Shown here in pieces: positions 1 to 64,000 of a stretch of 64,000 bases of DNA (within the stretch, counting starts at the first letter, position 1; each line of letters starts with the position of its first letter). The translations under genes were made by a program, and so were the position numbers. The stretch comes from Anaeromyxobacter paludicola (GTDB taxonomy: Bacteria > Myxococcota > Myxococcia > Myxococcales > Anaeromyxobacteraceae): contig NZ_AP025592.1 in the NCBI RefSeq assembly GCF_023169965.1, positions 1 to 64,000 of the forward strand, read 5' to 3'. Below the pieces are notes generated by a model that was not told the origin of the DNA, ran no database searches, and saw only the letters and a list, made by a program, of their open reading frames with translations.

Positions 1-328
<328 letters not shown>

Positions 329-398
329 GCCGTGGCCCCCTGCGGGCGAGTATACGTCCGGGGCGCGCCGGTCGGCAGGCTCGCGCGCCCCGCGGGAA

Positions 399-1184
399 TC
401 AGCCGTAGAGCTTGCGCGTGGTGCGCCCGATGATCCGGATCGAGGCGCGGCGCGGCAGGAGCCGGCCCAGCGCGAAGGCCGCCACGCGGTTGAGCGCGCC
501 GGTCACCACGCTCGGCCCCCGCCCGAGCGCGTCGAGCGCCGCCCGGGCCACCGCGTCGGGCTCGGCCAGCGGCCCGTCGTTCTTCGGGCGCGAGGCCTCC
601 CGGCCGCGGGTGCGGGTGGCGCCGGCGCGGCAGGCGAGCACGTCCACCCCCTCGCCGCGCAGCTCCGCCCAGAGCCCCTCGGCGAGGACCAGGCTGAAGG
701 CCTTGGACGCCGCGTAGGCCGCGAGGAGCGGGTTCCCCTGCGCGCTGGCGACCGAGGTCATGAGCAGGATCCCGCCCCGCCCGCGCGCCGCCATGGGGCC
801 GCCGAAGAGGTGCGCCAGCGTGAGCGGCCCCCGGCAGTTCACGTCGATGACCCGGAGCTGCGCCCGCAGCGGCCGCTCGAGGAACGGGCCGACCACCGCG
901 TGCGCCGCGTTGTAGACCACGAGCCCCACCTCGGCGCCGCGGGCGAGCGCGAGGGCCACCTCGGCGAGGTCCTCGCGGGCGAGGTCGGCCGCCGCCGAGC
1001 GCACCGACACCCCGTGCACCGCCCGCAGCTCGGCGGCGAGCCGGTCGAGCGCGTCCTGGCGGCGGGCGATGAGGAGCAGGTTCAGGCCCCGCGCGGCGAG
1101 CGCGCGGGCGAAGGCCTCGCCGAGCCCGGCCGAGGCGCCCGCGACCAGGGCGACGGGCCCGTAGCGCTCGGCGAAGCGGCTCAA
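399..1184 (-). CDS. Short-chain dehydrogenase/reductase
   Basis: Classical SDR of 261 residues, an NAD(P)-dependent oxidoreductase with a Rossmann fold; the substrate cannot be told from sequence. The cofactor loop GASAGLG is at residues 16-22, the structural asparagine is in YNAA (N92), and the catalytic triad is S144, Y157, K161 (Tyr-x3-Lys spacing intact). The start is a TTG preceded by GAGGGG at 7 bases; no ATG lies near the Rossmann strand, so I accept the TTG. A basic C-terminal tail ([12 protein letters not shown]) may contact membrane, as in some lipid-directed SDRs. It lies upstream of fusA on the same strand, with 70 bases between them. Confidence 0.9.
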
Positions 1185-1342
1185 GGGAGCGCCCCTCGGC
1201 CCCGCCCCGGGGCGGGCGCCCCCCGCACCGCGACGCGCGTGGCGGGATCCATGGCGGGGGGGCCTCCGGCGCCCAGCGGGCAGGCGGGGACCCCGGCGAG
1301 CCGGCGGGTGCCATCCGAGTGCCCTCTGGCGGAGGAGCCCCG

Positions 1343-1666
1343 ATGGACGGGCCCCCCTCCACCGGCCGGAGGCGCACGATCGCCGCCATGACCAGCACGC
1401 ACACCGTCGAGATGGCCGTGGTGCACCGCCCGTGCAGCGCCGGGATCGACCTCCCCGCGGGCGCCTCCGCCGACGACCTCGCCCCGTCCGACTACCACGT
1501 GGTGGAGATGCCCGACGCCACCGAGCACCACGGCGCGATCGTGGCCTGGGCGGTGGTGCACCGCCCCAACGACACCGGCCTCGACCTGCCGGCCGGCAAG
1601 GGCGCGGCCGAGCTCGCCCCAGGCGACTACCGGCCCATCGAGATCGACGACGACGGCGGCGTCTGA
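1343..1666 (+). CDS. Small protein made of two 32-residue repeats
   Basis: A 107-residue acidic protein I do not recognise. It is mostly two copies of one 32-residue unit, at residues 25-56 and 70-101. Both begin AVVHRP, share a central DLPAG and end LAP-x-DY; about 19 of 32 positions are identical. The spacer and C-terminus are acidic (IDDDGGV). The ATG at 1343 follows GGAGGAG with a 5-base gap and is my preferred start; the in-frame ATG at 1388 (MTSTHTVEM) is the alternative. No signal peptide or membrane segment is seen. It is divergent from the SDR gene. The regular repeat, good ribosome site and GC-rich third positions support it as real. Confidence 0.65.
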   Translation: MDGPPSTGRRRTIAAMTSTHTVEMAVVHRPCSAGIDLPAGASADDLAPSDYHVVEMPDATEHHGAIVAWAVVHRPNDTGLDLPAGKGAAELAPGDYRPIEIDDDGGV

Positions 1667-1746
1667 GCGCCCGCCGGGCGAGCTCCTCAGGCCCCCCGCG
1701 CCGCGGCGCGGGGACCCGGGGCCGGCGAGGGAGCTCGCTCCCGGCG

Positions 1747-1941
1747 TCAGTGCCACCCCCGCCGCAGCAGCGACGCCAGGATCCCGAGCGCGGTGAGGCC
1801 GGCCACGGTCAGCCAGAGCGCGCTGACGGCGCCGCCGTGGAAGGCGCCGCTGTAGCCGCCCGCGCCGGCGTCGGGCGCGGGCAGCCTCCCGTGGAGCGGC
1901 GCGGCGAGGATCGCGATCAGTGCGGCGGGCAGGGCGGACAC
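1747..1941 (-). CDS. Small predicted membrane protein
   Basis: A 64-residue hydrophobic protein starting at a GTG placed six bases after a perfect AGGAGG. That site overrides a TTG 18 bases further upstream in the same frame. It has two hydrophobic stretches: residues 1-14 (ALPAALIAILAAP) and about 39-58 (VSALWLTVAGLTALGILASL), joined by a Gly/Ala loop, and ends in basic LLRRGWH. This gives a short two-pass or signal-plus-anchor topology with a positive C-terminus. I cannot assign a function. The strong ribosome site is the main evidence; the neighbour 150 bases upstream on the same strand is also a small hydrophobic protein. Confidence 0.55.
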   Translation of the reverse strand: MSALPAALIAILAAPLHGRLPAPDAGAGGYSGAFHGGAVSALWLTVAGLTALGILASLLRRGWH

Positions 1942-2091
1942 GGCGGACCTCCTGCCCAAAGGTGCGGCGCGGCCCGGCCGCCCCGCAACAGGTGCCTCTC
2001 CAGCCGCCGGCCGCCCGTCGCAGGTGCCGGCCTGGCCCGCGACCCGCGCCCGGGGAGGCGCCGGGACGTGCCCGCTCGCCCGGCGACGGGG

Positions 2092-2412
2092 CTAACCTGT
2101 CCGGCGCGAGGCGTCGCCCACCGGCGCCCGGAAGATGCGCGCCGCCGCGGCGGCGGCCGCCAGCCGCGCCGTCCCGCCGGCGGCGAAGACGAGCTCGGAG
2201 CCGAGGAGGGCGCGCCGGCCCACGAGCATGGCCACCGGCACGCGCTGGGCGAGCAGCCCGCCCAGCACCGCGGCCGCCGCGAAGGAGACCCCGCCCACCG
2301 AGGAGAACGCGGCGAGCACCTCGCCCGAGATGGCCATCGACCGGCGGACGGGGCGGCGGGAGCGGGGCGTCGGAGTGGGGCGGCCCAGGGCCGCGTGGAG
2401 CATCGTTCGCAT
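2092..2412 (-). CDS. Hypothetical protein with hydrophobic core
   Basis: A 106-residue open frame with an N-terminal basic segment (RSRRPVRRSM) followed by two Ala/Gly/Val-rich stretches, about residues 31-60 and 68-92, that could be membrane helices. The start is uncertain: ATG at 2412 or 2403 lacks a clear ribosome site, and the internal ATG at 2337 (MAISGEV) would give an 81-residue protein without the basic leader. No family is recognised. In this GC-rich DNA an alanine-rich frame of this length could be spurious. The position between two same-strand genes and the absence of any better overlapping frame support it weakly. Confidence 0.4.
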   Translation of the reverse strand: MRTMLHAALGRPTPTPRSRRPVRRSMAISGEVLAAFSSVGGVSFAAAAVLGGLLAQRVPVAMLVGRRALLGSELVFAAGGTARLAAAAAAARIFRAPVGDASRRTG

Positions 2413-2482
2413 CTGCCCGCCGCAACGCCTCGTCGAAAGCGTTCATTCACGAATTCGACGCGGTGCGGCGCAGGCGGGGCTC

Positions 2483-3127
2483 CTACCCGGCGGCGAGGCC
2501 CGAGGGGCAGGCGACGCCCGTGCCGCCGAGGCCGCAGTAGCCGCCCGGGTTCTTCTCCAGGTACTGCTGGTGGTACTCCTCCGCGTAGTAGAAGGGCGGC
2601 GCGGGTCGCACCTCGGTGGTGATGTCGCCGTAGCCCGCCGCCCGGAGCCGCTCGCCGTACGCGCGGCGCGACCCCTCCGCCTCGCGGAGCTGCGCCTCGC
2701 TCGTGGCGTAGACGGCGGAGCGGTACTGGGTCCCGGTGTCGTTCCCCTGCCGCATGCCCTGCGTCGGGTCGTGCGACTCCCAGAACACGCGGAGCAGGTC
2801 GGCGTAGGAGACGCGGTCGGGATCGTAGACCACGAGGACCACCTCGGCGTGCCCGGTCCTCCCGGTGCAGACCTCGCGGTAGGTGGGGTTCGGCGTCAGC
2901 CCGCCCGCGTAGCCGACCGCCGTCGTGTACACGCCGGGGACCTGCCAGAACTTCCGCTCCGCGCCCCAGAAGCAGCCGAGGCCGAACACGGCGCGGTCGA
3001 GCCCCTCGGGGAAGGGCGGCGCGAGCGGGTGGCCCAGCACCGCGTGGCGATCCGGCAGGGGCATCGGCTCGGCGCGGCCGGGCAGCGCCTCCGCCGGGGT
3101 GGGCAGGTCGAGCTTCTTTCCGGGCAT
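2483..3127 (-). CDS. msrA: Peptide methionine sulfoxide reductase MsrA
   Basis: Reduces methionine-S-sulfoxide in proteins and free Met(O), with electrons usually from thioredoxin. The family motif GCFWGAE puts the catalytic cysteine at C52. The C-terminal segment [14 protein letters not shown] supplies C198 and C207, suitably placed as recycling cysteines. The length (214 residues) matches E. coli-type MsrA with its N-terminal extension (residues 1-44). The ATG start follows GGAGG at 5 bases. No signal peptide is seen, so it should be cytoplasmic. No MsrB partner is in the window. Confidence 0.97.
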
Positions 3128-3186
3128 GGGGGCCTCCGCCCCGGTTCTAACGGGCGGGGTCCCGCTCGCGCACGGCGCGCCGCTGC

Positions 3187-3771
3187 CTACCGCCCCGCGG
3201 CCTCGAGCTCGAAGAGGGGCAGCCCGCCGCGGCGCGCCACCCAGAGCCCGGCGCCGAGCTGCCGGAACCCGGCCCGCGCGAGCCGGGCGCGGTACCAGGC
3301 GCCGGTGCGGAGGTGCACCGCCACGTCCGACGCGCTCCGGTCCACCACCTCGGAGAGGTCGCGGCGCGTGAGCGCCTCCAGGAAGAGGAGCCCGCGGCTC
3401 ATCGCGCCCAGGTTCTCGATCGCCCGCGCGCAGTCCGCGTCGTCGAGGTACTGGAGCACCCCCTGGCAGATCACGAGGTCGTGCCGCTCGCGCGACCGCC
3501 AGCGCGAGACGTCCCGCCGCTCGTGGCCGTAGCGCTCGCAGGCGTGCGGGCTCACGTCCACCGAGCGGTAGCGCGCGCCCGGCCGGTGGCGGCGGAACCA
3601 GTCCCGCCAGAGCCCCGGGCCGGCGCCCACGTCGAGGACCCGCTCGAGCGGGAGGTCGTGGTAGTCGGCGAGGGCGCAGATCGCGCCGGCGAGCCGGGCG
3701 ACCGCGCGGGGGGAGCTCACCCGGCGCGGGCCGCGGTAGAAGCGGGCGTAGTAGGCGGCGTCGAAGCGCAT
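3187..3771 (-). CDS. Class I SAM-dependent methyltransferase
   Basis: A 194-residue protein with a Rossmann-type SAM fold. Motif I is VLDVGAGPG (residues 45-53), the acidic residue after strand 2 is in SVDVSPHA, and motif IV-like [11 protein letters not shown] follows. This pattern is typical of small methyltransferase-11/25 type enzymes; the acceptor is unknown. The start chosen is the ATG giving MRFDAAYY. It has no evident ribosome site, and the frame stays open upstream, so a longer product (up to 4047) cannot be excluded, though it would overlap the divergent rhodanese gene. It runs toward msrA. Confidence 0.85.
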
Positions 3772-3888
3772 CGCGCGCGAGGGTAGCCGATCGCGGGCGG
3801 GGCGGGTGGCGGCGTCGCCCCGCCCGGGCGGTGGCTGCGGGAACGGCGGGGCTCCACTCATCCTTGGGACGGCGGAACGGAGGCCGAG

Positions 3889-4254
3889 ATGGAGCTGCCG
3901 AGGATCACCGTGGAGCAGGTCCGCGCGCGCGAGCAGCGCGGCGAGCGGTTCACCTTCCTGGACGCCCGCAACCCGACGGCCTGGGGCCAGGCCTCCGACC
4001 AGGTGCACGGCGCGCTCCGCGTGCCGGCGGACGAGGTCGATCGCCACACCGCGGAGATCCCGCGGGAGCGGGCGGTGGTCGCCTACTGCACCTGACCCAA
4101 CGAGAACTCGAGCGCCCGGGTGGCGCTCAGGCTCCGCGAGCTGGGGTGGGAGGACGCCTACGCGCTGAAGGGGGGCTACGACGCCTGGAAGCAGGCGGGC
4201 ATGCCGGTCGAGCCGCGGGGCGCCGGGGCGCAGTCCAGCATGACCCCGCCCTGA
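3889..4254 (+). CDS. Rhodanese-domain protein with in-frame TGA (probable selenoprotein)
   Basis: A single-domain rhodanese (sulfurtransferase-like), 121 residues if the TGA at 4093-4095 (codon 69) is read as selenocysteine. Residues 5-68 give the N-terminal half ([10 protein letters not shown]25). Reading through the TGA, the same frame continues with [13 protein letters not shown] and the family's closing motif LKGGYDAW (residues 93-100), then a TGA stop. In cysteine homologues the loop reads YC-x-CPNE-x-x-SAR, so the TGA sits exactly on the catalytic cysteine, giving Y66-C67-T68-U69. A hairpin downstream fits a bSECIS. GGAGG lies 5 bases before the ATG. Alternatives are a pseudogene or a sequencing error (TGC/TGT to TGA); frame conservation after the TGA argues for readthrough. 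Confidence 0.8.
4110..4128 (+). promoter_or_regulatory. Candidate bacterial SECIS hairpin in the rhodanese gene
   Basis: Perfect 7-bp stem GAGCGCC/GGCGCTC (4110-4116 with 4122-4128) closed by the pentaloop CGGGT. The loop begins 21 bases after the last base of the in-frame TGA, and its second base is G. As I recall the bSECIS consensus (loop 16-37 nt from UGA, small apical loop, a G in the first two loop positions), all conditions are met. SelB would bind here to deliver Sec-tRNA. Hairpins are common in GC-rich DNA, so the placement rather than the stem itself is the evidence. Confidence 0.65.
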
Positions 4255-4275
4255 GCCGGACCTCCGGAAAGGCGA

Positions 4276-4307
4276 CGGGCCGCCCCACCCGAAGGCGAGG
4301 CGGCCCG
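4276..4307. terminator. Hairpin between convergent genes
   Basis: Nine-base-pair stem CGGGCCGCC/GGCGGCCCG with a 14-base loop, placed between the converging rhodanese and LivK-type genes. No T-tract follows on either strand, as is common in very GC-rich genomes. The same stem sequence recurs at 30075-30107 between another convergent pair, which supports a terminator role. Confidence 0.6.
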
Positions 4308-4333
4308 CGCACGTGCCGAGGCGGCGGCCCGGA

Positions 4334-5527
4334 TCAGGGCTCGACGGTGGTCACGTACTTCGGCGCGTTCTTCTCGACGCCGATGATCACGGCCGACTTC
4401 ACCGGGTTGTGATCGGCGTCGAGCCGGATGGTGCCGGTGACGCCGGAGAGCCCGCTGGTCTTCTCGATGGCGTCGCGGATCGCGTCCGGGGTGAGGGCCG
4501 AGGCGCGCTTCATGGCGTCGATGGCGAGCAGCGCCGCGTCGTAGCCGAGGGCCGCGAAGGCGTCGGGCTTCGAGTGGTAGGCGGCCTCGTACTTCTTCGC
4601 GAAGCCCTGGACCACCGGCGACGGGTTGTCGGCCGAGTAGTGGTTCGTGAAGAAGCCGCCGTCGAGGGCGCCCTGGGCGATCTCGTACAGCTTCGAGGAG
4701 TCCCAGCCGTCGCCGCCGGCGAGCTGCGCCTTCAGGCCGAGCTCGTGGGCCTGCCGGCCGATGAGGGCCACGTCGGTGTAGTAGCCGGGGACGTAGACGA
4801 AGTCGGGCTTCGCGAACTTCACCTTGGTGAGCTGGGCCTTGAAGTCCTGGTCACCGGACTTGTAGCTCACGTCCACCACGATCTCGCCGCCGAGCTCCTT
4901 GAAGGTCTTCGCGAAGTAGTCGGCGAGCCCCACGGAGTAGTCGTTGCCGACGTCGCGCACGATGGCGGCCTTCGCCACCTTGAGGTTCTGCCGCGCGAAC
5001 TTGGCCATCACCGTGCCCTGGAAGGGATCGATGAAGCAGACGCGGAACATGTAGGGGCGGGTCTTGTCGCCGTCCTTGGTGATCTTCGGGTTGGTCGAGG
5101 CCGGGGTGATCGCCGGGACCTTGTTGGTGTCGGCGATGGGGGCGAGGGCGAGCGTGCGGCTCGAGCCGAGCTCCCCGATGACCACCGAGGCCTTGGCCTC
5201 GGTGATGGCGCGCGTGGCGGCCGTCGCCGTCTCCTCCGGCTTGCCGGCCGTGTCGTACACCTGCAGCGCGAGCTTGCGGCCCTGCACGCCGCCGGCGGCG
5301 TTGGCCTCGTCGATGGCGAGCTTCACGCCGTTGTTCGAGCTCTCGCCGAAGGTGGCCGTGTCGCCGGTGAGCGACGTCACGTGACCGACGACGATCGGGG
5401 CGCCGGCCTGGGCCGCGGGGGCGGCCGTGGCGGCGGTCGTCGCCGCGTGGTCCTGCCCCTCGTTCTTCTTCTGACATGCCGTTCCCGCCGCGACCGCAGC
5501 GAGGGCCAGCACTCCGTACCACCGCAT
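4334..5527 (-). CDS. Branched-chain amino acid-type ABC transporter substrate-binding lipoprotein
   Basis: A 397-residue periplasmic binding protein of the LivK/LivJ family (type I fold). The N-terminus MRWYGVLALAAVAAGTAC is a lipoprotein signal with the lipidated cysteine at residue 18, followed by a flexible Ala/Thr linker to about residue 44. The binding domain begins IVVGHVTSLTGD and includes GVKLAIDEANAAGGVQGR, typical of the family, and later DAFAALGYDA. The start has AGGAG 8 bases upstream. No livHMGF permease genes are adjacent, so the partner transporter lies elsewhere or the protein feeds a shared permease. The ligand could be amino acids, amides or other small solutes. Confidence 0.93.
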   Translation of the reverse strand: MRWYGVLALAAVAAGTACQKKNEGQDHAATTAATAAPAAQAGAPIVVGHVTSLTGDTATFGESSNNGVKLAIDEANAAGGVQGRKLALQVYDTAGKPEETATAATRAITEAKASVVIGELGSSRTLALAPIADTNKVPAITPASTNPKITKDGDKTRPYMFRVCFIDPFQGTVMAKFARQNLKVAKAAIVRDVGNDYSVGLADYFAKTFKELGGEIVVDVSYKSGDQDFKAQLTKVKFAKPDFVYVPGYYTDVALIGRQAHELGLKAQLAGGDGWDSSKLYEIAQGALDGGFFTNHYSADNPSPVVQGFAKKYEAAYHSKPDAFAALGYDAALLAIDAMKRASALTPDAIRDAIEKTSGLSGVTGTIRLDADHNPVKSAVIIGVEKNAPKYVTTVEP

Positions 5528-5741
5528 CTGGATGTCTCCTGGAGCCCGCGTGACCGCGCGCCGGGGCGGCGCCGGGAGCGGCTCGAACGGATGGCATACC
5601 ACAAGGAAGGCGGGGTGAGCCCTGGCGGACTGCGTGAGGTGGCGGCGCACCCGGACGCCGCAGGTGCCACACGCCACCCTAGCGGTCGCCCGCCCGCCTC
5701 GCGCTACGCTCCCCGCGTGCGGGGGAGAGCCGGGGTGCCCG

Positions 5742-6494
5742 ATGGCGTTGGCCGAGGGACGACGACCGCAGCGGCCCGGGCCCCCCGGCCGTCGCCCGCT
5801 TTCGGCGGGCGTCCTGCTGGCCGCTGCCGGGCTGGCGGGGTGCGCCGGGCCGCGCGCGGCCGGTCCCCGCAGCTTCTTCGACCCCGCTCCGGCGCCGCTC
5901 GCCCGGGCGGCCGTCACTCCCGCCCGCGAGGCCGCGCCCCCCGCGCCCACCCGGATCCTGGCCGGCCCGGTGGACACCCACGTGGCGGCGCGCATGCCGG
6001 GCCAGAGCGCGGCGGCGCGGGGGCGGCTGACCCGGGCGATCCTGGGCGAGGCGGAGCGGGCGCGCATCGACCCGCTGCTCGTGCTGGCGGTCATCCACGT
6101 CGAGTCCTCGTTCGCGCCGGGCGCCGTCTCCCGCGCCGGCGCGGTGGGGCTCATGCAGCTGCGGGAGCCGACCATGCGCGGCGAGGTGGCCCGCTCCGGG
6201 CTCGCCTCGGGAGACCGGCGGGATCCGGTCGCCAACGTGCGCGCCGGGGTGCGCTACCTGCGGCGGATGCTCGACGCGTTCGGCGACGACCTCGAGCTCG
6301 CGCTGATGGCCTACAACGCCGGCCCCGAGCGGATCCGGAGGCTGCAGCTGCACGGGGCCCTCTCCAAGCGGTACCGGGCCTACGCCCGCCGCGTCCGGGC
6401 CGAGCTGGGGAGGCTGCGGGCCCGCCTCGCCGCCCCGCCCGCGGCCGCGCCCGGCGAGGGGGCTGGCCCGCCGGCGCTGGCGTCGAGCTCGTGA
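5742..6494 (+). CDS. Lytic transglycosylase lipoprotein (SLT domain)
   Basis: Murein-cleaving enzyme of the Slt/MltC-like family 1, 250 residues. The lipoprotein signal (RRPLSAGVLLAAAGLAGC) has its cysteine at 34. A Pro/Ala linker runs to about residue 95, then the SLT domain: catalytic glutamate E121 in VESSF, GLMQL (136-140) and AYNAGP (190-195), with the expected spacing. The start is the ATG giving MALAEGRR; the SD-like GGGGGAG is 14 bases upstream, so a slightly different start is possible. It is divergent from the LivK-type gene. An Ala/Pro tail ends the protein. It likely acts on peptidoglycan from the membrane face. Confidence 0.93.
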   Translation: MALAEGRRPQRPGPPGRRPLSAGVLLAAAGLAGCAGPRAAGPRSFFDPAPAPLARAAVTPAREAAPPAPTRILAGPVDTHVAARMPGQSAAARGRLTRAILGEAERARIDPLLVLAVIHVESSFAPGAVSRAGAVGLMQLREPTMRGEVARSGLASGDRRDPVANVRAGVRYLRRMLDAFGDDLELALMAYNAGPERIRRLQLHGALSKRYRAYARRVRAELGRLRARLAAPPAAAPGEGAGPPALASSS

Positions 6495-6616
6495 GCGCGG
6501 GCCCGTCGCTCCGGGAGCGTCGGAGGGGTAGGAGGTCGTTCACCGCCCGGGGTGGCGCGCGGTCGAGGTAGAGTCCGGGTGCGCCGGCGCGAGAGCCGGC
6601 CCGCACCGGGGGCACC

Positions 6617-7021
6617 ATGAAGCGCATCGCCACGCTCCTCCTCCTCGCGGCGCTCGGCTGCGCCTCGACCGCGCCGCACACGCTCGAGGCGGCCACCCTC
6701 GCGACCGGCGTCGCGCTCGGGTTCTCGGCGGCGTCGCGGGCCGCCGGCGGGTGCTACGCCCAGTGCACCGGCGCGACCGCCTGCAACCCGGCCACCGGGC
6801 TCTGCGAGGAGACGCCCTGCGCCCGGTGCGCCTCGTGGGAGATGTGCGTCGAGAGCCCCGAGGCCGGCTGGCGCTGCGCGCGGCGTCCCGACGCGTCCAT
6901 CTCCGGGCAGCGGGCCGCGGCGGAGCGCAAGCCGGGCGAGGTCGCGCCCGGGGTGGGGCTCTCGCCGGCCACCGGCAGCGTGCCGCCCCCGCCTTCCGAG
7001 GCGAGCCCTCGCGGGCCCTGA
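6617..7021 (+). CDS. Small cysteine-rich lipoprotein
   Basis: A 134-residue protein with a clear lipoprotein signal, MKRIATLLLLAALGC (lipidated C15). The mature part has a short hydrophobic stretch (ATLATGVALGFSAAS) and a compact cysteine-rich segment at residues 46-92 (CYAQC, CNPATGLC, CARC, WEMC), which suggests disulfides or metal binding in the periplasm. The tail is Pro/Ser-rich. The ATG follows ACCGGGGGC. I do not recognise the family. It resembles the short cysteine-patterned lipoproteins common in myxobacteria. It is in line with the transglycosylase 120 bases upstream, but no shared operon is evident. Confidence 0.8.
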   Translation: MKRIATLLLLAALGCASTAPHTLEAATLATGVALGFSAASRAAGGCYAQCTGATACNPATGLCEETPCARCASWEMCVESPEAGWRCARRPDASISGQRAAAERKPGEVAPGVGLSPATGSVPPPPSEASPRGP

Positions 7022-7167
7022 CGCGCCCTCCCGCGGGACGGGCGGGCCGCCCGCGCTGGCCGCCGATCGGCGGGGCCAGGATCCCCACCCGGGAAGACGA
7101 GAACGCCGTGCGCGCCCCGCCGGCGGGGTTATGGCGCACGCGAACCCGCACGCGCGGAGGGGATCCC

Positions 7168-7998
7168 ATGGGCAGGCTCGTGAGCGGCAAGGACGGCGGC
7201 GAGCAGGTGGAGCTCCATTACGAGGTGCACGGGGCGGGGCGGCCCGTGGTCCTCATCCACGGGTGGCCCCTCAGCGGCCGGGCCTGGGAACGGCAGGTCC
7301 CGGCGCTCGTCGGCGCCGGCCACCGGGTCGTCACCTACGACCGGCGGGGCTTCGGCGGCTCGTCGCAACCCTGGGGCGGGTACGACTACGACACCTTCGC
7401 GGCCGACCTCGACGCGCTCCTGCGCCACCTCGACCTGCGGGAGGCCACGCTCGTCGGCTTCTCCATGGGCGGCGGCGAGGTGGCGCGGTACCTCGGCGCC
7501 TACGGCGACGAGCGGGTGGCGAAGGCGGTGTTCGCGGCGGCGGTCCCGCCGTTCCTGCTCAAGACCGCCGGCAACCCGGAGGGCGGGCTCGACGACGCGG
7601 CCATCGCCGGCCTCGAGGCGGCCGTCCGCTCCGACCGGCTCGCCTTCCTGGAGCAGTTCACGGGCAACTTCTTCGGGGTGCGGGGCGAGCTCCTCGTGAG
7701 CGAGCCGCAGCGGCGTTACGCCGCCACCATCGGGGCGTTCGCGTCGCCGAAGGGGACCCTCGACTGCATCGGCGCGTTCGGCCGGACCGACTTCCGCGAG
7801 GACCTGAAGAAGATCCGGGTGCCGACCCTCGTGATCCACGGCGACAGCGACGCGATCGTGCCGTTCGAGGTGAGCGGCCAGCGGACCGCCGCCTCCATCC
7901 CGGGCGCGAAGGTGGCGCTCGTCCGGGGCGCGCCGCACGGCCTGAACCTCTCGCACGCCGAGGAGTTCAACCGCGCGCTGCTCGACTTCCTGCGCTAG
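7168..7998 (+). CDS. Alpha/beta hydrolase, non-heme chloroperoxidase type
   Basis: A 276-residue alpha/beta-hydrolase close to the cofactor-free haloperoxidase/esterase group. Motifs in order: oxyanion region IHGWP (30-34), nucleophile elbow GFSMGG with S99, acid D228 in HGDSDAIVP and H257 in APHGLN. All three catalytic residues are present at family spacing. Family members hydrolyse esters and can form peracids from short acids; the physiological substrate is unknown. The ATG start follows GGAGGGG at 5 bases. No signal peptide. It is transcribed toward the long hairpin at 8185-8225, which separates it from the convergent sensor kinase. Confidence 0.95.
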   Translation: MGRLVSGKDGGEQVELHYEVHGAGRPVVLIHGWPLSGRAWERQVPALVGAGHRVVTYDRRGFGGSSQPWGGYDYDTFAADLDALLRHLDLREATLVGFSMGGGEVARYLGAYGDERVAKAVFAAAVPPFLLKTAGNPEGGLDDAAIAGLEAAVRSDRLAFLEQFTGNFFGVRGELLVSEPQRRYAATIGAFASPKGTLDCIGAFGRTDFREDLKKIRVPTLVIHGDSDAIVPFEVSGQRTAASIPGAKVALVRGAPHGLNLSHAEEFNRALLDFLR

Positions 7999-8184
7999 CC
8001 GCCGCGCGGGCGCCCCGGCGGGGCCGCCGCGCGAACATTTCATCACGCGCCGGTCACGACGGCGTGACGGCGCCTTGCGAGGGTGACGGTCGAAAGGAGC
8101 CCGGCGAGCGGGGACGGCCGCCTCTCCGACGGCGGCCGGCCCTGGCTCGAGAGGATGCGAGGGAGCACGAGCCCCCTCGCGCGC

Positions 8185-8225
8185 GCACGGGTCCGCCGCT
8201 TCCCTCCCTGGCGGCGGACCCGTGC
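8185..8225. terminator. Long perfect hairpin between convergent genes
   Basis: Fifteen-base-pair perfect stem (8185-8199 with 8211-8225, core GGGTCCGCCGC/GCGGCGGACCC) and an 11-base pyrimidine-rich loop TTCCCTCCCTG. It lies just downstream of the hydrolase and 11 bases from the stop of the opposing kinase gene, so it can serve both strands. No T-tract. The rest of the 237-base gap holds nothing else I can identify. Confidence 0.75.
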
Positions 8226-8235
8226 CGTCCTCGGC

Positions 8236-10497
8236 TCAGCGGGTGGACTCCTGCAGCTCGCGCAGCGCCGCGAGCAGCTGCGCCTTCTCGAAGGGCTTGT
8301 GCAGCACCGGCCGGCCGGTGTTCGCGAGGAGCGCGCGGGTCTCCGCCGAGAAGACCCCGCCGGTCATGAACACGAAGCGCGCCGCCTGCTCGGGCGCCCG
8401 CTCCCGCACGGCCGCGTGCAGCTGCACGCCGGTGAGCTCCGGCATCATCACGTCGCAGAGCACCGCGTCGAAGCGCGCGCCGGAGAGGAGGAGCTCGCGC
8501 GCGGTGCGGCTGCTCGAGTAGGTGACGACCTCGTGCTCCGCCTTGAGCAGCCGGGAGATGCTGGCGCAGACGCCCGGCTCGTCGTCCACGACCAGCACCG
8601 ACACGCGGGGGAAGGGGGCCGGCGCCGGCTCGGGGTCCGCCGCCGGCCCGGCGGGGACGCAGCCGAGGAGCGCGACCCGGAAGCACGAGCCGCGGCCCGG
8701 CGCGCTCTCCACCTCGATCGCGCCGCCGTGGGCGCGCACGATGCTGTGGCAGATGGAGAGCCCGAGCCCCGTGCCCACCCCCTTCGCCTTGGTGGTGAAG
8801 AAGGGGTCGAAGAGGCGCGGGAGGTGCTCGGGGCGGATCCCGCCGCCGGTGTCCTGGACCTCCACCCGCACCCGGCCGTCGTCTCCCCGCCGGACCGCGA
8901 GCCGCACCTCGTTCTGGCCGGCCGCGCCCTCGGGGATGGACTGGGCGGCGTTGACGAGCAGGTTCACGAAGACCTGCGCCAGCCGCCCCTCGCTGCCCTG
9001 CACCCAGACCGGCTCCTCGAGGCCGCTCCGGACGAGCCGCGCCCGGTGCTTCAGCTCGTTGAAGGCGAGCCGGCAGGCGGAGTCGAGCACGCCGCGCAGC
9101 TCCACCGGCCCGAGCGCCTGCTCGTCGAGGTGGGAGAAGGTCTTGAGGTCCCGGACGATCACCCGGACGCGCTCGAGCCCGTCGCGCACGTCCCGGAGCG
9201 TCTCCTCCAGCTCCCGCCGCTCCGGCGCGGAGACCGCCGCGAGGTGGGGCGCCATCGCCTCCGCGAGGAAGCCCACGTTGGCGAGCGACGAGGCGACCGG
9301 GTTGTTGATCTCGTGCGCGACGCCCGCCGCCAGGGAGCCGATGGAGCTCATCCGGTCGGCGACCGCCAGCCGCCCCTCGAGCCGGCGGCGCTCGGTGACG
9401 TCGCGGCCGAAGGCGAGCACCGCGGGCGCGCCGGCGAAGTCCACCGGCACGGCGCGGAACTCGACCGAGAGGCTGGAGCCGTCGGCGCAGACGAGCCGGC
9501 CCTCCGTCACCTCGGGCCGGGAGGCGCCCGGCGCGACCGACAGCCCCGCGCGCACCAGCGCCCGATCCTCGGGGTGGACCGCCTCGAGCACGGGGCGGCC
9601 CAGCACGCCCTCGCGCGCGAGCCCGAGCGCGCCCAGCACCGCCGCGTTCACGTAGACGGCGAGCCCCTCGCGCGCGACGACGACGAGGTCCGGCGAGCTC
9701 TCGATGACGTTCCGGAAGCTCTCCTCCGACCGGCGCAGCGCCTCCTCCGCGAGCTTCTGCTCGGTCACGTCGCGCAGGTGCACCACCACCGCGCCCACGG
9801 CCGGGTCGTCGAGCCGGTTCTCGCGGACGACCTCGAGCCAGCGCCAGGGGCCCTCGCGCGGCCCGTACCGGGCCACGCCCCGGATCCGCTCGAAGGGGCG
9901 CGCCAGCGAGTCGGCCCGGGCGGCGACGATCGCCGCGCGGTCGTCCGGGTGCACGAGGTCGAGCCCCTGGCGCCCGACGAGCTGGTCGATGGGGCAGCCG
10001 AGGATGTTCCGGGCCGAGGCCGCCGCCCAGATGATCTTCCCCTCGGCGCACTGGAAGACGAGCGCGTCGGTGCCGTGCTCGAGGACGGCCCGGAAGCGGC
10101 GCTCGCTCGCCCGGAGCGAGGCGAGGGCCCGCCGCTCCTCGGTGACGTCGCGGATGATGACGAGGCGCGCCGGCCGCCCGGCGAGCTCGAGGTCGGCGGC
10201 CCGGCGGACCTCGACGTCGATCACCTCGCCGGACGCCGTGCGGTGCAGCCAGTGGCGGGGGCGGGCCGAGCCGTCCGGCAGGTCCACGGCGGCGCGGGCG
10301 CCGTCCCGCTGGTCCACGGGCCGGATGTCGAGGATGGTCCTCGCCAGGAACTCCTCCCGCGAGTACCCGTAGCGCCGGACCGCCTCGTCGTTGACGGCGA
10401 GGAACCGGAGCGTCTCCCGGTCGAAGACCCACATCGCCACGGGCGAGCAGTTGAACAGCGCGTCGATGAGCTCGGGGGACGGGGCGGTCGTCAGCAT
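8236..10497 (-). CDS. Triple-PAS hybrid sensor histidine kinase
   Basis: A 753-residue cytoplasmic sensor kinase with no membrane segments. Three PAS/PAC units lie at about residues 8-122, 130-247 and 255-370, each closed by a RDVTE motif. Then come a HisKA dimerisation domain with phospho-acceptor H395 (GVAHEINNP), an ATPase domain (NLLVNAAQS, DTGGG, GTGLGLS) and a C-terminal receiver with D682 (LCDVMMPE) and its lysine in HKPF. It should sense a soluble or redox signal through PAS and pass phosphate internally or to a further Hpt. The ATG has no clear ribosome site. No cognate output gene is adjacent; the divergent neighbour is an iron-sulfur flavoprotein. Confidence 0.95.
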   Translation of the reverse strand: MLTTAPSPELIDALFNCSPVAMWVFDRETLRFLAVNDEAVRRYGYSREEFLARTILDIRPVDQRDGARAAVDLPDGSARPRHWLHRTASGEVIDVEVRRAADLELAGRPARLVIIRDVTEERRALASLRASERRFRAVLEHGTDALVFQCAEGKIIWAAASARNILGCPIDQLVGRQGLDLVHPDDRAAIVAARADSLARPFERIRGVARYGPREGPWRWLEVVRENRLDDPAVGAVVVHLRDVTEQKLAEEALRRSEESFRNVIESSPDLVVVAREGLAVYVNAAVLGALGLAREGVLGRPVLEAVHPEDRALVRAGLSVAPGASRPEVTEGRLVCADGSSLSVEFRAVPVDFAGAPAVLAFGRDVTERRRLEGRLAVADRMSSIGSLAAGVAHEINNPVASSLANVGFLAEAMAPHLAAVSAPERRELEETLRDVRDGLERVRVIVRDLKTFSHLDEQALGPVELRGVLDSACRLAFNELKHRARLVRSGLEEPVWVQGSEGRLAQVFVNLLVNAAQSIPEGAAGQNEVRLAVRRGDDGRVRVEVQDTGGGIRPEHLPRLFDPFFTTKAKGVGTGLGLSICHSIVRAHGGAIEVESAPGRGSCFRVALLGCVPAGPAADPEPAPAPFPRVSVLVVDDEPGVCASISRLLKAEHEVVTYSSSRTARELLLSGARFDAVLCDVMMPELTGVQLHAAVRERAPEQAARFVFMTGGVFSAETRALLANTGRPVLHKPFEKAQLLAALRELQESTR

Positions 10498-10693
10498 CGG
10501 AGCGGAGCGGCGGTCACGGTCTCGTCCAGAGCCAGGAGGCCTCTCCTCGGCGCGGCGAACGGCCCTTGTAGCCGGGTCCGGCGCCCCTGGCCAACAGGCG
10601 AGCAGGCGGACTCCCGCGCGAGGCCGGTCCCGCCCCGCGCGCCGGCGCTTCGCGCGTGACATCGAGGGAGGGGCGTGCTGTGCTGCGCGGCCC

Positions 10694-11278
10694 ATGAAAG
10701 TCGTCGCGTTCAACGGAAGCGCTCGCAAGGACGGAAACACCGCCATCCTGCTCCGCCGGGTCCTCGGGGAGCTGGAGCGCGAGGGGATCGAGACCGAGGT
10801 GGTCCACCTGGCGGGCCAGCCGATCCACGGCTGCACCGGCTGCCGGAGGTGCGGCGCTCGCAAGGACCGGCACTGCGCGCGCGGCGACGACGCCGTCAAC
10901 GGCTTCATCGACAAGATGCTGGCGGCGGACGGCGTGCTGCTCGGCTCGCCCACCTACTTCACCGACGTGAGCACCGAGATGAAGGCGCTCATCGACCGCT
11001 GCGGCTTCGTCGCCAAGGCGAACGGCGACATGTTCCGCCGGAAGGTCGGGGCCGCGGTGGTGGCGGTGCGGCGCGCCGGCTCGACGCACGCCTTCGACAC
11101 CATGAACCACTTCTTCACCATCAACCAGATGATCGTCCCCGGCTCCAGCTACTGGAACGTGGGCGTGGGGCTCGAGCCGGGCGACGTGGAGAAGGACGAG
11201 GAGGGCCTCCGCACCATGGCCGTGCTGGGCGAGAACATGGCCTGGCTGCTGAAGCGGATCGGGGCCGGGGCGCGCTGA
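10694..11278 (+). CDS. Iron-sulfur flavoprotein (NADPH-dependent FMN reductase family)
   Basis: A 194-residue flavodoxin-fold protein. The FMN phosphate loop is GSARKDGNTA (residues 8-17). A compact cysteine motif C47-x2-C50-x2-C53-x7-C61 follows, matching the [4Fe-4S] motif of archaeal and anaerobe iron-sulfur flavoproteins. GSPTYFTDVS closes the second FMN contact. It probably transfers electrons from ferredoxin or NAD(P)H to an acceptor in the cytoplasm, perhaps in oxygen or redox stress defence. The ATG has no strong ribosome site, but no better start lies near. It is divergent from the PAS kinase, with 196 bases between them that hold no gene. Confidence 0.9.
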   Translation: MKVVAFNGSARKDGNTAILLRRVLGELEREGIETEVVHLAGQPIHGCTGCRRCGARKDRHCARGDDAVNGFIDKMLAADGVLLGSPTYFTDVSTEMKALIDRCGFVAKANGDMFRRKVGAAVVAVRRAGSTHAFDTMNHFFTINQMIVPGSSYWNVGVGLEPGDVEKDEEGLRTMAVLGENMAWLLKRIGAGAR

Positions 11279-11440
11279 TCTCCCGGCTCCAGGTCGCCGC
11301 GCTGCTCGGGGGACGCCGGCTCGCGCGCTCCCTGGCCGGGCGGGCGAGCCATCGCCGCCCCGTCCGGTCGACGGGCTTCCGACCCATTGCGTGCTTAAGC
11401 TATCGGGGCGGCGTCCCGCCGTACACGCGCGAGTCGTGCC

Positions 11441-12943
11441 ATGAGACCAGCTCCACGAGAGGATCAGTTCTCCGACCCGCGGGGGCGAGTGCTCACCGGG
11501 GTCCCCGGCTTCGACGACATCCTGGCCGGCGGCTTCCCCGCCCGCCGCATCTACCTCATCCAGGGCGATCCCGGCGCGGGCAAGACCACCCTCGCGCTCC
11601 GCTTCCTCCTGGAGGGCGTGCAGCGCGGGGAGCGGTCGCTCTACGTGACCTTCTCCGAGAGCAGCGAGGAGCTGGCCGACATCGCGCGGTCCCACCGGTG
11701 GTCCCTCGAGGGGCTGTCGGTCCTGGAGATCTCGAGCGACCCGGCGGCCGACGAGAGCGACACCACGCTCTACCAGCCGGCCGAGGTGGAGCTGGGCGCG
11801 CGCATGCGCGCGCTGCTCGAGCAGATCGACCGGCTCCGCCCGGCGCGCATCGTCCTCGACTCCTGCTCCGAGCTGCGGCTCCTGGCCCAGAGCCCGCTCC
11901 GGTACCGGCGGCAGATCCTGGCGATGAAGCAGCGGCTGGTGGACCTCGGCTGCACCATCCTGCTCCTCGACAACCCGCAGCCGAGCTCGCCCGACACGGT
12001 GCTGCAGAGCGTGGTGCACGGCGTGGTCGCGATGGAGCAGCTCTCCCCGCTCTACGGGGCCGAGCGCCGGCGGCTCCGGGTGGTCAAGCTGCGCGGGCTC
12101 AAGTACCGGGGCGGCTTCCACGACTTCATCATCAAGACGGGCGGGGTGGAGGTCTTCCCGCGGCTCGTCGCCGCCGAGCACCACCGCGAGTTCGTGCGCG
12201 AGCCGGTCTCGAGCGGCCTGGCCGAGGTGGACTCGCTGCTCGGGGGCGGTCCCGACCGCGGCTCCAGCCTGCTGCTCATGGGGCCGTCCGGCGCCGGCAA
12301 GTCGGCGCTCGCCGCCCAGTTCGCCCTCGCCGCCGCGAACCGCGGGGAGCGCTCGGCGGTCTTCGCCTTCGACGAGAGCCGGGCGATGTACCTCGCGCGG
12401 GCGCGGTCGCTCGGGCTGGACCTGCAGCCGCACCTGGACTCGGGGCGCATCGCGCTCCAGCAGATCGATCCCGCGGAGCTGTCGCCGGGCGAGTTCTCGC
12501 ACCGCCTGCGGGCGGCGGCGGAGGTCGGCGAGGCGCGGCTGGTCTTCATCGACAGCCTGAACGGCTACCTCAACGCCATGCCGGAGGAGAACTTCGTCGC
12601 GCTGCAGCTCCACGAGCTGCTCGCGTACCTGTCGCAGCGAGGGATCCTGACCGTGATGACCCTGGCCCAGCACGGGCTGGTCGGGAGCGAGAACGAGTCG
12701 CCCCTGGACGTGAGCTACCTCGCCGACACCATCCTGCTCTTCCGCTACTTCGAGATCGACGGGCAGGTCCGGAAGGCGATCTCGGCGGTCAAGAAGCGCT
12801 CCGGCCGGCACAAGAACACCATCCGCGAGCTGCTCGTCGGCGAGGGAGGCGTGCGCGCCGGCCCGGTCCTCGAGCGGCTCCAGGGCGTGTTGACCGGCCG
12901 CCCGGCGCTCCGGGGCGAGGTCCCGGGCGGGCGGGGCGCCTAG
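11441..12943 (+). CDS. KaiC-like double RecA-domain ATPase
   Basis: A 500-residue protein with two KaiC domains. CI begins LTGVPGFDDILAGG and carries Walker A GDPGAGKT (42-49). CII begins about residue 215 with Walker A GPSGAGKS (281-288). Like cyanobacterial KaiC it may hexamerise and hydrolyse ATP slowly. The segment matching the KaiC autophosphorylation pair (S431/T432) reads S425-Y426 in DVSYLADT, so only the serine is kept. No kaiA or kaiB is nearby. The stop is 9 bases before the GTG of a hybrid kinase, so the pair is probably co-transcribed and KaiC may tune that kinase. The ATG lacks an obvious ribosome site. Confidence 0.93.
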   Translation: MRPAPREDQFSDPRGRVLTGVPGFDDILAGGFPARRIYLIQGDPGAGKTTLALRFLLEGVQRGERSLYVTFSESSEELADIARSHRWSLEGLSVLEISSDPAADESDTTLYQPAEVELGARMRALLEQIDRLRPARIVLDSCSELRLLAQSPLRYRRQILAMKQRLVDLGCTILLLDNPQPSSPDTVLQSVVHGVVAMEQLSPLYGAERRRLRVVKLRGLKYRGGFHDFIIKTGGVEVFPRLVAAEHHREFVREPVSSGLAEVDSLLGGGPDRGSSLLLMGPSGAGKSALAAQFALAAANRGERSAVFAFDESRAMYLARARSLGLDLQPHLDSGRIALQQIDPAELSPGEFSHRLRAAAEVGEARLVFIDSLNGYLNAMPEENFVALQLHELLAYLSQRGILTVMTLAQHGLVGSENESPLDVSYLADTILLFRYFEIDGQVRKAISAVKKRSGRHKNTIRELLVGEGGVRAGPVLERLQGVLTGRPALRGEVPGGRGA

Positions 12944-12952
12944 AGGTCGCCG

Positions 12953-14884
12953 GTGAGCGCGCGCCCGGACGACGAGCGGTTCGTGGTGCTCGCGCCGTCG
13001 GCGCACGACGGTCCCGTGACCGCGAGGCTGCTCGAGCGGGCCGGCCTCGACTGCCTCCTCGTGCGCGACATGGGGGAGCTCTGCCGCGCCATCGAGGGCG
13101 GCGCCGCCGGGGCGCTCGTGGCCGAGGAGGCCCTCGCGGACACCGGGGTGGCGCGGCTCGCCGCGCTGCTGTCCCGGCAGGAGCCCTGGTCCGACCTCCC
13201 CGTGATCGTCTTCACGGGCCAGCGCGAGTCCGGGGCGGCGCGCCAGCAGGAGCTCGACGACCTGGCGCGGCTCGGGAACGTGACCCTGCTCGCCCGGCCG
13301 CTCCAGGTGGTGACGGTCCTGTCGGCGGTCCGGACGGCGCTGCGGGCCCGCCGGCGGCAATACGCCGCGCGCGCGGTCCTGTCCGAGCTCCAGGCGGTCC
13401 TCGACGCCGTGCCCGCCGCGGTGTTCATCTCGCGCGATCGCGACGCGCGGCGCATCGAAGCGAACCGCGCCGCGAGCGACGCGCTCCACCTCGCGCCCCA
13501 CGCCAACGCTTCCCTGAGCGCCCCGCCGGAGGAGCGCCCCCGGACGTTCCGCGCGATGCGGGACGGGGTCGAGCTGCCGGTGGAGCAGCTCCCGGTGCAG
13601 CGCGCGGCCAGCACCGGCGCGGAGGTCCGGAACGCCGAGTTCGACCTCGTCTACGCGGACGGGGCGCTGCGGCACTTCTTCGGCAACGCCGCGCCGCTCG
13701 CCGGACCCGACGGCCAGCCCATCGGCGCCGTGGGCGCCTTCGTGGACGTCACCGAGCTCAAGGCGGCGGAGGAGCGGCTGCGCGACTCCGACCGGCGCAA
13801 GACCGAGTTCCTGGGGGTGCTGTCGCACGAGCTGCGCAACCCGCTCGCGCCCATCCGCAACAGCATCTACCTCCTGGAGCGGGCCCCGCCGGACAGCGAG
13901 CAGGCCGGGCGGGCCCGGCAGGTGATCCAGCGGCAGGTGGCGCACCTGGCGCGGCTCGTGGACGACCTGCTCGACGTGACGCGCATCTCGCGCGGCAAGA
14001 TCGAGCTGCGGCGGGCGCTCGTGGACGCCCGCGAGATCGTGCAGCGGACCTGCGACGACCACCGGACCCTGCTCGAGGGGCGGGGCGTGACGCTGCGGGT
14101 GGAGGCCTCCGGGCCGGCCTGGGTCGAGGCGGACGCCACCCGCCTCGCGCAGGTCCTCGGGAACCTGCTGCAGAACGCCGCCAAGTTCAGCCCGGCGGGC
14201 GGGACGGTGACGGTCGCCGTCCAGGCGGAGGGCGGCCACGCCCGGATCCGGGTGCGGGACGACGGCATCGGCATCGCGCCCGACCTGCTGCCCCACGTCT
14301 TCGAGCCCTTCGTCCAGGCCGACGACGGGCTCTCGCGCTCGCACGGCGGGCTCGGGCTCGGCCTCGCGCTCGTGAAGGCGCTGGTCGAGCTGCACGGGGG
14401 GCGGGTCTGGGCCGAGAGCGGCGGCCTGGGCCTGGGGACCGAGTTCGTCATCGAGCTGCCGCTGGCCGCCGCGCGCGAGGCCCCCGCGCCGGCCCCCGGG
14501 CCCGCGGCGGCGCGGCGCTCCGTCCACGTGCTCCTCATCGACGACAACCAGGACGCCGCCGAGACCATGGGCGACATCCTGAGGCTCGAGGGTCACCGCG
14601 TGGACGTCGCGAGCGACGGCCGCTCGGGGCTGGCGAGGGCCCGCGAGCTCTCGCCCGACGCCATCGTGTGCGACATCGGGCTGCCGGACATGGACGGCTA
14701 CGCGGTCGCGCGGACGCTGCGCGCCGACGAGGCCTTCCGCGGCACGCGCCTCATCGCGCTCACCGGGTACGCCCAGCCGGAGGACCGCGCCCGGGCGAAG
14801 GCGGAGGGGTTCGACGCGCACCTGTCCAAGCCGCCGCCGGTCGAGGAGCTGCTCGCGCAGCTCTCGCGGCCAGGGCGGTCCTGA
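12953..14884 (+). CDS. Hybrid sensor histidine kinase paired with KaiC-like ATPase
   Basis: A 643-residue cytoplasmic kinase. Residues about 10-130 resemble a receiver-like fold (VVLAPSAHDG, then VIVFTG and LLARPL) but lack a clear aspartate pocket, so this is probably a pseudo-receiver. A PAS-like domain (about 143-270, ending GAFVDVTELK) follows, then HisKA with H292 (LSHELRNP), an ATPase (NLLQNAAKF, DDGIGI, GLGLAL) and a C-terminal receiver with D574 (CDIGLPDMDG). The start is a GTG nine bases after the kaiC-like stop, with GAGG just upstream. A pseudo-receiver next to a KaiC protein recalls clock-output kinases of the CikA/SasA type, but that is analogy only. Confidence 0.93.
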   Translation: MSARPDDERFVVLAPSAHDGPVTARLLERAGLDCLLVRDMGELCRAIEGGAAGALVAEEALADTGVARLAALLSRQEPWSDLPVIVFTGQRESGAARQQELDDLARLGNVTLLARPLQVVTVLSAVRTALRARRRQYAARAVLSELQAVLDAVPAAVFISRDRDARRIEANRAASDALHLAPHANASLSAPPEERPRTFRAMRDGVELPVEQLPVQRAASTGAEVRNAEFDLVYADGALRHFFGNAAPLAGPDGQPIGAVGAFVDVTELKAAEERLRDSDRRKTEFLGVLSHELRNPLAPIRNSIYLLERAPPDSEQAGRARQVIQRQVAHLARLVDDLLDVTRISRGKIELRRALVDAREIVQRTCDDHRTLLEGRGVTLRVEASGPAWVEADATRLAQVLGNLLQNAAKFSPAGGTVTVAVQAEGGHARIRVRDDGIGIAPDLLPHVFEPFVQADDGLSRSHGGLGLGLALVKALVELHGGRVWAESGGLGLGTEFVIELPLAAAREAPAPAPGPAAARRSVHVLLIDDNQDAAETMGDILRLEGHRVDVASDGRSGLARARELSPDAIVCDIGLPDMDGYAVARTLRADEAFRGTRLIALTGYAQPEDRARAKAEGFDAHLSKPPPVEELLAQLSRPGRS

Positions 14885-14893
14885 GCGGGGCGG

Positions 14894-16030
14894 TCACCCC
14901 GCCGTCAGGTACGCGTGCGCCTCCCGGAGCCGCTCCGGGATGGCGATGCCCTGCGGGCACCGCTCGACGCAGGCGCCGCACTCCTGGCACTGGTCCGCCC
15001 CGGCGCCGGGGTCGAGCTGGAACTTGCGGTAGATCCAGGCCGCCGACCGCGGATCCTCGAACATGCGCCCCGAGTTCCACGAGTTGAAGACGTCGGCGAT
15101 GGCCACGCCGGTGGGGCAGGGCTGGCAGTAGCCGCAGGTGGTGCAGGGCACCGCCATGCGCGCCTGGTACCAGGCCCGGGCCTCCTCGAGCAGCGAGAGC
15201 TCCCCCGCCGAGAGCGGGGCGGCGGCGGCCGCGGCGGCGGCGTTCTCGGCCAGCTGCGCCGCCGCGCCCATCCCGGAGAGCACCGTCACCACCTCGGGCC
15301 GGGACCAGAGCCAGCGCAGCGCCCACTCCGCCGGCGACCACGGGCGCCCGCCGCGCGCCAGGAGGGAGCGGATCGCCGGCGGCGAGGCCGCCAGCGCGCC
15401 GCCCCGGAGCGGCTCCATCACCACCACGCCGATCCGGCGCTCCGCCGCGCGCCGCAGCCCGTCGAGGCCCGCCTGGAAGCCCTGGTCGAGGTAGTTGAGC
15501 TGGAGCTGGCAGAGCTCCCAGTCGTAGGCGTCCACGATGGTCGCGAAGTCGGACGCCGGGCCGTGGAAGGAGAAGCCGAGGTGGCCGATGCGGCCGTCGG
15601 CGCGGGCGCGCTCCAGCGCCGCGAGCCCGCGCAGGCGCTGCACCGTGTCCCAGCGCGCGCCGTCGAGCGCGTGCAGGAGGTAGAAGTCGATGCGATCGGT
15701 GGCGAGCCGCTCGAGCTGCCGATCGAGGATCCGCTCCCAGTCGCCCTCCGCCTTCATCTCCCAGACCGGGCTCTTGGTGGCGAGCTGGACCCGGGCGCGC
15801 CAGCCGCCCGCGAGCGCCCGGCCCAGGAACGGCTCCGAGGCGCCCGCGTGGTACGGCCAGGCCGTGTCCACGTAGTTCACGCCGGCGCGGATCGCCTCGT
15901 GCACCAGGCCGGTGGCCGCCTCCTCGTCGATGCGTCCCGGGTCGCCGGCGATCGTCGGCAGGCGCATGGCGCCGAGGCCGAGCGTGGAGACGGCGAGGCC
16001 GGGGATCTTCGGGAAGCTGCGGTGCTGCAC
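14894..16030 (-). CDS. Aldo/keto reductase with C-terminal 2x[4Fe-4S] ferredoxin domain
   Basis: A 378-residue AKR of the ferredoxin-fused type. The barrel has the catalytic tetrad D55, Y60, K86, H120 (NYVDTAWPY, ATKSP, LLHALD). After residue about 290 come two cysteine clusters, CTTCGYCQPCP and CQECGACVERCP, each able to bind a [4Fe-4S] centre. Such proteins probably couple NAD(P)-linked reduction to ferredoxin-type electron flow in anaerobes; the substrate is unknown. The start is a GTG preceded by AAGGAGGTCACC, an almost perfect Shine-Dalgarno match, which settles the start. It converges with the hybrid kinase, leaving only 9 bases between the stops. Confidence 0.95.
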   Translation of the reverse strand: MQHRSFPKIPGLAVSTLGLGAMRLPTIAGDPGRIDEEAATGLVHEAIRAGVNYVDTAWPYHAGASEPFLGRALAGGWRARVQLATKSPVWEMKAEGDWERILDRQLERLATDRIDFYLLHALDGARWDTVQRLRGLAALERARADGRIGHLGFSFHGPASDFATIVDAYDWELCQLQLNYLDQGFQAGLDGLRRAAERRIGVVVMEPLRGGALAASPPAIRSLLARGGRPWSPAEWALRWLWSRPEVVTVLSGMGAAAQLAENAAAAAAAAPLSAGELSLLEEARAWYQARMAVPCTTCGYCQPCPTGVAIADVFNSWNSGRMFEDPRSAAWIYRKFQLDPGAGADQCQECGACVERCPQGIAIPERLREAHAYLTAG

Positions 16031-16143
16031 GGTGACCTCCTTCGTGGAGGTCGCATCCTACCGCCGCGCGGTGGCCTCGGGGCCGTTGGTGGATCGGGCA
16101 GCCCCTTCGACCCGCGCCTCCCGGGCGTGGGATACTCGCCGCG

Positions 16144-17124
16144 ATGCCCGAGACCTGCGCCTGGTGCGGTGCCCTGCGCGGCCCGGGGCCGAAGTGCCCC
16201 GCCTGCGGCGCCGTCTACGCCAAGGCGGAGGCGCTGCGGGCCGGGGCCGCCGCGCCCAGGCCGCCCGCGGCCGCGGCCGGGGACGAGCTCGCCGCGCCGC
16301 TTTCCGCCGCGGAGCCCCTCGCGCCGCCGCTGCCGGGCGCGCCAGCCGCCGCCCGGTTCGACGGGGTCCTCGACGCGCTCCGGCTCGAGTGGCTGCTGCG
16401 CCTCGGCGCGGTTCCGGCGGCGCTGGCGATCGCCGCGCTCGTCCACCGGTCGCCGCTCGGTCACCTCCTGCAGCGCACCTTCCTCTCGATGATGGTGCAC
16501 GAGGCCGGGCACGCCGTGACCTCCTGGCTCTGCGGCTTCGCCGCGTTCCCCGGGCCCTGGGTCACGTACACCGCCGGGTCGCGCGGCCTTCCGGTCGTGC
16601 TCCTCGTCGCCGCCGCCGGGGTCTCGCTCGTCGTCGCCGGGCGGCGCGCCGGCCGGGCGTCGTGGACGTGGGCGGGCGCCGTCCTGCTCTCGCTCCAGCT
16701 CGCGGGGACGCTCCTCGCGAGCGCCCGGACGGCGCAGGCGCTCATCGTCTTCGGCGGCGACGGGGGCGCGCTCGTCCTCGGCGCGCTCCTCATGGCCTCC
16801 TTCTTCTCCGGCCGCGACACGCAGGTCTACCGGGGCCAGCTCCGGTGGGGGTTCCTCGTCATCGGCGCCTCGTCGTTCGTGGACGCGTTCGCGACCTGGT
16901 GGGCGGCGCTCGCGGACTCCGACGCGATCCCCCTGGGCGAGATCGAGGGGGTCGGGCTCTCCGATCCGTCCAAGCTCATGCAGGTCCACGGCTGGGGCAT
17001 CCACGCCATGGTGCATCGCTACGTCGGGCTGGGGTTCGCCTGCCTCGCCGGGCTCGCCGTGACGTGGGCCGTGGCGACGGCGGCGGCGCGGCGGGCGTGG
17101 CGCGAAGCGGGCGGCGGCCGCTGA
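16144..17124 (+). CDS. Zinc-ribbon plus HEAGH-motif membrane protein (putative metallopeptidase)
   Basis: A 326-residue protein. The N-terminus has a zinc ribbon (C5-x2-C8, C18-x2-C21), then a Pro/Ala linker to about residue 70. A membrane domain follows with about six hydrophobic segments (roughly 88-102, 151-165, 175-195, 205-220, 235-250, 290-312). Between the first two lies HEAGH (H119, E120, H123), the HExxH zinc signature of M50-type intramembrane proteases and relatives; a later HGWGIH might add ligands. I infer a membrane metallopeptidase, with the ribbon binding a partner or nucleic acid. The usual M50 NPDG motif is not seen, so it could be a divergent or non-peptidase member. Confidence 0.75.
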   Translation: MPETCAWCGALRGPGPKCPACGAVYAKAEALRAGAAAPRPPAAAAGDELAAPLSAAEPLAPPLPGAPAAARFDGVLDALRLEWLLRLGAVPAALAIAALVHRSPLGHLLQRTFLSMMVHEAGHAVTSWLCGFAAFPGPWVTYTAGSRGLPVVLLVAAAGVSLVVAGRRAGRASWTWAGAVLLSLQLAGTLLASARTAQALIVFGGDGGALVLGALLMASFFSGRDTQVYRGQLRWGFLVIGASSFVDAFATWWAALADSDAIPLGEIEGVGLSDPSKLMQVHGWGIHAMVHRYVGLGFACLAGLAVTWAVATAAARRAWREAGGGR

Positions 17125-17365
17125 GTTTGTCTCGAGCGGTCGAAGCAACAGCCCGGCCGAAGACCTCGAGGGCGAAGCTCGCCCAGCAGGCCGGCACCGG
17201 AACTTCACGGACAGCCGTATGTCGTCGGGACGCCATGCACCTCCCCCATTCGGCGGAGCGGGAGCGCCGTCACGTCCACTCAACGTGTAACACGGGGCCG
17301 TGAGCAACCGGACTCCCGCAACCATGGCAATTGCTCGATTGAGCGGTCCTCTGCAATTGTGCGCC
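17125..17365 (+). other. Leader region of the cysteine-rich lipoprotein gene
   Basis: This 241-base gap is visibly less GC-rich than its surroundings. GCAATTG occurs twice (17327-17333 and 17353-17359), each containing the palindrome CAATTG, and between them lies the small inverted repeat GCTC-GATT-GAGC. The start codon follows 6 bases after the second copy, so a bound protein here could block initiation. No convincing -35/-10 pair is seen. Confidence 0.35.
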
Positions 17366-19228
17366 ATGATCCGGACCCACCGTCTGCTCTTCCCGCTCGC
17401 GCTGATCGTCGCTCTCGCCGCCGGGTGTGGGCCCGCTGCATCGTCCGAGTCCTCCGACTGCGCCACGGCGGGATGCCCCGCCGGCCAGGTCTGCGTCGCC
17501 GCGGCGTGCAGGCCAGAGACCTGCACCGATGGGGTGCGCGGCGGCGCGGAGACCGACGTGGACTGCGGCGGGGCGAGCTGCCCGAAGTGCGCTGACGGCA
17601 AGCAGTGCGGCGTCGCCTCCGACTGCGCGTCCGGCGTCTGCACCGGCGGCGTTTGCCAGGCGCCGACCTGCAGCGACTCGGCGAAGAACGGCGTCGAGAC
17701 CGACGTGGACTGCGGCGGGGCGAGCTGCCCGAAGTGCGCTGACGGCAAGCAGTGCGGCGTCGCCTCCGACTGCGCGTCCGGCGTCTGCATCGGCGGGAGC
17801 TGCCAGGCGCCGAGTTGCACCGACGCCGTCAAGAACGGCGCCGAGACCGATGTCGACTGTGGCGGCGCGAGCTGCCCCAGGTGCGGCCCCCTCAAGGCAT
17901 GCGCCGCGCCGAGCGACTGTGTCGGCGGCGTGTGCACGAACGGCGTCTGCCAGCCGGCCTCATGCGGCGACGCGGTGAAGAACGGCTCGGAGACCGACGT
18001 CGACTGCGGTGGCGGGACCTGCGCGGCGTGCGGCACCGGCAAGCATTGCGGTGCGCCGGCCGACTGCTCGTCGGGGGTGTGCAGCGGCGGCGTCTGCCAG
18101 GCACCGACCTGCACCGACGGCGTCAAGAACGGCTCGGAGACCGACGTCGACTGTGGTGGTCCGACCTGCGATGCCCAAGCCAGGCTGTGCAGCACCTCCC
18201 AGTACTGCACGCGCGGCGACGACTGTCAGAGCGGCGTGTGCTCGAACTTCACGTGTGTCACACTTGCCCAAGGCCAGGCCTGCACCACCGCCAACCAGTG
18301 CGCCAGCGGCTCCTGCTCCGGCGGCGTCTGCTGCGACAGCGCGTGCAATGGCACCTGCCAGGCGTGTATCCAGGCCCTGACTGGAGTCCCAAGCGGCACC
18401 TGCCACAGCCAGCTGCCCGGAACCGTTGCGCCCGCCGGCCAGTGCACGGTGAGCCCGCCCTGCGGTAACGATGGCCGCTGCGGCTTCGGCGGGAGCTGCG
18501 AGCAGGCCGCCCCCACGGTCTCTTGCGGGAGCAGCTCCTGCTCCGACGGCCAGCTCACCTCCGCTGGATCGTGTAGCGGCTCGGGCACGTGCAACGCTGG
18601 CTTCACCTCGCCTTGCCCGGGCGGCCTGGGTTGCGCCAATGCCTACTCCTGCAAGAGCGCCTGTTCCAGCGACGCCGATTGCCAGAGCGCCACGACCTTC
18701 TGCCAGGGCGGGACCTGCGTGGCCAAGGGATTGGCGGGCGCGGCCTGCGCCGGCAACGACGCGTGCACCTCCGGTCTCTGCGGGACCAACGGGTTCGGCC
18801 GCTGCTGCGCGACAACGTGCGCCCCTGGGTTCTGCGGGGCCACCGGGTGCGATTCCACCGGGGCGTGCGTCTATCCGGGAAACAGCGTGAAGCTGCCGTA
18901 TTCGCAGACCACGGGGGATTGCCAGGTGTTGGTCTGCGACGGCGCCGGCGGCATGACGTCGGTGGACGATCCCACCGATCTGCCGGTTTCGAGTACGGCC
19001 TGCCTCATCAACCCGGCGTGCACGGGCGCGCCGCTCTCCCCCAGCTTCACGCCGGCGCCCACCGGGACCGACTGCAGGTCCGACGGGCAGCTCCCGAAGA
19101 CGGTCTGCGGCGACAGCTCCTCACCGTTCCTCGCGGGCACCTGCGTGGAGTGCAACGTGACGGCGGACTGCCTCGCCATCGACAGCTCCGGCAGCCTCGT
19201 CTGCAGCAACGGCAGCTGCGTCCCGTGA
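17366..19228 (+). CDS. Cysteine-rich repeat lipoprotein (ETDVDCGG repeats)
   Basis: A 620-residue secreted protein. MIRTHRLLFPLALIVALAAGC is a lipoprotein signal, so I start here rather than at the GTG 66 bases upstream. After a short linker come five units of about 48 residues, each with the pattern C-x-D-x4-G-x-ETDVDCGG-x2-C and an SGVC close (17520-18260). The C-terminal two thirds is a looser cysteine-rich region with GSCSGGVCCDSACNGTC-like modules. The cysteines would form disulfides outside the cytoplasm. Similar repeats are common in myxobacterial surface proteins of unknown role. Two units share 94 identical bases. A terminator hairpin follows the stop. Confidence 0.88.
   Translation: MIRTHRLLFPLALIVALAAGCGPAASSESSDCATAGCPAGQVCVAAACRPETCTDGVRGGAETDVDCGGASCPKCADGKQCGVASDCASGVCTGGVCQAPTCSDSAKNGVETDVDCGGASCPKCADGKQCGVASDCASGVCIGGSCQAPSCTDAVKNGAETDVDCGGASCPRCGPLKACAAPSDCVGGVCTNGVCQPASCGDAVKNGSETDVDCGGGTCAACGTGKHCGAPADCSSGVCSGGVCQAPTCTDGVKNGSETDVDCGGPTCDAQARLCSTSQYCTRGDDCQSGVCSNFTCVTLAQGQACTTANQCASGSCSGGVCCDSACNGTCQACIQALTGVPSGTCHSQLPGTVAPAGQCTVSPPCGNDGRCGFGGSCEQAAPTVSCGSSSCSDGQLTSAGSCSGSGTCNAGFTSPCPGGLGCANAYSCKSACSSDADCQSATTFCQGGTCVAKGLAGAACAGNDACTSGLCGTNGFGRCCATTCAPGFCGATGCDSTGACVYPGNSVKLPYSQTTGDCQVLVCDGAGGMTSVDDPTDLPVSSTACLINPACTGAPLSPSFTPAPTGTDCRSDGQLPKTVCGDSSSPFLAGTCVECNVTADCLAIDSSGSLVCSNGSCVP
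17549..17789 (+). repeat. Tandem 147-base repeat inside the cysteine-rich gene
   Basis: Bases 17549-17642 are identical, 94 of 94, to 17696-17789. The period is 147 bases (49 codons). The other three units of the array agree only at protein level, so this pair is recently duplicated or homogenised by recombination. Confidence 0.9.
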
Positions 19229-19249
19229 GGAGCCCCCTCCGGAAAAGAA

Positions 19250-19275
19250 AAAGGCCCTGAGGGATCAGGGCCTTT
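19250..19275. terminator. Bidirectional terminator between lipoprotein gene and tRNA
   Basis: Eleven-base-pair perfect stem AAAGGCCCTGA/TCAGGGCCTTT with tetraloop GGGA. An A-tract precedes it on the plus strand (a T-tract for minus-strand transcription), so it is a good intrinsic terminator for the tRNA and also ends the cysteine-rich gene. Confidence 0.9.
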
Positions 19276-19289
19276 CGGGAAGCGTGAAG

Positions 19290-19366
19290 TGGCGCGCGAT
19301 ACAGGATTCGAACCTGTGGCCTTCGGCTCCGGAGGCCGACGCTCTATCCAGCTGAGCTAATCGCGC
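19290..19366 (-). tRNA. tRNA-Arg (anticodon CCG)
   Basis: A 77-base cloverleaf with encoded CCA. The acceptor arm GCGCGAT pairs with ATCGCGC, with a G discriminator. The D arm is GCTC/GAGC, the anticodon stem TCGGC/GCCGA with loop CTCCGGA (anticodon CCG, reading CGG), and the T arm ACAGG/CCTGT with loop TTCGAAT. It reads the frequent CGG codon of this genome. It lies between its own promoter and the terminator hairpin. Confidence 0.98.
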
Positions 19367-19377
19367 TCGAGGGGTGC

Positions 19378-19406
19378 GTTCTAGTGCAGGCTCTCCGGGA
19401 AGGCAA
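19378..19406 (-). promoter_or_regulatory. Promoter for tRNA-Arg
   Basis: On the minus strand TTGCCT and TAGAAC are separated by 17 bases (4/6 matches each to sigma-70 hexamers). The -10 ends 12 bases before the first base of the mature tRNA, a suitable distance for a tRNA promoter. Confidence 0.6.
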
Positions 19407-19449
19407 GCAGCATCGCCCACTTCCGCGGTGCCCGGGGGGAGGGGCGCGC

Positions 19450-20382
19450 TCAGGCCGCCCCGGCCATCCGTTCGAGCGCCCTGAGCAGGGTGCCGAGCAG
19501 CGCGTTCACCGGGGTGGGCAGGCCGTGCCGCGCCCCGAGCTCGACCACGGTCCCGGCGAACAGCTCCACCTCGGTCTTCCGCCCCGCCTCCACGTCCTGG
19601 AGCATCGAGGTCCGCCCGCCCGGCCCGAGCGTTGCCACGATCGGGAAGATCGACTCGACGTCCTCGGGCCCGAGCGCCACCCCCTCCGCCCGCGCCACGG
19701 CCACCGCCTCGAGGGCGGCCTGGCGCGTGAGCTCGCGCACCTCCGGCACCTCGCGGAAGGCGCGGTACGGCGCGCGCAGCACGGCCGAGACCTGGTTCAC
19801 GCCGACGTTGAGCATGAACTTCCACCACTGCTCGCGCAGGATGTCCTCGGGCACGCGGCAGGGGATCCCGGCCCGCTCGAGGAGCGCCCTCACCGCCACG
19901 ACGCGCGGGTCCGCGGGATCGTTGGAGGGCGCGCCGAACACGAGCGTGCCGAAGCGCGTGTAGGAGATCCGGGTCCCCTCGCGCACGACGTCGTTGCCGA
20001 TCACGAAGGCGGGCAGCACCTTCTCGGCCCCGAACGCCCGCGCCAGCGCCCCCTCGCTGGCGACGCCGTTGAGGAGCGAGATCACGACGGTCCGCTCGCC
20101 CACGAGCGGCCCCGCGTCGGCGATCGCCTCCGCGAGGTGAGGCTGCTTCACGCCGACGAGGAGGAGGTCCACCGGCGCGGCCCCGGGCGCGGGCTCGACG
20201 CACCGGACCGCGAAGCGCCGCCCGTTCACGGTCAGCCCCTCGCGCAGGAGCCGCTCCCGCCGCGCGCCCCGCGCCACCACCACCACGCCCGCGGGATCGA
20301 GGTCCTGGAGCCGCTCGACGTAACTCCCGCCCACCGCGCCCGCGCCGCAGACGGCGACGGTGTGGAGCTCCGGCCCGCTCAC
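19450..20382 (-). CDS. 2-Dehydropantoate 2-reductase family (ketopantoate reductase)
   Basis: A 310-residue PanE/ApbA-type NADPH-dependent reductase that would reduce ketopantoate to pantoate for coenzyme A synthesis. The dinucleotide motif is CGAGAVGG near the N-terminus. VGVKQPHL with a lysine and, later, KFMLNVGVNQ (K-x4-N) match the active-site lysine and asparagine region of the family. The start is a GTG whose last two bases form the stop of the upstream nucleotidase (GTGA overlap), so the two are translationally coupled. Many genomes hold several PanE paralogues acting on other 2-oxo acids, so the substrate is not certain and I give no symbol. Confidence 0.9.
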   Translation of the reverse strand: MSGPELHTVAVCGAGAVGGSYVERLQDLDPAGVVVVARGARRERLLREGLTVNGRRFAVRCVEPAPGAAPVDLLLVGVKQPHLAEAIADAGPLVGERTVVISLLNGVASEGALARAFGAEKVLPAFVIGNDVVREGTRISYTRFGTLVFGAPSNDPADPRVVAVRALLERAGIPCRVPEDILREQWWKFMLNVGVNQVSAVLRAPYRAFREVPEVRELTRQAALEAVAVARAEGVALGPEDVESIFPIVATLGPGGRTSMLQDVEAGRKTEVELFAGTVVELGARHGLPTPVNALLGTLLRALERMAGAA

Positions 20383-21842
20383 GGGCACGGCGTCGCCGCC
20401 CCCGCGAGCCGCTCCGGGCTCGCCGACGAGAGCCAGCGCAGGAACGCGGCCCGCCCCTCGACGTCGGTCACCTTCACCCGCTCCGGCGGGAGCGCCTTCA
20501 CCACGGCGCCGGTGCCGTCGCCGCCGGCGGCGATGAAGTCGTTGGTCGCGAGGGTGTAGAGCCGCTCCGGCTCGAGCGCCGCCCCGGCGCAGGTGCGCGG
20601 CGCGGCGCCCGGCGCGGCCACCACGAGCCCGCTCACCTGCGGCAGCCCCTTGCCCGCCTTGCCGAACGCCCCCACGAGCGCCGTCACCTCCCGTCCGCTG
20701 AGCGTGAGCACCACCACCCGGTCGCCGAAGGGCAGGGCCTCGTAGAGCTGGCCGTAGCGCAGCTCCCCCGCGGGGAGGTCCACGCGCAGCGCCCCGCCGT
20801 TCACGAGGCCGAAGTCGGCTCCGCCGGCGGCGCGCAGGCTCGCGGCCGCGGCGGCCCCGAAGGTGGAGAGCGCCGTCCGGTCGCGGGTGAGGGGACGGGG
20901 CAGGGTGACGCCGAGCTTCCGCTCCCGCTCCGCCTTCGCGGCGGCGATGAACGGCGCCACGGCGGCGGACGCGCGCCCGGCGGCCGCGTCGGCCCGCGCC
21001 TCGGCCTCGAGGTCGATGGGCGCGTGCAGGCGCGCCCGGCGGCCGGCGCAGAGGGTGACGCGCGCCAGGGTGGCGGCGCGCGACGACGGCTCGGCGAGCG
21101 CCACCCCGTTCACCCGCCGCGAGAGCGCCTCGTGCGTGTGGCCGCCCAGCACCGCGTCCACCGTCCCGCGCGGGAGCGCGCGCGCCAGCCGGAACACCGG
21201 GCTCTGCGCGTCGCAGCCCGCCACGCCGTCCCGCGGCCGGTCCTGCCCGCCGCAGCGGCCGCCGATGTGCGCCAGCGCCACCACCACCTCGGCCCCCTCC
21301 GCCCGCAGCGCCCGGGCCTCCTCGGCGGCGGTCCGGGCGGCGTCCTCGAACCGGAGCGCGGCCACGTTGCGGGGCAGGGTGGTGTAGGGGGTCTCCTCGG
21401 TCGCGAGCCCCACCACGCCCACCACGGGCCCGCCCGGCGGCCGGAAGATGGCGCGCGCGCGCAGGTTCTTCCACGGGGGCGGCCGGCCCGTCTCCTTCTC
21501 CTTCACGTTGGCGGCGAGGTAGGGGTAGGGGGCCTCGGCGATGCGCGCCCGCAGCACCTCCGGCCCGCGGTCGAAGTCGTGGTTCCCGACGGCGGCGGCG
21601 TCCACGCCCAGCGCGCCGAAGGCCTCCACCACTGCCCGGCCCTCGCTCAGCTCCGAGTCGAGGGTGCCCTGCATCGAGTCGCCCCCGTCGAACAGCAGCA
21701 CCGGTCCCCGGCCGCGGAGCGCCTCGACCGCGCGCGCGACGCGGGGCAGGGCGTCGAGCCGGCCGTGGAGGTCGGAGAGCTCCACCACCTCCACGCAGCG
21801 GGGAGCGGCCGTGAGCGCGACGGCGAGGGCGAGCGCGAGCAT
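20379..21842 (-). CDS. 5'-Nucleotidase/UshA-type metallophosphoesterase
   Basis: A 487-residue protein with an N-terminal calcineurin-like phosphoesterase domain and a C-terminal 5'-nucleotidase domain. Metal-site motifs are in order: ELSDLHGR, GGDSMQG, GNHDFD, ALAHIGG and GGHTHE. In the C-terminal domain NGGALR and the substrate-binding TLATNDFIAAGGDG are present. The start chosen, MLALALAVALTAAPR, gives a signal peptide, so the enzyme should act in the periplasm on nucleotides or nucleotide sugars. A strong GGAGGTGAT lies 15 bases upstream of this ATG, rather far, and no better in-frame start exists. It overlaps the reductase gene by 4 bases. Confidence 0.93.
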   Translation of the reverse strand: MLALALAVALTAAPRCVEVVELSDLHGRLDALPRVARAVEALRGRGPVLLFDGGDSMQGTLDSELSEGRAVVEAFGALGVDAAAVGNHDFDRGPEVLRARIAEAPYPYLAANVKEKETGRPPPWKNLRARAIFRPPGGPVVGVVGLATEETPYTTLPRNVAALRFEDAARTAAEEARALRAEGAEVVVALAHIGGRCGGQDRPRDGVAGCDAQSPVFRLARALPRGTVDAVLGGHTHEALSRRVNGVALAEPSSRAATLARVTLCAGRRARLHAPIDLEAEARADAAAGRASAAVAPFIAAAKAERERKLGVTLPRPLTRDRTALSTFGAAAAASLRAAGGADFGLVNGGALRVDLPAGELRYGQLYEALPFGDRVVVLTLSGREVTALVGAFGKAGKGLPQVSGLVVAAPGAAPRTCAGAALEPERLYTLATNDFIAAGGDGTGAVVKALPPERVKVTDVEGRAAFLRWLSSASPERLAGAATPCP

Positions 21843-21934
21843 GCGGCGGCGGAGCCTATCACCTCCGGGAAAACCATCGGCACGCACCCGACAGGGAGCC
21901 CCCGCCGGCCGCGGCCGGGCGCTAAGCACGAGGC

Positions 21935-22639
21935 GTGACCCAAATCGACTCCATCGAGCAACTGCTCAAGATGGCGGCCATCGTGTGCGCCGTCGTCTCG
22001 GCCGCGATCCTGCTCTGGTACCTCTTCCGCCGGCCGCAGCTCACCCGCGCGGTGAAGGCGCTGCTGCTCGTCGGTCTGGGCGTGATGCCGGCCGGCGTGG
22101 CGCTCACCGGGAACATCGCCGGCTACGAGTACACGCTGAAGCGCCCGTTCTGCGGCTCCTGCCACGTGATGGGCGCCTACGTCCGCGACGCCTCCAACCC
22201 GGAGTCGAAGAGCCTCGCCGCCATCCACAGCCGCAACCACCGGTTCGGCGAGGAGAGCTGCTACGTGTGCCACGCCGACTACAAGATGTTCGGCGCCATC
22301 ACCACCAAGCTGAACGGGCTCAAGCACCTCTACTACTACGTGACCGAGTACGCCTACACCGGCCCCGACGGCGAGGGCGGCCCGACCATCCACCTGTACA
22401 AGCCGTTCAAGAACGCCGCCTGCCAGCAGTGCCACTCCACCACGGCGCCGCGCTGGAGCGGCGTGGCCGAGCACCAGGCCATGCTCGACGACATCCGCTC
22501 CGGCGAGATGGCGTGCATCGGCTGCCACTCCGAGATCCACCCGACCGCGCTGGCCCACCGCGCCAAGGCCGAGCCGGCCGCTCCGGGCGCCGAGAAGCCG
22601 TCCGAGGGGAAGGCGGAAGGGAAGGAGGAGCACAAGTGA
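21935..22639 (+). CDS. NapC/NirT-family tetraheme cytochrome c
   Basis: A 234-residue membrane-anchored multiheme cytochrome. Two hydrophobic segments (about 13-31 and 39-58) precede four heme c motifs: CGSCH (73-77), CYVCH (109-113), CQQCH (163-167) and CIGCH (194-198). The family oxidises menaquinol and passes electrons to periplasmic reductases. Most NapC/NrfH proteins have one N-terminal anchor; the second hydrophobic segment here is a variation. The C-terminus is a charged Ala/Glu/Lys tail. The GTG start has GAGG just upstream. No terminal reductase is adjacent; the next gene overlaps by 4 bases (GTGA) and encodes a small membrane protein. Confidence 0.93.
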   Translation: MTQIDSIEQLLKMAAIVCAVVSAAILLWYLFRRPQLTRAVKALLLVGLGVMPAGVALTGNIAGYEYTLKRPFCGSCHVMGAYVRDASNPESKSLAAIHSRNHRFGEESCYVCHADYKMFGAITTKLNGLKHLYYYVTEYAYTGPDGEGGPTIHLYKPFKNAACQQCHSTTAPRWSGVAEHQAMLDDIRSGEMACIGCHSEIHPTALAHRAKAEPAAPGAEKPSEGKAEGKEEHK

Positions 22640-22896
22640 GGATCTCCGTCGAGCGGCTCGTCGCGTTCTCGGCCGTCGTCACGCTGGCCGCCATCGCCCT
22701 CATGGTGGTCTCGATCGTGTTCCCGAAGCCGATCCTGCTCGTGATGGCCATGAGCCTGGGGCAGGGCATCGGCACGCTGTCGCTGGCGCTCTACCTGCTC
22801 GCGATCGCCCTCGACCTGCAGGCCGGGCGACGGGAGGAGGCCGAGGACGTCGTCCCTCCCGCGCCGCCTCCCCCGCCGGTCCCCCCCGCCGTGTGA
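22636..22896 (+). CDS. Small two-helix membrane protein coupled to the tetraheme cytochrome
   Basis: An 86-residue protein starting at a GTG that overlaps the cytochrome stop (GTGA) with GGAGGAG 6 bases upstream. Two membrane helices are evident: about residues 8-28 (LVAFSAVVTLAAIALMVVSIVF) and 34-60 (LLVMAMSLGQGIGTLSLALYLLAIAL). A cytoplasmic-type tail follows with acidic residues and a run of prolines (PPAPPPPPVPPAV). No heme motif. Tight coupling suggests it stabilises or anchors the cytochrome or forms part of its quinol site; this is inference. I do not recognise a named family. Confidence 0.8.
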   Translation: MRISVERLVAFSAVVTLAAIALMVVSIVFPKPILLVMAMSLGQGIGTLSLALYLLAIALDLQAGRREEAEDVVPPAPPPPPVPPAV

Positions 22897-22972
22897 GAGG
22901 TGGATCCGGGAGCCACCCTCGATCCAGGATCCCGGGTCCCTCGTCGCATCCTGGTGAAGGCGCTGGAGAACC

Positions 22973-22988
22973 CGGGGCCCGGGCCCCG
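22973..22988. other. Perfect 16-base GC palindrome
   Basis: CGGGGCCCGGGCCCCG lies in the 171-base gap between the small membrane protein and a response regulator. It could be a transcription stop or a binding site; there is no T-tract and it sits only 19 bases upstream of a possible promoter. Confidence 0.35.
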
Positions 22989-23006
22989 CCCGCCGGCCCC
23001 GGTTCC

Positions 23007-23036
23007 TTGACCCGCGCGCCTCCCGGCTGCTACATG
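23007..23036 (+). promoter_or_regulatory. Possible promoter of the LuxR-type regulator gene
   Basis: TTGACC (5/6 to the -35 consensus) and TACATG (3/6 to the -10) are 18 bases apart, placed about 32 bases before the ATG. The -10 match is weak. Confidence 0.4.
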
Positions 23037-23067
23037 GAGGCTCGCGCTTCGGGGTAGATTGGGGATC

Positions 23068-23712
23068 ATGGCCATCAGAACCATCGCCATCGAGGACGAC
23101 GAGGCGGTCGCCAGGCTCGTGAGCCAGGTGCTCTCGTCGCAGGGCTACGAGGTCTGCGGCATCGCCGCGACCGGCGAGGAGGGCGTGGCGCTCGCCCTCC
23201 GCGAGCGGCCCGACGTCGCCCTGGTCGATCTCGGGCTCCCGCGCATGAGCGGCGAGGACGTCATCGCCACCATCCGCCGCGACCTGCCCCGCTGTGCCTG
23301 CATCGCCCTCACCGCCGTGGACATCCCGGCCCGGGTGATGGGCGCCCTGCGCGCCGGCGCGGCCGGCTACATCCTCAAGCCCTTCCGCGCCGCCGAGCTG
23401 GCCAAGGCGGTCGAGGAGGTGCTCTCCGGCGAGGCGGCGCCCATCAGCCCGCGCGCCGCCAAGGTGCTCCTCTCCGAGCTGCGCGGCGATCCCATCGAGC
23501 AGCGAGGCGACTTCCCGCCGCTCTCGAAGCGCGAGCTCGAGGTGCTGCAGCTCCTCGTCCGGGGCCACACCTACGCCGACGTGGCGCAGGCGCTCGGCAT
23601 CGCCGAGGGCACGGTGCAGACCTACGTGAAGCGGATCTACGAGAAGCTCGACGTCTCCACCAAGGCCGAGGCGGCCCTGCTGGCGGTGTCGCGCGGGCTC
23701 GTCCGCCCCTAG
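23068..23712 (+). CDS. NarL/LuxR-family response regulator
   Basis: A 214-residue two-domain regulator. The receiver (about 1-120) has acidic residues in IAIEDDE, the phospho-acceptor D54 (ALVDLGLP) and the lysine in ILKPF. A LuxR-type helix-turn-helix (about 150-214) has LSKRELEVLQLL and the recognition helix GIAEGTVQTYVKRIYEKL. Phosphorylation would drive dimerisation and DNA binding. The ATG is preferred over a TTG three codons upstream; GGGG sits 4 bases before it. No kinase is adjacent, so the partner must be distant. It is followed, after a gap of 150 bases, by the lipid operon with its own promoter. Confidence 0.95.
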   Translation: MAIRTIAIEDDEAVARLVSQVLSSQGYEVCGIAATGEEGVALALRERPDVALVDLGLPRMSGEDVIATIRRDLPRCACIALTAVDIPARVMGALRAGAAGYILKPFRAAELAKAVEEVLSGEAAPISPRAAKVLLSELRGDPIEQRGDFPPLSKRELEVLQLLVRGHTYADVAQALGIAEGTVQTYVKRIYEKLDVSTKAEAALLAVSRGLVRP

Positions 23713-23801
23713 CGCCCCCCGAGGTCGCCCGGAGGGGCCGCCCGAAAACCCCAGCCGGTCCCGGCGCTTCAGCGGCGCGGCCCTCGCCCCCTCGGCGCAC
23801 C

Positions 23802-23829
23802 TTGACTTACGGGGATGCCTCCCTATAAT
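23802..23829 (+). promoter_or_regulatory. Near-consensus sigma-70 promoter of the lipid operon
   Basis: TTGACT and a perfect TATAAT with a 16-base spacer. Transcription would start near 23836, giving a leader of about 27 bases before the yceD ATG at 23863 and excluding the in-frame ATG at 23815 as start. This is the best promoter I see in the window, and it fits a housekeeping operon. Confidence 0.85.
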
Positions 23830-23862
23830 GAGGCCCCTTTTCGCCTCGCCGATTCATCGCAA

Positions 23863-24420
23863 ATGCGCGTCAACATTGACGAAATCAAGGATGCCGGGCT
23901 CGAGCGGTCCTGGGATCTGACGGCGGCCGAGGTCGACGAGATGCTCGCCGGCGACAAGGCGGGCTATCGCTCCACCGGCCCGACGCCGGTGAAGGCGCAC
24001 CTCGACAAGGTGGGGCGCCGGGTGGTGCTGAAGGCGCACGCCGCGCCGGAGCTGACGGTGCCCTGCGGGCGCTGCCTGCAGCCGGTCAAGGCGCGCGTGC
24101 CGGTCGATTTCGAGCTGACGCTGGTCCCCGCCGACGAGTACCAGGACGACGCGGGCGAGGAGAAGGACGAGGAAGGCCAGGTCGCCGGCAGCTTCGAGCC
24201 GGAGGCGGTGGACGAGGAGACCTACACCGGGAAGGTGATCGACCTCGACCCGATGGTCCGGGAGCAGCTGCTCCTGGCGCTGCCCGGGTACCCGGTGTGC
24301 CGCGACGACTGCAAGGGGCTCTGCCCGAAGTGTGGGGCGAACCTCAACGAGCGCGACTGCGGTTGCGATCGCCACGTGCCGGATCCCCGCTGGGCCGGCC
24401 TCGAGAAGTTCAAGAAGTAG
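23863..24420 (+). CDS. yceD: YceD/DUF177-family protein
   Basis: A 185-residue protein of the YceD (DUF177) family, linked in plants and bacteria with 23S rRNA accumulation and almost always encoded upstream of rpmF. The family core is PCGRCLQPV near residue 67. A second cysteine cluster near the C-terminus, CRDDCKGLCPKCGANLN then CGC, could bind zinc. An acidic loop (EEKDEEG) lies between. The start MRVNIDEI is set by the promoter position; no ribosome site is obvious. First gene of the yceD-rpmF-plsX-fab operon. Confidence 0.9.
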   Translation: MRVNIDEIKDAGLERSWDLTAAEVDEMLAGDKAGYRSTGPTPVKAHLDKVGRRVVLKAHAAPELTVPCGRCLQPVKARVPVDFELTLVPADEYQDDAGEEKDEEGQVAGSFEPEAVDEETYTGKVIDLDPMVREQLLLALPGYPVCRDDCKGLCPKCGANLNERDCGCDRHVPDPRWAGLEKFKK

Positions 24421-24447
24421 CCGTTCCATTCTGAAAGGAAGTGTTCC

Positions 24448-24627
24448 GTGGGCGTTCCCAAGAAGCGGACCAGCAGCATGCGGCGCGATCGTCGCCGCGC
24501 CGCCAACTTCAAGATCAAGCCGGCCAACGTGACCAAGTGCCCGAAGTGCAAGGAGCCGGTCCTCTCGCACCGCGTCTGCCCGTCCTGCGGCACGTACAAG
24601 GGCGAGCAGGTCACCGAGAGCGTCTAG
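24448..24627 (+). CDS. rpmF: Ribosomal protein bL32
   Basis: A 59-residue large-subunit protein. It starts at a GTG (MGVPKKRTSSMRRDRRR) eight bases after AAAGGAAG. The basic N-terminal tail that runs into the 23S rRNA is followed by a zinc ribbon, CPKC near residue 32 and CPSC near 45, making it the zinc-containing C+ form. It lies between yceD and plsX, the classic position. The stop is only 6 bases before plsX. Confidence 0.97.
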   Translation: MGVPKKRTSSMRRDRRRAANFKIKPANVTKCPKCKEPVLSHRVCPSCGTYKGEQVTESV

Positions 24628-24633
24628 CTCCTG

Positions 24634-25680
24634 ATGGATCCCCGCCTCGCGCCCGTCGCCGTCGATGCGATGGGGGGCGACTTCGCCCCTGAGGCGGTGG
24701 TTCACGGTGGGTATAACGCAGCGCGTAAGGGGTTGCCGGTCCTCCTGATCGGCGACGAGGCCCGCGTGCGCGCGGAGCTCGCCCGGCACGCCGGCTGGGA
24801 GTCCCTGCCCATCACCCTCCGCCACGCCTCCGAGGTGGTGGAGATGGCCGATCACCCCGGCCAGGCGATGCGGCGCAAGAAGGACAACTCCATCCGCGTC
24901 TGCTTCGAGGCGGTGAAGCGCGGCGACGCCTGCGCCATGGTCAGCGCCGGGAACAGCGGCGCGGTCATGGCCGGCGGCATCTTCGTGCTCGGCCGCCTCC
25001 CGGCCGTGGAGCGCCCGGCCATCTGCTCGGTGCTGCCCGCGGTGAAGGGGCGGCCGCTGCTCCTCGACATGGGCGCCAACGTGGACTGCAAGCCGGTCCA
25101 CCTGGTGCAGTTCGCGCTCATGGGGGAGGTGTACGCGCGCCGGGTGTTCGGCGTGGCCCGCCCCAAGGTCGCCATCCTCTCCAACGGGGAGGAGGAGTCG
25201 AAGGGCACCGACCTCACCCGCGCCGCCGCCGCCGCGCTCCGCCGCTCCGGCCTCGACTTCCGCGGCTACTGCGAGGGAAGAGACCTCCTCGCGGGCGAGT
25301 TCGACGTGATGGTGACCGACGGCTTCACGGGCAACGTCGCCCTGAAGACCATGGAGGGCACCGCCCGCGCCGTGACCGACCTGCTCAAGCAGTCGCTGAT
25401 GGAGAGCTGGCGCACCAAGCTCGGCGCGCTCATCGCCCGGCCGGCGTTCGCGCGGGTGAAGAAGCACGTCGACTGGCGCGAGATCGGCGGCGCGCCCCTC
25501 GTCGGGGTGGACGGCGTGGGGATCATCACCCACGGCCGCTCCGACGCCCTCGCCGTCGAGAACGCCGTCCGCCGCGCGCACGACGCCGCGGCGGCCCACT
25601 GCACCGGTGAGATCGCCGCGGCGGCCGCGCGCGCCGAGGCCCTGCTCGCCGAAGGAGAACCACCCGCATGCGTTCGCTGA
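24634..25680 (+). CDS. plsX: Phosphate acyltransferase PlsX
   Basis: A 348-residue enzyme that makes acyl-phosphate from acyl-ACP for the PlsX/PlsY route to phosphatidic acid at the membrane surface. The N-terminal VAVDAMGGDFAPEAVV is diagnostic; VSAGNSGAVMAG, VLLDMGANVDCKP (written here as LLDMGANVDC) and VTDGFTGNVALKTMEG follow in order. The ATG comes 6 bases after the rpmF stop. The 3' end overlaps fabH by 13 bases, and the fabH ribosome site lies inside plsX. Confidence 0.97.
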   Translation: MDPRLAPVAVDAMGGDFAPEAVVHGGYNAARKGLPVLLIGDEARVRAELARHAGWESLPITLRHASEVVEMADHPGQAMRRKKDNSIRVCFEAVKRGDACAMVSAGNSGAVMAGGIFVLGRLPAVERPAICSVLPAVKGRPLLLDMGANVDCKPVHLVQFALMGEVYARRVFGVARPKVAILSNGEEESKGTDLTRAAAAALRRSGLDFRGYCEGRDLLAGEFDVMVTDGFTGNVALKTMEGTARAVTDLLKQSLMESWRTKLGALIARPAFARVKKHVDWREIGGAPLVGVDGVGIITHGRSDALAVENAVRRAHDAAAAHCTGEIAAAAARAEALLAEGEPPACVR

Positions 25681-26648
25681 TCGTCGGAACCGGCTCCTAC
25701 TCCCCCGAGAAGGTGCTCACCAACGCCGATCTGGAGAAGATCGTCGACACCAACGATCAGTGGATCGTGGAGCGGACCGGCATCCGGGAGCGCCACGTCG
25801 CCGCCGAGAGCGAGGCCACGAGCGATCTCGCCTACGCCGCCGCGGTGAAGGCCCTCGAGATGGCGAAGGTCGCGCCCGAGGACGTGGACCTCATCATCGT
25901 CGGCACGGTCACGCCCGACATGTCCTTCCCCAGCACCGCCTGCCTCGTGCAGGGGCGGCTCGGCAACAAGAAGGCGGCCGCCTTCGACGTCTCGGCCGCC
26001 TGCGCCGGCTCGCTCTACGCCCTCGCGGTGGCCGACCGCTTCGTCTCGACCGGCATGGCGAAGAACGCGCTCGTCATCGGCGCCGACACCCTCACCCGCA
26101 TCACCGACTGGACCGACCGGAACACCTGCATCCTCTTCGGCGACGGCGCCGGGGCGATGGTGCTCCAGCCCACCGACGACCCGCGGCGCGGCATCCTCTC
26201 GGTGCACCTGCACGCCGACGGCTCCTACGGCCACATCCTCAACATGCCCGGCGGCGGCTCGCGGAACCCGGTCTCGCAGAAGGTGATCGACGAGCGGCTC
26301 CCCTTCATCAAGATGAAGGGCTCCGAGGTCTACAAGGTGGCGGTGCGCGCGCTCGAGGAGGTCTGCCGCGAGGCCCTGGCCCGGAACGGCGTCGCCGCCT
26401 CCGACCTCGCCCAGGTCATCGCGCACCAGGCCAACAAGCGGATCCTCGACTCGACCCTGCACCGCCTCGGCGTGCCCGAGGAGAAGTGCTGGATGAACCT
26501 CGAGAAGTACGGCAACACCTCGTCGGCCAGCGTGCCCACCACGCTCGACGAGGCCAACCGCGCGGGCCGCCTGCGCCCCGGCGACGCCCTGCTGATGATG
26601 GCGATCGGCGGCGGCATGGCCTGGGGCAGCGCGCTCGTGCGCTGGTAG
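25668..26648 (+). CDS. fabH: Beta-ketoacyl-ACP synthase III
   Basis: Starts fatty acid synthesis by condensing an acyl-CoA with malonyl-ACP. It has 326 residues with the FabH triad C112 (SAACAGSL), H253 (IAHQANKRI) and N283 (YGNTSSAS). The segment TNDQWIVERTGIRER near residue 28 is typical. The ATG follows GAAGGAGAA at 8 bases, within the end of plsX. The primer (acetyl or branched) cannot be read from sequence. It sits in the standard plsX-fabH-fabD-fabG order. Confidence 0.98.
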   Translation: MRSLIVGTGSYSPEKVLTNADLEKIVDTNDQWIVERTGIRERHVAAESEATSDLAYAAAVKALEMAKVAPEDVDLIIVGTVTPDMSFPSTACLVQGRLGNKKAAAFDVSAACAGSLYALAVADRFVSTGMAKNALVIGADTLTRITDWTDRNTCILFGDGAGAMVLQPTDDPRRGILSVHLHADGSYGHILNMPGGGSRNPVSQKVIDERLPFIKMKGSEVYKVAVRALEEVCREALARNGVAASDLAQVIAHQANKRILDSTLHRLGVPEEKCWMNLEKYGNTSSASVPTTLDEANRAGRLRPGDALLMMAIGGGMAWGSALVRW

Positions 26649-26663
26649 GAGACCGGGATCACC

Positions 26664-27608
26664 ATGGGCAAGCTCGCATTCGTCTTCCCCGGCCAGGGCT
26701 CGCAGGCCGCCGGCATGGGCAAGGCCCTCGCCGACGCCTTCCCCGAGGCGCGCGCCGTCTTCGACGCGGTGGACGCCGCCCTCGGCGAGAAGCTCTCCAC
26801 CCTCTGCTTCGAGGGGCCGGAGGAGAGCCTCAAGCTCACCGCCAACACCCAGCCCGCCATCCTCACCGTCTCGGCCGCCGCGGCCGCGGTGCTCGCCGCC
26901 CGCGGCGTGGAGCCCGACCTCGTGGCCGGCCACTCGCTCGGCGAGTACTCCGCCCTCGTCTGCGCCGGCGCGCTCTCCGCCGCCGACGCGGCCCGGTCGG
27001 TGCGCGCCCGCGGCAGCTTCATGCAGGAGGCGGTCCCGGCGGGGAAGGGGGCCATGAGCGCCGTGCTCGGGCTCGACCCGGCCAGGGTGCGCGAGATCTG
27101 CGAGGAGACCGCCCGCGCCACCGGCCAGGTCTGCTCGCCGGCCAACTACAACGAGCCGTCCCAGACCGTCATCGCCGGCGACGCCGGCGCGGTGGAGGCG
27201 GCCGGGGTGAAGCTCAAGGAGGCCGGCGCGAAGCGGGTGGTGCCCCTCCCGGTGTCCGCCCCCTTCCACTGCGCCCTCATGGCGCCGGTCGGGCCGCGGC
27301 TCGAGGCGGTGCTGCGCGGCGTCGCCATCGCCGCCCCCCGCGTGCCGGTGGTGACGAACGTCGAGGCCACCCCCAACGCCGACGCCGCCCGGATCGTGCC
27401 GCTCCTCGTGGAGCAGGTGACGAGCCCGGTCCGCTGGATCGAGTGCGTCCAGGAGCTGGTGCGCCAGGGCGCGACCCGGATGATCGAGGTCGGCCCGGGC
27501 CGGGTGCTCTCCGGGCTGGTGAAGCGGATCGACAAGTCCGTCGAGGTCCTCAACGTCGAGGACCCGGCCTCGCTCGAGAAGACCCTCGCCGCGGTGAAGG
27601 GAGCGTGA
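26664..27608 (+). CDS. fabD: Malonyl-CoA:ACP transacylase
   Basis: Loads malonyl groups onto ACP. It has 314 residues, with the oxyanion motif GQGSQ (11-15), nucleophile S91 in GHSLGEYS, R near 115 in the VRARGSFMQ segment, and a histidine in SAPFHCALM near residue 200. The length equals the E. coli family. AGGAG lies 12 bases before the ATG. The stop TGA overlaps a possible GTG of fabG. Confidence 0.98.
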   Translation: MGKLAFVFPGQGSQAAGMGKALADAFPEARAVFDAVDAALGEKLSTLCFEGPEESLKLTANTQPAILTVSAAAAAVLAARGVEPDLVAGHSLGEYSALVCAGALSAADAARSVRARGSFMQEAVPAGKGAMSAVLGLDPARVREICEETARATGQVCSPANYNEPSQTVIAGDAGAVEAAGVKLKEAGAKRVVPLPVSAPFHCALMAPVGPRLEAVLRGVAIAAPRVPVVTNVEATPNADAARIVPLLVEQVTSPVRWIECVQELVRQGATRMIEVGPGRVLSGLVKRIDKSVEVLNVEDPASLEKTLAAVKGA

Positions 27609-27610
27609 CG

Positions 27611-28360
27611 GTGCACGACTTCAAGGGGAAGGTGGCGCTCGTCACCGGCGGCTCGCGCGGCATCGGGCGGGCCATCGTCGAGACCCTGGCCCGCGGCGGC
27701 GCCGCGGTCGCGGTGAACTACGCCGGGAACGAGGCGGCGGCGAAGGAGGCGGCGGAGCGGGCGACCGCGGCCGGCGCCCCCGCGGTCCGGCTCATGAAGT
27801 TCGACGTCGGCGACCCGGCCGCCTGCGCGGCGGCGGTGGACGAGGTGGTGAAGGCGCTCGGCGGCCTCCACGTCCTCGTGAACAACGCCGGCATCGCCAT
27901 CGACCAGCTCGTCATGCGGATCAAGGACGAGGACTGGAACCGGCAGCTCCAGGTCAACCTCACCGGGGCCTTCAACCTCATCCGGGCGGCGAGCCGCCCC
28001 ATGATGAAGGCCCGCGGCGGCGCCATCGTCAACCTCACCTCGGTGGTGGGCGAGATGGGCAACGCCGGGCAGGCGGCCTACGCGGCCACCAAGGCCGGCC
28101 TCATCGGCCTCACCAAGTCGGTGGCACGCGAGCTCGCCAGCCGGGGCGTCCGCGTGAACGCGGTGGCCCCGGGGTTCATCGACACCGACATGACCTCCGC
28201 CATCCCGGAGGCGGCCCGTGCGAAGATGCTCGAGGCCATCGCGCTCGGCAGGCTCGGGACCGCGCAGGAAGTGGCAGACTGCGTGGCCTGGCTGGCCAGC
28301 GAGCAGGCGTCGTACGTGACCGGGGAGGTCATCCGGGTCAACGGCGGCATGTACATGTAG
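27611..28360 (+). CDS. fabG: 3-Oxoacyl-ACP reductase
   Basis: NADPH-dependent SDR that reduces beta-ketoacyl-ACP. It has 249 residues: cofactor loop TGGSRGIG (12-19), NNAG (91-94) and the catalytic S144, Y157, K161. The C-terminal [15 protein letters not shown] is typical of FabG. I start at the GTG at 27611 because AAGGGAG lies 7 bases upstream; the GTG at 27605, overlapping the fabD stop, is only one base from that site. Fourth fab gene in the operon. Confidence 0.97.
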
Positions 28361-28415
28361 CCGTGACTTCCACGGCGCGTCACCCACGCAGCAAACAACG
28401 CAAGGAGAGGGACAG

Positions 28416-28658
28416 ATGACGACGGCGAACATCGAGGCGAAGGTCAAGGGCATCATCGCGGAGCAGCTCGGCGTGGGCGAGGACGAGATCAAGCCCACCT
28501 CCAGCTTCATCGAGGACCTCGGCGCCGACTCGCTCGACATCGTCGAGCTGGTCATGGCGATGGAGGAGGAGTTCGAGGTCGAGATCCCCGACGAGGAGGC
28601 CGAGAACATCAAGACCGTCGCCGACGCGGTGAACTACATCAACACCCACAAGAAGTAG
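28416..28658 (+). CDS. acpP: Acyl carrier protein
   Basis: An 80-residue acidic four-helix protein that carries acyl chains on phosphopantetheine. The attachment serine is S39 in [11 protein letters not shown]. The length and helix II acidic face are standard. AAGGAGAGG precedes the ATG at the usual distance. It lies between fabG and fabF; a 139-base gap downstream holds a small hairpin, CGCCGCC/GGCGGCG, about 40 bases before fabF. Confidence 0.99.
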
Positions 28659-28797
28659 GCGGCCCGCGCGCTCACCGGCGCGCTCCCACGGCGGAGAGCC
28701 GGCGGGGGCGCCCGGTGCGGCAGGGGCCCGCGCAGCACCGCAGCACGCAGCGCGCCGCCGCCAGGGCGGCGAGTACCTCAGGGGGAGCGGAGGCTTC

Positions 28798-30042
28798 ATG
28801 AGCAGGCGTCGCGTCGTCGTCACCGGGCTCGGGCTCGTCAGCCCGGTCGGAATCGGAGTCGAGGAGTCCTGGAAGTCGCTCGTCGAGGGCCGGAGCGGCA
28901 TCGGGCCGATCACCCTCTTCGACGCCTCCACCTATCCCACCCGCATCGCGGGCGAGGTGAAGGGCTTCGACCCCGGCGCCTACATGGACAAGAAGGAGGC
29001 GCGCCGGAACGACCGCTTCATCCAGTTCGCGCTCGCCGCGGCGGACATGGCCATGAAGGACTCCGGCCTCGACCTCGCCAAGGAGGACCTCGAGCGGTTC
29101 GGCGCCATCGTCGGCGCCGGCATGGGCGGCCTCGGCACCATCGAGGAGACCGTCCAGACCCTCGTGGAGAAGGGCGTGAAGCGGGTCAGCCCGTTCTTCA
29201 TCCCGAGCGTGATCATCAACCTCGCCCCGGGCCAGATCAGCCTGCGCTACGGCCTCAAGGGGCCGAACTACTCGCCGGTGTCGGCCTGCGCCACCGCCAA
29301 CCACTCCATCGGCGACGCCATGATGGTCATCGAGCGCGGCATGGCCGACGTGATGATCGCCGGCGGCGCCGAGGCCACCATCACCCCGCTCGGCATCGGC
29401 GGGTTCTGCGCCGCGCGGGCCCTCTCGGAGCGGAACGACGAGCCCACCCGGGCGAGCCGGCCCTTCGACAAGCACCGCGACGGCTTCGTGGCCGGCGAGG
29501 GCTCGGGCCTCCTGGTGCTCGAGGAGTACGAGCACGCCAGGGCGCGCGGCGCCCGCATCTACTGCGAGCTCGCGGGCTACGGCGCCACCGCCGACGCCTA
29601 CCACATCACCAGCCCGGCCGAGCGCGGCGAGGGTGGCCAGCGGGCCATGCGGATGGCCCTCAAGGACGCCGGCCTCGCCCCCGAGCAGGTGGGCTACGTC
29701 AACACCCACGGCACCTCCACCCCGGCCGGCGACGTCGCCGAGTGCCAGGGGATCGTGGGCGTCTTCGGCGACCACGCCACCTCGAAGAAGCTGCTCGTCA
29801 GCTCCACCAAGTCGATGACCGGCCACCTCCTCGGCGCCGCCGGCGGCCTGGAGGCGGTGGTGAGCGTGCTCGCGCTCACCCGCGGCGTGCTGCCCCCCAC
29901 CATCAACGTGGAGGAGCAGGATCCGGAGTGCCCCCTCGACGTCATCGCCAACGTCGCCCGCGAGCAGCGGGTGGACGCGGTGATCTCCAACAGCTTCGGC
30001 TTCGGCGGCACCAACGCCGTGGTCGCGTTCCGCAAGATCTAG
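28798..30042 (+). CDS. fabF: Beta-ketoacyl-ACP synthase II
   Basis: Elongating condensing enzyme of 414 residues. The nucleophile is C164 in [10 protein letters not shown], and the two histidines are in [12 protein letters not shown] (about 304) and [12 protein letters not shown] (about 341). The N-terminal [15 protein letters not shown] and C-terminal [10 protein letters not shown] are family signatures. GGAGG lies 6 bases before the ATG. Last gene of the lipid operon, followed by two strong hairpins. Confidence 0.98.
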
Positions 30043-30046
30043 CGGG

Positions 30047-30107
30047 CCGGGGACCGCGGTCCCCGGAAAGCACACGGGCCGCCCCCGCGCGAAGCGGAGG
30101 CGGCCCG
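30047..30107. terminator. Double hairpin ending the lipid operon
   Basis: First a perfect 20-base palindrome, CCGGGGACCGCGGTCCCCGG (30047-30066), starting 5 bases after the fabF stop. Then a 9-bp stem CGGGCCGCC/GGCGGCCCG (30075-30083 with 30099-30107). The second stem is the same as that at 4276-4307. Both lie between convergent genes and probably stop both strands. Confidence 0.7.
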
Positions 30108-30127
30108 CGGCGCTTCCGGCGGCTGGC

Positions 30128-32188
30128 TCAGCGGTCGAAGCGGAGCCCGGCCATGAGCTGGTACCGGGGCAGCGGCAGGAGCTGGTCGCGCCCCGGGCCC
30201 ACCGCGTAGGCCGACGATTCGAGGACCGAGTAATCGGCCGAGAGCCGGTAGGCGATCCCCGCGCCCAGCGGACCGCTCACCGCGGCGTGCAGGTCGCACT
30301 GCGCCTTGGCGTCCGGCGCCGGGTCGAGGCTGGAGCCCGACACCGGGCGCGGCCCCGCGGCGCGCACCGCCAGGGCCAGCACCGGCCCGCCGAGGTCGTA
30401 GGAGACGCGGGCGTTGCCGAACACCTGGGCGGCCGCCGCGAGCGGCGCGTCGCCGCTGGCGCGGGAGTGGGCCACGGTGAGCGCCACGCCGTAGCGGAGC
30501 CGCTGGCGGAGGCCGCTGCCCTCCCAGTCGGCGTTGAGCCCGTAGCTGTCGACCCGCGACGCGTTGGCGTAGGTGGTCACGTTGGCCGCGCCGGCGGCGA
30601 GCGCCCCGCTGGCGATGGCGGCGGCGACGGCCGCGTCGGAGGCCGGCACGAGGACCACCATGTCGTTCCACCACGAGCGGAAGAGGCCGAACCGGAAGCG
30701 CTGCGCGCCGAGCCGCTGCTCGAGGAGCCCCTCGACGGACCGCACCGTCTCGGGCCTGAGCGACGGGGCGGCGAGCTCGGTCGTGGCGTCGGCGTAGTAG
30801 CGCTCGTAGAAGGACGGCGCGCGGAACGCCTCCGAGTAGATGGCCTTCACGGTGCCGCCGCTCCAGGCGGGCACCACCGCCGCCAGGCGGGGCGACAGGT
30901 GCGCCCCGAAGTTCTCGTAGTCGTCGAGCCGCAGGCCGGCGTTGAGGCTGAGCCAGGAGGCGGGGCGCAGGGTCTGCTGCAGGTACGCGCCGATCACGGT
31001 GTCGCTCACGTCGTACGCGGAGGTCCGGGTGGAGCTCCCGGTCCCGCGGTCCTGGTAGGCGAGCCAGGAGGTGACGTGGCGCAGCCGCCCGTCGGCGCCC
31101 ACGAGCGTGACGTAGCGCCCGTCCTGCAGCCAGTCCCAGGTGCCGCTCACCTCCAGGCCGCCCCAGCGCGAGACGCCCGAGTTCTGGTAGACGCAGCTCG
31201 CCTGGCCCTCGAGGCAGTCGAGCGCCGAGCCGGAGGGAATGTTGGCGAAGTAGTCGTACAGGTCCCCGTAGAGCCGTCCGGAGAGCTGCAGGTTCGGGGA
31301 GACCGCGCGCGCCCAGCGGGCGTCGAGCGAGAGCCAGCGATCGCGCTCCCAGCTGTCCGAGTCGTCGAAGCTGCCCGAGAAGAGCTGGGTGGCGGTGCGC
31401 CGGGAGACCGCGCCCCGGAGCGTCACGTCGAGATCGCCCAGGACGAGCCGCGCCTGGCCCGCCGGCACGTCGATGGCGCGGTGGCTCGCGTCGCCGCCCC
31501 AGGGCGTGCCGTCGGCGTAGGCCTGGGGCGCGTACGACAGCGTCGGGCCCTGGTCCCGCTGGTAGTCGAGGCCGATCGTGAGCTCGCCCTCCCGGCCCCC
31601 CACCTCGAAGGTCTGGCCGTAGCCGCCGGCGACGTGGGCGGTGAGCGGCGCTCCTCCCTCGGCCACCAGGTGCATCCCCTGGTAGTCCTTGGCGCGCCTG
31701 GTGATGACGTTGATGACGCCGAGCATGGCGGAGGAGCCGTAGAGCACCGAGCCCGGGCCGAGGATGATCTCCACGTGGTCCACGAGGTCGATGGGGATGG
31801 CGGCGCTCCGGTCGAAGTAGGCGGTGCCGTCCCAGGGCTCGTTCACGGCGTGCCCGTCCACGAGGAGGAGCACGTGGTTGCCGTAGTCTCCGGAGAGGAG
31901 CACGCCGCGGGCCCCGATCTCGGGGGTGCCGTAGCTCGGCTCGGTGACCATCCCGACGGCGAGGAAGTTGATGGCCTGGTCGAGGGAGGTGAAGCCGTAG
32001 CGGCGGAGGTCCTCGGCGGTGATGACCGAGGTGGTCGCCGGCGCGAGGTCGGCGGTCTCCGCCGACTTGGAGGCGGTCGAGACCACCGACTGGTTGAGCA
32101 GCCCCTCGAGGTCGGAGACGTCCTGGGCCGGAGCGGGGGAGGGGAGGAGGAGGGCGGCCGAGAGGGCCGCCGCGATCGTCTTCATCAT
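30128..32188 (-). CDS. TonB-dependent outer-membrane receptor
   Basis: A 686-residue outer-membrane protein. [21 protein letters not shown] is a signal peptide. The plug domain (about 35-155) shows [10 protein letters not shown], a TonB-box-like start, and [21 protein letters not shown], diagnostic of TonB receptors. The remainder is a 22-strand-type barrel ending in an aromatic terminal strand, [13 protein letters not shown]. Such receptors import siderophores, vitamins or other scarce ligands. The ATG overlaps the stop of the YfiR-like gene (ATGA), so the two are coupled. It ends at the shared terminator with fabF. The ligand cannot be deduced. Confidence 0.93.
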
Positions 32189-32772
32189 TGGGACACCGCC
32201 ATGAGGCCGAGGACGTCGGCGCCGAAGGAGACCCGCTGCTTCGCGGCCTGCTTGAGATCGACGAGGAGCTTGGCGCGGCCGGAGACGAGGTCGAAGCCGA
32301 GCACCACCCCCCGCTTCACCATCGCCGGCGCCGCCGCGACGGTGAGCACGTTGCCGCCCTCGAGCGCCTGCCCGATGGCGCCGGCCTCGGCGGCGGTGAA
32401 GCCGGGGGTGAGGTAGACGATGGACAGCCTCCGGGCGCGGCAGGTCTCGGCGAGCTCCGCCGCGCCGGCGTACGGCGCCACCTCCACCGCGTGCGGCAGG
32501 CCGGCCACCTTGGCCTTCCCGGCCGCCGCCACCTTGAACTGGGCCGCGGCGTGGGCCGACTCGTTTCCGGCCTTGGTGAGGACGAGGGTGCGGACCTCGC
32601 CGCCGGCGCGCGCGGCCAGGTTGTGGTCGTGCCCCGCGATCATGAAGAGCAGGTCCGCTTGCAGGTTGAGCGGCACCGGCACGTCCTCGGCGCGCGCGGC
32701 GCCCGGTCCGGCCAGCGCCAGGGCGACGCAGAGCGCCCCCGCCGGCCATACGGTCGTTCGTCTCGATCGCAT
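32185..32772 (-). CDS. YfiR/DUF4154-like periplasmic protein
   Basis: A 195-residue protein with a signal peptide ([16 protein letters not shown], cleavage near residue 28). The body resembles the YfiR-type domain: a central [10 protein letters not shown] strand, then [19 protein letters not shown] and a conserved close, [24 protein letters not shown]. In Pseudomonas YfiR restrains a membrane diguanylate cyclase; many proteobacteria pair this domain with a TonB receptor, as here. I start at the ATG preceded by GGAGGGG at 8 bases, not the GTG 18 bases earlier. It is first in the operon and divergent from a chemoreceptor. The domain call rests on motif memory, not a search. Confidence 0.75.
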
Positions 32773-33153
32773 CGAGCCATCCCCTCCCACGGGTTCACTG
32801 CGGGCCGCGCGGGGCGGCCGGGTGGGACCGATTCAACGGTCGGGCCACCGGGGGCGGCGGGGCGGAGACCCCTGCGCGGCGGGCCAAAGAGACGACGGAC
32901 GTTTACCCTGCGTGACGGGTGGCGCGAGCCCCTGGGTCGATGCGCCGACCCGGGCCCGGCGCCGGATTGGTCCCGAGCAGGATCGGAGCGCCGCGGCCGT
33001 CCCGCGACCGCGGGGCAGGGCGCGCTTGCGGCCGTCCCGCGACCGCGGGGCAGGGCGCGCTCGCGCCGCGCGTTCGTGACGCTGCGTGACGGCACGGGCG
33101 CTGCACCCGCCCGGCGGCGGGGGAAGTTTCCGCCACGGCCGGAGGGGCACCAC
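32773..33153. other. Divergent intergenic region with a GC tandem repeat
   Basis: This 381-base gap separates the YfiR-like gene from the chemoreceptor. It carries a two-copy 34-base repeat (32993-33061) and must hold promoters for both directions; I cannot place convincing hexamers. GGAGGGG at 33141-33147 is the chemoreceptor's ribosome site. Confidence 0.6.
32993..33061. repeat. Two identical 34-base direct repeats
   Basis: Copies at 32993-33026 and 33028-33061 are identical and begin GCGGCCGTCCCGCGACCGCG; the period is 35. Each holds CCCGCGACCGCGGGG, a near-perfect inverted repeat. A related but diverged sequence occurs at 62598-62634. Confidence 0.9.
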
Positions 33154-36003
33154 GTGATCGCACGCACGCGCAGCTTGAAGGTCCAGATCCTGTCCGCCGC
33201 CGCGCTCACCGTGGCGGTGGCGGCGGCGGTCGGCGTCACCTCGGTGCTCACCGCCCGCTCCGGCGATCAGCTGGCCCGGGCGCTGCCGGTCGTGCGGACC
33301 ACGACCGAGCTCATGGGCACGCTCGTCGCCCTCGACGACGCCGCGGCGAAGCTCACCGACTCGCGCATCTCCGACCCGGCGCAGCGGCGCGAGCTCCTGG
33401 AGCGGGCGCGGCGCGACCTCGCGCGGCTCGACGAGGCCTCCCAGCGGATGGAGCGGCTCCCGGCCGGCCCCGAGCACCGCGCCCTCTGGGAGAAGTTCAA
33501 GCCCCTGCGCGACGCCTGGCGGCAGAACGCCGAGACCCTCCTCTCGCTCCAGGAGAAGAAGGACCAGGCGGGCCCGAACGCCGACCAGGCCGCGGCGCTC
33601 CTCGCCGACGCCCAGTCGATGGAGGTCTTCGTCGCCATGGCCGAGGGCTACCGGGGCGCCCAGCGGATCCTGGCGCAGGTGGTGGACGGCGACGCCGAGG
33701 CGGCCGGCCGCGTCGGCGAGGCGGCGACCGCCGCCCTGGCGCGGGGCGCCTGGGTGACCCTGCTCGCCTGCCTCGGCGGGCTCCTCGGGCTCGTGGTGGT
33801 CTCGCTCGCCGTGCGCCGCTCGATCCAGCGCACCACCACGACCCTCGTCTCCGAGGCCGAGGCGCTCTGCGCCGCGGTGGCCGCGGGCAACCTCGACCGC
33901 CGCGCCTCGGAGGAGGGCGTCTCGGCCGAGTTCCGCGGCGTGGCCGCCGGCATGAACCGGATCGTGGACGCCCTGGTCGAGCCGCTCCGCGTGGCGGCCG
34001 GGCAGGTGGACCGGATCGCGAGGGGCGAGATCCCGGCGCCGGTCGAGGCGCCCTGGCAGGGCGAGCTGGGCCGGCTCCGCGACAACCTCAACCAGTGCGC
34101 CGCGGCCGTGGACGCGCTCCTCTCCGACGTCTCGGCGCTGGGGCGGGCCGCCATGGCGGGCGAGATCCGGCAGCGCGCCGACGTCTCGCGCCACCGGGGC
34201 GACTTCGGCCGGGTGGTGCAGGAGGTGAACGGGACCCTCGACGCCCTCGTGAACCCGCTCACCGTCGCCGCCGACTACGTGGCCCGCATCTCGCGCGGCG
34301 AGCTCCCCGAGAAGATCGACGCCGCGTACCAGGGCGAGTTCAACGCCATCAAGGACAACCTCAACCGCTGCATCGAGGCGGTGGGCGCGCTGGTGACCGA
34401 CGCCCGGACGCTCTCCGCCGGCGCCGTCGAGGGGCGGCTCTCCGTCCGGGCCGACGCCTCGCGCCACCAGGGCGAGTTCCGGGCGGTGGTGCAGGGGGTG
34501 AACGACACCCTCGACGCCCTGACCGGCCCGCTCGCCGCCGCGGCCCGCTGCGTGGAGCAGATCTCGAAGGGCGCCATCCCGCCCCGGATCACCGAGCGCT
34601 ACGCCGGCGACTTCAACGCCATCAAGGACAACCTCAACCAGTGCATCGACGCCGTGAACGCGCTCGTGGCCGACGCCAAGGGGCTCGCGGCCGCGGCGGT
34701 CGAGGGACGGCTCGCGACCCGCGCCGACGCCTCGCGCCACCACGGCGACTTCCGGCTCATCGTCCAGGGGGTGAACGACGCGCTCGACGCGGTGGTCGGG
34801 CCGCTCCGGACGGCCGCGGGGTACGTCGAGCGGATCTCCCGCGGCGACATCCCGCCGCGCATCGCCGAGCGCTGGGCCGGCGACTTCGACCTGCTCAAGG
34901 CCAGCCTCGACCGGAGCGCCGCCGCCATCCAGCAGCTCGTCTCCGACGCCCGCGGGCTCGCCGAGGAGGCGGTGGCGGGCCACCTCGGCCGCCGCGCCGA
35001 CGCGAGCCGGCACCAGGGCGACTTCCGCCGCATCGTGGAGGGCGTGAACGCGACCCTCGACGCCGTGCTCGCCCCCATCGGCGAGGCGAACGAGGTCCTC
35101 GAGCGGCTGGCCGAGCGCGACCTGACGGCCCGCATGACCGGCCGGTACCAGGGCGACCACGCCCGGCTGCAGACGGCGGTGAACGGCACGGCGGAGGCGC
35201 TGGAGCAGGCGCTCGAGCGCGTGGCCGGATCCGTCGAGCAGCTCTCGTCCGCGGCGTCGCAGATCGCCGCCTCGAGCCAGGCGGTGGCCGGCGGCGCCTC
35301 GCAGCAGGCGGCCTCGCTGGAGCAGACCTCGGCGAGCCTCGAGTCGGTCGCCGGCATGGCCAAGGGGAGCGCCGAGAGCGCGGCCCAGGCGAGCCGGATG
35401 GTCCACGGCGCCAAGGAGGCGGCCGTGGAGGGCGCCGGCGCCATGGCGCAGATGCAGACCGCCATGTCCCGGATCCGGGTGGCGGCCGAGAGCACCTCGG
35501 CCATCATCCGCGACATCAACGAGATCGCCTTCCAGACCAACCTCCTCGCGCTCAACGCCGCGGTCGAGGCGGCCCGGGCCGGCGAGGCCGGGCGCGGGTT
35601 CGCCGTGGTCGCCGAGGAGGTGCGCTCGCTCGCCATGCGGTCGAAGGAGGCGGCGACCAAGACCGAGGCCCTCATCGGCGAGTCGGTGTCGCAGGCGGCC
35701 GAGGGGGCGGACACCTCGAAGCGGGTCTCCGGGAAGCTGGAGGAGATCGTCGCGGCCATCGGCAAGGTGACCGACATCGCCGCCGAGATCGCCGCCGCGG
35801 CCCGGGAGCAGTCGGCCGGCGTGGGGCAGCTCAACCGGGCGGTGGACGAGATGGACCGGGTGACCCAGCAGAACGCCGCCTCCGCCGAGGAGTCCTCCTC
35901 GACCGCCGCCGAGCTGGCGCGCCAGGCGGAGGACCTCAGCGCCCTCGTCTCCGGCTTCAAGCTCGCGGGGCAGCGCCAGCTGGCTGGCCGCAGCGCCGCC
36001 TGA
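33154..36003 (+). CDS. Methyl-accepting chemotaxis protein with five tandem HAMP-type units
   Basis: A 949-residue transducer. TM1 is about residues 11-32, a helical periplasmic region 33-199 (4-helix-bundle type) follows, and TM2 is about 200-220. Then come five repeated units with an exact 91-residue period, marked by [10 protein letters not shown] (285), [10 protein letters not shown] (376), [10 protein letters not shown] (467), [10 protein letters not shown] (558) and [10 protein letters not shown] (649); RADASRH-x-GDF recurs at the same period. These are HAMP-type coiled-coil relays. The signalling domain has the conserved tip [21 protein letters not shown]. No NWETF-like CheR tether at the C-terminus. 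The GTG start follows GGAGGGG at 6 bases. The periplasmic ligand is unknown. Confidence 0.93.
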
Positions 36004-36041
36004 TGTGCGACACTCACCCTCCCCCCGAGGAGGTGTCACCG

Positions 36042-36485
36042 ATGGAAGGGAAGATCGTCGCCGGCTCCGACCACGCCGGCCTGTCGCTGCGCGCCGAGGC
36101 CGTGAAGGTGGCCCAGGCGGCCGGGTTCGAGGTGGAGGACCTGGGCCCGTTCTCGGGCGACAGCGTGGACTACCCCGAGTACGCCCGGCAGGTGGCGGAG
36201 CGGGTGGCGAGCGGCGCCGCCCGGTTCGGGATCCTGGTCTGCGGGACCGGCATCGGCATGTCGATCTCCGCCAACAAGATCCACGGGGTGCGGGCCGCCC
36301 TCTGCACCAACGAGTTCGAGGCGCGCATGGCCCGCGCCCACAACGACGCCAACGTCCTCTGCCTGGGCCAGCGCGTCCTCGGCCCGGGGCTGGGCGCCGC
36401 CATCGTCGCGGCATTCCTCGCGGAACCCTTCGAGGGCGGGCGGCACGCGCGGAGGGTCGAGCTGATCAAGGCGCTGGAGAAGTAG
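36042..36485 (+). CDS. rpiB: Ribose-5-phosphate isomerase B
   Basis: Interconverts ribose-5-phosphate and ribulose-5-phosphate. It has 147 residues of the RpiB/LacAB fold. [14 protein letters not shown] opens the protein, and the active-site segment [13 protein letters not shown] (about 67-79) with the base cysteine is intact; [12 protein letters not shown] follows. I choose the ATG after GAGGAGGTG (8-base gap); an ATG 39 bases earlier, overlapping the chemoreceptor stop, would add [13 protein letters not shown]. It leads a conserved rpiB-glyA-nrdR-rib run. Confidence 0.96.
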
Positions 36486-36535
36486 CGGTCGGCGCGGTAA
36501 ATAGCCCCCCTTCACCAGCCAGGAGCACGATCCCG

Positions 36536-37789
36536 ATGATGCCGCAGAAGCCGCTCGCCGAAGCCGATCCCGACATCGCCCGCCTCATCCAGGAGGAGAC
36601 GCGGCGGCAGGAGGAGGGGCTCGAGCTCATCGCCAGCGAGAACTTCGTCTCCCCGGCGGTGATGCAGGCCATGGGCTCGCCGCTCACCAACAAGTACGCC
36701 GAGGGCTACCCCGGGAAGCGGTACTACGGCGGCTGCGAGGTGGTGGACCAGGTCGAGCAGATCGCCATCGACCGGGCCAAGGCCATCTTCAAGGCCGACC
36801 ACGCCAACGTGCAGCCGCACTCGGGCTCGCAGGCCAACATGGCGGCGTACTTCGCCCTCATGCAGCCGGGCGACACGCTGCTCGCCATGAGCCTCAACTT
36901 CGGCGGGCACCTCACCCACGGCTCCCCGGTCAACTTCTCCGGCAAGCTCTACAAGGTGGTCCCCTACGGCCTGAAGCAGGGCGACGAGACCATCGACTAC
37001 GACGAGGTGGCGAGGCTCGCGAAGGAGCACGGCCCGCGCGTCATCATGGCCGGCGCCAGCGCCTACCCGCGCGTCATCGACTTCGTGCGGCTCAAGGAGA
37101 TCGCCGACTCGGTCAACGCCAGCCTGGTGGTGGACATGGCGCACATCGCCGGCCTCGTCGCCGCCGGCGTGCACCCGTCGCCGGTGCCGCACGCCGAGAT
37201 CGTGACCAGCACCACCCACAAGACCCTGCGCGGCCCGCGCGGCGGCCTCATCCTGGCGAAGGAGCAGCACGCCAAGGTGCTGAACTCCCAGATCTTCCCC
37301 GGCATCCAGGGCGGCCCGCTCGAGCACGTCATCGCCGCCAAGGCGGTCGCGTTCGGCGAGGCGCAGAAGCCCGAGTTCAAGGCCTACCAGCAGCAGATCG
37401 TGAAGAACGCCCAGGCGCTCGCCGAGGGGCTCAAGAGCGCGGGCCTCCGGCTCGTCTCGGGCGGCACCGACAACCACCTCATGCTGGTGGACCTCCGCCC
37501 GCGCAAGCTCACCGGCCGCACCGCCGAGGAGGCGCTCGGGAAGGCCGGGATCACGGTCAACAAGAACATGATCCCCTGGGATCCCGAGAAGCCGATGACC
37601 ACCTCGGGCATCCGGGTCGGCACGCCCGCCATCACCACCCGCGGCATGGGGGTGGCCGAGATGGCGACCGTGGCGAAGCTCATCTCCGCGGCCCTCGACG
37701 CCCCGGGCGACGACGCCGCCCTCGCCAAGGTGAAGGGCGAGGTGAAGGAGCTCTGCAAGCAGTTCCCGCTCTACCCCGGCCTCGGCTGA
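36536..37789 (+). CDS. glyA: Serine hydroxymethyltransferase
   Basis: PLP enzyme converting serine and tetrahydrofolate to glycine and methylene-THF, in the cytoplasm. It has 417 residues. The PLP lysine is in [14 protein letters not shown] (about 229). [14 protein letters not shown] and [15 protein letters not shown] are the expected N-terminal signatures, and [14 protein letters not shown] the C-terminal one. Two adjacent ATGs start the protein; AGGAG is 10 bases before the first. It gives one-carbon units for purine and thymidylate synthesis. Confidence 0.99.
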
Positions 37790-37811
37790 GGGGACGGCGA
37801 AGGCCCCGGCC

Positions 37812-37832
37812 CTCGCCCTCTTCTTGGGCGAG
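37812..37832 (+). terminator. Hairpin between glyA and nrdR
   Basis: Perfect 7-bp stem CTCGCCC/GGGCGAG with loop TCTTCTT, 22 bases after the glyA stop and 26 bases before the nrdR ATG. No T-tract; it may weaken rather than stop transcription into nrdR. Confidence 0.45.
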
Positions 37833-37858
37833 CGCCCGGGAGAGGGTAGGTTGTCGGC

Positions 37859-38320
37859 ATGCGCTGCCCCTTCTGCGGCCACATGGAAGACCGCGTCGTC
37901 GACTCGCGCGAGGCCCAGGAAGGCCAGGCCACGCGGCGCCGGCGCGAGTGCCTCGGCTGCGTCCGGCGCTTCACCACCTACGAGCGCATCGAGGAGGTGC
38001 AGCCGTCGGTGGTGAAGAAGGACGGCCGCCGCGAGCCCTTCGACCGGCAGAAGATCGTCGAGGGGCTCCGCCGCGCCTGCCAGAAGCGCCCGGTCTCGGC
38101 GGAGCAGATCGAGGAGCTCGTCGCCGCGGTGGAGCGGCAGCTCCAGGAGTCGGGCGAGCGCGAGGTGAGGAGCACCGCCATCGGCGAGGCGGTGATGCAG
38201 CGGCTCAAGGCGCTCGACCAGGTGGCCTACGTCCGCTTCGCCTCCGTGTACCGGGCCTTCCGCGACGTCGGCGAGTTCATGAGCGAGCTCGCCGGGCTCG
38301 CCCAAGACAAGCCGCGATGA
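37859..38320 (+). CDS. nrdR: Transcriptional repressor NrdR
   Basis: Nucleotide-sensing repressor of ribonucleotide reductase genes, 153 residues. The N-terminal zinc ribbon has C3, C6, C31 and C34, with RRRRECLGC contacting DNA. An ATP-cone (about 47-137) begins [13 protein letters not shown] and binds ATP/dATP. The start MRCPFCG is family-typical. The stop overlaps the ribD ATG (ATGA). No NrdR box search was possible by eye for distant nrd genes. Confidence 0.98.
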
Positions 38321-39429
38321 CCCGCTCCGAACGCGCCGCCGCCGAGGGCTTCATGCGGCTGGCCCTCGCCGAGGCGGCCAAGGGGCTCGGCCGCACCAGC
38401 CCGAACCCCGCCGTGGGCGCGGTCCTCGTGAAGGACGGCCGCGTGGTGGCGCGCGGGCACCACGCGCGCGCCGGCGGCCCCCACGCCGAGGTGGTGGCGC
38501 TGCGCCGCGCCGGGGAAGAGGCGCGCGGCGCCGACCTCTACACCACGCTCGAGCCCTGCAGCCACTTCGGCAAGACGCCGCCGTGCAGCCTGGCCCTGCT
38601 CGAGGCCGGGGTGAGGCGGGTCTTCGTCGGCTCGCGCGACCCCAACCTGCTCGTGAACGGCCGCGGCATCGCCCGGCTCCGGCGCGGCGGGGTGGAGGTG
38701 ACCGCCGGCGTGCTCCGGGAGGAGTGCGACGCCCTCAACGCCCACTGGTTCCGCTACATCACGAGCGGCCGGCCCTACGTCACCCTCAAGGCGGCCATCA
38801 CCCTCGACGGCAAGCTGGCCACCCGGGACGGCGACGCCCGCTGGGTGTCGGGAGAGGCCTCGCGCGCCGAGGCGCACCGCCTGCGCGACCGGGTGGACGC
38901 CGTCCTGGTCGGCGCCGGCACCGCCCGCGCCGACGACCCTCGGCTCACCACCCGGCTCCCCCGCGGGCGGGGCCGCGACCCGGTCCGGGTGGTCCTCGAT
39001 CCCCGGCTCTCGCTCCCGCCCTCGCTGAAGCTCTTCCACCACCGCTCCAAGGCGCCCACGCTGGTCGCCCACCTCGCGGGCGTGCGCATCCCGGCGCGCC
39101 GGCTCGCCGAAGGGGTGCAGTTCCTCGCCTGCCGCGAGCGGCGGGGGCGCATCGACCTCCACGACCTGCTCGACCGGCTGGCGGCGCGGGGCATCGCCCA
39201 CCTGCTCGTCGAGGGCGGGGCCGAGGTGCACCGGAGCTTCCTCGACGAGGGGCTCGCCGATCGGGTGCTCCTCTTCGTGGCCCCCAAGATCGCCGGCGGC
39301 GAGGCCCGCAGCTGGGTGGCCGGGCCGAGCGTCGCCCGCATGGCCGACGCCCTCGCGCTCGAGGGGCTGTCGGTCCGGCCGCTGGGCGAGGACCTGCTCG
39401 TGACGGCGGTGCCGGTGCGGCGCCGCTAG
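38317..39429 (+). CDS. ribD: Riboflavin biosynthesis deaminase/reductase RibD
   Basis: Bifunctional enzyme for the second and third riboflavin steps. The N-terminal deaminase (about 8-145) has zinc-site motifs HAEVVAL and [11 protein letters not shown]. The C-terminal NADPH reductase (about 150-370) has [15 protein letters not shown], a strong family match, and [12 protein letters not shown]. It has 370 residues. It overlaps nrdR by 4 bases. A promoter-like sequence separates it from ribE. Confidence 0.97.
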
Positions 39430-39478
39430 CGCCTCCGGAGCCCGCGGCCCGGGCGCGCGCCGCGGCGCGGGCTTGCCG

Positions 39479-39508
39479 TTGGCAGATTCCCCGGCTTTCC
39501 GCTATCTT
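39479..39508 (+). promoter_or_regulatory. Possible internal promoter before ribE
   Basis: TTGGCA (4/6) and TATCTT (4/6) with an 18-base spacer in the 90-base ribD-ribE gap, in a short AT-richer patch. Transcription would begin about 5 bases before the ribE ATG, giving a near-leaderless mRNA. The gap is too short for an FMN riboswitch, and I see none. Confidence 0.45.
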
Positions 39509-39519
39509 CCGCCTCGCTC

Positions 39520-40173
39520 ATGTTCACGGGACTGGTGGCCGACACGGGGACGGTCGAGCGGATCGCGCCGCGGCAGGGAGGCGTGCGCCTGGCCCTCCGC
39601 CCTCACACCCTCGAGGTGGACGCGCTGCAGCCCGGCGAGAGCGTCGCCTGCTCGGGCTGCTGCCTCACGGTGGTGGAGCGCGGCGCCGGGCTCGTCTCCT
39701 TCGACGCCGTCCCGGAGACCCTCTCGCGCACGACCATCGGGACGTGGCGCCCCGGCACCGTGGTGAACCTGGAGCGGGCCCTCGCCCTGGGCGACCGGCT
39801 CGGCGGGCACCTCGTGCAGGGGCACGTGGACGGCATCGGCGAGGTCCTGGCGCGCCGGCCCGAGGGGCAGGGGGCGCGGCTCACGGTGTCGCTGCCGGCC
39901 CCCATCGCCCCGCTCGTCGCCGAGAAGGGCTCGATCGCCATCGACGGCGTGTCGCTCACGGTCGCCGCCGCGGGCCGGGAGAGCTTCGAGGTGGCGCTCA
40001 TCCCGGAGACGCTCGCCCGCACCACCCTCGGCGCCGCGCAGCCGGGGACCAAGGTCAACCTGGAGGCCGACGTGCTGGCGCGCCACGTGGCGCGGCTGCG
40101 CGAGCTCGCGACGCCCGGCCTCGACGCGGAAAGGCTCGCCGGTTGGGGTTACGGCGAGGGAGGAGCTCGATGA
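39520..40173 (+). CDS. ribE: Riboflavin synthase alpha chain
   Basis: Dismutates two 6,7-dimethyl-8-ribityllumazines to riboflavin; a trimer with two lumazine-binding repeats per chain. It has 217 residues: [15 protein letters not shown] opens repeat 1 with [12 protein letters not shown], and repeat 2 has [13 protein letters not shown] and [12 protein letters not shown]. No ribosome site is seen before the ATG, in line with the near-leaderless promoter. Its stop overlaps the ribBA ATG. Often named ribE or ribC in different species. Confidence 0.97.
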
Positions 40174-41474
40174 CGGCCCAGCAGGCGGAGAAGGTGATCG
40201 ATCGCATCGAGGACGCGATAGACGCCATTCGCCGCGGCAAGATGGTGATCCTCACCGACGACGAGGATCGCGAGAACGAGGGCGACCTCTGCATCGCCGC
40301 CGACAAGGTGACGCCGGAGGCCATCAACTTCATGGCCAAGCACGGCCGCGGTCTCATCTGCCTGGCGCTCTCCGAGGAGAAGGTCCGCGAGCTGAAGCTC
40401 CCGCTGATGGTCGAGGAGCAGGCCAACAGCTCGAACTTCGGGACCGCCTTCACCGTCTCCATCGAGGCGGCCGAGGGCGTCACCACCGGCATCAGCGCCA
40501 AGGACCGCGCCCACACCATCCTCACGGCGGTGAAGCCGGAGGCCCGGCCCGAGGACCTGTCGCGGCCCGGCCACGTCTTCCCGCTGCGCGCCCGCCCGGG
40601 CGGCGTGCTGGTGCGCGCCGGCCAGACCGAGGGCTCGGTGGACCTGGCCCGGCTCGCCGGGCTCTCGCCGGCCGGCGTGATCTGCGAGGTGATGAACGAC
40701 GACGGGACCATGGCCCGCCGCCCGGACCTCGAGAAGCTGGCGCGCGAGTTCGATCTCCCGCTCATCTCGGTGGCCGATCTCATCGCCTACCGGATGCGCA
40801 AGGACTCGCTGGTGCGCCGCGCCGCGGAGGCCTCGGTGCCCACCGTGTACGGCGAGTTCACCGCGGTCGCCTACGAGAACGACGTGGACAAGAGCCAGCA
40901 CGTGGCCTTCGTGAAGGGCGGCTGGAAGCCCGGCGAGCCGGTGCTGGTCCGGGTGCACTCCAAGTGCCTCACCGGCGACGTCTTCGGCTCCGAGCGCTGC
41001 GACTGCGGCCCGCAGCTCCACGCCGCCATGCGGCAGATCGAGCGGGCGGGGAAGGGCGTGCTCCTCTACCTCGATCAGGAGGGGCGCGGGATCGGGCTCG
41101 CGAACAAGCTCAAGGCGTACAACCTGCAGGACCAGGGGTTCGACACCTTCGAGGCGAACGTGAAGCTCGGCTTCAAGCCCGACCTGCGCGACTACGGCAT
41201 CGGCGCCCAGATCCTGCGCGACCTCGGCGTGCGCAAGATGCAGCTCCTCACCAACAACCCGAAGAAGATCGTCGGGCTCGAGGGCTACGGCCTCGAGGTG
41301 ACCGAGCGGGTGCCCATCGAGATGCCCGCCACCGAGCGCAACCGGGCCTACCTCGAGACCAAGCGGGAGAAGTTCGGGCACCTCCTCACGCTGCTCCCCG
41401 ACACCAGCCCCCGCCGCATGACCCGCCCCGCGCGCACCAAGAAGGCGCAGCAGCGGAAAGGAAAGAAGCGATGA
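40170..41474 (+). CDS. ribBA: Bifunctional DHBP synthase/GTP cyclohydrolase II
   Basis: A 434-residue fusion making both riboflavin precursors. RibB (about 10-208) has the acid loop [10 protein letters not shown] and the conserved [10 protein letters not shown]. RibA (about 215-415) has [20 protein letters not shown] with the three zinc cysteines, then DQEGRGIGL and LTNNPKKI. Both halves keep key residues, so both activities are expected. A basic tail ([16 protein letters not shown]) extends past the usual end. GGAGGAG lies 6 bases before the ATG, which overlaps the ribE stop. Confidence 0.97.
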
Positions 41475-41962
41475 ACGTCATCGAAGGCTCGCTCGTCGCC
41501 ACCGGGCTCCGGTTCGCCCTGGTGGTCTCGCGCTTCAACTCCCTCGTCACCGAGCAGCTGCTCGCCGGTGCCGTCGACACCCTGAAGCGCCACGGCGTGG
41601 ACGAGGGCGCGATCGACGTCTACCGCTGCCCCGGCACCTTCGAGCTGCCGGCGCTGCTCCGGCGCGTCGCCCGCACCGGCCGCTACGACGCCGCGGTGGC
41701 GCTCGGCGCCGTGATCCGCGGCGGCACGCCGCACTTCGAGTACGTGTCCGCCGAGGCCACCAAGGGGGTGGCCCAGGTGGCGTTCGAGGCCTCCTGCGCG
41801 GTCTCGCTCGGCGTCCTCACCTGCGACGACATGGCCCAGGCGCTCGAGCGCGCCGGCGTGAAGGCCGGCAACAAGGGCGCCGAGGCGGCGCTCGCGGCCA
41901 TCGAGCAGGCCAACGTGTTCCGGTCGGAGAAGCTGGGCCAGGGCAAGGGAGGCCGGGAGTAG
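41471..41962 (+). CDS. ribH: 6,7-Dimethyl-8-ribityllumazine synthase
   Basis: Condenses the ribityl pyrimidine with DHBP; assembles as pentamers or 60-mers. It has 163 residues with [41 protein letters not shown] (catalytic histidine) and [16 protein letters not shown]. In the last, where most family members have GVLTTDN, the asparagine is replaced by aspartate. ATGA overlap with ribBA; AAAGGAAAGAAG lies just upstream. The nusB ATG directly follows its stop. Confidence 0.97.
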
Positions 41963-42406
41963 ATGGCCGCCCAGAAGCGCACCAAGGCCCGCGAGCGCGC
42001 CGTCCAGGCGCTCTACCAGATCGACGTCTCCGCGACGGATCTCGACGAGGCGCTGGCGCGCTTCTGGAAGAGCTTCGAGCCGGTGGAGCGCGAGGTCATG
42101 GACCTCGCGGAGGAGCTGGTGCGCGGCGTGGCCCGCCACCGGCAGGAGGTCGACGACGCCATCGAGGCGGTCTCGACGCACTGGCGGCTCGACCGCATGG
42201 CCAAGGTGGACCGGAACGTCCTCCGCCTCGCCGTCTTCGAGCTCCGCCACGGCGACACGCCGGTGAAGGTGGCCATCAACGAGGCCATCGAGCTCGGCAA
42301 GAAGTTCGGCAGCGAGAGCTCGGGCGCGTTCATCAACGGGGTGCTCGACCGGATCGCCGGGGAGCTCCCCGCCTCCCGCCGCGGCCCCGGCGCCGGAGGG
42401 CGATGA
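41963..42406 (+). CDS. nusB: Transcription antitermination factor NusB
   Basis: A 147-residue all-helical RNA-binding protein that with NusE binds boxA in rRNA leaders. The N-terminal arginine-rich [17 protein letters not shown], central [17 protein letters not shown] and C-terminal [19 protein letters not shown] are characteristic. The start codon abuts the ribH stop; the ribosome site GGGAGG sits inside ribH. The ribH-nusB order is widely conserved. It overlaps the next gene by 4 bases. Confidence 0.98.
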
Positions 42407-42990
42407 CGCTGCGCCTGGAGCTGGCCGAGCTCGGGCTGCCCGCGCTCGACGCCCTCGACGTGGACGCGCTGGCCGTCTTCGTCGGCCCGGAGCGGCCGCT
42501 CCAGGGGCTCGCCGGCTTCGCCGACTGGCGGCTCTGCGGCGCCCTGTCGCGCGCCATCCGCGAGCACCACTTCGACGGCGGCTACGGCGAGGCGCTGCTC
42601 ATCCCGTCGGCCGGGCGGCTCCCGGTGGACCGGATCTTCTGCTTCGGGACCGGCGAGGCGCCGCTCGACGCGGCCGCCTACGGCGCGCTGCTCGGCAAGG
42701 CCTGCGAGGCGATGCAGCGGGCCCGCAGCGAGGCCTTCGCGACCTCCCTCCCGCCGGCGCGCGCCGAGGGGGAGGGGGCCGTGCCCGCGGCGCGGCTCTG
42801 GGTCGAGGCCTGCGCAAGGTTCCAGGGGCGGCGCCAGGTGCTCCTCGGCGACTCCCGCGCGCTCGCCCGCGACCTCGGTGTGGCGAAGCAGGCGCTCGGG
42901 GCCGACATCGACGTGCTCCTGCCCACCGCGCGGGTCGAGATGCCGCCGCGGCCAATGAGTTTGCCCCCCCCCGGGCACGTGGTACGTTAG
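42403..42990 (+). CDS. Stand-alone leucyl-aminopeptidase N-terminal-like domain protein
   Basis: A 195-residue protein resembling the N-terminal macro-like domain of M17 aminopeptidases: [39 protein letters not shown], then a helix with A-x-A-x-x-Y. No catalytic M17 domain follows (no NTDAEGR motif), and the frame ends just before cheA. It has no signal peptide. In M17 enzymes this domain aids hexamer assembly or, in PepA, DNA binding. Here it may bind a nucleotide or partner. ATGA overlap with nusB ties it to the upstream operon; cheA starts 27 bases later. Assignment is by fold motifs only. Confidence 0.6.
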
Positions 42991-43017
42991 CCGCAGGCCC
43001 GCGCCCGAAGGCTGCCG

Positions 43018-45225
43018 GTGCGGCCCGAGCGCATGGCGGAACGCCCTTCGGAGAAGGCGCTCTCGGAGTTCATCTCCGAGGCGCAGGAGAACATCGAGGC
43101 CCTCGACCGCGACTTCCTGCGGCTCGAGGACGCCTGCAAGAGCAGTGGCTCGGGCGAAGCCGATCCCGACATCCTGAACGCCGTCTTCCGGGCCGCCCAC
43201 ACGCTCAAGGGCGTCTCGGCCATGTTCGGCGTGGAGCGCATGGCCAGGCTGGCGCACGCGCTCGAGGACCTGCTCGACGCGGTGCGCATGGGGCGGCGCC
43301 CGCTCGACCTGGCCACCTTCAAGCTCCTCAACCAGGCCACCGAGCTGCTCGGGAGGTGCATCGCCGAGGAGGCGGCCGGGAGGCCCCCGGTCACCGGCGA
43401 CGCCGCGGAGCAGCTCGCCCAGGCGCTGCGCGCCAAGCCGGCGCCGGCGTCCGAGGCGGGCGGCGACCCGCTCCAGGCGTACGCGCTCGACCCGGCGCTC
43501 CTCTCGGTGCTGACCGAGTACGAGGAGCACCGGCTCCGCCACAACCTCGGGAAGGGCGCGCGCCTCTTCCGCGTGAAGGTCGGGTTCGACCTCGCCAGCT
43601 TCGACACCGCGCTCGACGCGCTCAAGGCGGGGCTGAAGGAGCTCGGCGAGGTGGTCTCCACCCTCCCGTCCTCCGACGCGAGCGACCCCAACGCCATCGC
43701 CTTCGACCTCCTCTTCTGCTCGGGGTCCACCCGCGACGCCGTGAAGGCCGTCGCCGGCCCGGCGGCGGTGGTCGACGAGGTGCCGCGCGGCCAGCGCGCC
43801 CCCTCGGCCCCGCGCGCCGCCCCGCCCCCGGGGCTCTCGCCGCTCGGCGGGTCCGCGCCGGACGCGCCCGCCTCCGCGATCCCGCTCGCGCCCCCGCCGG
43901 CCAACCTCCCCATCTCGCCCGCGCCCGCCGAGGCGCCGCTCCCGCCCGACCTCCCGCTCGCGGGCCCCGGGCCGGCGGAGCCCGAGACCGGCTCGCTCCG
44001 CTCGGTGTCGCAGGCGGTCCGCGTCGACATCCACAAGCTCGACCGGCTCATGAACGTGGTCGGCGAGCTCGTGCTGGTGAAGACCAGCCTGCTGCAGCTC
44101 GCGGAGCGGATGCGCGGCGGGGAGGACCAGGCCGCGCTCGCCGCCGAGCTGCACCGCGAGAGCCGGAGCCTGGAGCGCAAGCTCAACGACCTGCAGACCG
44201 GGATCCTCGAGGTCCGCATGGTCCCGCTGGGCCAGGTCTTCGACAAGCTCTCGCGCATGGTGCGCAAGCTCACGCGCGACCTCGGCAAGGAGATCGAGTT
44301 CACCACCCAGGGCGGCGACACCGAGCTCGACAAGCTCATCGTCGAGGACCTCTCCGACCCGCTCATGCACCTCATCCGGAACTCGCTCGACCACGCCATC
44401 GAGCCGCCGGAGGTGCGCCGCCAGCGCGGCAAGCCGCGCGCCGGGCTGATCTCGCTGGGCGCCTCGCAGAAGGGCAGCCACGTGCAGATCGTGGTGGAGG
44501 ACGACGGCAACGGCATCGACGACGCCCGCATCCGCGAGGTGGCGGTGAAGCGCGGGCTCGTGACCCAGGAGCAGGTGGCGCAGATGAGCCGGCGGGAGGT
44601 GATGAACCTCATCTTCGTGCCCGGCTTCTCGACCGCGAAGCAGGTGACGTCCCTCTCCGGCCGCGGCGTCGGCATGGACGTGGTGAAGAACAACATCGCC
44701 AACCTGTCGGGCATCATCGACCTGCACACGGAGCTCGGGAAGGGCACCCGGTTCGAGATCACGCTCCCGGTGACCCTCGCCATCATCCGGGCCCTGGTGG
44801 TGAGCGCCGCGCAGCGCACCTACGCCGTGCCGCTCTCGTCGGTGCTCGAGATCCTCACGGTGGACCCGGCCGAGCTCCGCACCATCGAGACCCGCGAGGT
44901 GATCACGCTGCGGGGCGCGACCCTGCCGCTGGTCCGGCTGGCGCGCTTCTTCGGCACGCGCGGCGAGGAGCCGCGCCAGAAGAGCATGCAGGTGGTGGTG
45001 GTGGGGCTCGCGCAGGAGCGGCTCGGCATCGCCGTGGACGAGCTCACCGGGCAGCAGGACGTCGTGGTGAAGCCGCTCGGGCGCGCGCTCGGGACCATCC
45101 GCGGCATCGCCGGGGCCACCGACCTCGGCAACCGCCGCACCGTGCTGGTGCTCGACGTGGGCGCCATCATCGAGGAGGTCGTGCGCGGCGAGGGCGTCCT
45201 GGAGGCGGTCGGCCAGGCCGGGTGA
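43018..45225 (+). CDS. cheA: Chemotaxis histidine kinase CheA
   Basis: A 735-residue class II kinase. P1/Hpt has the phospho-histidine H61 (FRAAHTLKG). A P2-like ferredoxin-fold segment (about 155-245, RLFRVKVGFDL) is followed by a Pro/Ala linker. P3 dimerisation is about 335-395 (DRLMNVVGELVLVK), P4 ATPase near 450-560 (HLIRNSLDHAIEPP, GRGVGMDVV) and the P5 CheW-like C-terminus. The start may be the GTG at 43018 or the ATG at 43033. It is the first che gene; CheR, CheB, two CheWs and a CheY follow. No receptor gene is in this operon. Confidence 0.97.
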   Translation: MRPERMAERPSEKALSEFISEAQENIEALDRDFLRLEDACKSSGSGEADPDILNAVFRAAHTLKGVSAMFGVERMARLAHALEDLLDAVRMGRRPLDLATFKLLNQATELLGRCIAEEAAGRPPVTGDAAEQLAQALRAKPAPASEAGGDPLQAYALDPALLSVLTEYEEHRLRHNLGKGARLFRVKVGFDLASFDTALDALKAGLKELGEVVSTLPSSDASDPNAIAFDLLFCSGSTRDAVKAVAGPAAVVDEVPRGQRAPSAPRAAPPPGLSPLGGSAPDAPASAIPLAPPPANLPISPAPAEAPLPPDLPLAGPGPAEPETGSLRSVSQAVRVDIHKLDRLMNVVGELVLVKTSLLQLAERMRGGEDQAALAAELHRESRSLERKLNDLQTGILEVRMVPLGQVFDKLSRMVRKLTRDLGKEIEFTTQGGDTELDKLIVEDLSDPLMHLIRNSLDHAIEPPEVRRQRGKPRAGLISLGASQKGSHVQIVVEDDGNGIDDARIREVAVKRGLVTQEQVAQMSRREVMNLIFVPGFSTAKQVTSLSGRGVGMDVVKNNIANLSGIIDLHTELGKGTRFEITLPVTLAIIRALVVSAAQRTYAVPLSSVLEILTVDPAELRTIETREVITLRGATLPLVRLARFFGTRGEEPRQKSMQVVVVGLAQERLGIAVDELTGQQDVVVKPLGRALGTIRGIAGATDLGNRRTVLVLDVGAIIEEVVRGEGVLEAVGQAG

Positions 45226-45226
45226 C

Positions 45227-46051
45227 ATGTACCTCGAGCACTACGGGCTCCACGCCAAGCCCTTCTCCAAGACCCCCGACCCCGCGTTCCTCTACCACTC
45301 GCCCCAGCACGCCGAGGCGCTGGCCCGCCTCTCGCACGCCCTCGAGGAGCGGGAGCCGGCGGTGCTCACCGGCGAGGTGGGCGCGGGCAAGACCACGCTG
45401 TCGCGCGCGCTGGTGGACGCCTTCGCGGACCGCTGCCGCTTCGCGCTGGTCGTGAACCCGGCGCTGCCGGCGGCCCAGCTCCTCTCCGCCGTCTCCGACG
45501 CCTTCGGCCTGCCGCGCCAGAAGCGCAAGGGCGACGTCTACGCCGCCCTGGCCGAGCTCGCCGCCGCCCTCGACGAGGAGGACCAGTTTCCCGTGGTGCT
45601 GGTGGACGAGGCCCAGATGCTCCCCGGCCGCGGCGCCTACGACGAGCTGCGCCTGCTCACCAACCTCACCGCCGACGACCGGGCGCTCATCGGGCTCGTG
45701 CTCATCGGCCAGCCGGAGCTGCGCGACCGGATCCGCGGCAAGGGCGGCGAGGCGTTCGCGCAGCGGATCGGCGTCGCCTACCACCTCGGCGCGCTCGAGG
45801 CGCCCGAGGTGGGGGCCTACCTCGCCCACCGGCTGCGCGTCGCCGGGCGCGAGGAGCCGCTCTTCACCGAGGACGCGGTGCTCGAGATCCACGCCCGCTC
45901 CGGGGGCGTGCCGCGGCGCATCAACCAGCTCGCCGCGAGCTCCCTCCTCGAGGGGTTCGCCCGCGAGCTGCAGCGGCTCGACGCCGGGGTCGTCCAGGCC
46001 GCGGCCGCCGATCTCGACGCCTATCTGGGCGGGAAGCCCGTCCGGGGGTAG
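45227..46051 (+). CDS. ExeA/GspA-like AAA ATPase in chemosensory operon
   Basis: A 274-residue ATPase of the ExeA/MSHA MshM type: MYLEHYGL-x3-PFSKTPDPAFLY at the N-terminus, Walker A GEVGAGKT (49-56), Walker B VVLVDEAQ, and GVPRRINQL near the end. The family usually helps assemble type II secretion or pilus machinery and often carries a peptidoglycan-binding domain; here the protein ends with the ATPase, so no wall-binding part exists. The ATG follows the cheA stop by one base. Its place inside a che operon suggests a role in positioning or assembling the array, which is inference. Confidence 0.9.
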   Translation: MYLEHYGLHAKPFSKTPDPAFLYHSPQHAEALARLSHALEEREPAVLTGEVGAGKTTLSRALVDAFADRCRFALVVNPALPAAQLLSAVSDAFGLPRQKRKGDVYAALAELAAALDEEDQFPVVLVDEAQMLPGRGAYDELRLLTNLTADDRALIGLVLIGQPELRDRIRGKGGEAFAQRIGVAYHLGALEAPEVGAYLAHRLRVAGREEPLFTEDAVLEIHARSGGVPRRINQLAASSLLEGFARELQRLDAGVVQAAAADLDAYLGGKPVRG

Positions 46052-46065
46052 ACTGCGGGAACACC

Positions 46066-47076
46066 ATGGACTTCCTCAAGATCCGGAAGAAGGCCCAGGA
46101 GCGGTCGGAGGCGCGCGCCAGCGCCACCCGTCCCCCGCCCGCGCCCGCGATCTCGGAGGAGCGCCCCCCCTCGGCCGCGCCGTCCATGATGCCGCTCGAG
46201 GATCCCCCGGCGCCCGCGCCGCGCGAGGTCCCCTCCCGGATGCCGGAGGACCGGGCCCCGCCCGCGCCCGCCGAGCTCCTCTCGGCGGCGCTGACCTCCG
46301 CCCTCGCGCCGGTCTTCCCGCCGGTCTCGATGATGCCGCTCGAGGAGCCCTCGCCCGCGCCGAAGGGCGCGCCCGCGCCGCTCTGGTCCCCCGCGCTCAT
46401 CCCCGCCGACGCGCCCCCCGAGCGGGCCGATCGCGCCGCGCCGCCGCCCGCGGCCCCCCGCGCCGCGCCCGAGCCGCCGCCCGAGCCGACGCCCGAGCTC
46501 CCGCCGCGCCAGCCGGCCGACGCGCTCTCCGAGTTCTTCTTCGCCCAGGACGAGGTCGGCCCGGCCGTGCCGGACCTGGGGCTGTGCGATCCCGGCGCGC
46601 AGTCCGCCGGGGAGGCGCCGGAGGCGCGGCGCGAGTACCTCGCCTTCCGGCTCGGCGGCGAGGAGTACGCCTTCGCCATCGACTTCATCCGCGAGATCCT
46701 GAAGGCGCCGCCGATCACCGAGGTGCCGCGCGCGCCGGCGCACGTCCTCGGGGTGATCACCGTGCGCGGCGACGTCATCCCGGTCTTCGATCCCCGGCGG
46801 CGGCTCGGGCTCGCGCCGGCCCCCGCGGAGGGGAGGGGACAGGGCCGGGTCATCATCTGCGACGCCGGCGAGGGGCCGTGCGGGCTCCTCGTGGACGCGG
46901 TCGCGCAGGTGGTGCGCCTGCCGCCGTCCGCCATCGAGCAGAAGCCGCAAGGCATCGTCGGCAGCTCGGCCGAGTACATCGCCGGCATCGGGCGCGAGCG
47001 GGACCGGCTCTACATCCTGCTCGACCTCGCCGCCGTGCTGCGCTTCTCCAAGCCCAAGGAGGCGCTCGCCCCATGA
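46066..47076 (+). CDS. cheW: CheW-domain protein with long Pro/Ala-rich N-terminal region
   Basis: A 336-residue adaptor whose CheW fold occupies only the last 150 residues (EYLAFRLGGEEYAFAIDFIREILK, then HVLGVITVRGDVIPVFD). The first 185 residues are Pro/Ala-rich and predicted disordered, with MMPLED (41-46) and MMPLEE (89-94) repeated and a hydrophobic segment DALSEFFFAQDEV near 160. The repeated short motif may be a docking site, for example for CheR, CheB or the ATPase. It begins 14 bases after the ATPase gene and overlaps the second cheW (ATGA). Confidence 0.93.
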   Translation: MDFLKIRKKAQERSEARASATRPPPAPAISEERPPSAAPSMMPLEDPPAPAPREVPSRMPEDRAPPAPAELLSAALTSALAPVFPPVSMMPLEEPSPAPKGAPAPLWSPALIPADAPPERADRAAPPPAAPRAAPEPPPEPTPELPPRQPADALSEFFFAQDEVGPAVPDLGLCDPGAQSAGEAPEARREYLAFRLGGEEYAFAIDFIREILKAPPITEVPRAPAHVLGVITVRGDVIPVFDPRRRLGLAPAPAEGRGQGRVIICDAGEGPCGLLVDAVAQVVRLPPSAIEQKPQGIVGSSAEYIAGIGRERDRLYILLDLAAVLRFSKPKEALAP

Positions 47077-47714
47077 CCCCTCGCGACGCGACCGGTCCGC
47101 AGCGCCACCTCACCGAGCGGCGCGAGCCGGCCGCACCGGCCGATCCGGTCGTCCAGCTCTGCGCCTTCCGGGTGGGCGACGAGGAGTACGTCCTCGATCT
47201 GATGCGCATCCGGGAGATCGTCCAGCCGCTGCCCATCACCCCGGTGCCGCACGCGCCCGAGTACGTCGAGGGGGTGCTCAACCTCCGGGGCGAGGTGATC
47301 CCGGTGGTGGACGTGCGCAGGCGCTTCGGCCTCCCGGCGCAGCCGCCCACCCGCAAGACCAAGTACCTCATCGTCCACGTGGGCGGCCGGGTGCTGGCGC
47401 TGGTGGTGGACGGCGTGAGCGACGTGCTGCGCATCCCCCGCTCGGCCATCCGCGCCGCGCCCGAGCTCGTCGGCTCCGGCGCCCGGCGCTTCTTCCTGGG
47501 CGTCTGCGGCGCGGAGGCCGGCGCCGCCCGCCCGGTCCCCGGCGCCGCCCCGGCGCCCGCCGCCCCCGGCCGCGCGCCCACCCGGACCCTCCAGCGGTCG
47601 GCCGGGCCCACGCGCATGCGGCTCCTGCTCAACGTGAAGGCGCTCCTCGAGCCCTCGGCGCCGGCGGCCCTCGCCGCGGCGCGCGCGCTCGCCGGGGCCA
47701 TGAGGAACGGATGA
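47073..47714 (+). CDS. cheW: CheW adaptor protein
   Basis: A 213-residue receptor-kinase coupling protein. The CheW core is VQLCAFRVGDEEYVLDLMRIREIV, VEGVLNLRGEVIPVVDVRRRFG and LALVVDGVSDVLRI. A Pro/Ala insert (about 155-180) lies before the last strand-helix (RMRLLLNVKALLEP), making it longer than E. coli CheW (167). Two CheW types in one operon suggest one binds receptors and the other a different partner. Four-base overlaps with the genes on both sides. Confidence 0.95.
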   Translation: MTPRDATGPQRHLTERREPAAPADPVVQLCAFRVGDEEYVLDLMRIREIVQPLPITPVPHAPEYVEGVLNLRGEVIPVVDVRRRFGLPAQPPTRKTKYLIVHVGGRVLALVVDGVSDVLRIPRSAIRAAPELVGSGARRFFLGVCGAEAGAARPVPGAAPAPAAPGRAPTRTLQRSAGPTRMRLLLNVKALLEPSAPAALAAARALAGAMRNG

Positions 47715-49795
47715 CCACACCCCGCGATCCCCCCGACTCCGTGGGAGGAGACGCCGAGGAGGAGGCGCGCTACCGCGCCGTCTGCCGGCTCGACCCTTCG
47801 GCCCAACTCGCCGCGCTGCTCGGCTGGCTCGCCGACCCGAGCTGGCGGGTGCGGAACGCGGCGGTCGAGCGGATCACGCTCCTCGAGGACCCGGCCCCGG
47901 CGCTCCCCGCCCTGGTGGCGGCGCTCGGCGCCGACAGCTTCCCCGGCCGGCGGAACGCCTCCGCGGCCGCGCTGGTCCGGTTCGGCGCGCGCGCGGTCGG
48001 GCCGCTGCTGGGCCGCCTCGCCGCCCCGACGCCGGAGGAGCGGACCGGCACCCTCGAGATCCTGGGCGAGATCCGGGAGCGCCAGTCGGCCCCGGCGGTG
48101 GCGCGGGCGCTCGGCGACCCCGACCCGAACGTCCGCGTCGCGGCGGCCGAGGCGCTCGGCAAGATCGGCGGCCCGGAGTGCGAGGCGGCGCTGCGCGGCG
48201 CGCTCGAGCTCCAGGATCGGCCGGTGCGCCAGGCCGCGCTGGAGGGGCTGGCGCAGCTCCGCGCCGCGCCGCCGGTGGCGATCCTGTCCGCGCTCTGGGG
48301 CGAGCGGCTCCTGCGGCGCCCGGCCTGCCGGCTCCTCGGGTTCTCCGACGACCCGGCCGCGCTGGCGCTGCTCGCCGAGGCGCTCTCCGAGCCGGCCCGC
48401 ACGGTGCGCGAGATCGCGCTCGGCGCGGTGGGCCAGCAGCGGCTCCGCCGCTCCCCCGAGGCGCTCGGGCCGCTGGCGCGCGCGGTGCGCGAGCTGCCGG
48501 GCCGCGCCTCGCTGGCCGACCAGTGCCTGGGCGCGCTCGGGAGCGAGGACCCGGCGGTCGCCGCCGGCGGCATCGCGGTCCTGCAGTGGATGGGCGATCC
48601 CGCCCACGCCCCGGCGCTGGCGCGCGCGGCCGAGGACGAGCGGCTGCGGCCCCTCGCCGCCGCGGCGCTCGAGCTCCTCGGCCACGACCTCGCGCCGGTG
48701 CTGCGCCCGGTGCTCCACGAGCTCTCGCCCGCCGCCCGCGCCGTGGTGCTCGGCGCGCTGGCGCGCCAGGGCGACGCCTCGGTGCTGCCGGACCTCCTCG
48801 CCGAGGTCGCGGGGGACGACGAGCTGGCGCGGGCCGCGGCGGTCGAGGGGCTGGGCCGCCTCGGCGACCTGCGCGCCGTGCCGGCGCTGGCGGAGCTGCT
48901 GCGGCAGCCCGACGCCAGCCTGTCGGGCGCGGCGGTGGCGGCGCTGGCGCTCCTCGCGACCCGGGGCCCCGAGCACGCGGCGCGCGTCCGCGCCGTCTAC
49001 CGCGACTGCGCCGAGCCCCCCGCGCCGGCGCTCCTGCGCCTCGTGGCCCGGGTGGGCGAGCCGGAGGACCTGCCGGCCTTGCGCGCCGGCCTGCGGGCGC
49101 CCCACCGCGGCACGCGCGTGGCCGCCGCCGCGGCGCTCTCCTCCCTCGCCAGCCAGGGCATGATGGGCATGGAGCCGCCGCACGAGCTCCTCGACGCGCT
49201 CGACGACCGCGACCCGTCGGTGCGCGCCGCCGCCGCCCAGGCGGTGGGCGCGTCGGCCCGGTCGCTCCGCGAGCGCGCCCAGGCCGCGGGCCAGCCGCTG
49301 CCGACCTGCGGCGAGGCGGCCCGGGCCCTCGCCATGGCGCTGCGGGACGAGGACGCCCTGGTCCGCGCCGCCGCGAGCCGCGCGCTCGGGCGCTGCGGGG
49401 CGGTGGAGTACGCCGACGGCCTGGCCCGCCTCGCCTGCGATCCGGCGGCGCCCGCCGAGGCCGCCGCCGCCGCGGTGCACGCGCTCGCGGAGCTGGGCCG
49501 GGCCGAGCTCCCGGTGCTCGAGTCGGCCGCGCGCCACCCCGACCCCGAGGTGGTGAAGGAGGCGGTCGCCGCCGCCGCCGCCGCGCCGGGCGGGGCCCCG
49601 CTGCTCCTCGCCGCCGCCGCGCACCCGCGCTGGGACGTCCGCCGGGCCGCCGCGCGCGCCATCTCGCAGCGCGGCGACGAGGCGCTGCTCGAGCCGCTGC
49701 GCCGGCTCGCCCGGGCCGAGGAGGACGGGCTCGTCGCCGAGGCGTTCGCCGAGGCGGTGCAGGCGCTCGAGTCGAGGCCCCGGGGCGCCCCATGA
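47711..49795 (+). CDS. HEAT-repeat protein of the chemosensory operon
   Basis: A 694-residue alpha-helical repeat protein with no signal peptide. About twenty HEAT/PBS-lyase-type units span the chain, marked by phrases such as PDPNVRVAAAEALGKIGG, ARAAAVEGLGRLGDLRAVPALAELL and DPSVRAAAAQAVGA. Such solenoids are protein-binding scaffolds. To my memory the Che7 system of Myxococcus xanthus includes a HEAT-repeat partner (Cpc7) that binds a CheW, so a similar role is plausible. It overlaps both neighbours by 4 bases, showing strict co-translation with cheW and cheR. Confidence 0.92.
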   Translation: MTTPRDPPDSVGGDAEEEARYRAVCRLDPSAQLAALLGWLADPSWRVRNAAVERITLLEDPAPALPALVAALGADSFPGRRNASAAALVRFGARAVGPLLGRLAAPTPEERTGTLEILGEIRERQSAPAVARALGDPDPNVRVAAAEALGKIGGPECEAALRGALELQDRPVRQAALEGLAQLRAAPPVAILSALWGERLLRRPACRLLGFSDDPAALALLAEALSEPARTVREIALGAVGQQRLRRSPEALGPLARAVRELPGRASLADQCLGALGSEDPAVAAGGIAVLQWMGDPAHAPALARAAEDERLRPLAAAALELLGHDLAPVLRPVLHELSPAARAVVLGALARQGDASVLPDLLAEVAGDDELARAAAVEGLGRLGDLRAVPALAELLRQPDASLSGAAVAALALLATRGPEHAARVRAVYRDCAEPPAPALLRLVARVGEPEDLPALRAGLRAPHRGTRVAAAAALSSLASQGMMGMEPPHELLDALDDRDPSVRAAAAQAVGASARSLRERAQAAGQPLPTCGEAARALAMALRDEDALVRAAASRALGRCGAVEYADGLARLACDPAAPAEAAAAAVHALAELGRAELPVLESAARHPDPEVVKEAVAAAAAAPGGAPLLLAAAAHPRWDVRRAAARAISQRGDEALLEPLRRLARAEEDGLVAEAFAEAVQALESRPRGAP

Positions 49796-50670
49796 CCCCG
49801 CCGCTCGACCAGTGCCCGGTCATGACGGTCGAGGAGTTCCGCCTCCTGCGGGATCTCATCTACGACTACTGCGGGCTCTACTTCAGGGACGAGATGCGCT
49901 ACCTGCTCGAGCGCCGCCTCGCGCCCCGGCTGCAGGTGCACGCGCTGCAGAGCTTCAAGGAGTACCACCACTTCCTGCGCTACGACGTGGGGCGCCGGGC
50001 CGAGCTCGACAGCGCGGTCGAGATCCTCACCACCAACGAGACCTACTTCTACCGGGAGCCGCACCAGCTCCGCGCCTTCTCCGAGGAGATCCTGCCGGTG
50101 CTGGCGCAGGAGCGCGCCCGCGAGCGGAAGCTGCGCATCTGGAGCGCGGGCTGCAGCACCGGCGAGGAGGTCTACACCATCGCCATCCTGCTGCGGACCT
50201 CCGGGCTCTTCGACGGCTGGGACGTGGACATCTTCGGCTCCGACATCGCGCGCCGGGTGCTCGCGGTGGCGCGGGCGGGCGTCTACGGCGCCAACGCCTT
50301 CCGCAACGAGGAGGCCGAGGGGATCCGCCGCTGGTTCCGCCCGGCCGACGGCGGGAAGCTGGCGGTGCTCGACGCCGTCCGCAAGGACGTCTCCTTCAGC
50401 CACCTCAACCTGCTCGACGAGGGGATGATGAGCCTCGTGGGGCGGGTGGACGCCATCTTCTGCCGCAACGTGATGATCTACTTCGACCTGCCGGCGCGGA
50501 AGCGCGTGGTGAGGAGCTTCCACGACAAGCTGCAGCCGGGCGGATTCCTGATGCTCGGCCACTCGGAGTCGCTGCTCAACGTCACCGCCGACTTCGAGCT
50601 GGTCCACCTGAAGAACGACCTCGTGTACCGCAAGCCCTACGCCGCCTCCTCCTGCCGAGCCACCCCGTGA
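49792..50670 (+). CDS. cheR: Chemoreceptor methyltransferase CheR
   Basis: SAM-dependent enzyme that methylates receptor glutamates. It has 292 residues. The N-terminal helical domain (about 10-80) has YCGLYFRDEMRYLLERRL. The SAM domain has TTNETYFYREPHQLRAF, IWSAGCSTGEEVYTIA and the typical FCRNVMIYFD; it ends with GHSESLLN. ATGA overlap with the HEAT gene and GTGA overlap with cheB. The receptor at 33154 lacks a C-terminal tether, so tether-independent binding is expected. Confidence 0.97.
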   Translation: MTPPLDQCPVMTVEEFRLLRDLIYDYCGLYFRDEMRYLLERRLAPRLQVHALQSFKEYHHFLRYDVGRRAELDSAVEILTTNETYFYREPHQLRAFSEEILPVLAQERARERKLRIWSAGCSTGEEVYTIAILLRTSGLFDGWDVDIFGSDIARRVLAVARAGVYGANAFRNEEAEGIRRWFRPADGGKLAVLDAVRKDVSFSHLNLLDEGMMSLVGRVDAIFCRNVMIYFDLPARKRVVRSFHDKLQPGGFLMLGHSESLLNVTADFELVHLKNDLVYRKPYAASSCRATP

Positions 50671-51827
50671 CCCCCCCCGAGCGAGCTCCCCGCGGTCCCC
50701 GCACGTTGCGCGTCATGGTGGTCGACGACTCGACCTCCATGCGCCGCACCATCAGCGACATGCTCTCCTACGAGCGCGGCGTCCAGGTCGTCGGCCGCGA
50801 GTCGTACGGCGAGGAGGCCCTCAAGGAGGCCTTCGAGATCAAGCCGGACGCCATCTGCCTCGACCTGCAGATGCCGCGGCTCGACGGCTTCACCTTCCTG
50901 CGGCTGCTCATGTCCCGGCAGCCCACGCCGGTCATCGTCATCTCCTCCAACTCCCGGAAGAGCGACGTCTTCAAGGCCCTCGAGCTCGGCGCGCTCGACT
51001 TCATCGCCAAGCCCGAGGGGCCCGACGCCGATCTCACCGCCATCCGGGACGACCTCCTCGAGAAGATCGGCACCGTCCGCGCGCTCCAGATCGGGAACCT
51101 CGACCAGTCGGCGCGCTCCGCCGCGCCGACGGCTCGAGCGGATCACCTCGACCAGTCGGCGCGGCCCCCCCCGGCCTCGGAGCCGGCCCGCGAGCGGCCG
51201 GCGGCGCGCCGCGCCCCCGCGCCCCGCGCGCCCGAGCCGATGCGGCTGCTCGTCATCGGGGCCTCGACCGGCGGCCCGCCGGCGCTGCAGCGGCTCTTGA
51301 CCGCGCTCCCGGGCGACCTGCCGCTCGCGGTGGTGGTGGGCCAGCACATGCCGGAGCGGTTCACGGCGGCCTTCGCCGAGCGGCTCGGCCGGACCAGCTC
51401 CTTCTCGGTCTCCGAGGCGGCCGACCGGGACGTCGTGGCGCCGGGCCGGGTGCTGGTGGCGCCGGGCGGCAAGCACCTGCAGCTCCTGCGCGATCCGTCG
51501 GGCGAGATCCGCTGCGCGGTCCTCGACGCGGCCCGCGTCCCGGGCCGGCGCTACTGTCCCAGCGTGGATCTCATCCTGGAGTCGGCCGCGCGCGTCCTGG
51601 GCGAGCGGGTGGCCGGCGTGATCCTCACCGGCATGGGGAACGACGGCCGCAAGGGGATCGAGGCGGTGAAGGCCGCCGGCGGGCTCACCATCGCGGAGTC
51701 GGAGGAGACGGCCGTGGTCTACGGGATGCCGAAGGAGGCGGTCGCCTCCGGGTGCGTGGACGAGATCCTGCCGCTCGGCGCCATCGCCGGGCGGCTGGTG
51801 CGCTTCACGGGCCGGGAGGGCGCATGA
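50667..51827 (+). CDS. cheB: Chemotaxis methylesterase CheB
   Basis: A 386-residue receptor methylesterase/deamidase. The receiver has D20-D21 and phospho-acceptor D66 (CLDLQMPRLDG). A linker (about 135-190) is Pro/Ala/Arg-rich and contains LDQSAR twice. The catalytic domain has S200 (GASTGGP), H227 (GQHMPE) and D326 (TGMGNDG), all intact. The GTG start overlaps the cheR stop. Phosphorylation by CheA should activate it, giving adaptation feedback. Confidence 0.97.
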   Translation: MTPPERAPRGPRTLRVMVVDDSTSMRRTISDMLSYERGVQVVGRESYGEEALKEAFEIKPDAICLDLQMPRLDGFTFLRLLMSRQPTPVIVISSNSRKSDVFKALELGALDFIAKPEGPDADLTAIRDDLLEKIGTVRALQIGNLDQSARSAAPTARADHLDQSARPPPASEPARERPAARRAPAPRAPEPMRLLVIGASTGGPPALQRLLTALPGDLPLAVVVGQHMPERFTAAFAERLGRTSSFSVSEAADRDVVAPGRVLVAPGGKHLQLLRDPSGEIRCAVLDAARVPGRRYCPSVDLILESAARVLGERVAGVILTGMGNDGRKGIEAVKAAGGLTIAESEETAVVYGMPKEAVASGCVDEILPLGAIAGRLVRFTGREGA

Positions 51828-52213
51828 CCGGCCCGACGCTCTCCGCGCTGGTGGTGGACGACAGCGGCGCCATGCGCAAGCAGCTCGCCTACGCGCTGCA
51901 GCGGGTGATGGGCATCCACGCCACCGAGGCCACCGACGGGGCCGACGCCTGGCGCAAGCTCTCGACCGGCTCCTACGACGTGGTGCTCACCGACATCAAC
52001 ATGCCGCTCATGGACGGGCTGAAGCTCATCGCCCTCGTCCGGCAGAGCGGCGGCGTGCACCAGCGGGTGCCCATCGTGGTCATCACCACCGAGGGCGCCA
52101 CCGAGGACCGCCGGCGCGCGATGGACCTCGGCGCGAGCGCCTACCTCGTGAAGCCGGTCCAGTCGCAGCAGGTGGTCGAGGCGGTGCGGCAGCTCTTCAA
52201 GCGGACCGCCTGA
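51824..52213 (+). CDS. cheY: CheY-type single-domain response regulator
   Basis: A 129-residue receiver: acid pair D12-D13 (VVDDSGAMR), phospho-acceptor D57 (VLTDINMPLMDG), threonine in VVITTEGA and lysine in YLVKPV. No output domain, so it acts by protein contact, for example at a flagellar or motility motor, or as a phosphate sink. ATGA overlap with cheB. Last gene of the che operon, followed by a hairpin shared with xthA. Confidence 0.95.
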   Translation: MTGPTLSALVVDDSGAMRKQLAYALQRVMGIHATEATDGADAWRKLSTGSYDVVLTDINMPLMDGLKLIALVRQSGGVHQRVPIVVITTEGATEDRRRAMDLGASAYLVKPVQSQQVVEAVRQLFKRTA

Positions 52214-52218
52214 GCGGC

Positions 52219-52241
52219 GGCGCGCGCCCCCGCGGCGCGCC
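52219..52241. terminator. Hairpin between cheY and xthA
   Basis: Seven-base-pair stem GGCGCGC/GCGCGCC with a 9-base loop, filling the 28-base gap between two convergent stops. No T-tract. Confidence 0.5.
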
Positions 52242-52994
52242 TCAGGGCAGCGCGAGCTCCGCCACCACCGGCGCGTGGTCGCTCGTCCCGAAGGCCGGGC
52301 GCGGCGCGCAGCTCCGGGTGGCCGCGAGGAGCGGCGCGCTCGCGAGCAGGTAGTCGATGCGCCAGCCGATGTTGCGCTGCCGCAGGTTCCGCCACGGCGC
52401 CCACCAGCTGAACACGGTGCCGTCGCCGGGGTGGAGGGCCCGGGTCAGGTCCACGAGGCCGCGCGCGAGCAGCCGGTCGAAGAGGGCGCGCTCCTCGGGG
52501 AGCTGCCCGACGGCGCCCGGCTTGCGCTCGCGCTCGTGCACGTCGAGGTCGGTGTGGGCGACGTTGAGATCCCCGGCCAGCACGAGCCGCTCGCCCGCCG
52601 CGTGCCGCTCGCCGGCCCAGGCGTCGAGCGCCTCGAGGAAGCGCAGCTTGGCCGCGAGGTCCTTCCCGCCGTTGGGGACGTAGATGGAGGCCACGGTGAC
52701 GCCCGGGAGCGCCGCCGCCACGATGCGCGTCTCGTGGTCGAACGCCGGGTGGAAGAAGGCGGGGGGCTCGGGCGCGAGCGCGCGGCTCACCAGCAGGGCG
52801 ACGCCGGAGTAGGCGGTCTCGCCGTGCCACCGGCAGTGGTAGCCGGCGCGCTCGCAGAGGGAGGCCGGGACCTTCGCCACCGGCGCCTTGAGCTCCTGGA
52901 GGCAGAGGACGTCGGGCCGCTCCTCGTCGAGGAAGGCCGCCACCTGGGCCTCGCGGGCCCGGATGCCGTTCACGTTCCAGGTGGCGAGCTTCAT
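52242..52994 (-). CDS. xthA: Exodeoxyribonuclease III
   Basis: AP endonuclease and 3'-5' exonuclease for base-excision repair. It has 250 residues: MKLATWNVNGIRAR with the metal-site asparagine, LCLQELK with the catalytic glutamate, SIYVPNGG, LAGDLNVAHTDLD and the C-terminal SDHAPVVAEL. The length is near E. coli XthA (268). It converges with the che operon; 18 bases separate it from the upstream zinc-motif gene on the same strand. Confidence 0.96.
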   Translation of the reverse strand: MKLATWNVNGIRAREAQVAAFLDEERPDVLCLQELKAPVAKVPASLCERAGYHCRWHGETAYSGVALLVSRALAPEPPAFFHPAFDHETRIVAAALPGVTVASIYVPNGGKDLAAKLRFLEALDAWAGERHAAGERLVLAGDLNVAHTDLDVHERERKPGAVGQLPEERALFDRLLARGLVDLTRALHPGDGTVFSWWAPWRNLRQRNIGWRIDYLLASAPLLAATRSCAPRPAFGTSDHAPVVAELALP

Positions 52995-53012
52995 GCGGCC
53001 CCCGGGCGGCGC

Positions 53013-53357
53013 TCAGCGCTTCTTGAAGAGCGCCTCGAGGGCGTCGTGCGGGTCCTCCCGCGGCTTCGGCGCCTCGCCGAAGAGGGCGGCGAGCTGGCCG
53101 CGGGCGGTCGCGCCCCGGTCGCCCTGCCGGCGGGCGGCGCCGTCGCCGAGCTGGAAGAGATCGCAGGCGTTCGACGCCTCCTTCTCCACCACCTGCTCGG
53201 CGTGCGGCTCGCGGCACTGGTGGGCCGCCGACTCGTCGTAGTGGCGGCAGTTCATGCAGCAGCGGACGTCGCCGTCGCACTCGGGGCAGGTGGTGCGGCG
53301 GCCCACGGGGCCGTCGAGCTTGAGCGCGGCGCCGCAGTGGTAGCAGGAGGCGGGCAT
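53013..53357 (-). CDS. Small zinc-motif protein
   Basis: A 114-residue protein with a dense cysteine cluster in its first half: CYHC (5-8), CPEC (24-27), then CCMNCRHY and a further CREP and CDLF. The first two CxxC pairs form a likely zinc ribbon; CxxCxHYD is seen in small proteins of unknown function in delta-lineage genomes. The C-terminal half is polar with an ALFGE and EALFKKR end. No signal peptide, so cytoplasmic. Same strand as xthA and the HD-GYP regulator. I cannot assign a function. Confidence 0.8.
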   Translation of the reverse strand: MPASCYHCGAALKLDGPVGRRTTCPECDGDVRCCMNCRHYDESAAHQCREPHAEQVVEKEASNACDLFQLGDGAARRQGDRGATARGQLAALFGEAPKPREDPHDALEALFKKR

Positions 53358-53389
53358 GCGACGGATGATAGCGCGCCCGGCGCCGCCGG

Positions 53390-54544
53390 CTACCGCGATG
53401 CGGCCTGGGCCGGCTCGCGCCGCTCGCTCGGGGGCCGCTCCGAGAGCTCCGCGGACAGGACCGCCACGGTCTCGACGTCGAGCCGGATCCGGTCCCACTC
53501 CTCCTCCGGGATGGCGAGGAAGGCCTCGGACACGCGCGGGTCGAACTGGGTGCCGGTGCAGCGGAGCACCTCGTCGCGCACCGCCGCGAACGGCCGGCCC
53601 TTGCGGTAGGGGCGGTCGGTGGTGATGGCGTCGAGGGTGTCCACGATGGCGAACACCCGGGCGCCGAGGCAGATCTCGTCCCCGCGCAGCCCGCGGGGGT
53701 AGCCGGTCCCGTCCCACTTCTCGTGGTGCTCGAGCACCACCCGGGCGGCCGTGCGCAGGTAGTCCACCCGCTGCAGGAGCGACCAGCCGAGCTCCGGGTG
53801 CCGCTTCATCTCCACCCACTCCTCGGCCGAGAGCGGGCCCGGCTTGAGCAGCACGCTGTCGCGCACGCCGATCTTGCCGATGTCGTGGAGGAGGGCGCCG
53901 TGCTCGACCACGGTGACCTCCGGCTCCTCGATGCCGAGCTGCTGCGAGAGGCGCCGGGCGTAGAGCGAGACGCGGCGCGAGTGCCACTGGGTCTCGGCGT
54001 CGCGGTAGTCGAGCGCGGAGATGAGCCCCTCGAGCAGCGCCTGGGTGCGCGCGCGGACCATCTCCTCGAGCCCGTGGTTCATCTCGCGGAGCTGCAGGTT
54101 CTGGCGCTGCACCTCGAGCGTCAGCCGCTCGTTCTCGCGCCGCAGGCGGGAGGACTCGCAGGCGTGGCCGATGGTGGCGAGGAGCTCCTGCTGGTGCCAG
54201 GGCTTGGCGACGATCCGGTAGACCTCGCCGGAGTTCACCGCCTCGAGCGCGACCTGGAAGTCCTCGGCCGCCGTGCAGAGGATGCGGACCGCGCCGGGCG
54301 CGAGCTCCCGGGAGGCCTTGAAGAAGGCGATGCCGTCCATCCCGGGCATCATGTAGTCCGAGATGATGACGCTCGGCGCCTCGCGGGTGAGCGCCTGGAG
54401 CGCCTCGCGCGGGGTGAGGAAGGCGCGCGTGCCGAAGCCGGCCGACTCGAGCACGCGCGACAGGGCGCGCAGCACGAGGGCGTCGTCGTCGACGAGGAAG
54501 ACCAGCTCGGGCGGCGTCGCCGCCGACTTCAGGTGAACGGTCAC
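53390..54544 (-). CDS. Response regulator with HD-GYP domain (c-di-GMP phosphodiesterase)
   Basis: A 384-residue RpfG-like protein. The receiver (about 13-125) has D19-D20, phospho-acceptor D63 (ISDYMMPGMDG) and lysine in VAKPW. A coiled coil (about 133-170) joins it to the HD-GYP domain: H188 in WHSRRV, the HD pair H220-D221 (LLHDIGKIG), H273-H274 and the signature GTGYP (279-283). These support c-di-GMP or related cyclic dinucleotide hydrolysis, switched by phosphorylation. No cognate kinase adjacent. The start codon lies 130 bases from the rho stop. Confidence 0.96.
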   Translation of the reverse strand: MTVHLKSAATPPELVFLVDDDALVLRALSRVLESAGFGTRAFLTPREALQALTREAPSVIISDYMMPGMDGIAFFKASRELAPGAVRILCTAAEDFQVALEAVNSGEVYRIVAKPWHQQELLATIGHACESSRLRRENERLTLEVQRQNLQLREMNHGLEEMVRARTQALLEGLISALDYRDAETQWHSRRVSLYARRLSQQLGIEEPEVTVVEHGALLHDIGKIGVRDSVLLKPGPLSAEEWVEMKRHPELGWSLLQRVDYLRTAARVVLEHHEKWDGTGYPRGLRGDEICLGARVFAIVDTLDAITTDRPYRKGRPFAAVRDEVLRCTGTQFDPRVSEAFLAIPEEEWDRIRLDVETVAVLSAELSERPPSERREPAQAASR

Positions 54545-54628
54545 GCGCCCGGCATCATATCGTCCCTCCGTCCGGCAGGACAGGGGGGCGCCGGGCGGTC
54601 GGCCGGTTCGAGGGGGCGCGCCCGGGCG

Positions 54629-54647
54629 CGGCGGGAGGGTCCCGCCG
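54629..54647 (-). terminator. Hairpin downstream of rho
   Basis: Eight-base-pair stem CGGCGGGA/TCCCGCCG with loop GGG, 28 bases past the rho stop in the direction of rho transcription. No T-tract. Confidence 0.55.
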
Positions 54648-54674
54648 AACCTGGGGCGGGCGCGCCCCGGCCGC

Positions 54675-56096
54675 TCAGAAGCTGCCGAGGAACTCGTCGT
54701 TGGTCTCGAACTCCGAGAGCTTCTTGAGGAGCCGCTCCATGGCCTCGACCGGCTTGAGCGACGCGAGCGCCTGGCGCAGGCGGCGCACCTTCTCGATCTC
54801 CTTCGGCGAGAAGAGCTTCTCCTCCTTGCGCGTCCCGGAGGCGCCGATGTCGATGGCGGGGAAGATGCGGCGCTCGGCGAGCTGGCGCGAGAGCACCACC
54901 TCCATGTTGCCGGTGCCCTTGAACTCCTCGAAGATCACCTCGTCCATGCGGCTGCCGGTGTCGATGAGGGCCGTCGCGATGATGGTGAGCGAGCCGCCCT
55001 CCTCGGCCTTGCGCGCGGCGCCGAAGAGCCGCTTGGGCCGCTCCAGCGCCCGGCTGTCCACGCCGCCGGTGAGCGTGCGCCCGGAGGACTCGACCTCCTT
55101 GTTGTAGGCGCGGGACAGGCGGGTGATCGAGTCGAGCAGGATGACCACGTCCTTGCCGGCCTCGACGAGCCGCTTCGAGCGCTCCAGCACCATCTCGGCG
55201 ACGTGCAGGTGCTCCTCGGTGGGCCGGTCGTTGGAGGAGCCGACCACCTCGCCCTTGATGTTGCGCTTCATGTCGGTCACCTCTTCCGGCCGCTCGTCCA
55301 CGAGCAGCACGGTGAGGTGGACGTCCGGGCGGTTGGAGGTGATCGCCTGGGCGATCCGCTGCAGCATGATCGTCTTGCCGGCCTTCGGCGGCGAGGTGAT
55401 GAGCGCGCGGGCGCCGAGGCCGATGGGGGCGACGAGGTCGAGCACCCGGCCCACCAGCTCGTCCGGGCGGGTCTCGATGATGAGCCGCTCGGTCGGGTCG
55501 GTGGCGGTGAGGTTCTGGAAGTGGGTGCGGCGGGCGACGGCGATAGGGTCGGTCCCCTCGACGGTGTCCACCCGCTGCAGCGTCCGCTTCATGTTCCGCA
55601 GGCTGGCCTGGCCCTTCACCAGCACGCCCGGCTGCAGGTGCATCCGGTCGATGAGCCAGCGGGGGACCTCGACGTCGAAGGCCTGCGGCAGGTAGCTGCG
55701 CTTCGGATCGCGCAGCCAGCCCTGGCCCTTGCCCTCGAACTGGAGGACGCCCTCGACCTCCTCGGTCTGCTCCGGCTGCGCCTGCGCCTGCGGGGCGGCC
55801 GCCACCGGGGCGCCGTTCGCGGGGGACGCGCCCGGCGCGGGCTGGCCGGCCGGACCGCCGGGACCCGCTCCCTGCGGGCTCCCCGGCTGGCCGGAGCGGC
55901 CGCGGCGACCGCGGCGGCGGCGGCGGCGGCGGCCCTGGCCCTGACCGGGCTGCTGGCCCTGACCTTGCGGCGAGCCCTGCTGGGCGTCACCGCCTTCGGC
56001 GGGGGAGGTTGCGGCGGTGGGGGCGGGCTGCTGCGACGCGGCCGGAGGCGGGGCGCCTTCGCCACCCGAGGACGGGGTCTGCTCGTTTTCGCTCAT
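54675..56096 (-). CDS. rho: Transcription termination factor Rho
   Basis: Hexameric RNA-dependent ATPase, 473 residues from the ATG giving MSENEQ. Residues 113-175 form the cold-shock-like primary RNA site (GVLQFEGKGQGWLRD). The ATPase has Walker A SPPKAGKT, Walker B VILLDSITRLSRAYN, the Q-loop region and the R-loop region GSRMDEVIFEEFKGTGN. In place of the usual N-terminal helix bundle, residues 1-112 are low complexity (Gln/Gly/Pro/Ala) with seven arginines in a row (56-62) followed by GRRGRSG. That is a likely disordered RNA-binding arm. An ATG 24 bases upstream is also in frame. Confidence 0.97.
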   Translation of the reverse strand: MSENEQTPSSGGEGAPPPAASQQPAPTAATSPAEGGDAQQGSPQGQGQQPGQGQGRRRRRRRGRRGRSGQPGSPQGAGPGGPAGQPAPGASPANGAPVAAAPQAQAQPEQTEEVEGVLQFEGKGQGWLRDPKRSYLPQAFDVEVPRWLIDRMHLQPGVLVKGQASLRNMKRTLQRVDTVEGTDPIAVARRTHFQNLTATDPTERLIIETRPDELVGRVLDLVAPIGLGARALITSPPKAGKTIMLQRIAQAITSNRPDVHLTVLLVDERPEEVTDMKRNIKGEVVGSSNDRPTEEHLHVAEMVLERSKRLVEAGKDVVILLDSITRLSRAYNKEVESSGRTLTGGVDSRALERPKRLFGAARKAEEGGSLTIIATALIDTGSRMDEVIFEEFKGTGNMEVVLSRQLAERRIFPAIDIGASGTRKEEKLFSPKEIEKVRRLRQALASLKPVEAMERLLKKLSEFETNDEFLGSF

Positions 56097-56379
56097 GCTG
56101 TCTGTCTGCTCCGGCCGCATCCCGTGCTGGGCGGCGCGGTCCTTCGGCTGGTCTGGTCGGCGCGGCGTTCGCGTTTCGCTGTTCGAGCTGTCGCGGGCTT
56201 CGCGCCCCCCCGATCCGTTGTGTGCGCATCGCTCGCAAAGAGCGGCGCAACGGGTTCAAAGGAGCCGTACGACCGGGGGATCACCCCCCCGCCGCAAATG
56301 AATCTGAGGCGCGATCAGGGAGGAGACAACGGCTACATAACAGACTCCTGCCCGGAGCGAAAGGATCCTCTGAGGCGCA
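56097..56379 (-). other. Leader region of rho
   Basis: A 283-base gap between sppA and rho, less GC-rich than its surroundings. On the minus strand it includes GGGGGGGTGATCCCCC, able to fold, and GGAGCAG 12 bases before the rho ATG. Rho leaders are often autoregulated; I see no conserved leader peptide that I trust and no clear promoter. Confidence 0.4.
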
Positions 56380-58893
56380 TCAGGGTCGTGGGGGGACGCC
56401 GTCCAGCCAGTCGAGGGGCAGGGCCAGCATCGGGCCCATCTCGGACAGGAGCGCCGCCGCCCGCAGCTCGGGCACGCTGGCGGCGAGCCGGAGGAGCGCC
56501 GGCGGCTCCTCGGCGCGGACCACGGCGGAGGAGAGCCGCTCGGCGAGCCCCAGCTCCGGCTCGACGCGCCGGACCTCGAGGTCCTCGTCGGCGCGGTAGC
56601 CGGCGCGCTGCTTCGCGAGCGCGATGGCGTCGTCGAGGGTGCCGAGCCGGTCCACGAGCTTGTGCGAGAGGGCCTGCGCCCCCGACCAGACCCGGCCCTG
56701 CGCGACGGCGTGCACCTCGTCGCGGGAGAGCTTGCGCCCCTCGACCACCCGGGCCAGGAAGGTCTCGTAGAAGGCCGAGATCTGCTCCTCCACCAGCCGC
56801 CGCTCGCCGGGCGTCCAGGTCTTGAGCGGCGACTCGATGTCGGCGTTCTCGCCGCGCTTCAGCACCACGTCCTTCACCCCGAGCTTGCCGAGGAGCCCGG
56901 ACAGGTCCGGCTTGAGCACGAAGACGCCGATCGACCCGGTGTAGGTCGAGGGCTCGGCCAGGATCTCCCCGGCCCCGACCGCGGCCAGGTAGCCGCCGCT
57001 CGCGGCGCTGTCGCCCATCGAGGCCACCACCGGCTTGCCCTTGCGGCGGGCGGCCACCACCTCGCGCCAGATGAGGTCGGAGGCGAGCGCGTCGCCGCCG
57101 GGCGAGTCCACCCGGAGCACGATCGCCTTCACGCTCCCGTCCTCGGCGGCGGCGCGGAGCTGCCGCGTGACCGTCTCGGCGCCGGCCACGCTCTCGACGC
57201 CGAACGGATCCGAGCGGCTCCTCCCGGAGACGATGGTCCCCTCGAGCCGGATCACCGCCACCGCGGGGCGCGGCCCCCAGCGCTGCGCCTGCCGGGGCGG
57301 GCTGCGGTCCTCCCGCTCCGAGAGCCGCACCTCGCCGCCCACCACCTTCCCGAGCCGCGCCTCGAGCTCGTCGGGCCAGACCACCTCGTCGAGCAGCTTC
57401 TCCTGCACCGCCCGCTCGCTCGTGAAGAAGCCCACGTCCACGAGCTCCTTCACCCGGGCCTCGGGGAGCCCGCGCGCCGCGGCGACCGCCTCGAGCTGCC
57501 GCCGGTGCAGGTCGTCGAGCAGGGAGCCCGTCACCTCGCGCTGCGCGTCGCTCATGTCCGAGCGGGTGAGCGCGTCGGGGGCGTTCTTGTAGCGCCCCAT
57601 CGCCACCACGTCGAAGGCGACGCCGAGCCGGGCGAGCGCGTCGCGCAGGAAGGGGTGGTTCGAGGCGAGGCCGTTCACCTGCAGCGGCGCCGAGGGCGGC
57701 GCCCAGATGGCGCTCGCCGCGGTGGCGAGCCAGTAGCCGCGGTTCCCGCCCCCGGTCACGTAGGCCACCACCGGCTTCCTCGCCCGCACCTGCTCGAGCT
57801 TGTGCCGCAGCTCCTCGACGCGGGCGGCCCCGAGCGGCACGTCGTCGATCCGGACGAGCAGCCCCGGCGTCTCGTCGTCGCGGACGGCGTCGAGCCGGGC
57901 CAGGAGCTGGCCGTACGGGTCGCGCCGGGCGAGCGGCAGGATGAGCGAGCGGGGCTGCGCGAGCGCCTGCGAGAGCGACACCACCGGCACGCTGTGCTGG
58001 ACCGTCGAGAGCCCCCGGTACCGCTCGGCGCTGACGCGGGCGCCCACGGTCCAGCCGCGGCCGGCCTCCTCGGTGGCGCCGGACACCGACGAGCTCAGGC
58101 CGAGGTGCGCGGTCGAGGCGGTCACGGCGAGCTGCGCCACCACGGCGCCCTCCACGCCCGGCGCGTCGCGCAGCGGCAGCAGCACCTGCGCCTGCAGGCC
58201 GTAGCCGCGGGGGAAGTCGGCGCGGACCCCGAGCGCGCCGTGGGTGACGTGGAAGGCGTCCCGCCCGAGGTCGCTCGCGAGGAGGTCGCCGGAGAGCGTG
58301 AGGGTGTCGTTCCAGAGCCGCGTGGCGGCGCCGAGGTCGTAGCGGACCGGCAGCGGCCGGCCCGACTCGCGCGCCTGCAGGTCGAGCGCGGAGGCGCCGA
58401 GGGAGAGCCAGCGGGCCGGGCGCACCGTGAGCCCCACGTCGAGGCTCCGCAGCGCGTCGCGCGCCGGGTCGGGCGACGAGAAGTGGTTCCAGGCGAGCCC
58501 GAACGAGAAGAGCGGGGTGGGGGAGAAGGCGAGGCCGAGCCCGGTCTTGCGGTAGCGGGAGCCGCCGCCGTCGCCGGGGCGCACCCACTCCATGGAGAGC
58601 GAGGGCGCGAAGGGGCCGAGCGGGAGCGTGGTGTAGAAGCCGTCGCCGAGGTAGCCGCGGGCGCTCCCCTGCTCGTGGAAGTACTGGAGCGCGAAGCCGC
58701 CGACGAAGCCGGGCGCGGCCGGGTTCACGGCGAGCCCCGAGGGCTCCTCGGCGCTGGCCGCCCCCTCCGGCGTCACCGCGAGCCCCACCGGCGTCCCGCG
58801 GGCGCGCTCGACGAGGGTCATGGCCTGGGCGGCGGCGAGCGCCGGCAGGCCGAGCGCGGCGAGGAGCGCGAGCGGCTTCACGAACCGTGTCAT
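56380..58893 (-). CDS. SppA-type signal peptide peptidase fused to an N-terminal beta-barrel-like domain
   Basis: An 837-residue protein. MTRFVKPLALLAALGLPALAAAQA is a cleavable signal peptide. Residues about 25-300 alternate in the way of an outer-membrane barrel (GGFALQYFHEQGS, YTTLPLGPFAPSLSMEWV, GLGLAFSPTPLFSFGLAWNHF, WLSLGASALDL). From about 315 the chain is a full tandem SppA: catalytic lysine K436 (GRYKNAPDA) and serine S632 (DSAASGGY) match E. coli K209 and S409. E. coli SppA is an inner-membrane 618-residue enzyme without a barrel. The fusion would place the protease at the outer membrane. It lies between thyX and rho on the same strand. Confidence 0.9.
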   Translation of the reverse strand: MTRFVKPLALLAALGLPALAAAQAMTLVERARGTPVGLAVTPEGAASAEEPSGLAVNPAAPGFVGGFALQYFHEQGSARGYLGDGFYTTLPLGPFAPSLSMEWVRPGDGGGSRYRKTGLGLAFSPTPLFSFGLAWNHFSSPDPARDALRSLDVGLTVRPARWLSLGASALDLQARESGRPLPVRYDLGAATRLWNDTLTLSGDLLASDLGRDAFHVTHGALGVRADFPRGYGLQAQVLLPLRDAPGVEGAVVAQLAVTASTAHLGLSSSVSGATEEAGRGWTVGARVSAERYRGLSTVQHSVPVVSLSQALAQPRSLILPLARRDPYGQLLARLDAVRDDETPGLLVRIDDVPLGAARVEELRHKLEQVRARKPVVAYVTGGGNRGYWLATAASAIWAPPSAPLQVNGLASNHPFLRDALARLGVAFDVVAMGRYKNAPDALTRSDMSDAQREVTGSLLDDLHRRQLEAVAAARGLPEARVKELVDVGFFTSERAVQEKLLDEVVWPDELEARLGKVVGGEVRLSEREDRSPPRQAQRWGPRPAVAVIRLEGTIVSGRSRSDPFGVESVAGAETVTRQLRAAAEDGSVKAIVLRVDSPGGDALASDLIWREVVAARRKGKPVVASMGDSAASGGYLAAVGAGEILAEPSTYTGSIGVFVLKPDLSGLLGKLGVKDVVLKRGENADIESPLKTWTPGERRLVEEQISAFYETFLARVVEGRKLSRDEVHAVAQGRVWSGAQALSHKLVDRLGTLDDAIALAKQRAGYRADEDLEVRRVEPELGLAERLSSAVVRAEEPPALLRLAASVPELRAAALLSEMGPMLALPLDWLDGVPPRP

Positions 58894-59005
58894 GCCGGGA
58901 TTCTAGCCCAGCGGCGGGCAGGCGACCTGGCCCCTGGCAGGGGACGGTGGCGGGCTGGACCTCCCGGGCGGCGGCCGGGCCGGCGCCGGAGCGGGGTGGC
59001 GGTCG

Positions 59006-59824
59006 CTACTCCTGGCCGTCGTCCTCGACGCGGCGCAGGTCGTCCTCGGTGAGCGGCACGAGGTTCCCCGCCTTGTACTCGCGGAACAGCGCGAAGATCT
59101 GCTCCTTGTGCGGGCGCTGCTTGCCCATCGGGCACCGCTCCCAGTCCTGGTAGGGCTCGTCGCAGTAGCCGGTCCGCTTGTCGCCGCACTTGGGCTGCAG
59201 GTAGACGCCGATCTCCGGGACCGCCTTCACGACGGCGCGGCGCATGAGCGCGACCATGTGCCGGATCTCCCACTGCGCCCGCCAGCAGAGCCTCAGATCG
59301 GCGATGTGCAGGAGCTCGGCGAAGTTGACCATCACCTGGAAGTTGGTGGGGGTCGCGTTGGGGAGGACGAAGCGGGCGTCCTCGGCCGGCACGCCCTTCG
59401 CGAGCGCGAGCTGGTAGACCCGCGTCACCTCGGCCATGAGCTTCTCGTACTCCTCGGCCATGCCGGGCGTCTTCTCGAAGCTCTTCGGCGTCACGTAGTC
59501 GAGCCGCTCCTCCTTGTACTTCACGTAGCGCTGGCTCTGCTGCTCGAAGCTGATGCCGATCCGGTGGCGCACGAACTGGTGGCTGAGCGAGCGGGACACG
59601 CCGGAGATGCCGAACCAGAAGACCACCTGCTCGAGCGGCGAGGCGTGGCCGGTCTTGAGCCGCTCCTGGATGAAGCCGCGGATCTGCTCGGGCGTGATCT
59701 TGCCGGCGCCGATCTCGGCCCAGACCTCGTTGGGCGTCTTCGGCGTGTAGCAGGTGCGGTAGGCGCCGTAGAGCTTGGTGAGGGGGTCGCGGGCGTAGTC
59801 GATGAGCGTGACTTCGAGGGCCAT
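59006..59824 (-). CDS. thyX: Flavin-dependent thymidylate synthase
   Basis: Makes dTMP from dUMP with methylene-THF, FAD and NADPH. It has 272 residues. The ThyX motif is here RHRIGISFEQQSQRY, a variant of RHR-x7-S-x-R, with SGVSRSLSHQFVRH before it. A C-terminal extension has a cysteine-containing segment (PKCGDKRTGYCDEPYQDWERCP) that may bind a metal. The start is an ATG after AAGGGAGCCCC; the frame remains open upstream but overlaps the divergent gene. Methylene-THF would come from glyA activity. Confidence 0.96.
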   Translation of the reverse strand: MALEVTLIDYARDPLTKLYGAYRTCYTPKTPNEVWAEIGAGKITPEQIRGFIQERLKTGHASPLEQVVFWFGISGVSRSLSHQFVRHRIGISFEQQSQRYVKYKEERLDYVTPKSFEKTPGMAEEYEKLMAEVTRVYQLALAKGVPAEDARFVLPNATPTNFQVMVNFAELLHIADLRLCWRAQWEIRHMVALMRRAVVKAVPEIGVYLQPKCGDKRTGYCDEPYQDWERCPMGKQRPHKEQIFALFREYKAGNLVPLTEDDLRRVEDDGQE

Positions 59825-59927
59825 GGGGCTCCCTTCATACCGCGGGGCGGGCCTCGCGGGTAGGCGCCCCGCGCGCCGCGAAACCCGGGCGGGCGGGCGA
59901 GGCCCCGCCGTGCTAGACAGACCGGCC

Positions 59928-60449
59928 ATGACCCCTCCCGATCCAGGCCCGGGGCCCGCGGCCAAGCTCGCCTCCAGCTCGTGCGTCGAGATGACCGAGC
60001 TCGTGATGCCGAGCGACGCCAACCGGCTCGGCACGGCCTTCGGCGGCAAGGTGGTGAGCTGGGTGGACCTCGCGGCCGGCGTCGCGGCGCAGCGCCACAC
60101 GCGGACGCCCTGCGTCACCGCCTCCATCGACCAGCTCTCCTTCCTCTCCCCCATCCACGTGGGCGACGTGGTCATCCTGCGGGCCCGGGTGAACGCCGTC
60201 TTCGGCTCCTCGATGGAGATCGAGGTGGAGGTCGAGGCCGAGGAGACCACCACCGGCGAGCGCCGGCCCTGCCTCGACGCCTTCCTCACCTTCGTCTCGC
60301 TCGGCGCCGACGGGAAGCCGCAGCGCGCGCCGATGCTCCTCGCCGTCACCGAGGACGAGCTCCGCCGCCAGGCCGACGCCCAGGAGCGGCGGGCGGCCCG
60401 GCTGGCGTCCCGGCGGGCCCGCGCCGTCCCGGGGGCGGCGCCTCGTTGA
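59928..60449 (+). CDS. Acyl-CoA thioesterase (hotdog fold, YciA-like)
   Basis: A 173-residue hotdog enzyme hydrolysing acyl-CoA. The family core is MPSDANRLGTAFGGKVVSWVDLAAGVAA, where the asparagine and the acidic residue of VD are the usual catalytic pair, then VTASIDQLSFLSPIHVGDVV. The C-terminus is Arg/Ala-rich. The substrate chain length is unknown. No clear ribosome site before the ATG. Divergent from thyX, with 103 bases between the starts; followed by an M13 peptidase 55 bases downstream. Confidence 0.93.
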   Translation: MTPPDPGPGPAAKLASSSCVEMTELVMPSDANRLGTAFGGKVVSWVDLAAGVAAQRHTRTPCVTASIDQLSFLSPIHVGDVVILRARVNAVFGSSMEIEVEVEAEETTTGERRPCLDAFLTFVSLGADGKPQRAPMLLAVTEDELRRQADAQERRAARLASRRARAVPGAAPR

Positions 60450-60504
60450 GCCCCGCGTCGCAGCCTTCGTCCACCCAGGCCCGCCAGGCGGGCAGGAGAG
60501 CCAC

Positions 60505-62562
60505 ATGAAGAATCGCCTCGGCGCCGCCGCCCTCTGCGCGGCGCTCCTCACCGCGTGCCGCACCGGCGCGCCCGCCCCCGCGAAGCCGGCGGAGGCCGCG
60601 CCGCTCGGGATCGACCCCTCGATCGTCGATCGCGGCGTGAGCCCCTGCGACGACTTCTACGCCTACGCCTGCGGCGGCTGGATCGCGAAGACCGAGATCC
60701 CGGCCGACAAGCCGAGCTGGAGCCGCGGCTTCTTCGAGCTGCGGGAGCGCAACCTGAAGGAGCTCCGGGCCATCGCCGACGACGAGGCCGCCGGCCGCGC
60801 CGCGCCGGAGGACCGCTTCGCCGACAAGGTGGGGGCCTACTACGCGAGCTGCATGGACGAGCCGGCGGTCGAGGCGCACGGGCTCGCGGAGCTCAAGGCG
60901 GAGTGGGCCAGGCTCGGCGCCGTGAAGGACCCGGAGTCGCTCCTGCGCGAGCTGGCGCGCCTCCACCGCGCGGGGGTCTTCGCGGCCTTCCAGCTCGGCT
61001 CGCAGCAGGACGCCAGGGACGCGAGCCAGGTGATCGCGGTGGTGTCGCAGGGCGGCCTCGGCCTGCCCGACCGCGACTACTACCTCTCCACGGATCCCAG
61101 GTCGCAGGAGATCCTGAAGCAGTACCGGGCGCACGTGGCCCGCATGTTCGCCCTCGCCGGCCGGGCGCCCACCGAGGCGGAGAAGGCCGCGGGCGAGGTG
61201 CTCGCGCTCGAGACCGCCCTCGCCGGCTCCCACTACACCCGGACCGAGCTGCGCGATCCGAAGCGGGTCTACAACCGCGTGGACCTGCCCGGCCTCGAGA
61301 AGCTCGCCCCGCAGGTGGACTGGCGGCGCTACCTCGCCGGCGTCGGCCACCCCGGCGTCACCGCGATCAACGTGACCACGCCGCGCAACGTCGAGGAGGT
61401 GGGGCGGCTCGTGAAGCAGGCGTCCCCGGCGCGGTGGCGCACCTACCTCGAGTGGAACCTGCTCGCCAAGGCGACCGGGTACCGCGCGCTGCCCAAGGCC
61501 TTCGTGGACGAGCGGTTCGCCTTCTCCTCGGCGGCGTTCACCGGCGCCAAGGAGCTCGAGGCGCGCTGGAAGCGGTGCGTGTCGCTCACCGACGGCGCGC
61601 TCGGCGAGGCGCTCGGCGAGGCGTACGTGCGCCGCCACTTCGGCCCCGAGGGGAAGGCCGCCACCACCCGGCTGGTCTCGGAGATCGAGCAGTCGATGGG
61701 CCAGGACCTCGCCGGTCTCGCCTGGATGGACCCGCCGACCCGCGCCCAGGCGAACGCCAAGCTGGGCAAGGTCTTCAACAAGGTCGGCTATCCCGACAAG
61801 TGGCGCGACTACGCCAGGCTCGAGGTGCGGCGCGGCCGCTGGCTCGACAACGCCCTCGCGGCGGAGGCGTTCGAGGTGAACCGGGAGCTCGACAAGGTGG
61901 GCAAGCCGCTCGACCGGGGCGAGTGGTACATGAGCCCGCCCACCGTGAACGCCTACTACGAGCCGGCGCTCAACGAGATGGTCTTCCCGGCCGGCATCCT
62001 GCGGCCGCCGTTCTTCACCCTGGGGGCGCCCGCGGCCGTGAACTACGGCGCCATCGGCGTGGTGGTCGGGCACGAGCTCACCCACGGCTTCGACGACGAG
62101 GGGCGCCGCTACGACGCCGAGGGCAACCTGCGCGACTGGTGGTCGCCCACGGTGGACAAGGAGTTCGACCGTCGCGCCGAGTGCGTGGCGAAGCAGTACG
62201 AGGCCTACGAGCCGCTCCCGGGCGTGCACCTCAACGGCCACCTCACGCTCGGCGAGAACATCGCCGACCTCGGCGGCGCGAAGCTGTCGTACGCCGCGCA
62301 CCGGCGGGCCCTCGGTCAGCGGGGCGACGCGCCCGACGCGAGCGGCTTCACCCCGGACCAGCAGTTCTTCCTCGGCTTCGCCCAGTCCTGGTGCCAGAAG
62401 TCGCGCGACCCTTACGTGCGGATGCTCGTCACGGTGGACCCGCACTCGCCGCCGCGGTTCCGGGTGAACGGCCCGCTCTCCAACCTCCCCGAGTTCCAGA
62501 AGGCCTGGAGCTGCCCGGCCGGCGCGAAGATGGTGCGGGCCGAGCGGTGCGAGGTCTGGTGA
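60505..62562 (+). CDS. M13-family zinc metallopeptidase (neprilysin/PepO-like) lipoprotein
   Basis: A 685-residue secreted endopeptidase. MKNRLGAAALCAALLTAC is a lipoprotein signal (C18). SPCDDFYAYACGGWI near 47 opens the M13 N-terminal domain. The zinc site is H523-E524-x2-H527 (VGHELTHGFDDEG) with third ligand E584 (GENIADLGG); NAYYEPALNEMVFPAGIL before it and a C-terminal CEVW end are typical, the last like the conserved C-x-x-W. It should cleave short peptides in the periplasm or outside. GGAGAG lies about 8 bases before the ATG. It stands alone, with hairpins downstream. Confidence 0.97.
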   Translation: MKNRLGAAALCAALLTACRTGAPAPAKPAEAAPLGIDPSIVDRGVSPCDDFYAYACGGWIAKTEIPADKPSWSRGFFELRERNLKELRAIADDEAAGRAAPEDRFADKVGAYYASCMDEPAVEAHGLAELKAEWARLGAVKDPESLLRELARLHRAGVFAAFQLGSQQDARDASQVIAVVSQGGLGLPDRDYYLSTDPRSQEILKQYRAHVARMFALAGRAPTEAEKAAGEVLALETALAGSHYTRTELRDPKRVYNRVDLPGLEKLAPQVDWRRYLAGVGHPGVTAINVTTPRNVEEVGRLVKQASPARWRTYLEWNLLAKATGYRALPKAFVDERFAFSSAAFTGAKELEARWKRCVSLTDGALGEALGEAYVRRHFGPEGKAATTRLVSEIEQSMGQDLAGLAWMDPPTRAQANAKLGKVFNKVGYPDKWRDYARLEVRRGRWLDNALAAEAFEVNRELDKVGKPLDRGEWYMSPPTVNAYYEPALNEMVFPAGILRPPFFTLGAPAAVNYGAIGVVVGHELTHGFDDEGRRYDAEGNLRDWWSPTVDKEFDRRAECVAKQYEAYEPLPGVHLNGHLTLGENIADLGGAKLSYAAHRRALGQRGDAPDASGFTPDQQFFLGFAQSWCQKSRDPYVRMLVTVDPHSPPRFRVNGPLSNLPEFQKAWSCPAGAKMVRAERCEVW

Positions 62563-62866
62563 CGCCGGCCGTCCGGCCGTCGCGAGCCGCCCCGTGGCCG
62601 CGGTCCATCCCGTGATCGCGGGGCGGACCGCGCTCGTGACTTGATCCCGCGCAGGATGGCGGAGCGCGGCCGCTCGAGGCCTCGCCGCGAGAAACGCCCG
62701 TGTTTCGGCGACGTTGTCTCGAAGTGAAGACGGACTGTGTGCAAAGTAGGCTTTGACGCCCTTCCGGAGGCGTTGTCACCACGAGAGTCCCTCATGTAGC
62801 GTCCACGGCGCCGATGTGGTCGCGGCTCGATCCGCACCCTTCGTCAACGCGGGAACGGGGGATTCC
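62563..62866 (+). other. Intergenic region between M13 peptidase and propeller gene
   Basis: This 304-base gap begins with a GC hairpin (62600-62631) and then has an AT-richer stretch (62700-62815) that probably contains the promoter of the propeller gene. TTGTCA and TAGCGT with an 18-base spacer are possible but weak hexamers. No gene is evident. Confidence 0.5.
62600..62631 (+). terminator. Interrupted hairpin downstream of the M13 peptidase gene
   Basis: Outer stem GCGGTCC/GGACCGC with an inner CCCG/CGGG pairing, 38 bases past the stop. The sequence resembles the 34-base tandem repeat at 32993-33061, so it could also be a dispersed repeat element. Confidence 0.45.
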
Positions 62867-64000
62867 ATGGAGAGCACCGGTCGCATCGCTGCGCCTGCGG
62901 GCGCGTGTCGCCTCGCCAGCCTTCGCCGCCCGATCGCGGCGGCCCTCGTCGCGATGGCGCTCCCGGCGGTCGCGGGCGCGGTCGTCTCCGGCGCCAGCGT
63001 CACCTACGCGGGCGCGAGCTTCGGGGCGGGGACGTCGTCGAACGTGAAGGTGGACGGGAGCGGCAACCTGGCGCTCTCGGTCCCGACCTCGACGCCGGGC
63101 TACGCCTGGATCGCTGGCAAGGGCAGCGGCGCGGTCCTGCGCGTGGACACCGCGACCGGGGCGAGCACGAGCTTCGACAGCGTGATCCCGGCCGACTGCC
63201 CGGCCTGCGGAGCGGACCGGACCAAGTGGATGCCCGCCGCCGTCGCCGTGGACATGGACGGACAGGCCTGGGTGGTGAACACCGGAGTGGGCGCGGTGAC
63301 GCGCTTCGGCGCGAGCCAGAAGACCATCCCGGTGTCCACGCCGGGGACGCTCGCCCCGGCGATCGCGGTGGACTCCGACGGCTCGGTCTGGGTCGCCGCT
63401 CCCGGGGCCGGCAAGAACGTCGCGTTCTACAAGGTCTCCGCGTCCGGGCAGGTGGTGCTCAACGGGACCGTCGGAAACCTCGCGCTCCCGGCCGCCCTGC
63501 TGGCCCGCGACGGCGAGCTCTTCATCGCCGAGGGGAGCAACGTCCGGCAGATCTCCGGAAGCGCGAAGACCGCCACGGCGAGCTGTCTGCAGCCCCTGAG
63601 CGGCCTCGCGCTCGACGGGGCGGGGCGCCTCTGGGCGAGCGGCCAGCAGGGCCTGCTGTCGATCGACCTCTCCGCGAAGACCTGCGTCGTGAAGTCGGCC
63701 GTCGCGCCGCTCACGGCGGTCGCGGTGGACGCCGCCGGAAGCCTCTGGGCGACCGGCGGCAGCTCCGCCTACCGCTTCTCCGCGACGGGAGCGCTGCAGC
63801 AGACCATCGGGACGGCCCCGGTCGCCGGCTACGGGATCGACCAGGCCGCCGACGGGAGCCTGTTCGTGGCGGGCCAGGGCGGCTACGCGAAGCTCGTGGC
63901 GGGCGCGGCGCAGGTGACCCCGCTCACCGGCTACTACGGCACCTCCTCCGACTTCACCGGCGCCCAGCTCCGCGCCTGGGTCGCGAAGGGCAGCTGGGAC
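62867..64000 (+). CDS. Secreted beta-propeller protein, N-terminal part (cut by window edge)
   Basis: The first 378 codons of a longer gene; no stop before the right edge. A signal peptide (RRPIAAALVAMALPAVAGA) lies at about residues 21-39. The mature part consists of repeated blades, each with a phrase like VAVDMDGQAWVVNTG, IAVDSDGSVWVAAPG, LALDGAGRLWASGQQG and VAVDAAGSLWATGG. These recur every 40-50 residues as in virginiamycin-B-lyase-like or NHL-type propellers. A CPAC pair sits near residue 105. The ATG follows GGGAACGGGGGATTCC. Function unknown; likely extracellular or periplasmic binding. Confidence 0.85.
   Translation, partial: MESTGRIAAPAGACRLASLRRPIAAALVAMALPAVAGAVVSGASVTYAGASFGAGTSSNVKVDGSGNLALSVPTSTPGYAWIAGKGSGAVLRVDTATGASTSFDSVIPADCPACGADRTKWMPAAVAVDMDGQAWVVNTGVGAVTRFGASQKTIPVSTPGTLAPAIAVDSDGSVWVAAPGAGKNVAFYKVSASGQVVLNGTVGNLALPAALLARDGELFIAEGSNVRQISGSAKTATASCLQPLSGLALDGAGRLWASGQQGLLSIDLSAKTCVVKSAVAPLTAVAVDAAGSLWATGGSSAYRFSATGALQQTIGTAPVAGYGIDQAADGSLFVAGQGGYAKLVAGAAQVTPLTGYYGTSSDFTGAQLRAWVAKGSWD

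Follow-up and report, generated by a model that had tools for sequence, protein, structure and literature searches.

A rhodanese gene with one in-frame TGA codon

The window analysed here is a stretch of 64,000 nucleotides from Anaeromyxobacter paludicola (contig NZ_AP025592.1, positions 1 to 64,000), and the locus under study is a rhodanese gene with an internal TGA codon (Table 1). The first-pass annotation had described a whole rhodanese frame with this codon as its sole interruption; reading of the frame bore this out, and the Pfam Rhodanese domain (PF00581) is recognised on either side of the TGA and spans it (residues 9-103, E=7e-10, 39.6 bits against a gathering score of 22.2). The motif C67-T68-U69 lies inside the domain, which makes the protein a CxU rhodanese in the broad sense. 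An AF2 model of the protein, which is probably cytosolic, reached a pLDDT of 90.7 and its top PDB matches are all rhodaneses.

Table 1. Features of the rhodanese locus and its two neighbours
Feature	Position	Strand	Remarks
Rhodanese-domain selenoprotein gene (predicted)	3889..4254	+	ATG 3889, 121 residues, Sec at 69, terminal stop TGA 4252-4254
Sec codon TGA (predicted), residue 69, 'U' of the CxU motif	4093..4095	+	Same codon TGA in relatives
Cys67 codon TGC, two residues N-terminal to Sec	4087..4089	+	Kept in relatives
bSECIS hairpin (predicted), 7-bp stem, loop CGGGT, loop 21 nt past TGA	4110..4128	+	
Shine-Dalgarno-like GGAGG, 5 nt ahead of ATG	3879..3883	+	Direct reading of the sequence
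Methyltransferase, divergent upstream neighbour, outside the rhodanese unit	3190..3774	-	Pfam Methyltransf_23
Periplasmic amino-acid-type binding protein, convergent downstream neighbour, outside the rhodanese unit	4334..5500	-	Pfam Peripla_BP_6

The gene is solitary, standing between a divergent methyltransferase gene and a convergent gene for a periplasmic binding protein. In the window, MsrA is encoded two genes away; at the locus of one relative (L151), the genes immediately upstream encode a pirin and a GAF-domain protein that resembles a free-methionine sulfoxide reductase. We take these neighbours as weak functional hints. Comparison of the neighbourhoods of the loci revealed synteny at the level of lineages only, with no partner recurring across phyla. 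An Rfam scan of the 64-kb window found a tRNA-Arg alone. Elsewhere in the window, a small frame on the plus strand (1388-1663) carries a duplicated motif, VVHRPxxxGxDLPAGxxAxxLAPxDY, without a Pfam match.

The TGA codon is conserved among relatives

Firstly, in a protein search, which is blind to the codon, TGA was found at the same codon in a homologue from another genus of the same family (L026, 52% identity) and in one from another family of the order (L055, 55% identity), and at the same place in nine DedA-rhodanese fusions. Alignment with Cys homologues, a check that the first-pass annotation had proposed, yielded Cys/Sec pairs, the Sec69 position being occupied by Cys in L027, L056, L057 and the Xanthomonas plasmid protein L207. 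Cys67 is kept in these four and in all 12 Sec members from Myxococcota, which were retrieved with no selection for Cys67. Secondly, a pattern scan of GTDB genomes (Y/F-C-x-TGA-x-x-E-x-S/T-S-A-R-V/A-A) returned at least 117 stretches; among the 117 matches listed, 116 are rhodaneses in which the frame continues downstream, and L162, a chance match outside any rhodanese, was dropped. The closest among the matches listed are stand-alone acidobacterial proteins, L083 (58% identity), L158 and L151 (both 55%), with TGA at the same codon, and the same holds for more than 100 further relatives among these matches. Thirdly, across the phylum (195 genomes) the motif carries TGA 12 times, a Cys codon once and TAA or TAG never, while the reversed pattern, used as a control for the TGA scan, gave 0 occurrences.

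Sequencing error does not explain a TGA that is shared by independently sequenced orthologues, and these orthologues, together with the counts in the phylum and the empty control, exclude both an error and a fresh nonsense mutation. Random decay past the TGA in relatives would have spoken against a selenoprotein; instead, the downstream protein is conserved along with the codon. Within the family, the stand-alone Sec form is present in 2 of 24 genomes, that of the window and one other, a patchiness which suggests that the gene may be transferred or dispensable. A scan of viral contigs for the Cys form gave no match. In three relatives from the order (L028, G008:C62; L062; L067) the active-site loop lacks the C-x-U/C pair, for instance VVYGADDAEADAPRVA in L028, and these proteins are possible pseudo-enzymes.

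A hairpin downstream of the TGA recurs in relatives

The hairpin is made of GAGCGCC (4110-4116), the loop CGGGT (4117-4121) and GGCGCTC (4122-4128). It had been described beforehand as a 7-bp hairpin with this loop, starting 21 bases past the TGA; the hairpin is there, but the 21 bases run from the TGA to the loop, and the stem starts after 14. Published bSECIS rules (PMC13188914) ask for a loop of 3-9 nt with a G in its first two positions, a stem of 4-16 bp, a UGA-to-loop distance of 16-37 nt and an energy <= -7.5. With -12.1 kcal/mol, 7 bp, the loop CGGGT and a spacing of 21, the hairpin conforms to these rules, as the first-pass annotation had stated.

Taken for this single, GC-rich gene, the hairpin is within chance (z -0.47, with 63 of 200 shuffles as good; p=0.06 against synonymous recoding). 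What carries it beyond chance is its recurrence at the same place in relatives. The bSECIS rules are passed by 81% of 116 Sec genes among the matches listed, against 12% of recodings in which the protein is unchanged and codons are drawn from the same gene; in an upstream control region, 8% pass, against 5% of recodings. Over the 45 nt past the TGA, relatives have a mean folding z of -0.88; five control windows gave means of -0.06 to -0.36. Codon choice is nearly invariant in 126 distinct sequences retrieved with a pattern that left third positions free: Ala is GCC in 125, Arg is CGT or CGG in 120 and the next codon is GTG or GCG in 125, counts which are not independent as the sequences are related. 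In the same 126 related sequences, the seven stem pairs are paired in 86% of cases. Shifting one arm by 1-4 nt lowers this figure to 22-52%, and all 1000 within-column synonymous permutations fall below the observed pairing. Among the Cys homologues, L027 (G013:C181, 229-552), from the same family, is followed by bSECIS-like DNA (AGCGCC-AGGGT-GGCG) and is possibly a reversion from Sec to Cys with a relic hairpin.

The genome encodes the Sec machinery

The first-pass annotation had proposed a search for selA, selB, selD and tRNA-Sec in the same genome. All four are present in this assembly (4.59 Mb, single contig, 99.97% complete): tRNA-Sec scores 75 bits, above the Rfam cut-off, and is reported by ARAGORN as tRNA-SeC(tca) of 99 bases, while selB scores 320 bits summed over its parts (cut-off 242), selA 514 bits and selD 391 bits. 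SelD is itself of the Sec type, with a TGA within the site LSHGAG-U-ACK and a separate hairpin (loop 33 nt downstream), and is an internal positive control for the decoding of UGA as Sec in this organism. The proposal of a probable selenoprotein with a C-x-U active site is thus supported by the conserved TGA, the recurrence of the bSECIS and the Sec machinery, and from these sequence data we hold it nearly certain that the gene is to be read as a stand-alone CxU rhodanese whose UGA 69 is decoded as selenocysteine.

Another rhodanese frame of the same genome also contains a TGA (L005, C1:908664-908912, minus strand; FYCANKL-U-GASHEAA), and an 8-bp hairpin follows, with its loop 22 nt past this codon. 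It is probably the known UxxS form, and relatives of it in the family (L033, L034, L036, L043 and L051) have their TGA in YC-x(3)-U-xxS. Three of these (L033, L034 and L051) share with the CxU set the hairpin spacing (21 nt), the loop CGTGC and an Arg eight residues past Sec; the two rhodanese branches may have inherited this likeness from a common ancestor, or their bSECIS elements may have converged. Three other rhodaneses of the genome (L002, L003 and L004) were considered as Sec candidates and rejected, being ordinary Cys rhodaneses with normal terminal stops.

The protein falls in a stand-alone subgroup of a known class

The suggestion that rhodanese-related selenoproteins may be a known class proved correct: the CxU rhodanese is listed in reviews (PMC9312934; PMC13188914, as form 3, NCBIfam NF041203 rhodanese_LYCAU), and a passage of PMC13188914 credits form 3 to Zhang and Gladyshev 2005. 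The 2006 list of selenoproteins of Anaeromyxobacter dehalogenans contains no rhodanese. We found in the literature no laboratory study of CxU rhodanese function; searches for selenorhodaneses, by that term or in connection with DedA or Myxococcus, retrieved no papers, nor did we find a paper combining selenoprotein, rhodanese and DedA.

NF041203 is the best family for the protein and matches 68 of 68 aligned relatives to some degree; with Sec entered as Cys, the protein scores 93.4 bits, below the curated cut-off of 115. In a tree built on 112 columns, its nearest neighbours are L055 and L105, followed by stand-alone forms from Acidobacteriota, and it lies apart from a Desulfobacterota/Nitrospirota clade with the LYCAU-type motif; its own forks have SH-aLRT values of 83-91%, from few columns. 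The tree thus places the protein, with modest support, in a separate stand-alone YCTU subgroup of the CxU class, common to Acidobacteriota and other Myxococcota.

Cys67 and Sec69 may work as a pair

The TGA had been placed where homologues have their nucleophilic Cys. A Cys does stand there in the four Cys homologues, but the alignments disagree on which residue is the first nucleophile. In a profile alignment to 3tp9, the canonical catalytic Cys is matched by Cys67, and Sec69 falls within an insertion of two residues. Sec69, for its part, is 26 residues from the GG motif; the catalytic Cys of L003 and of L037 has the same spacing, which favours Sec69 in the catalytic register. As these landmarks are divided and none of the 12 Sec members lacks Cys67, a working Cys67-Sec69 pair is favoured.

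SelB and tRNA-Sec would decode UGA 69, guided by the hairpin just downstream, and Cys67 and Sec69 would stand together in the active-site loop. For the chemistry of the pair we propose, tentatively and with somewhat less than even confidence, that one of the two residues attacks a sulfane-sulfur or oxidised-thiol substrate, that the other resolves the intermediate as an S-Se bond (selenenylsulfide), and that this bond is reopened by a thiol system, for example thioredoxin or a low-molecular-weight thiol. With such a mechanism the protein would be less a classic thiosulfate:cyanide transferase than a persulfide/thiol redox enzyme, and its function would be sulfane-sulfur or thiol redox chemistry through Cys67-Sec69.

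Somewhat less likely, in our view, is that the selenoprotein acts instead as a classic sulfurtransferase, in which Cys67 would be the canonical, persulfide-carrying nucleophile and Sec69 would only tune or protect it; the 3tp9 alignment agrees with such an arrangement, whereas the spacing to the downstream helix and the GG motif sets Sec69 in the catalytic register and the conservation of both residues suggests a pair. Rhodanese-domain MnmH/SelU uses selenophosphate, and by analogy the loop could carry selenide or perselenide. The organism makes selenophosphate (selD) and the protein has a weak match to MnmH (E=0.001), but this match is far under the cut-off (17.8 bits where 266 are needed), no selenium genes adjoin, Cys forms exist and there is no conserved partner, so that a role in selenium handling appears improbable. 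In bacteria termination always competes with Sec insertion, and the UGA could in principle be read at a low level by another tRNA or serve as a regulatory stop yielding a 68-residue product; the dedicated bSECIS-like constraint and the full Sec machinery speak against both, a 68-residue product would end before the GG motif and before the greater part of the active-site loop, and we give these readings very little credence. Least credible is a pseudogene or sequencing error, in which an ordinary Cys rhodanese would owe its TGA to nonsense mutation or to a miscalled base, for even though TGC or TGT becomes TGA by a single base change and the hairpin of the single gene is not significant, the same TGA stands in independent genomes ahead of a preserved protein, with no TAA/TAG equivalents, a bSECIS codon constraint and the Sec machinery in the genome.

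A broader and more doubtful reading takes in the CxU rhodaneses as a whole, a large cross-phylum set which, among the matches listed, includes stand-alone proteins, proteins with exported-looking N-terminal extensions, DedA fusions and long multi-domain proteins. In this set Sec could be a second chalcogen added beside the canonical loop Cys, converting an ancestral sulfur-transfer loop into a selenenylsulfide redox centre (persulfide reductase). We know of no rhodanese with such a centre.

Discussion

The gene at 3889-4254 is well supported as an addition to the CxU rhodaneses, a class that earlier surveys had recognised, and it belongs there to a subgroup of stand-alone proteins. Automatic annotation would probably render it as a truncated or broken gene; read as proposed here, it gives the genome a securely supported selenoprotein, and it reveals a stand-alone subgroup that the curated model NF041203 misses. 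The 120-odd relatives, in which the bSECIS spacing is nearly fixed at 21 nt, form a natural data set for UGA decoding in GC-rich bacteria. The Cys-x-Sec motif in a rhodanese loop also poses a concrete question, namely whether selenium makes a sulfur-transfer loop a redox centre.

Among known systems, form 3 of the CxU class (NF041203) shares with the protein of the window the rhodanese domain, the C-x-U motif and Sec at the same position; it differs by its LYCAU-type motif, whereas the window protein is a stand-alone YCTU form below the cut-off of the model. The fusions annotated as DedA family protein/thiosulfate sulfurtransferase GlpE have a similar C-terminal rhodanese with C-x-C/U-PNE and, in their Sec forms, the same bSECIS, but they begin with a DedA membrane domain, while the frame of the window gene starts at the rhodanese and has no DedA neighbour. 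These fusions exist in a Cys form in Xanthomonas and in Cys and Sec forms in Myxococcota; L058-L061, L063-L065, L070 and L071, from several Myxococcota, are such fusions of a DedA membrane protein with a rhodanese; their CxU motif carries Sec, and they have the same bSECIS. Rhodanese-like form 1 (UxxS), exemplified by L005, has in common with the window gene the rhodanese fold, Sec in the active-site loop and a hairpin whose loop lies about 20-22 nt past the TGA, but it belongs to a different branch of the family, with YC-x(3)-U-xxS and not YC-x-U. Finally, GlpE and the canonical single-domain rhodaneses share with the window protein the fold and the DxR and GG...W landmarks, and differ in having one Cys, a loop two residues shorter and no Sec.
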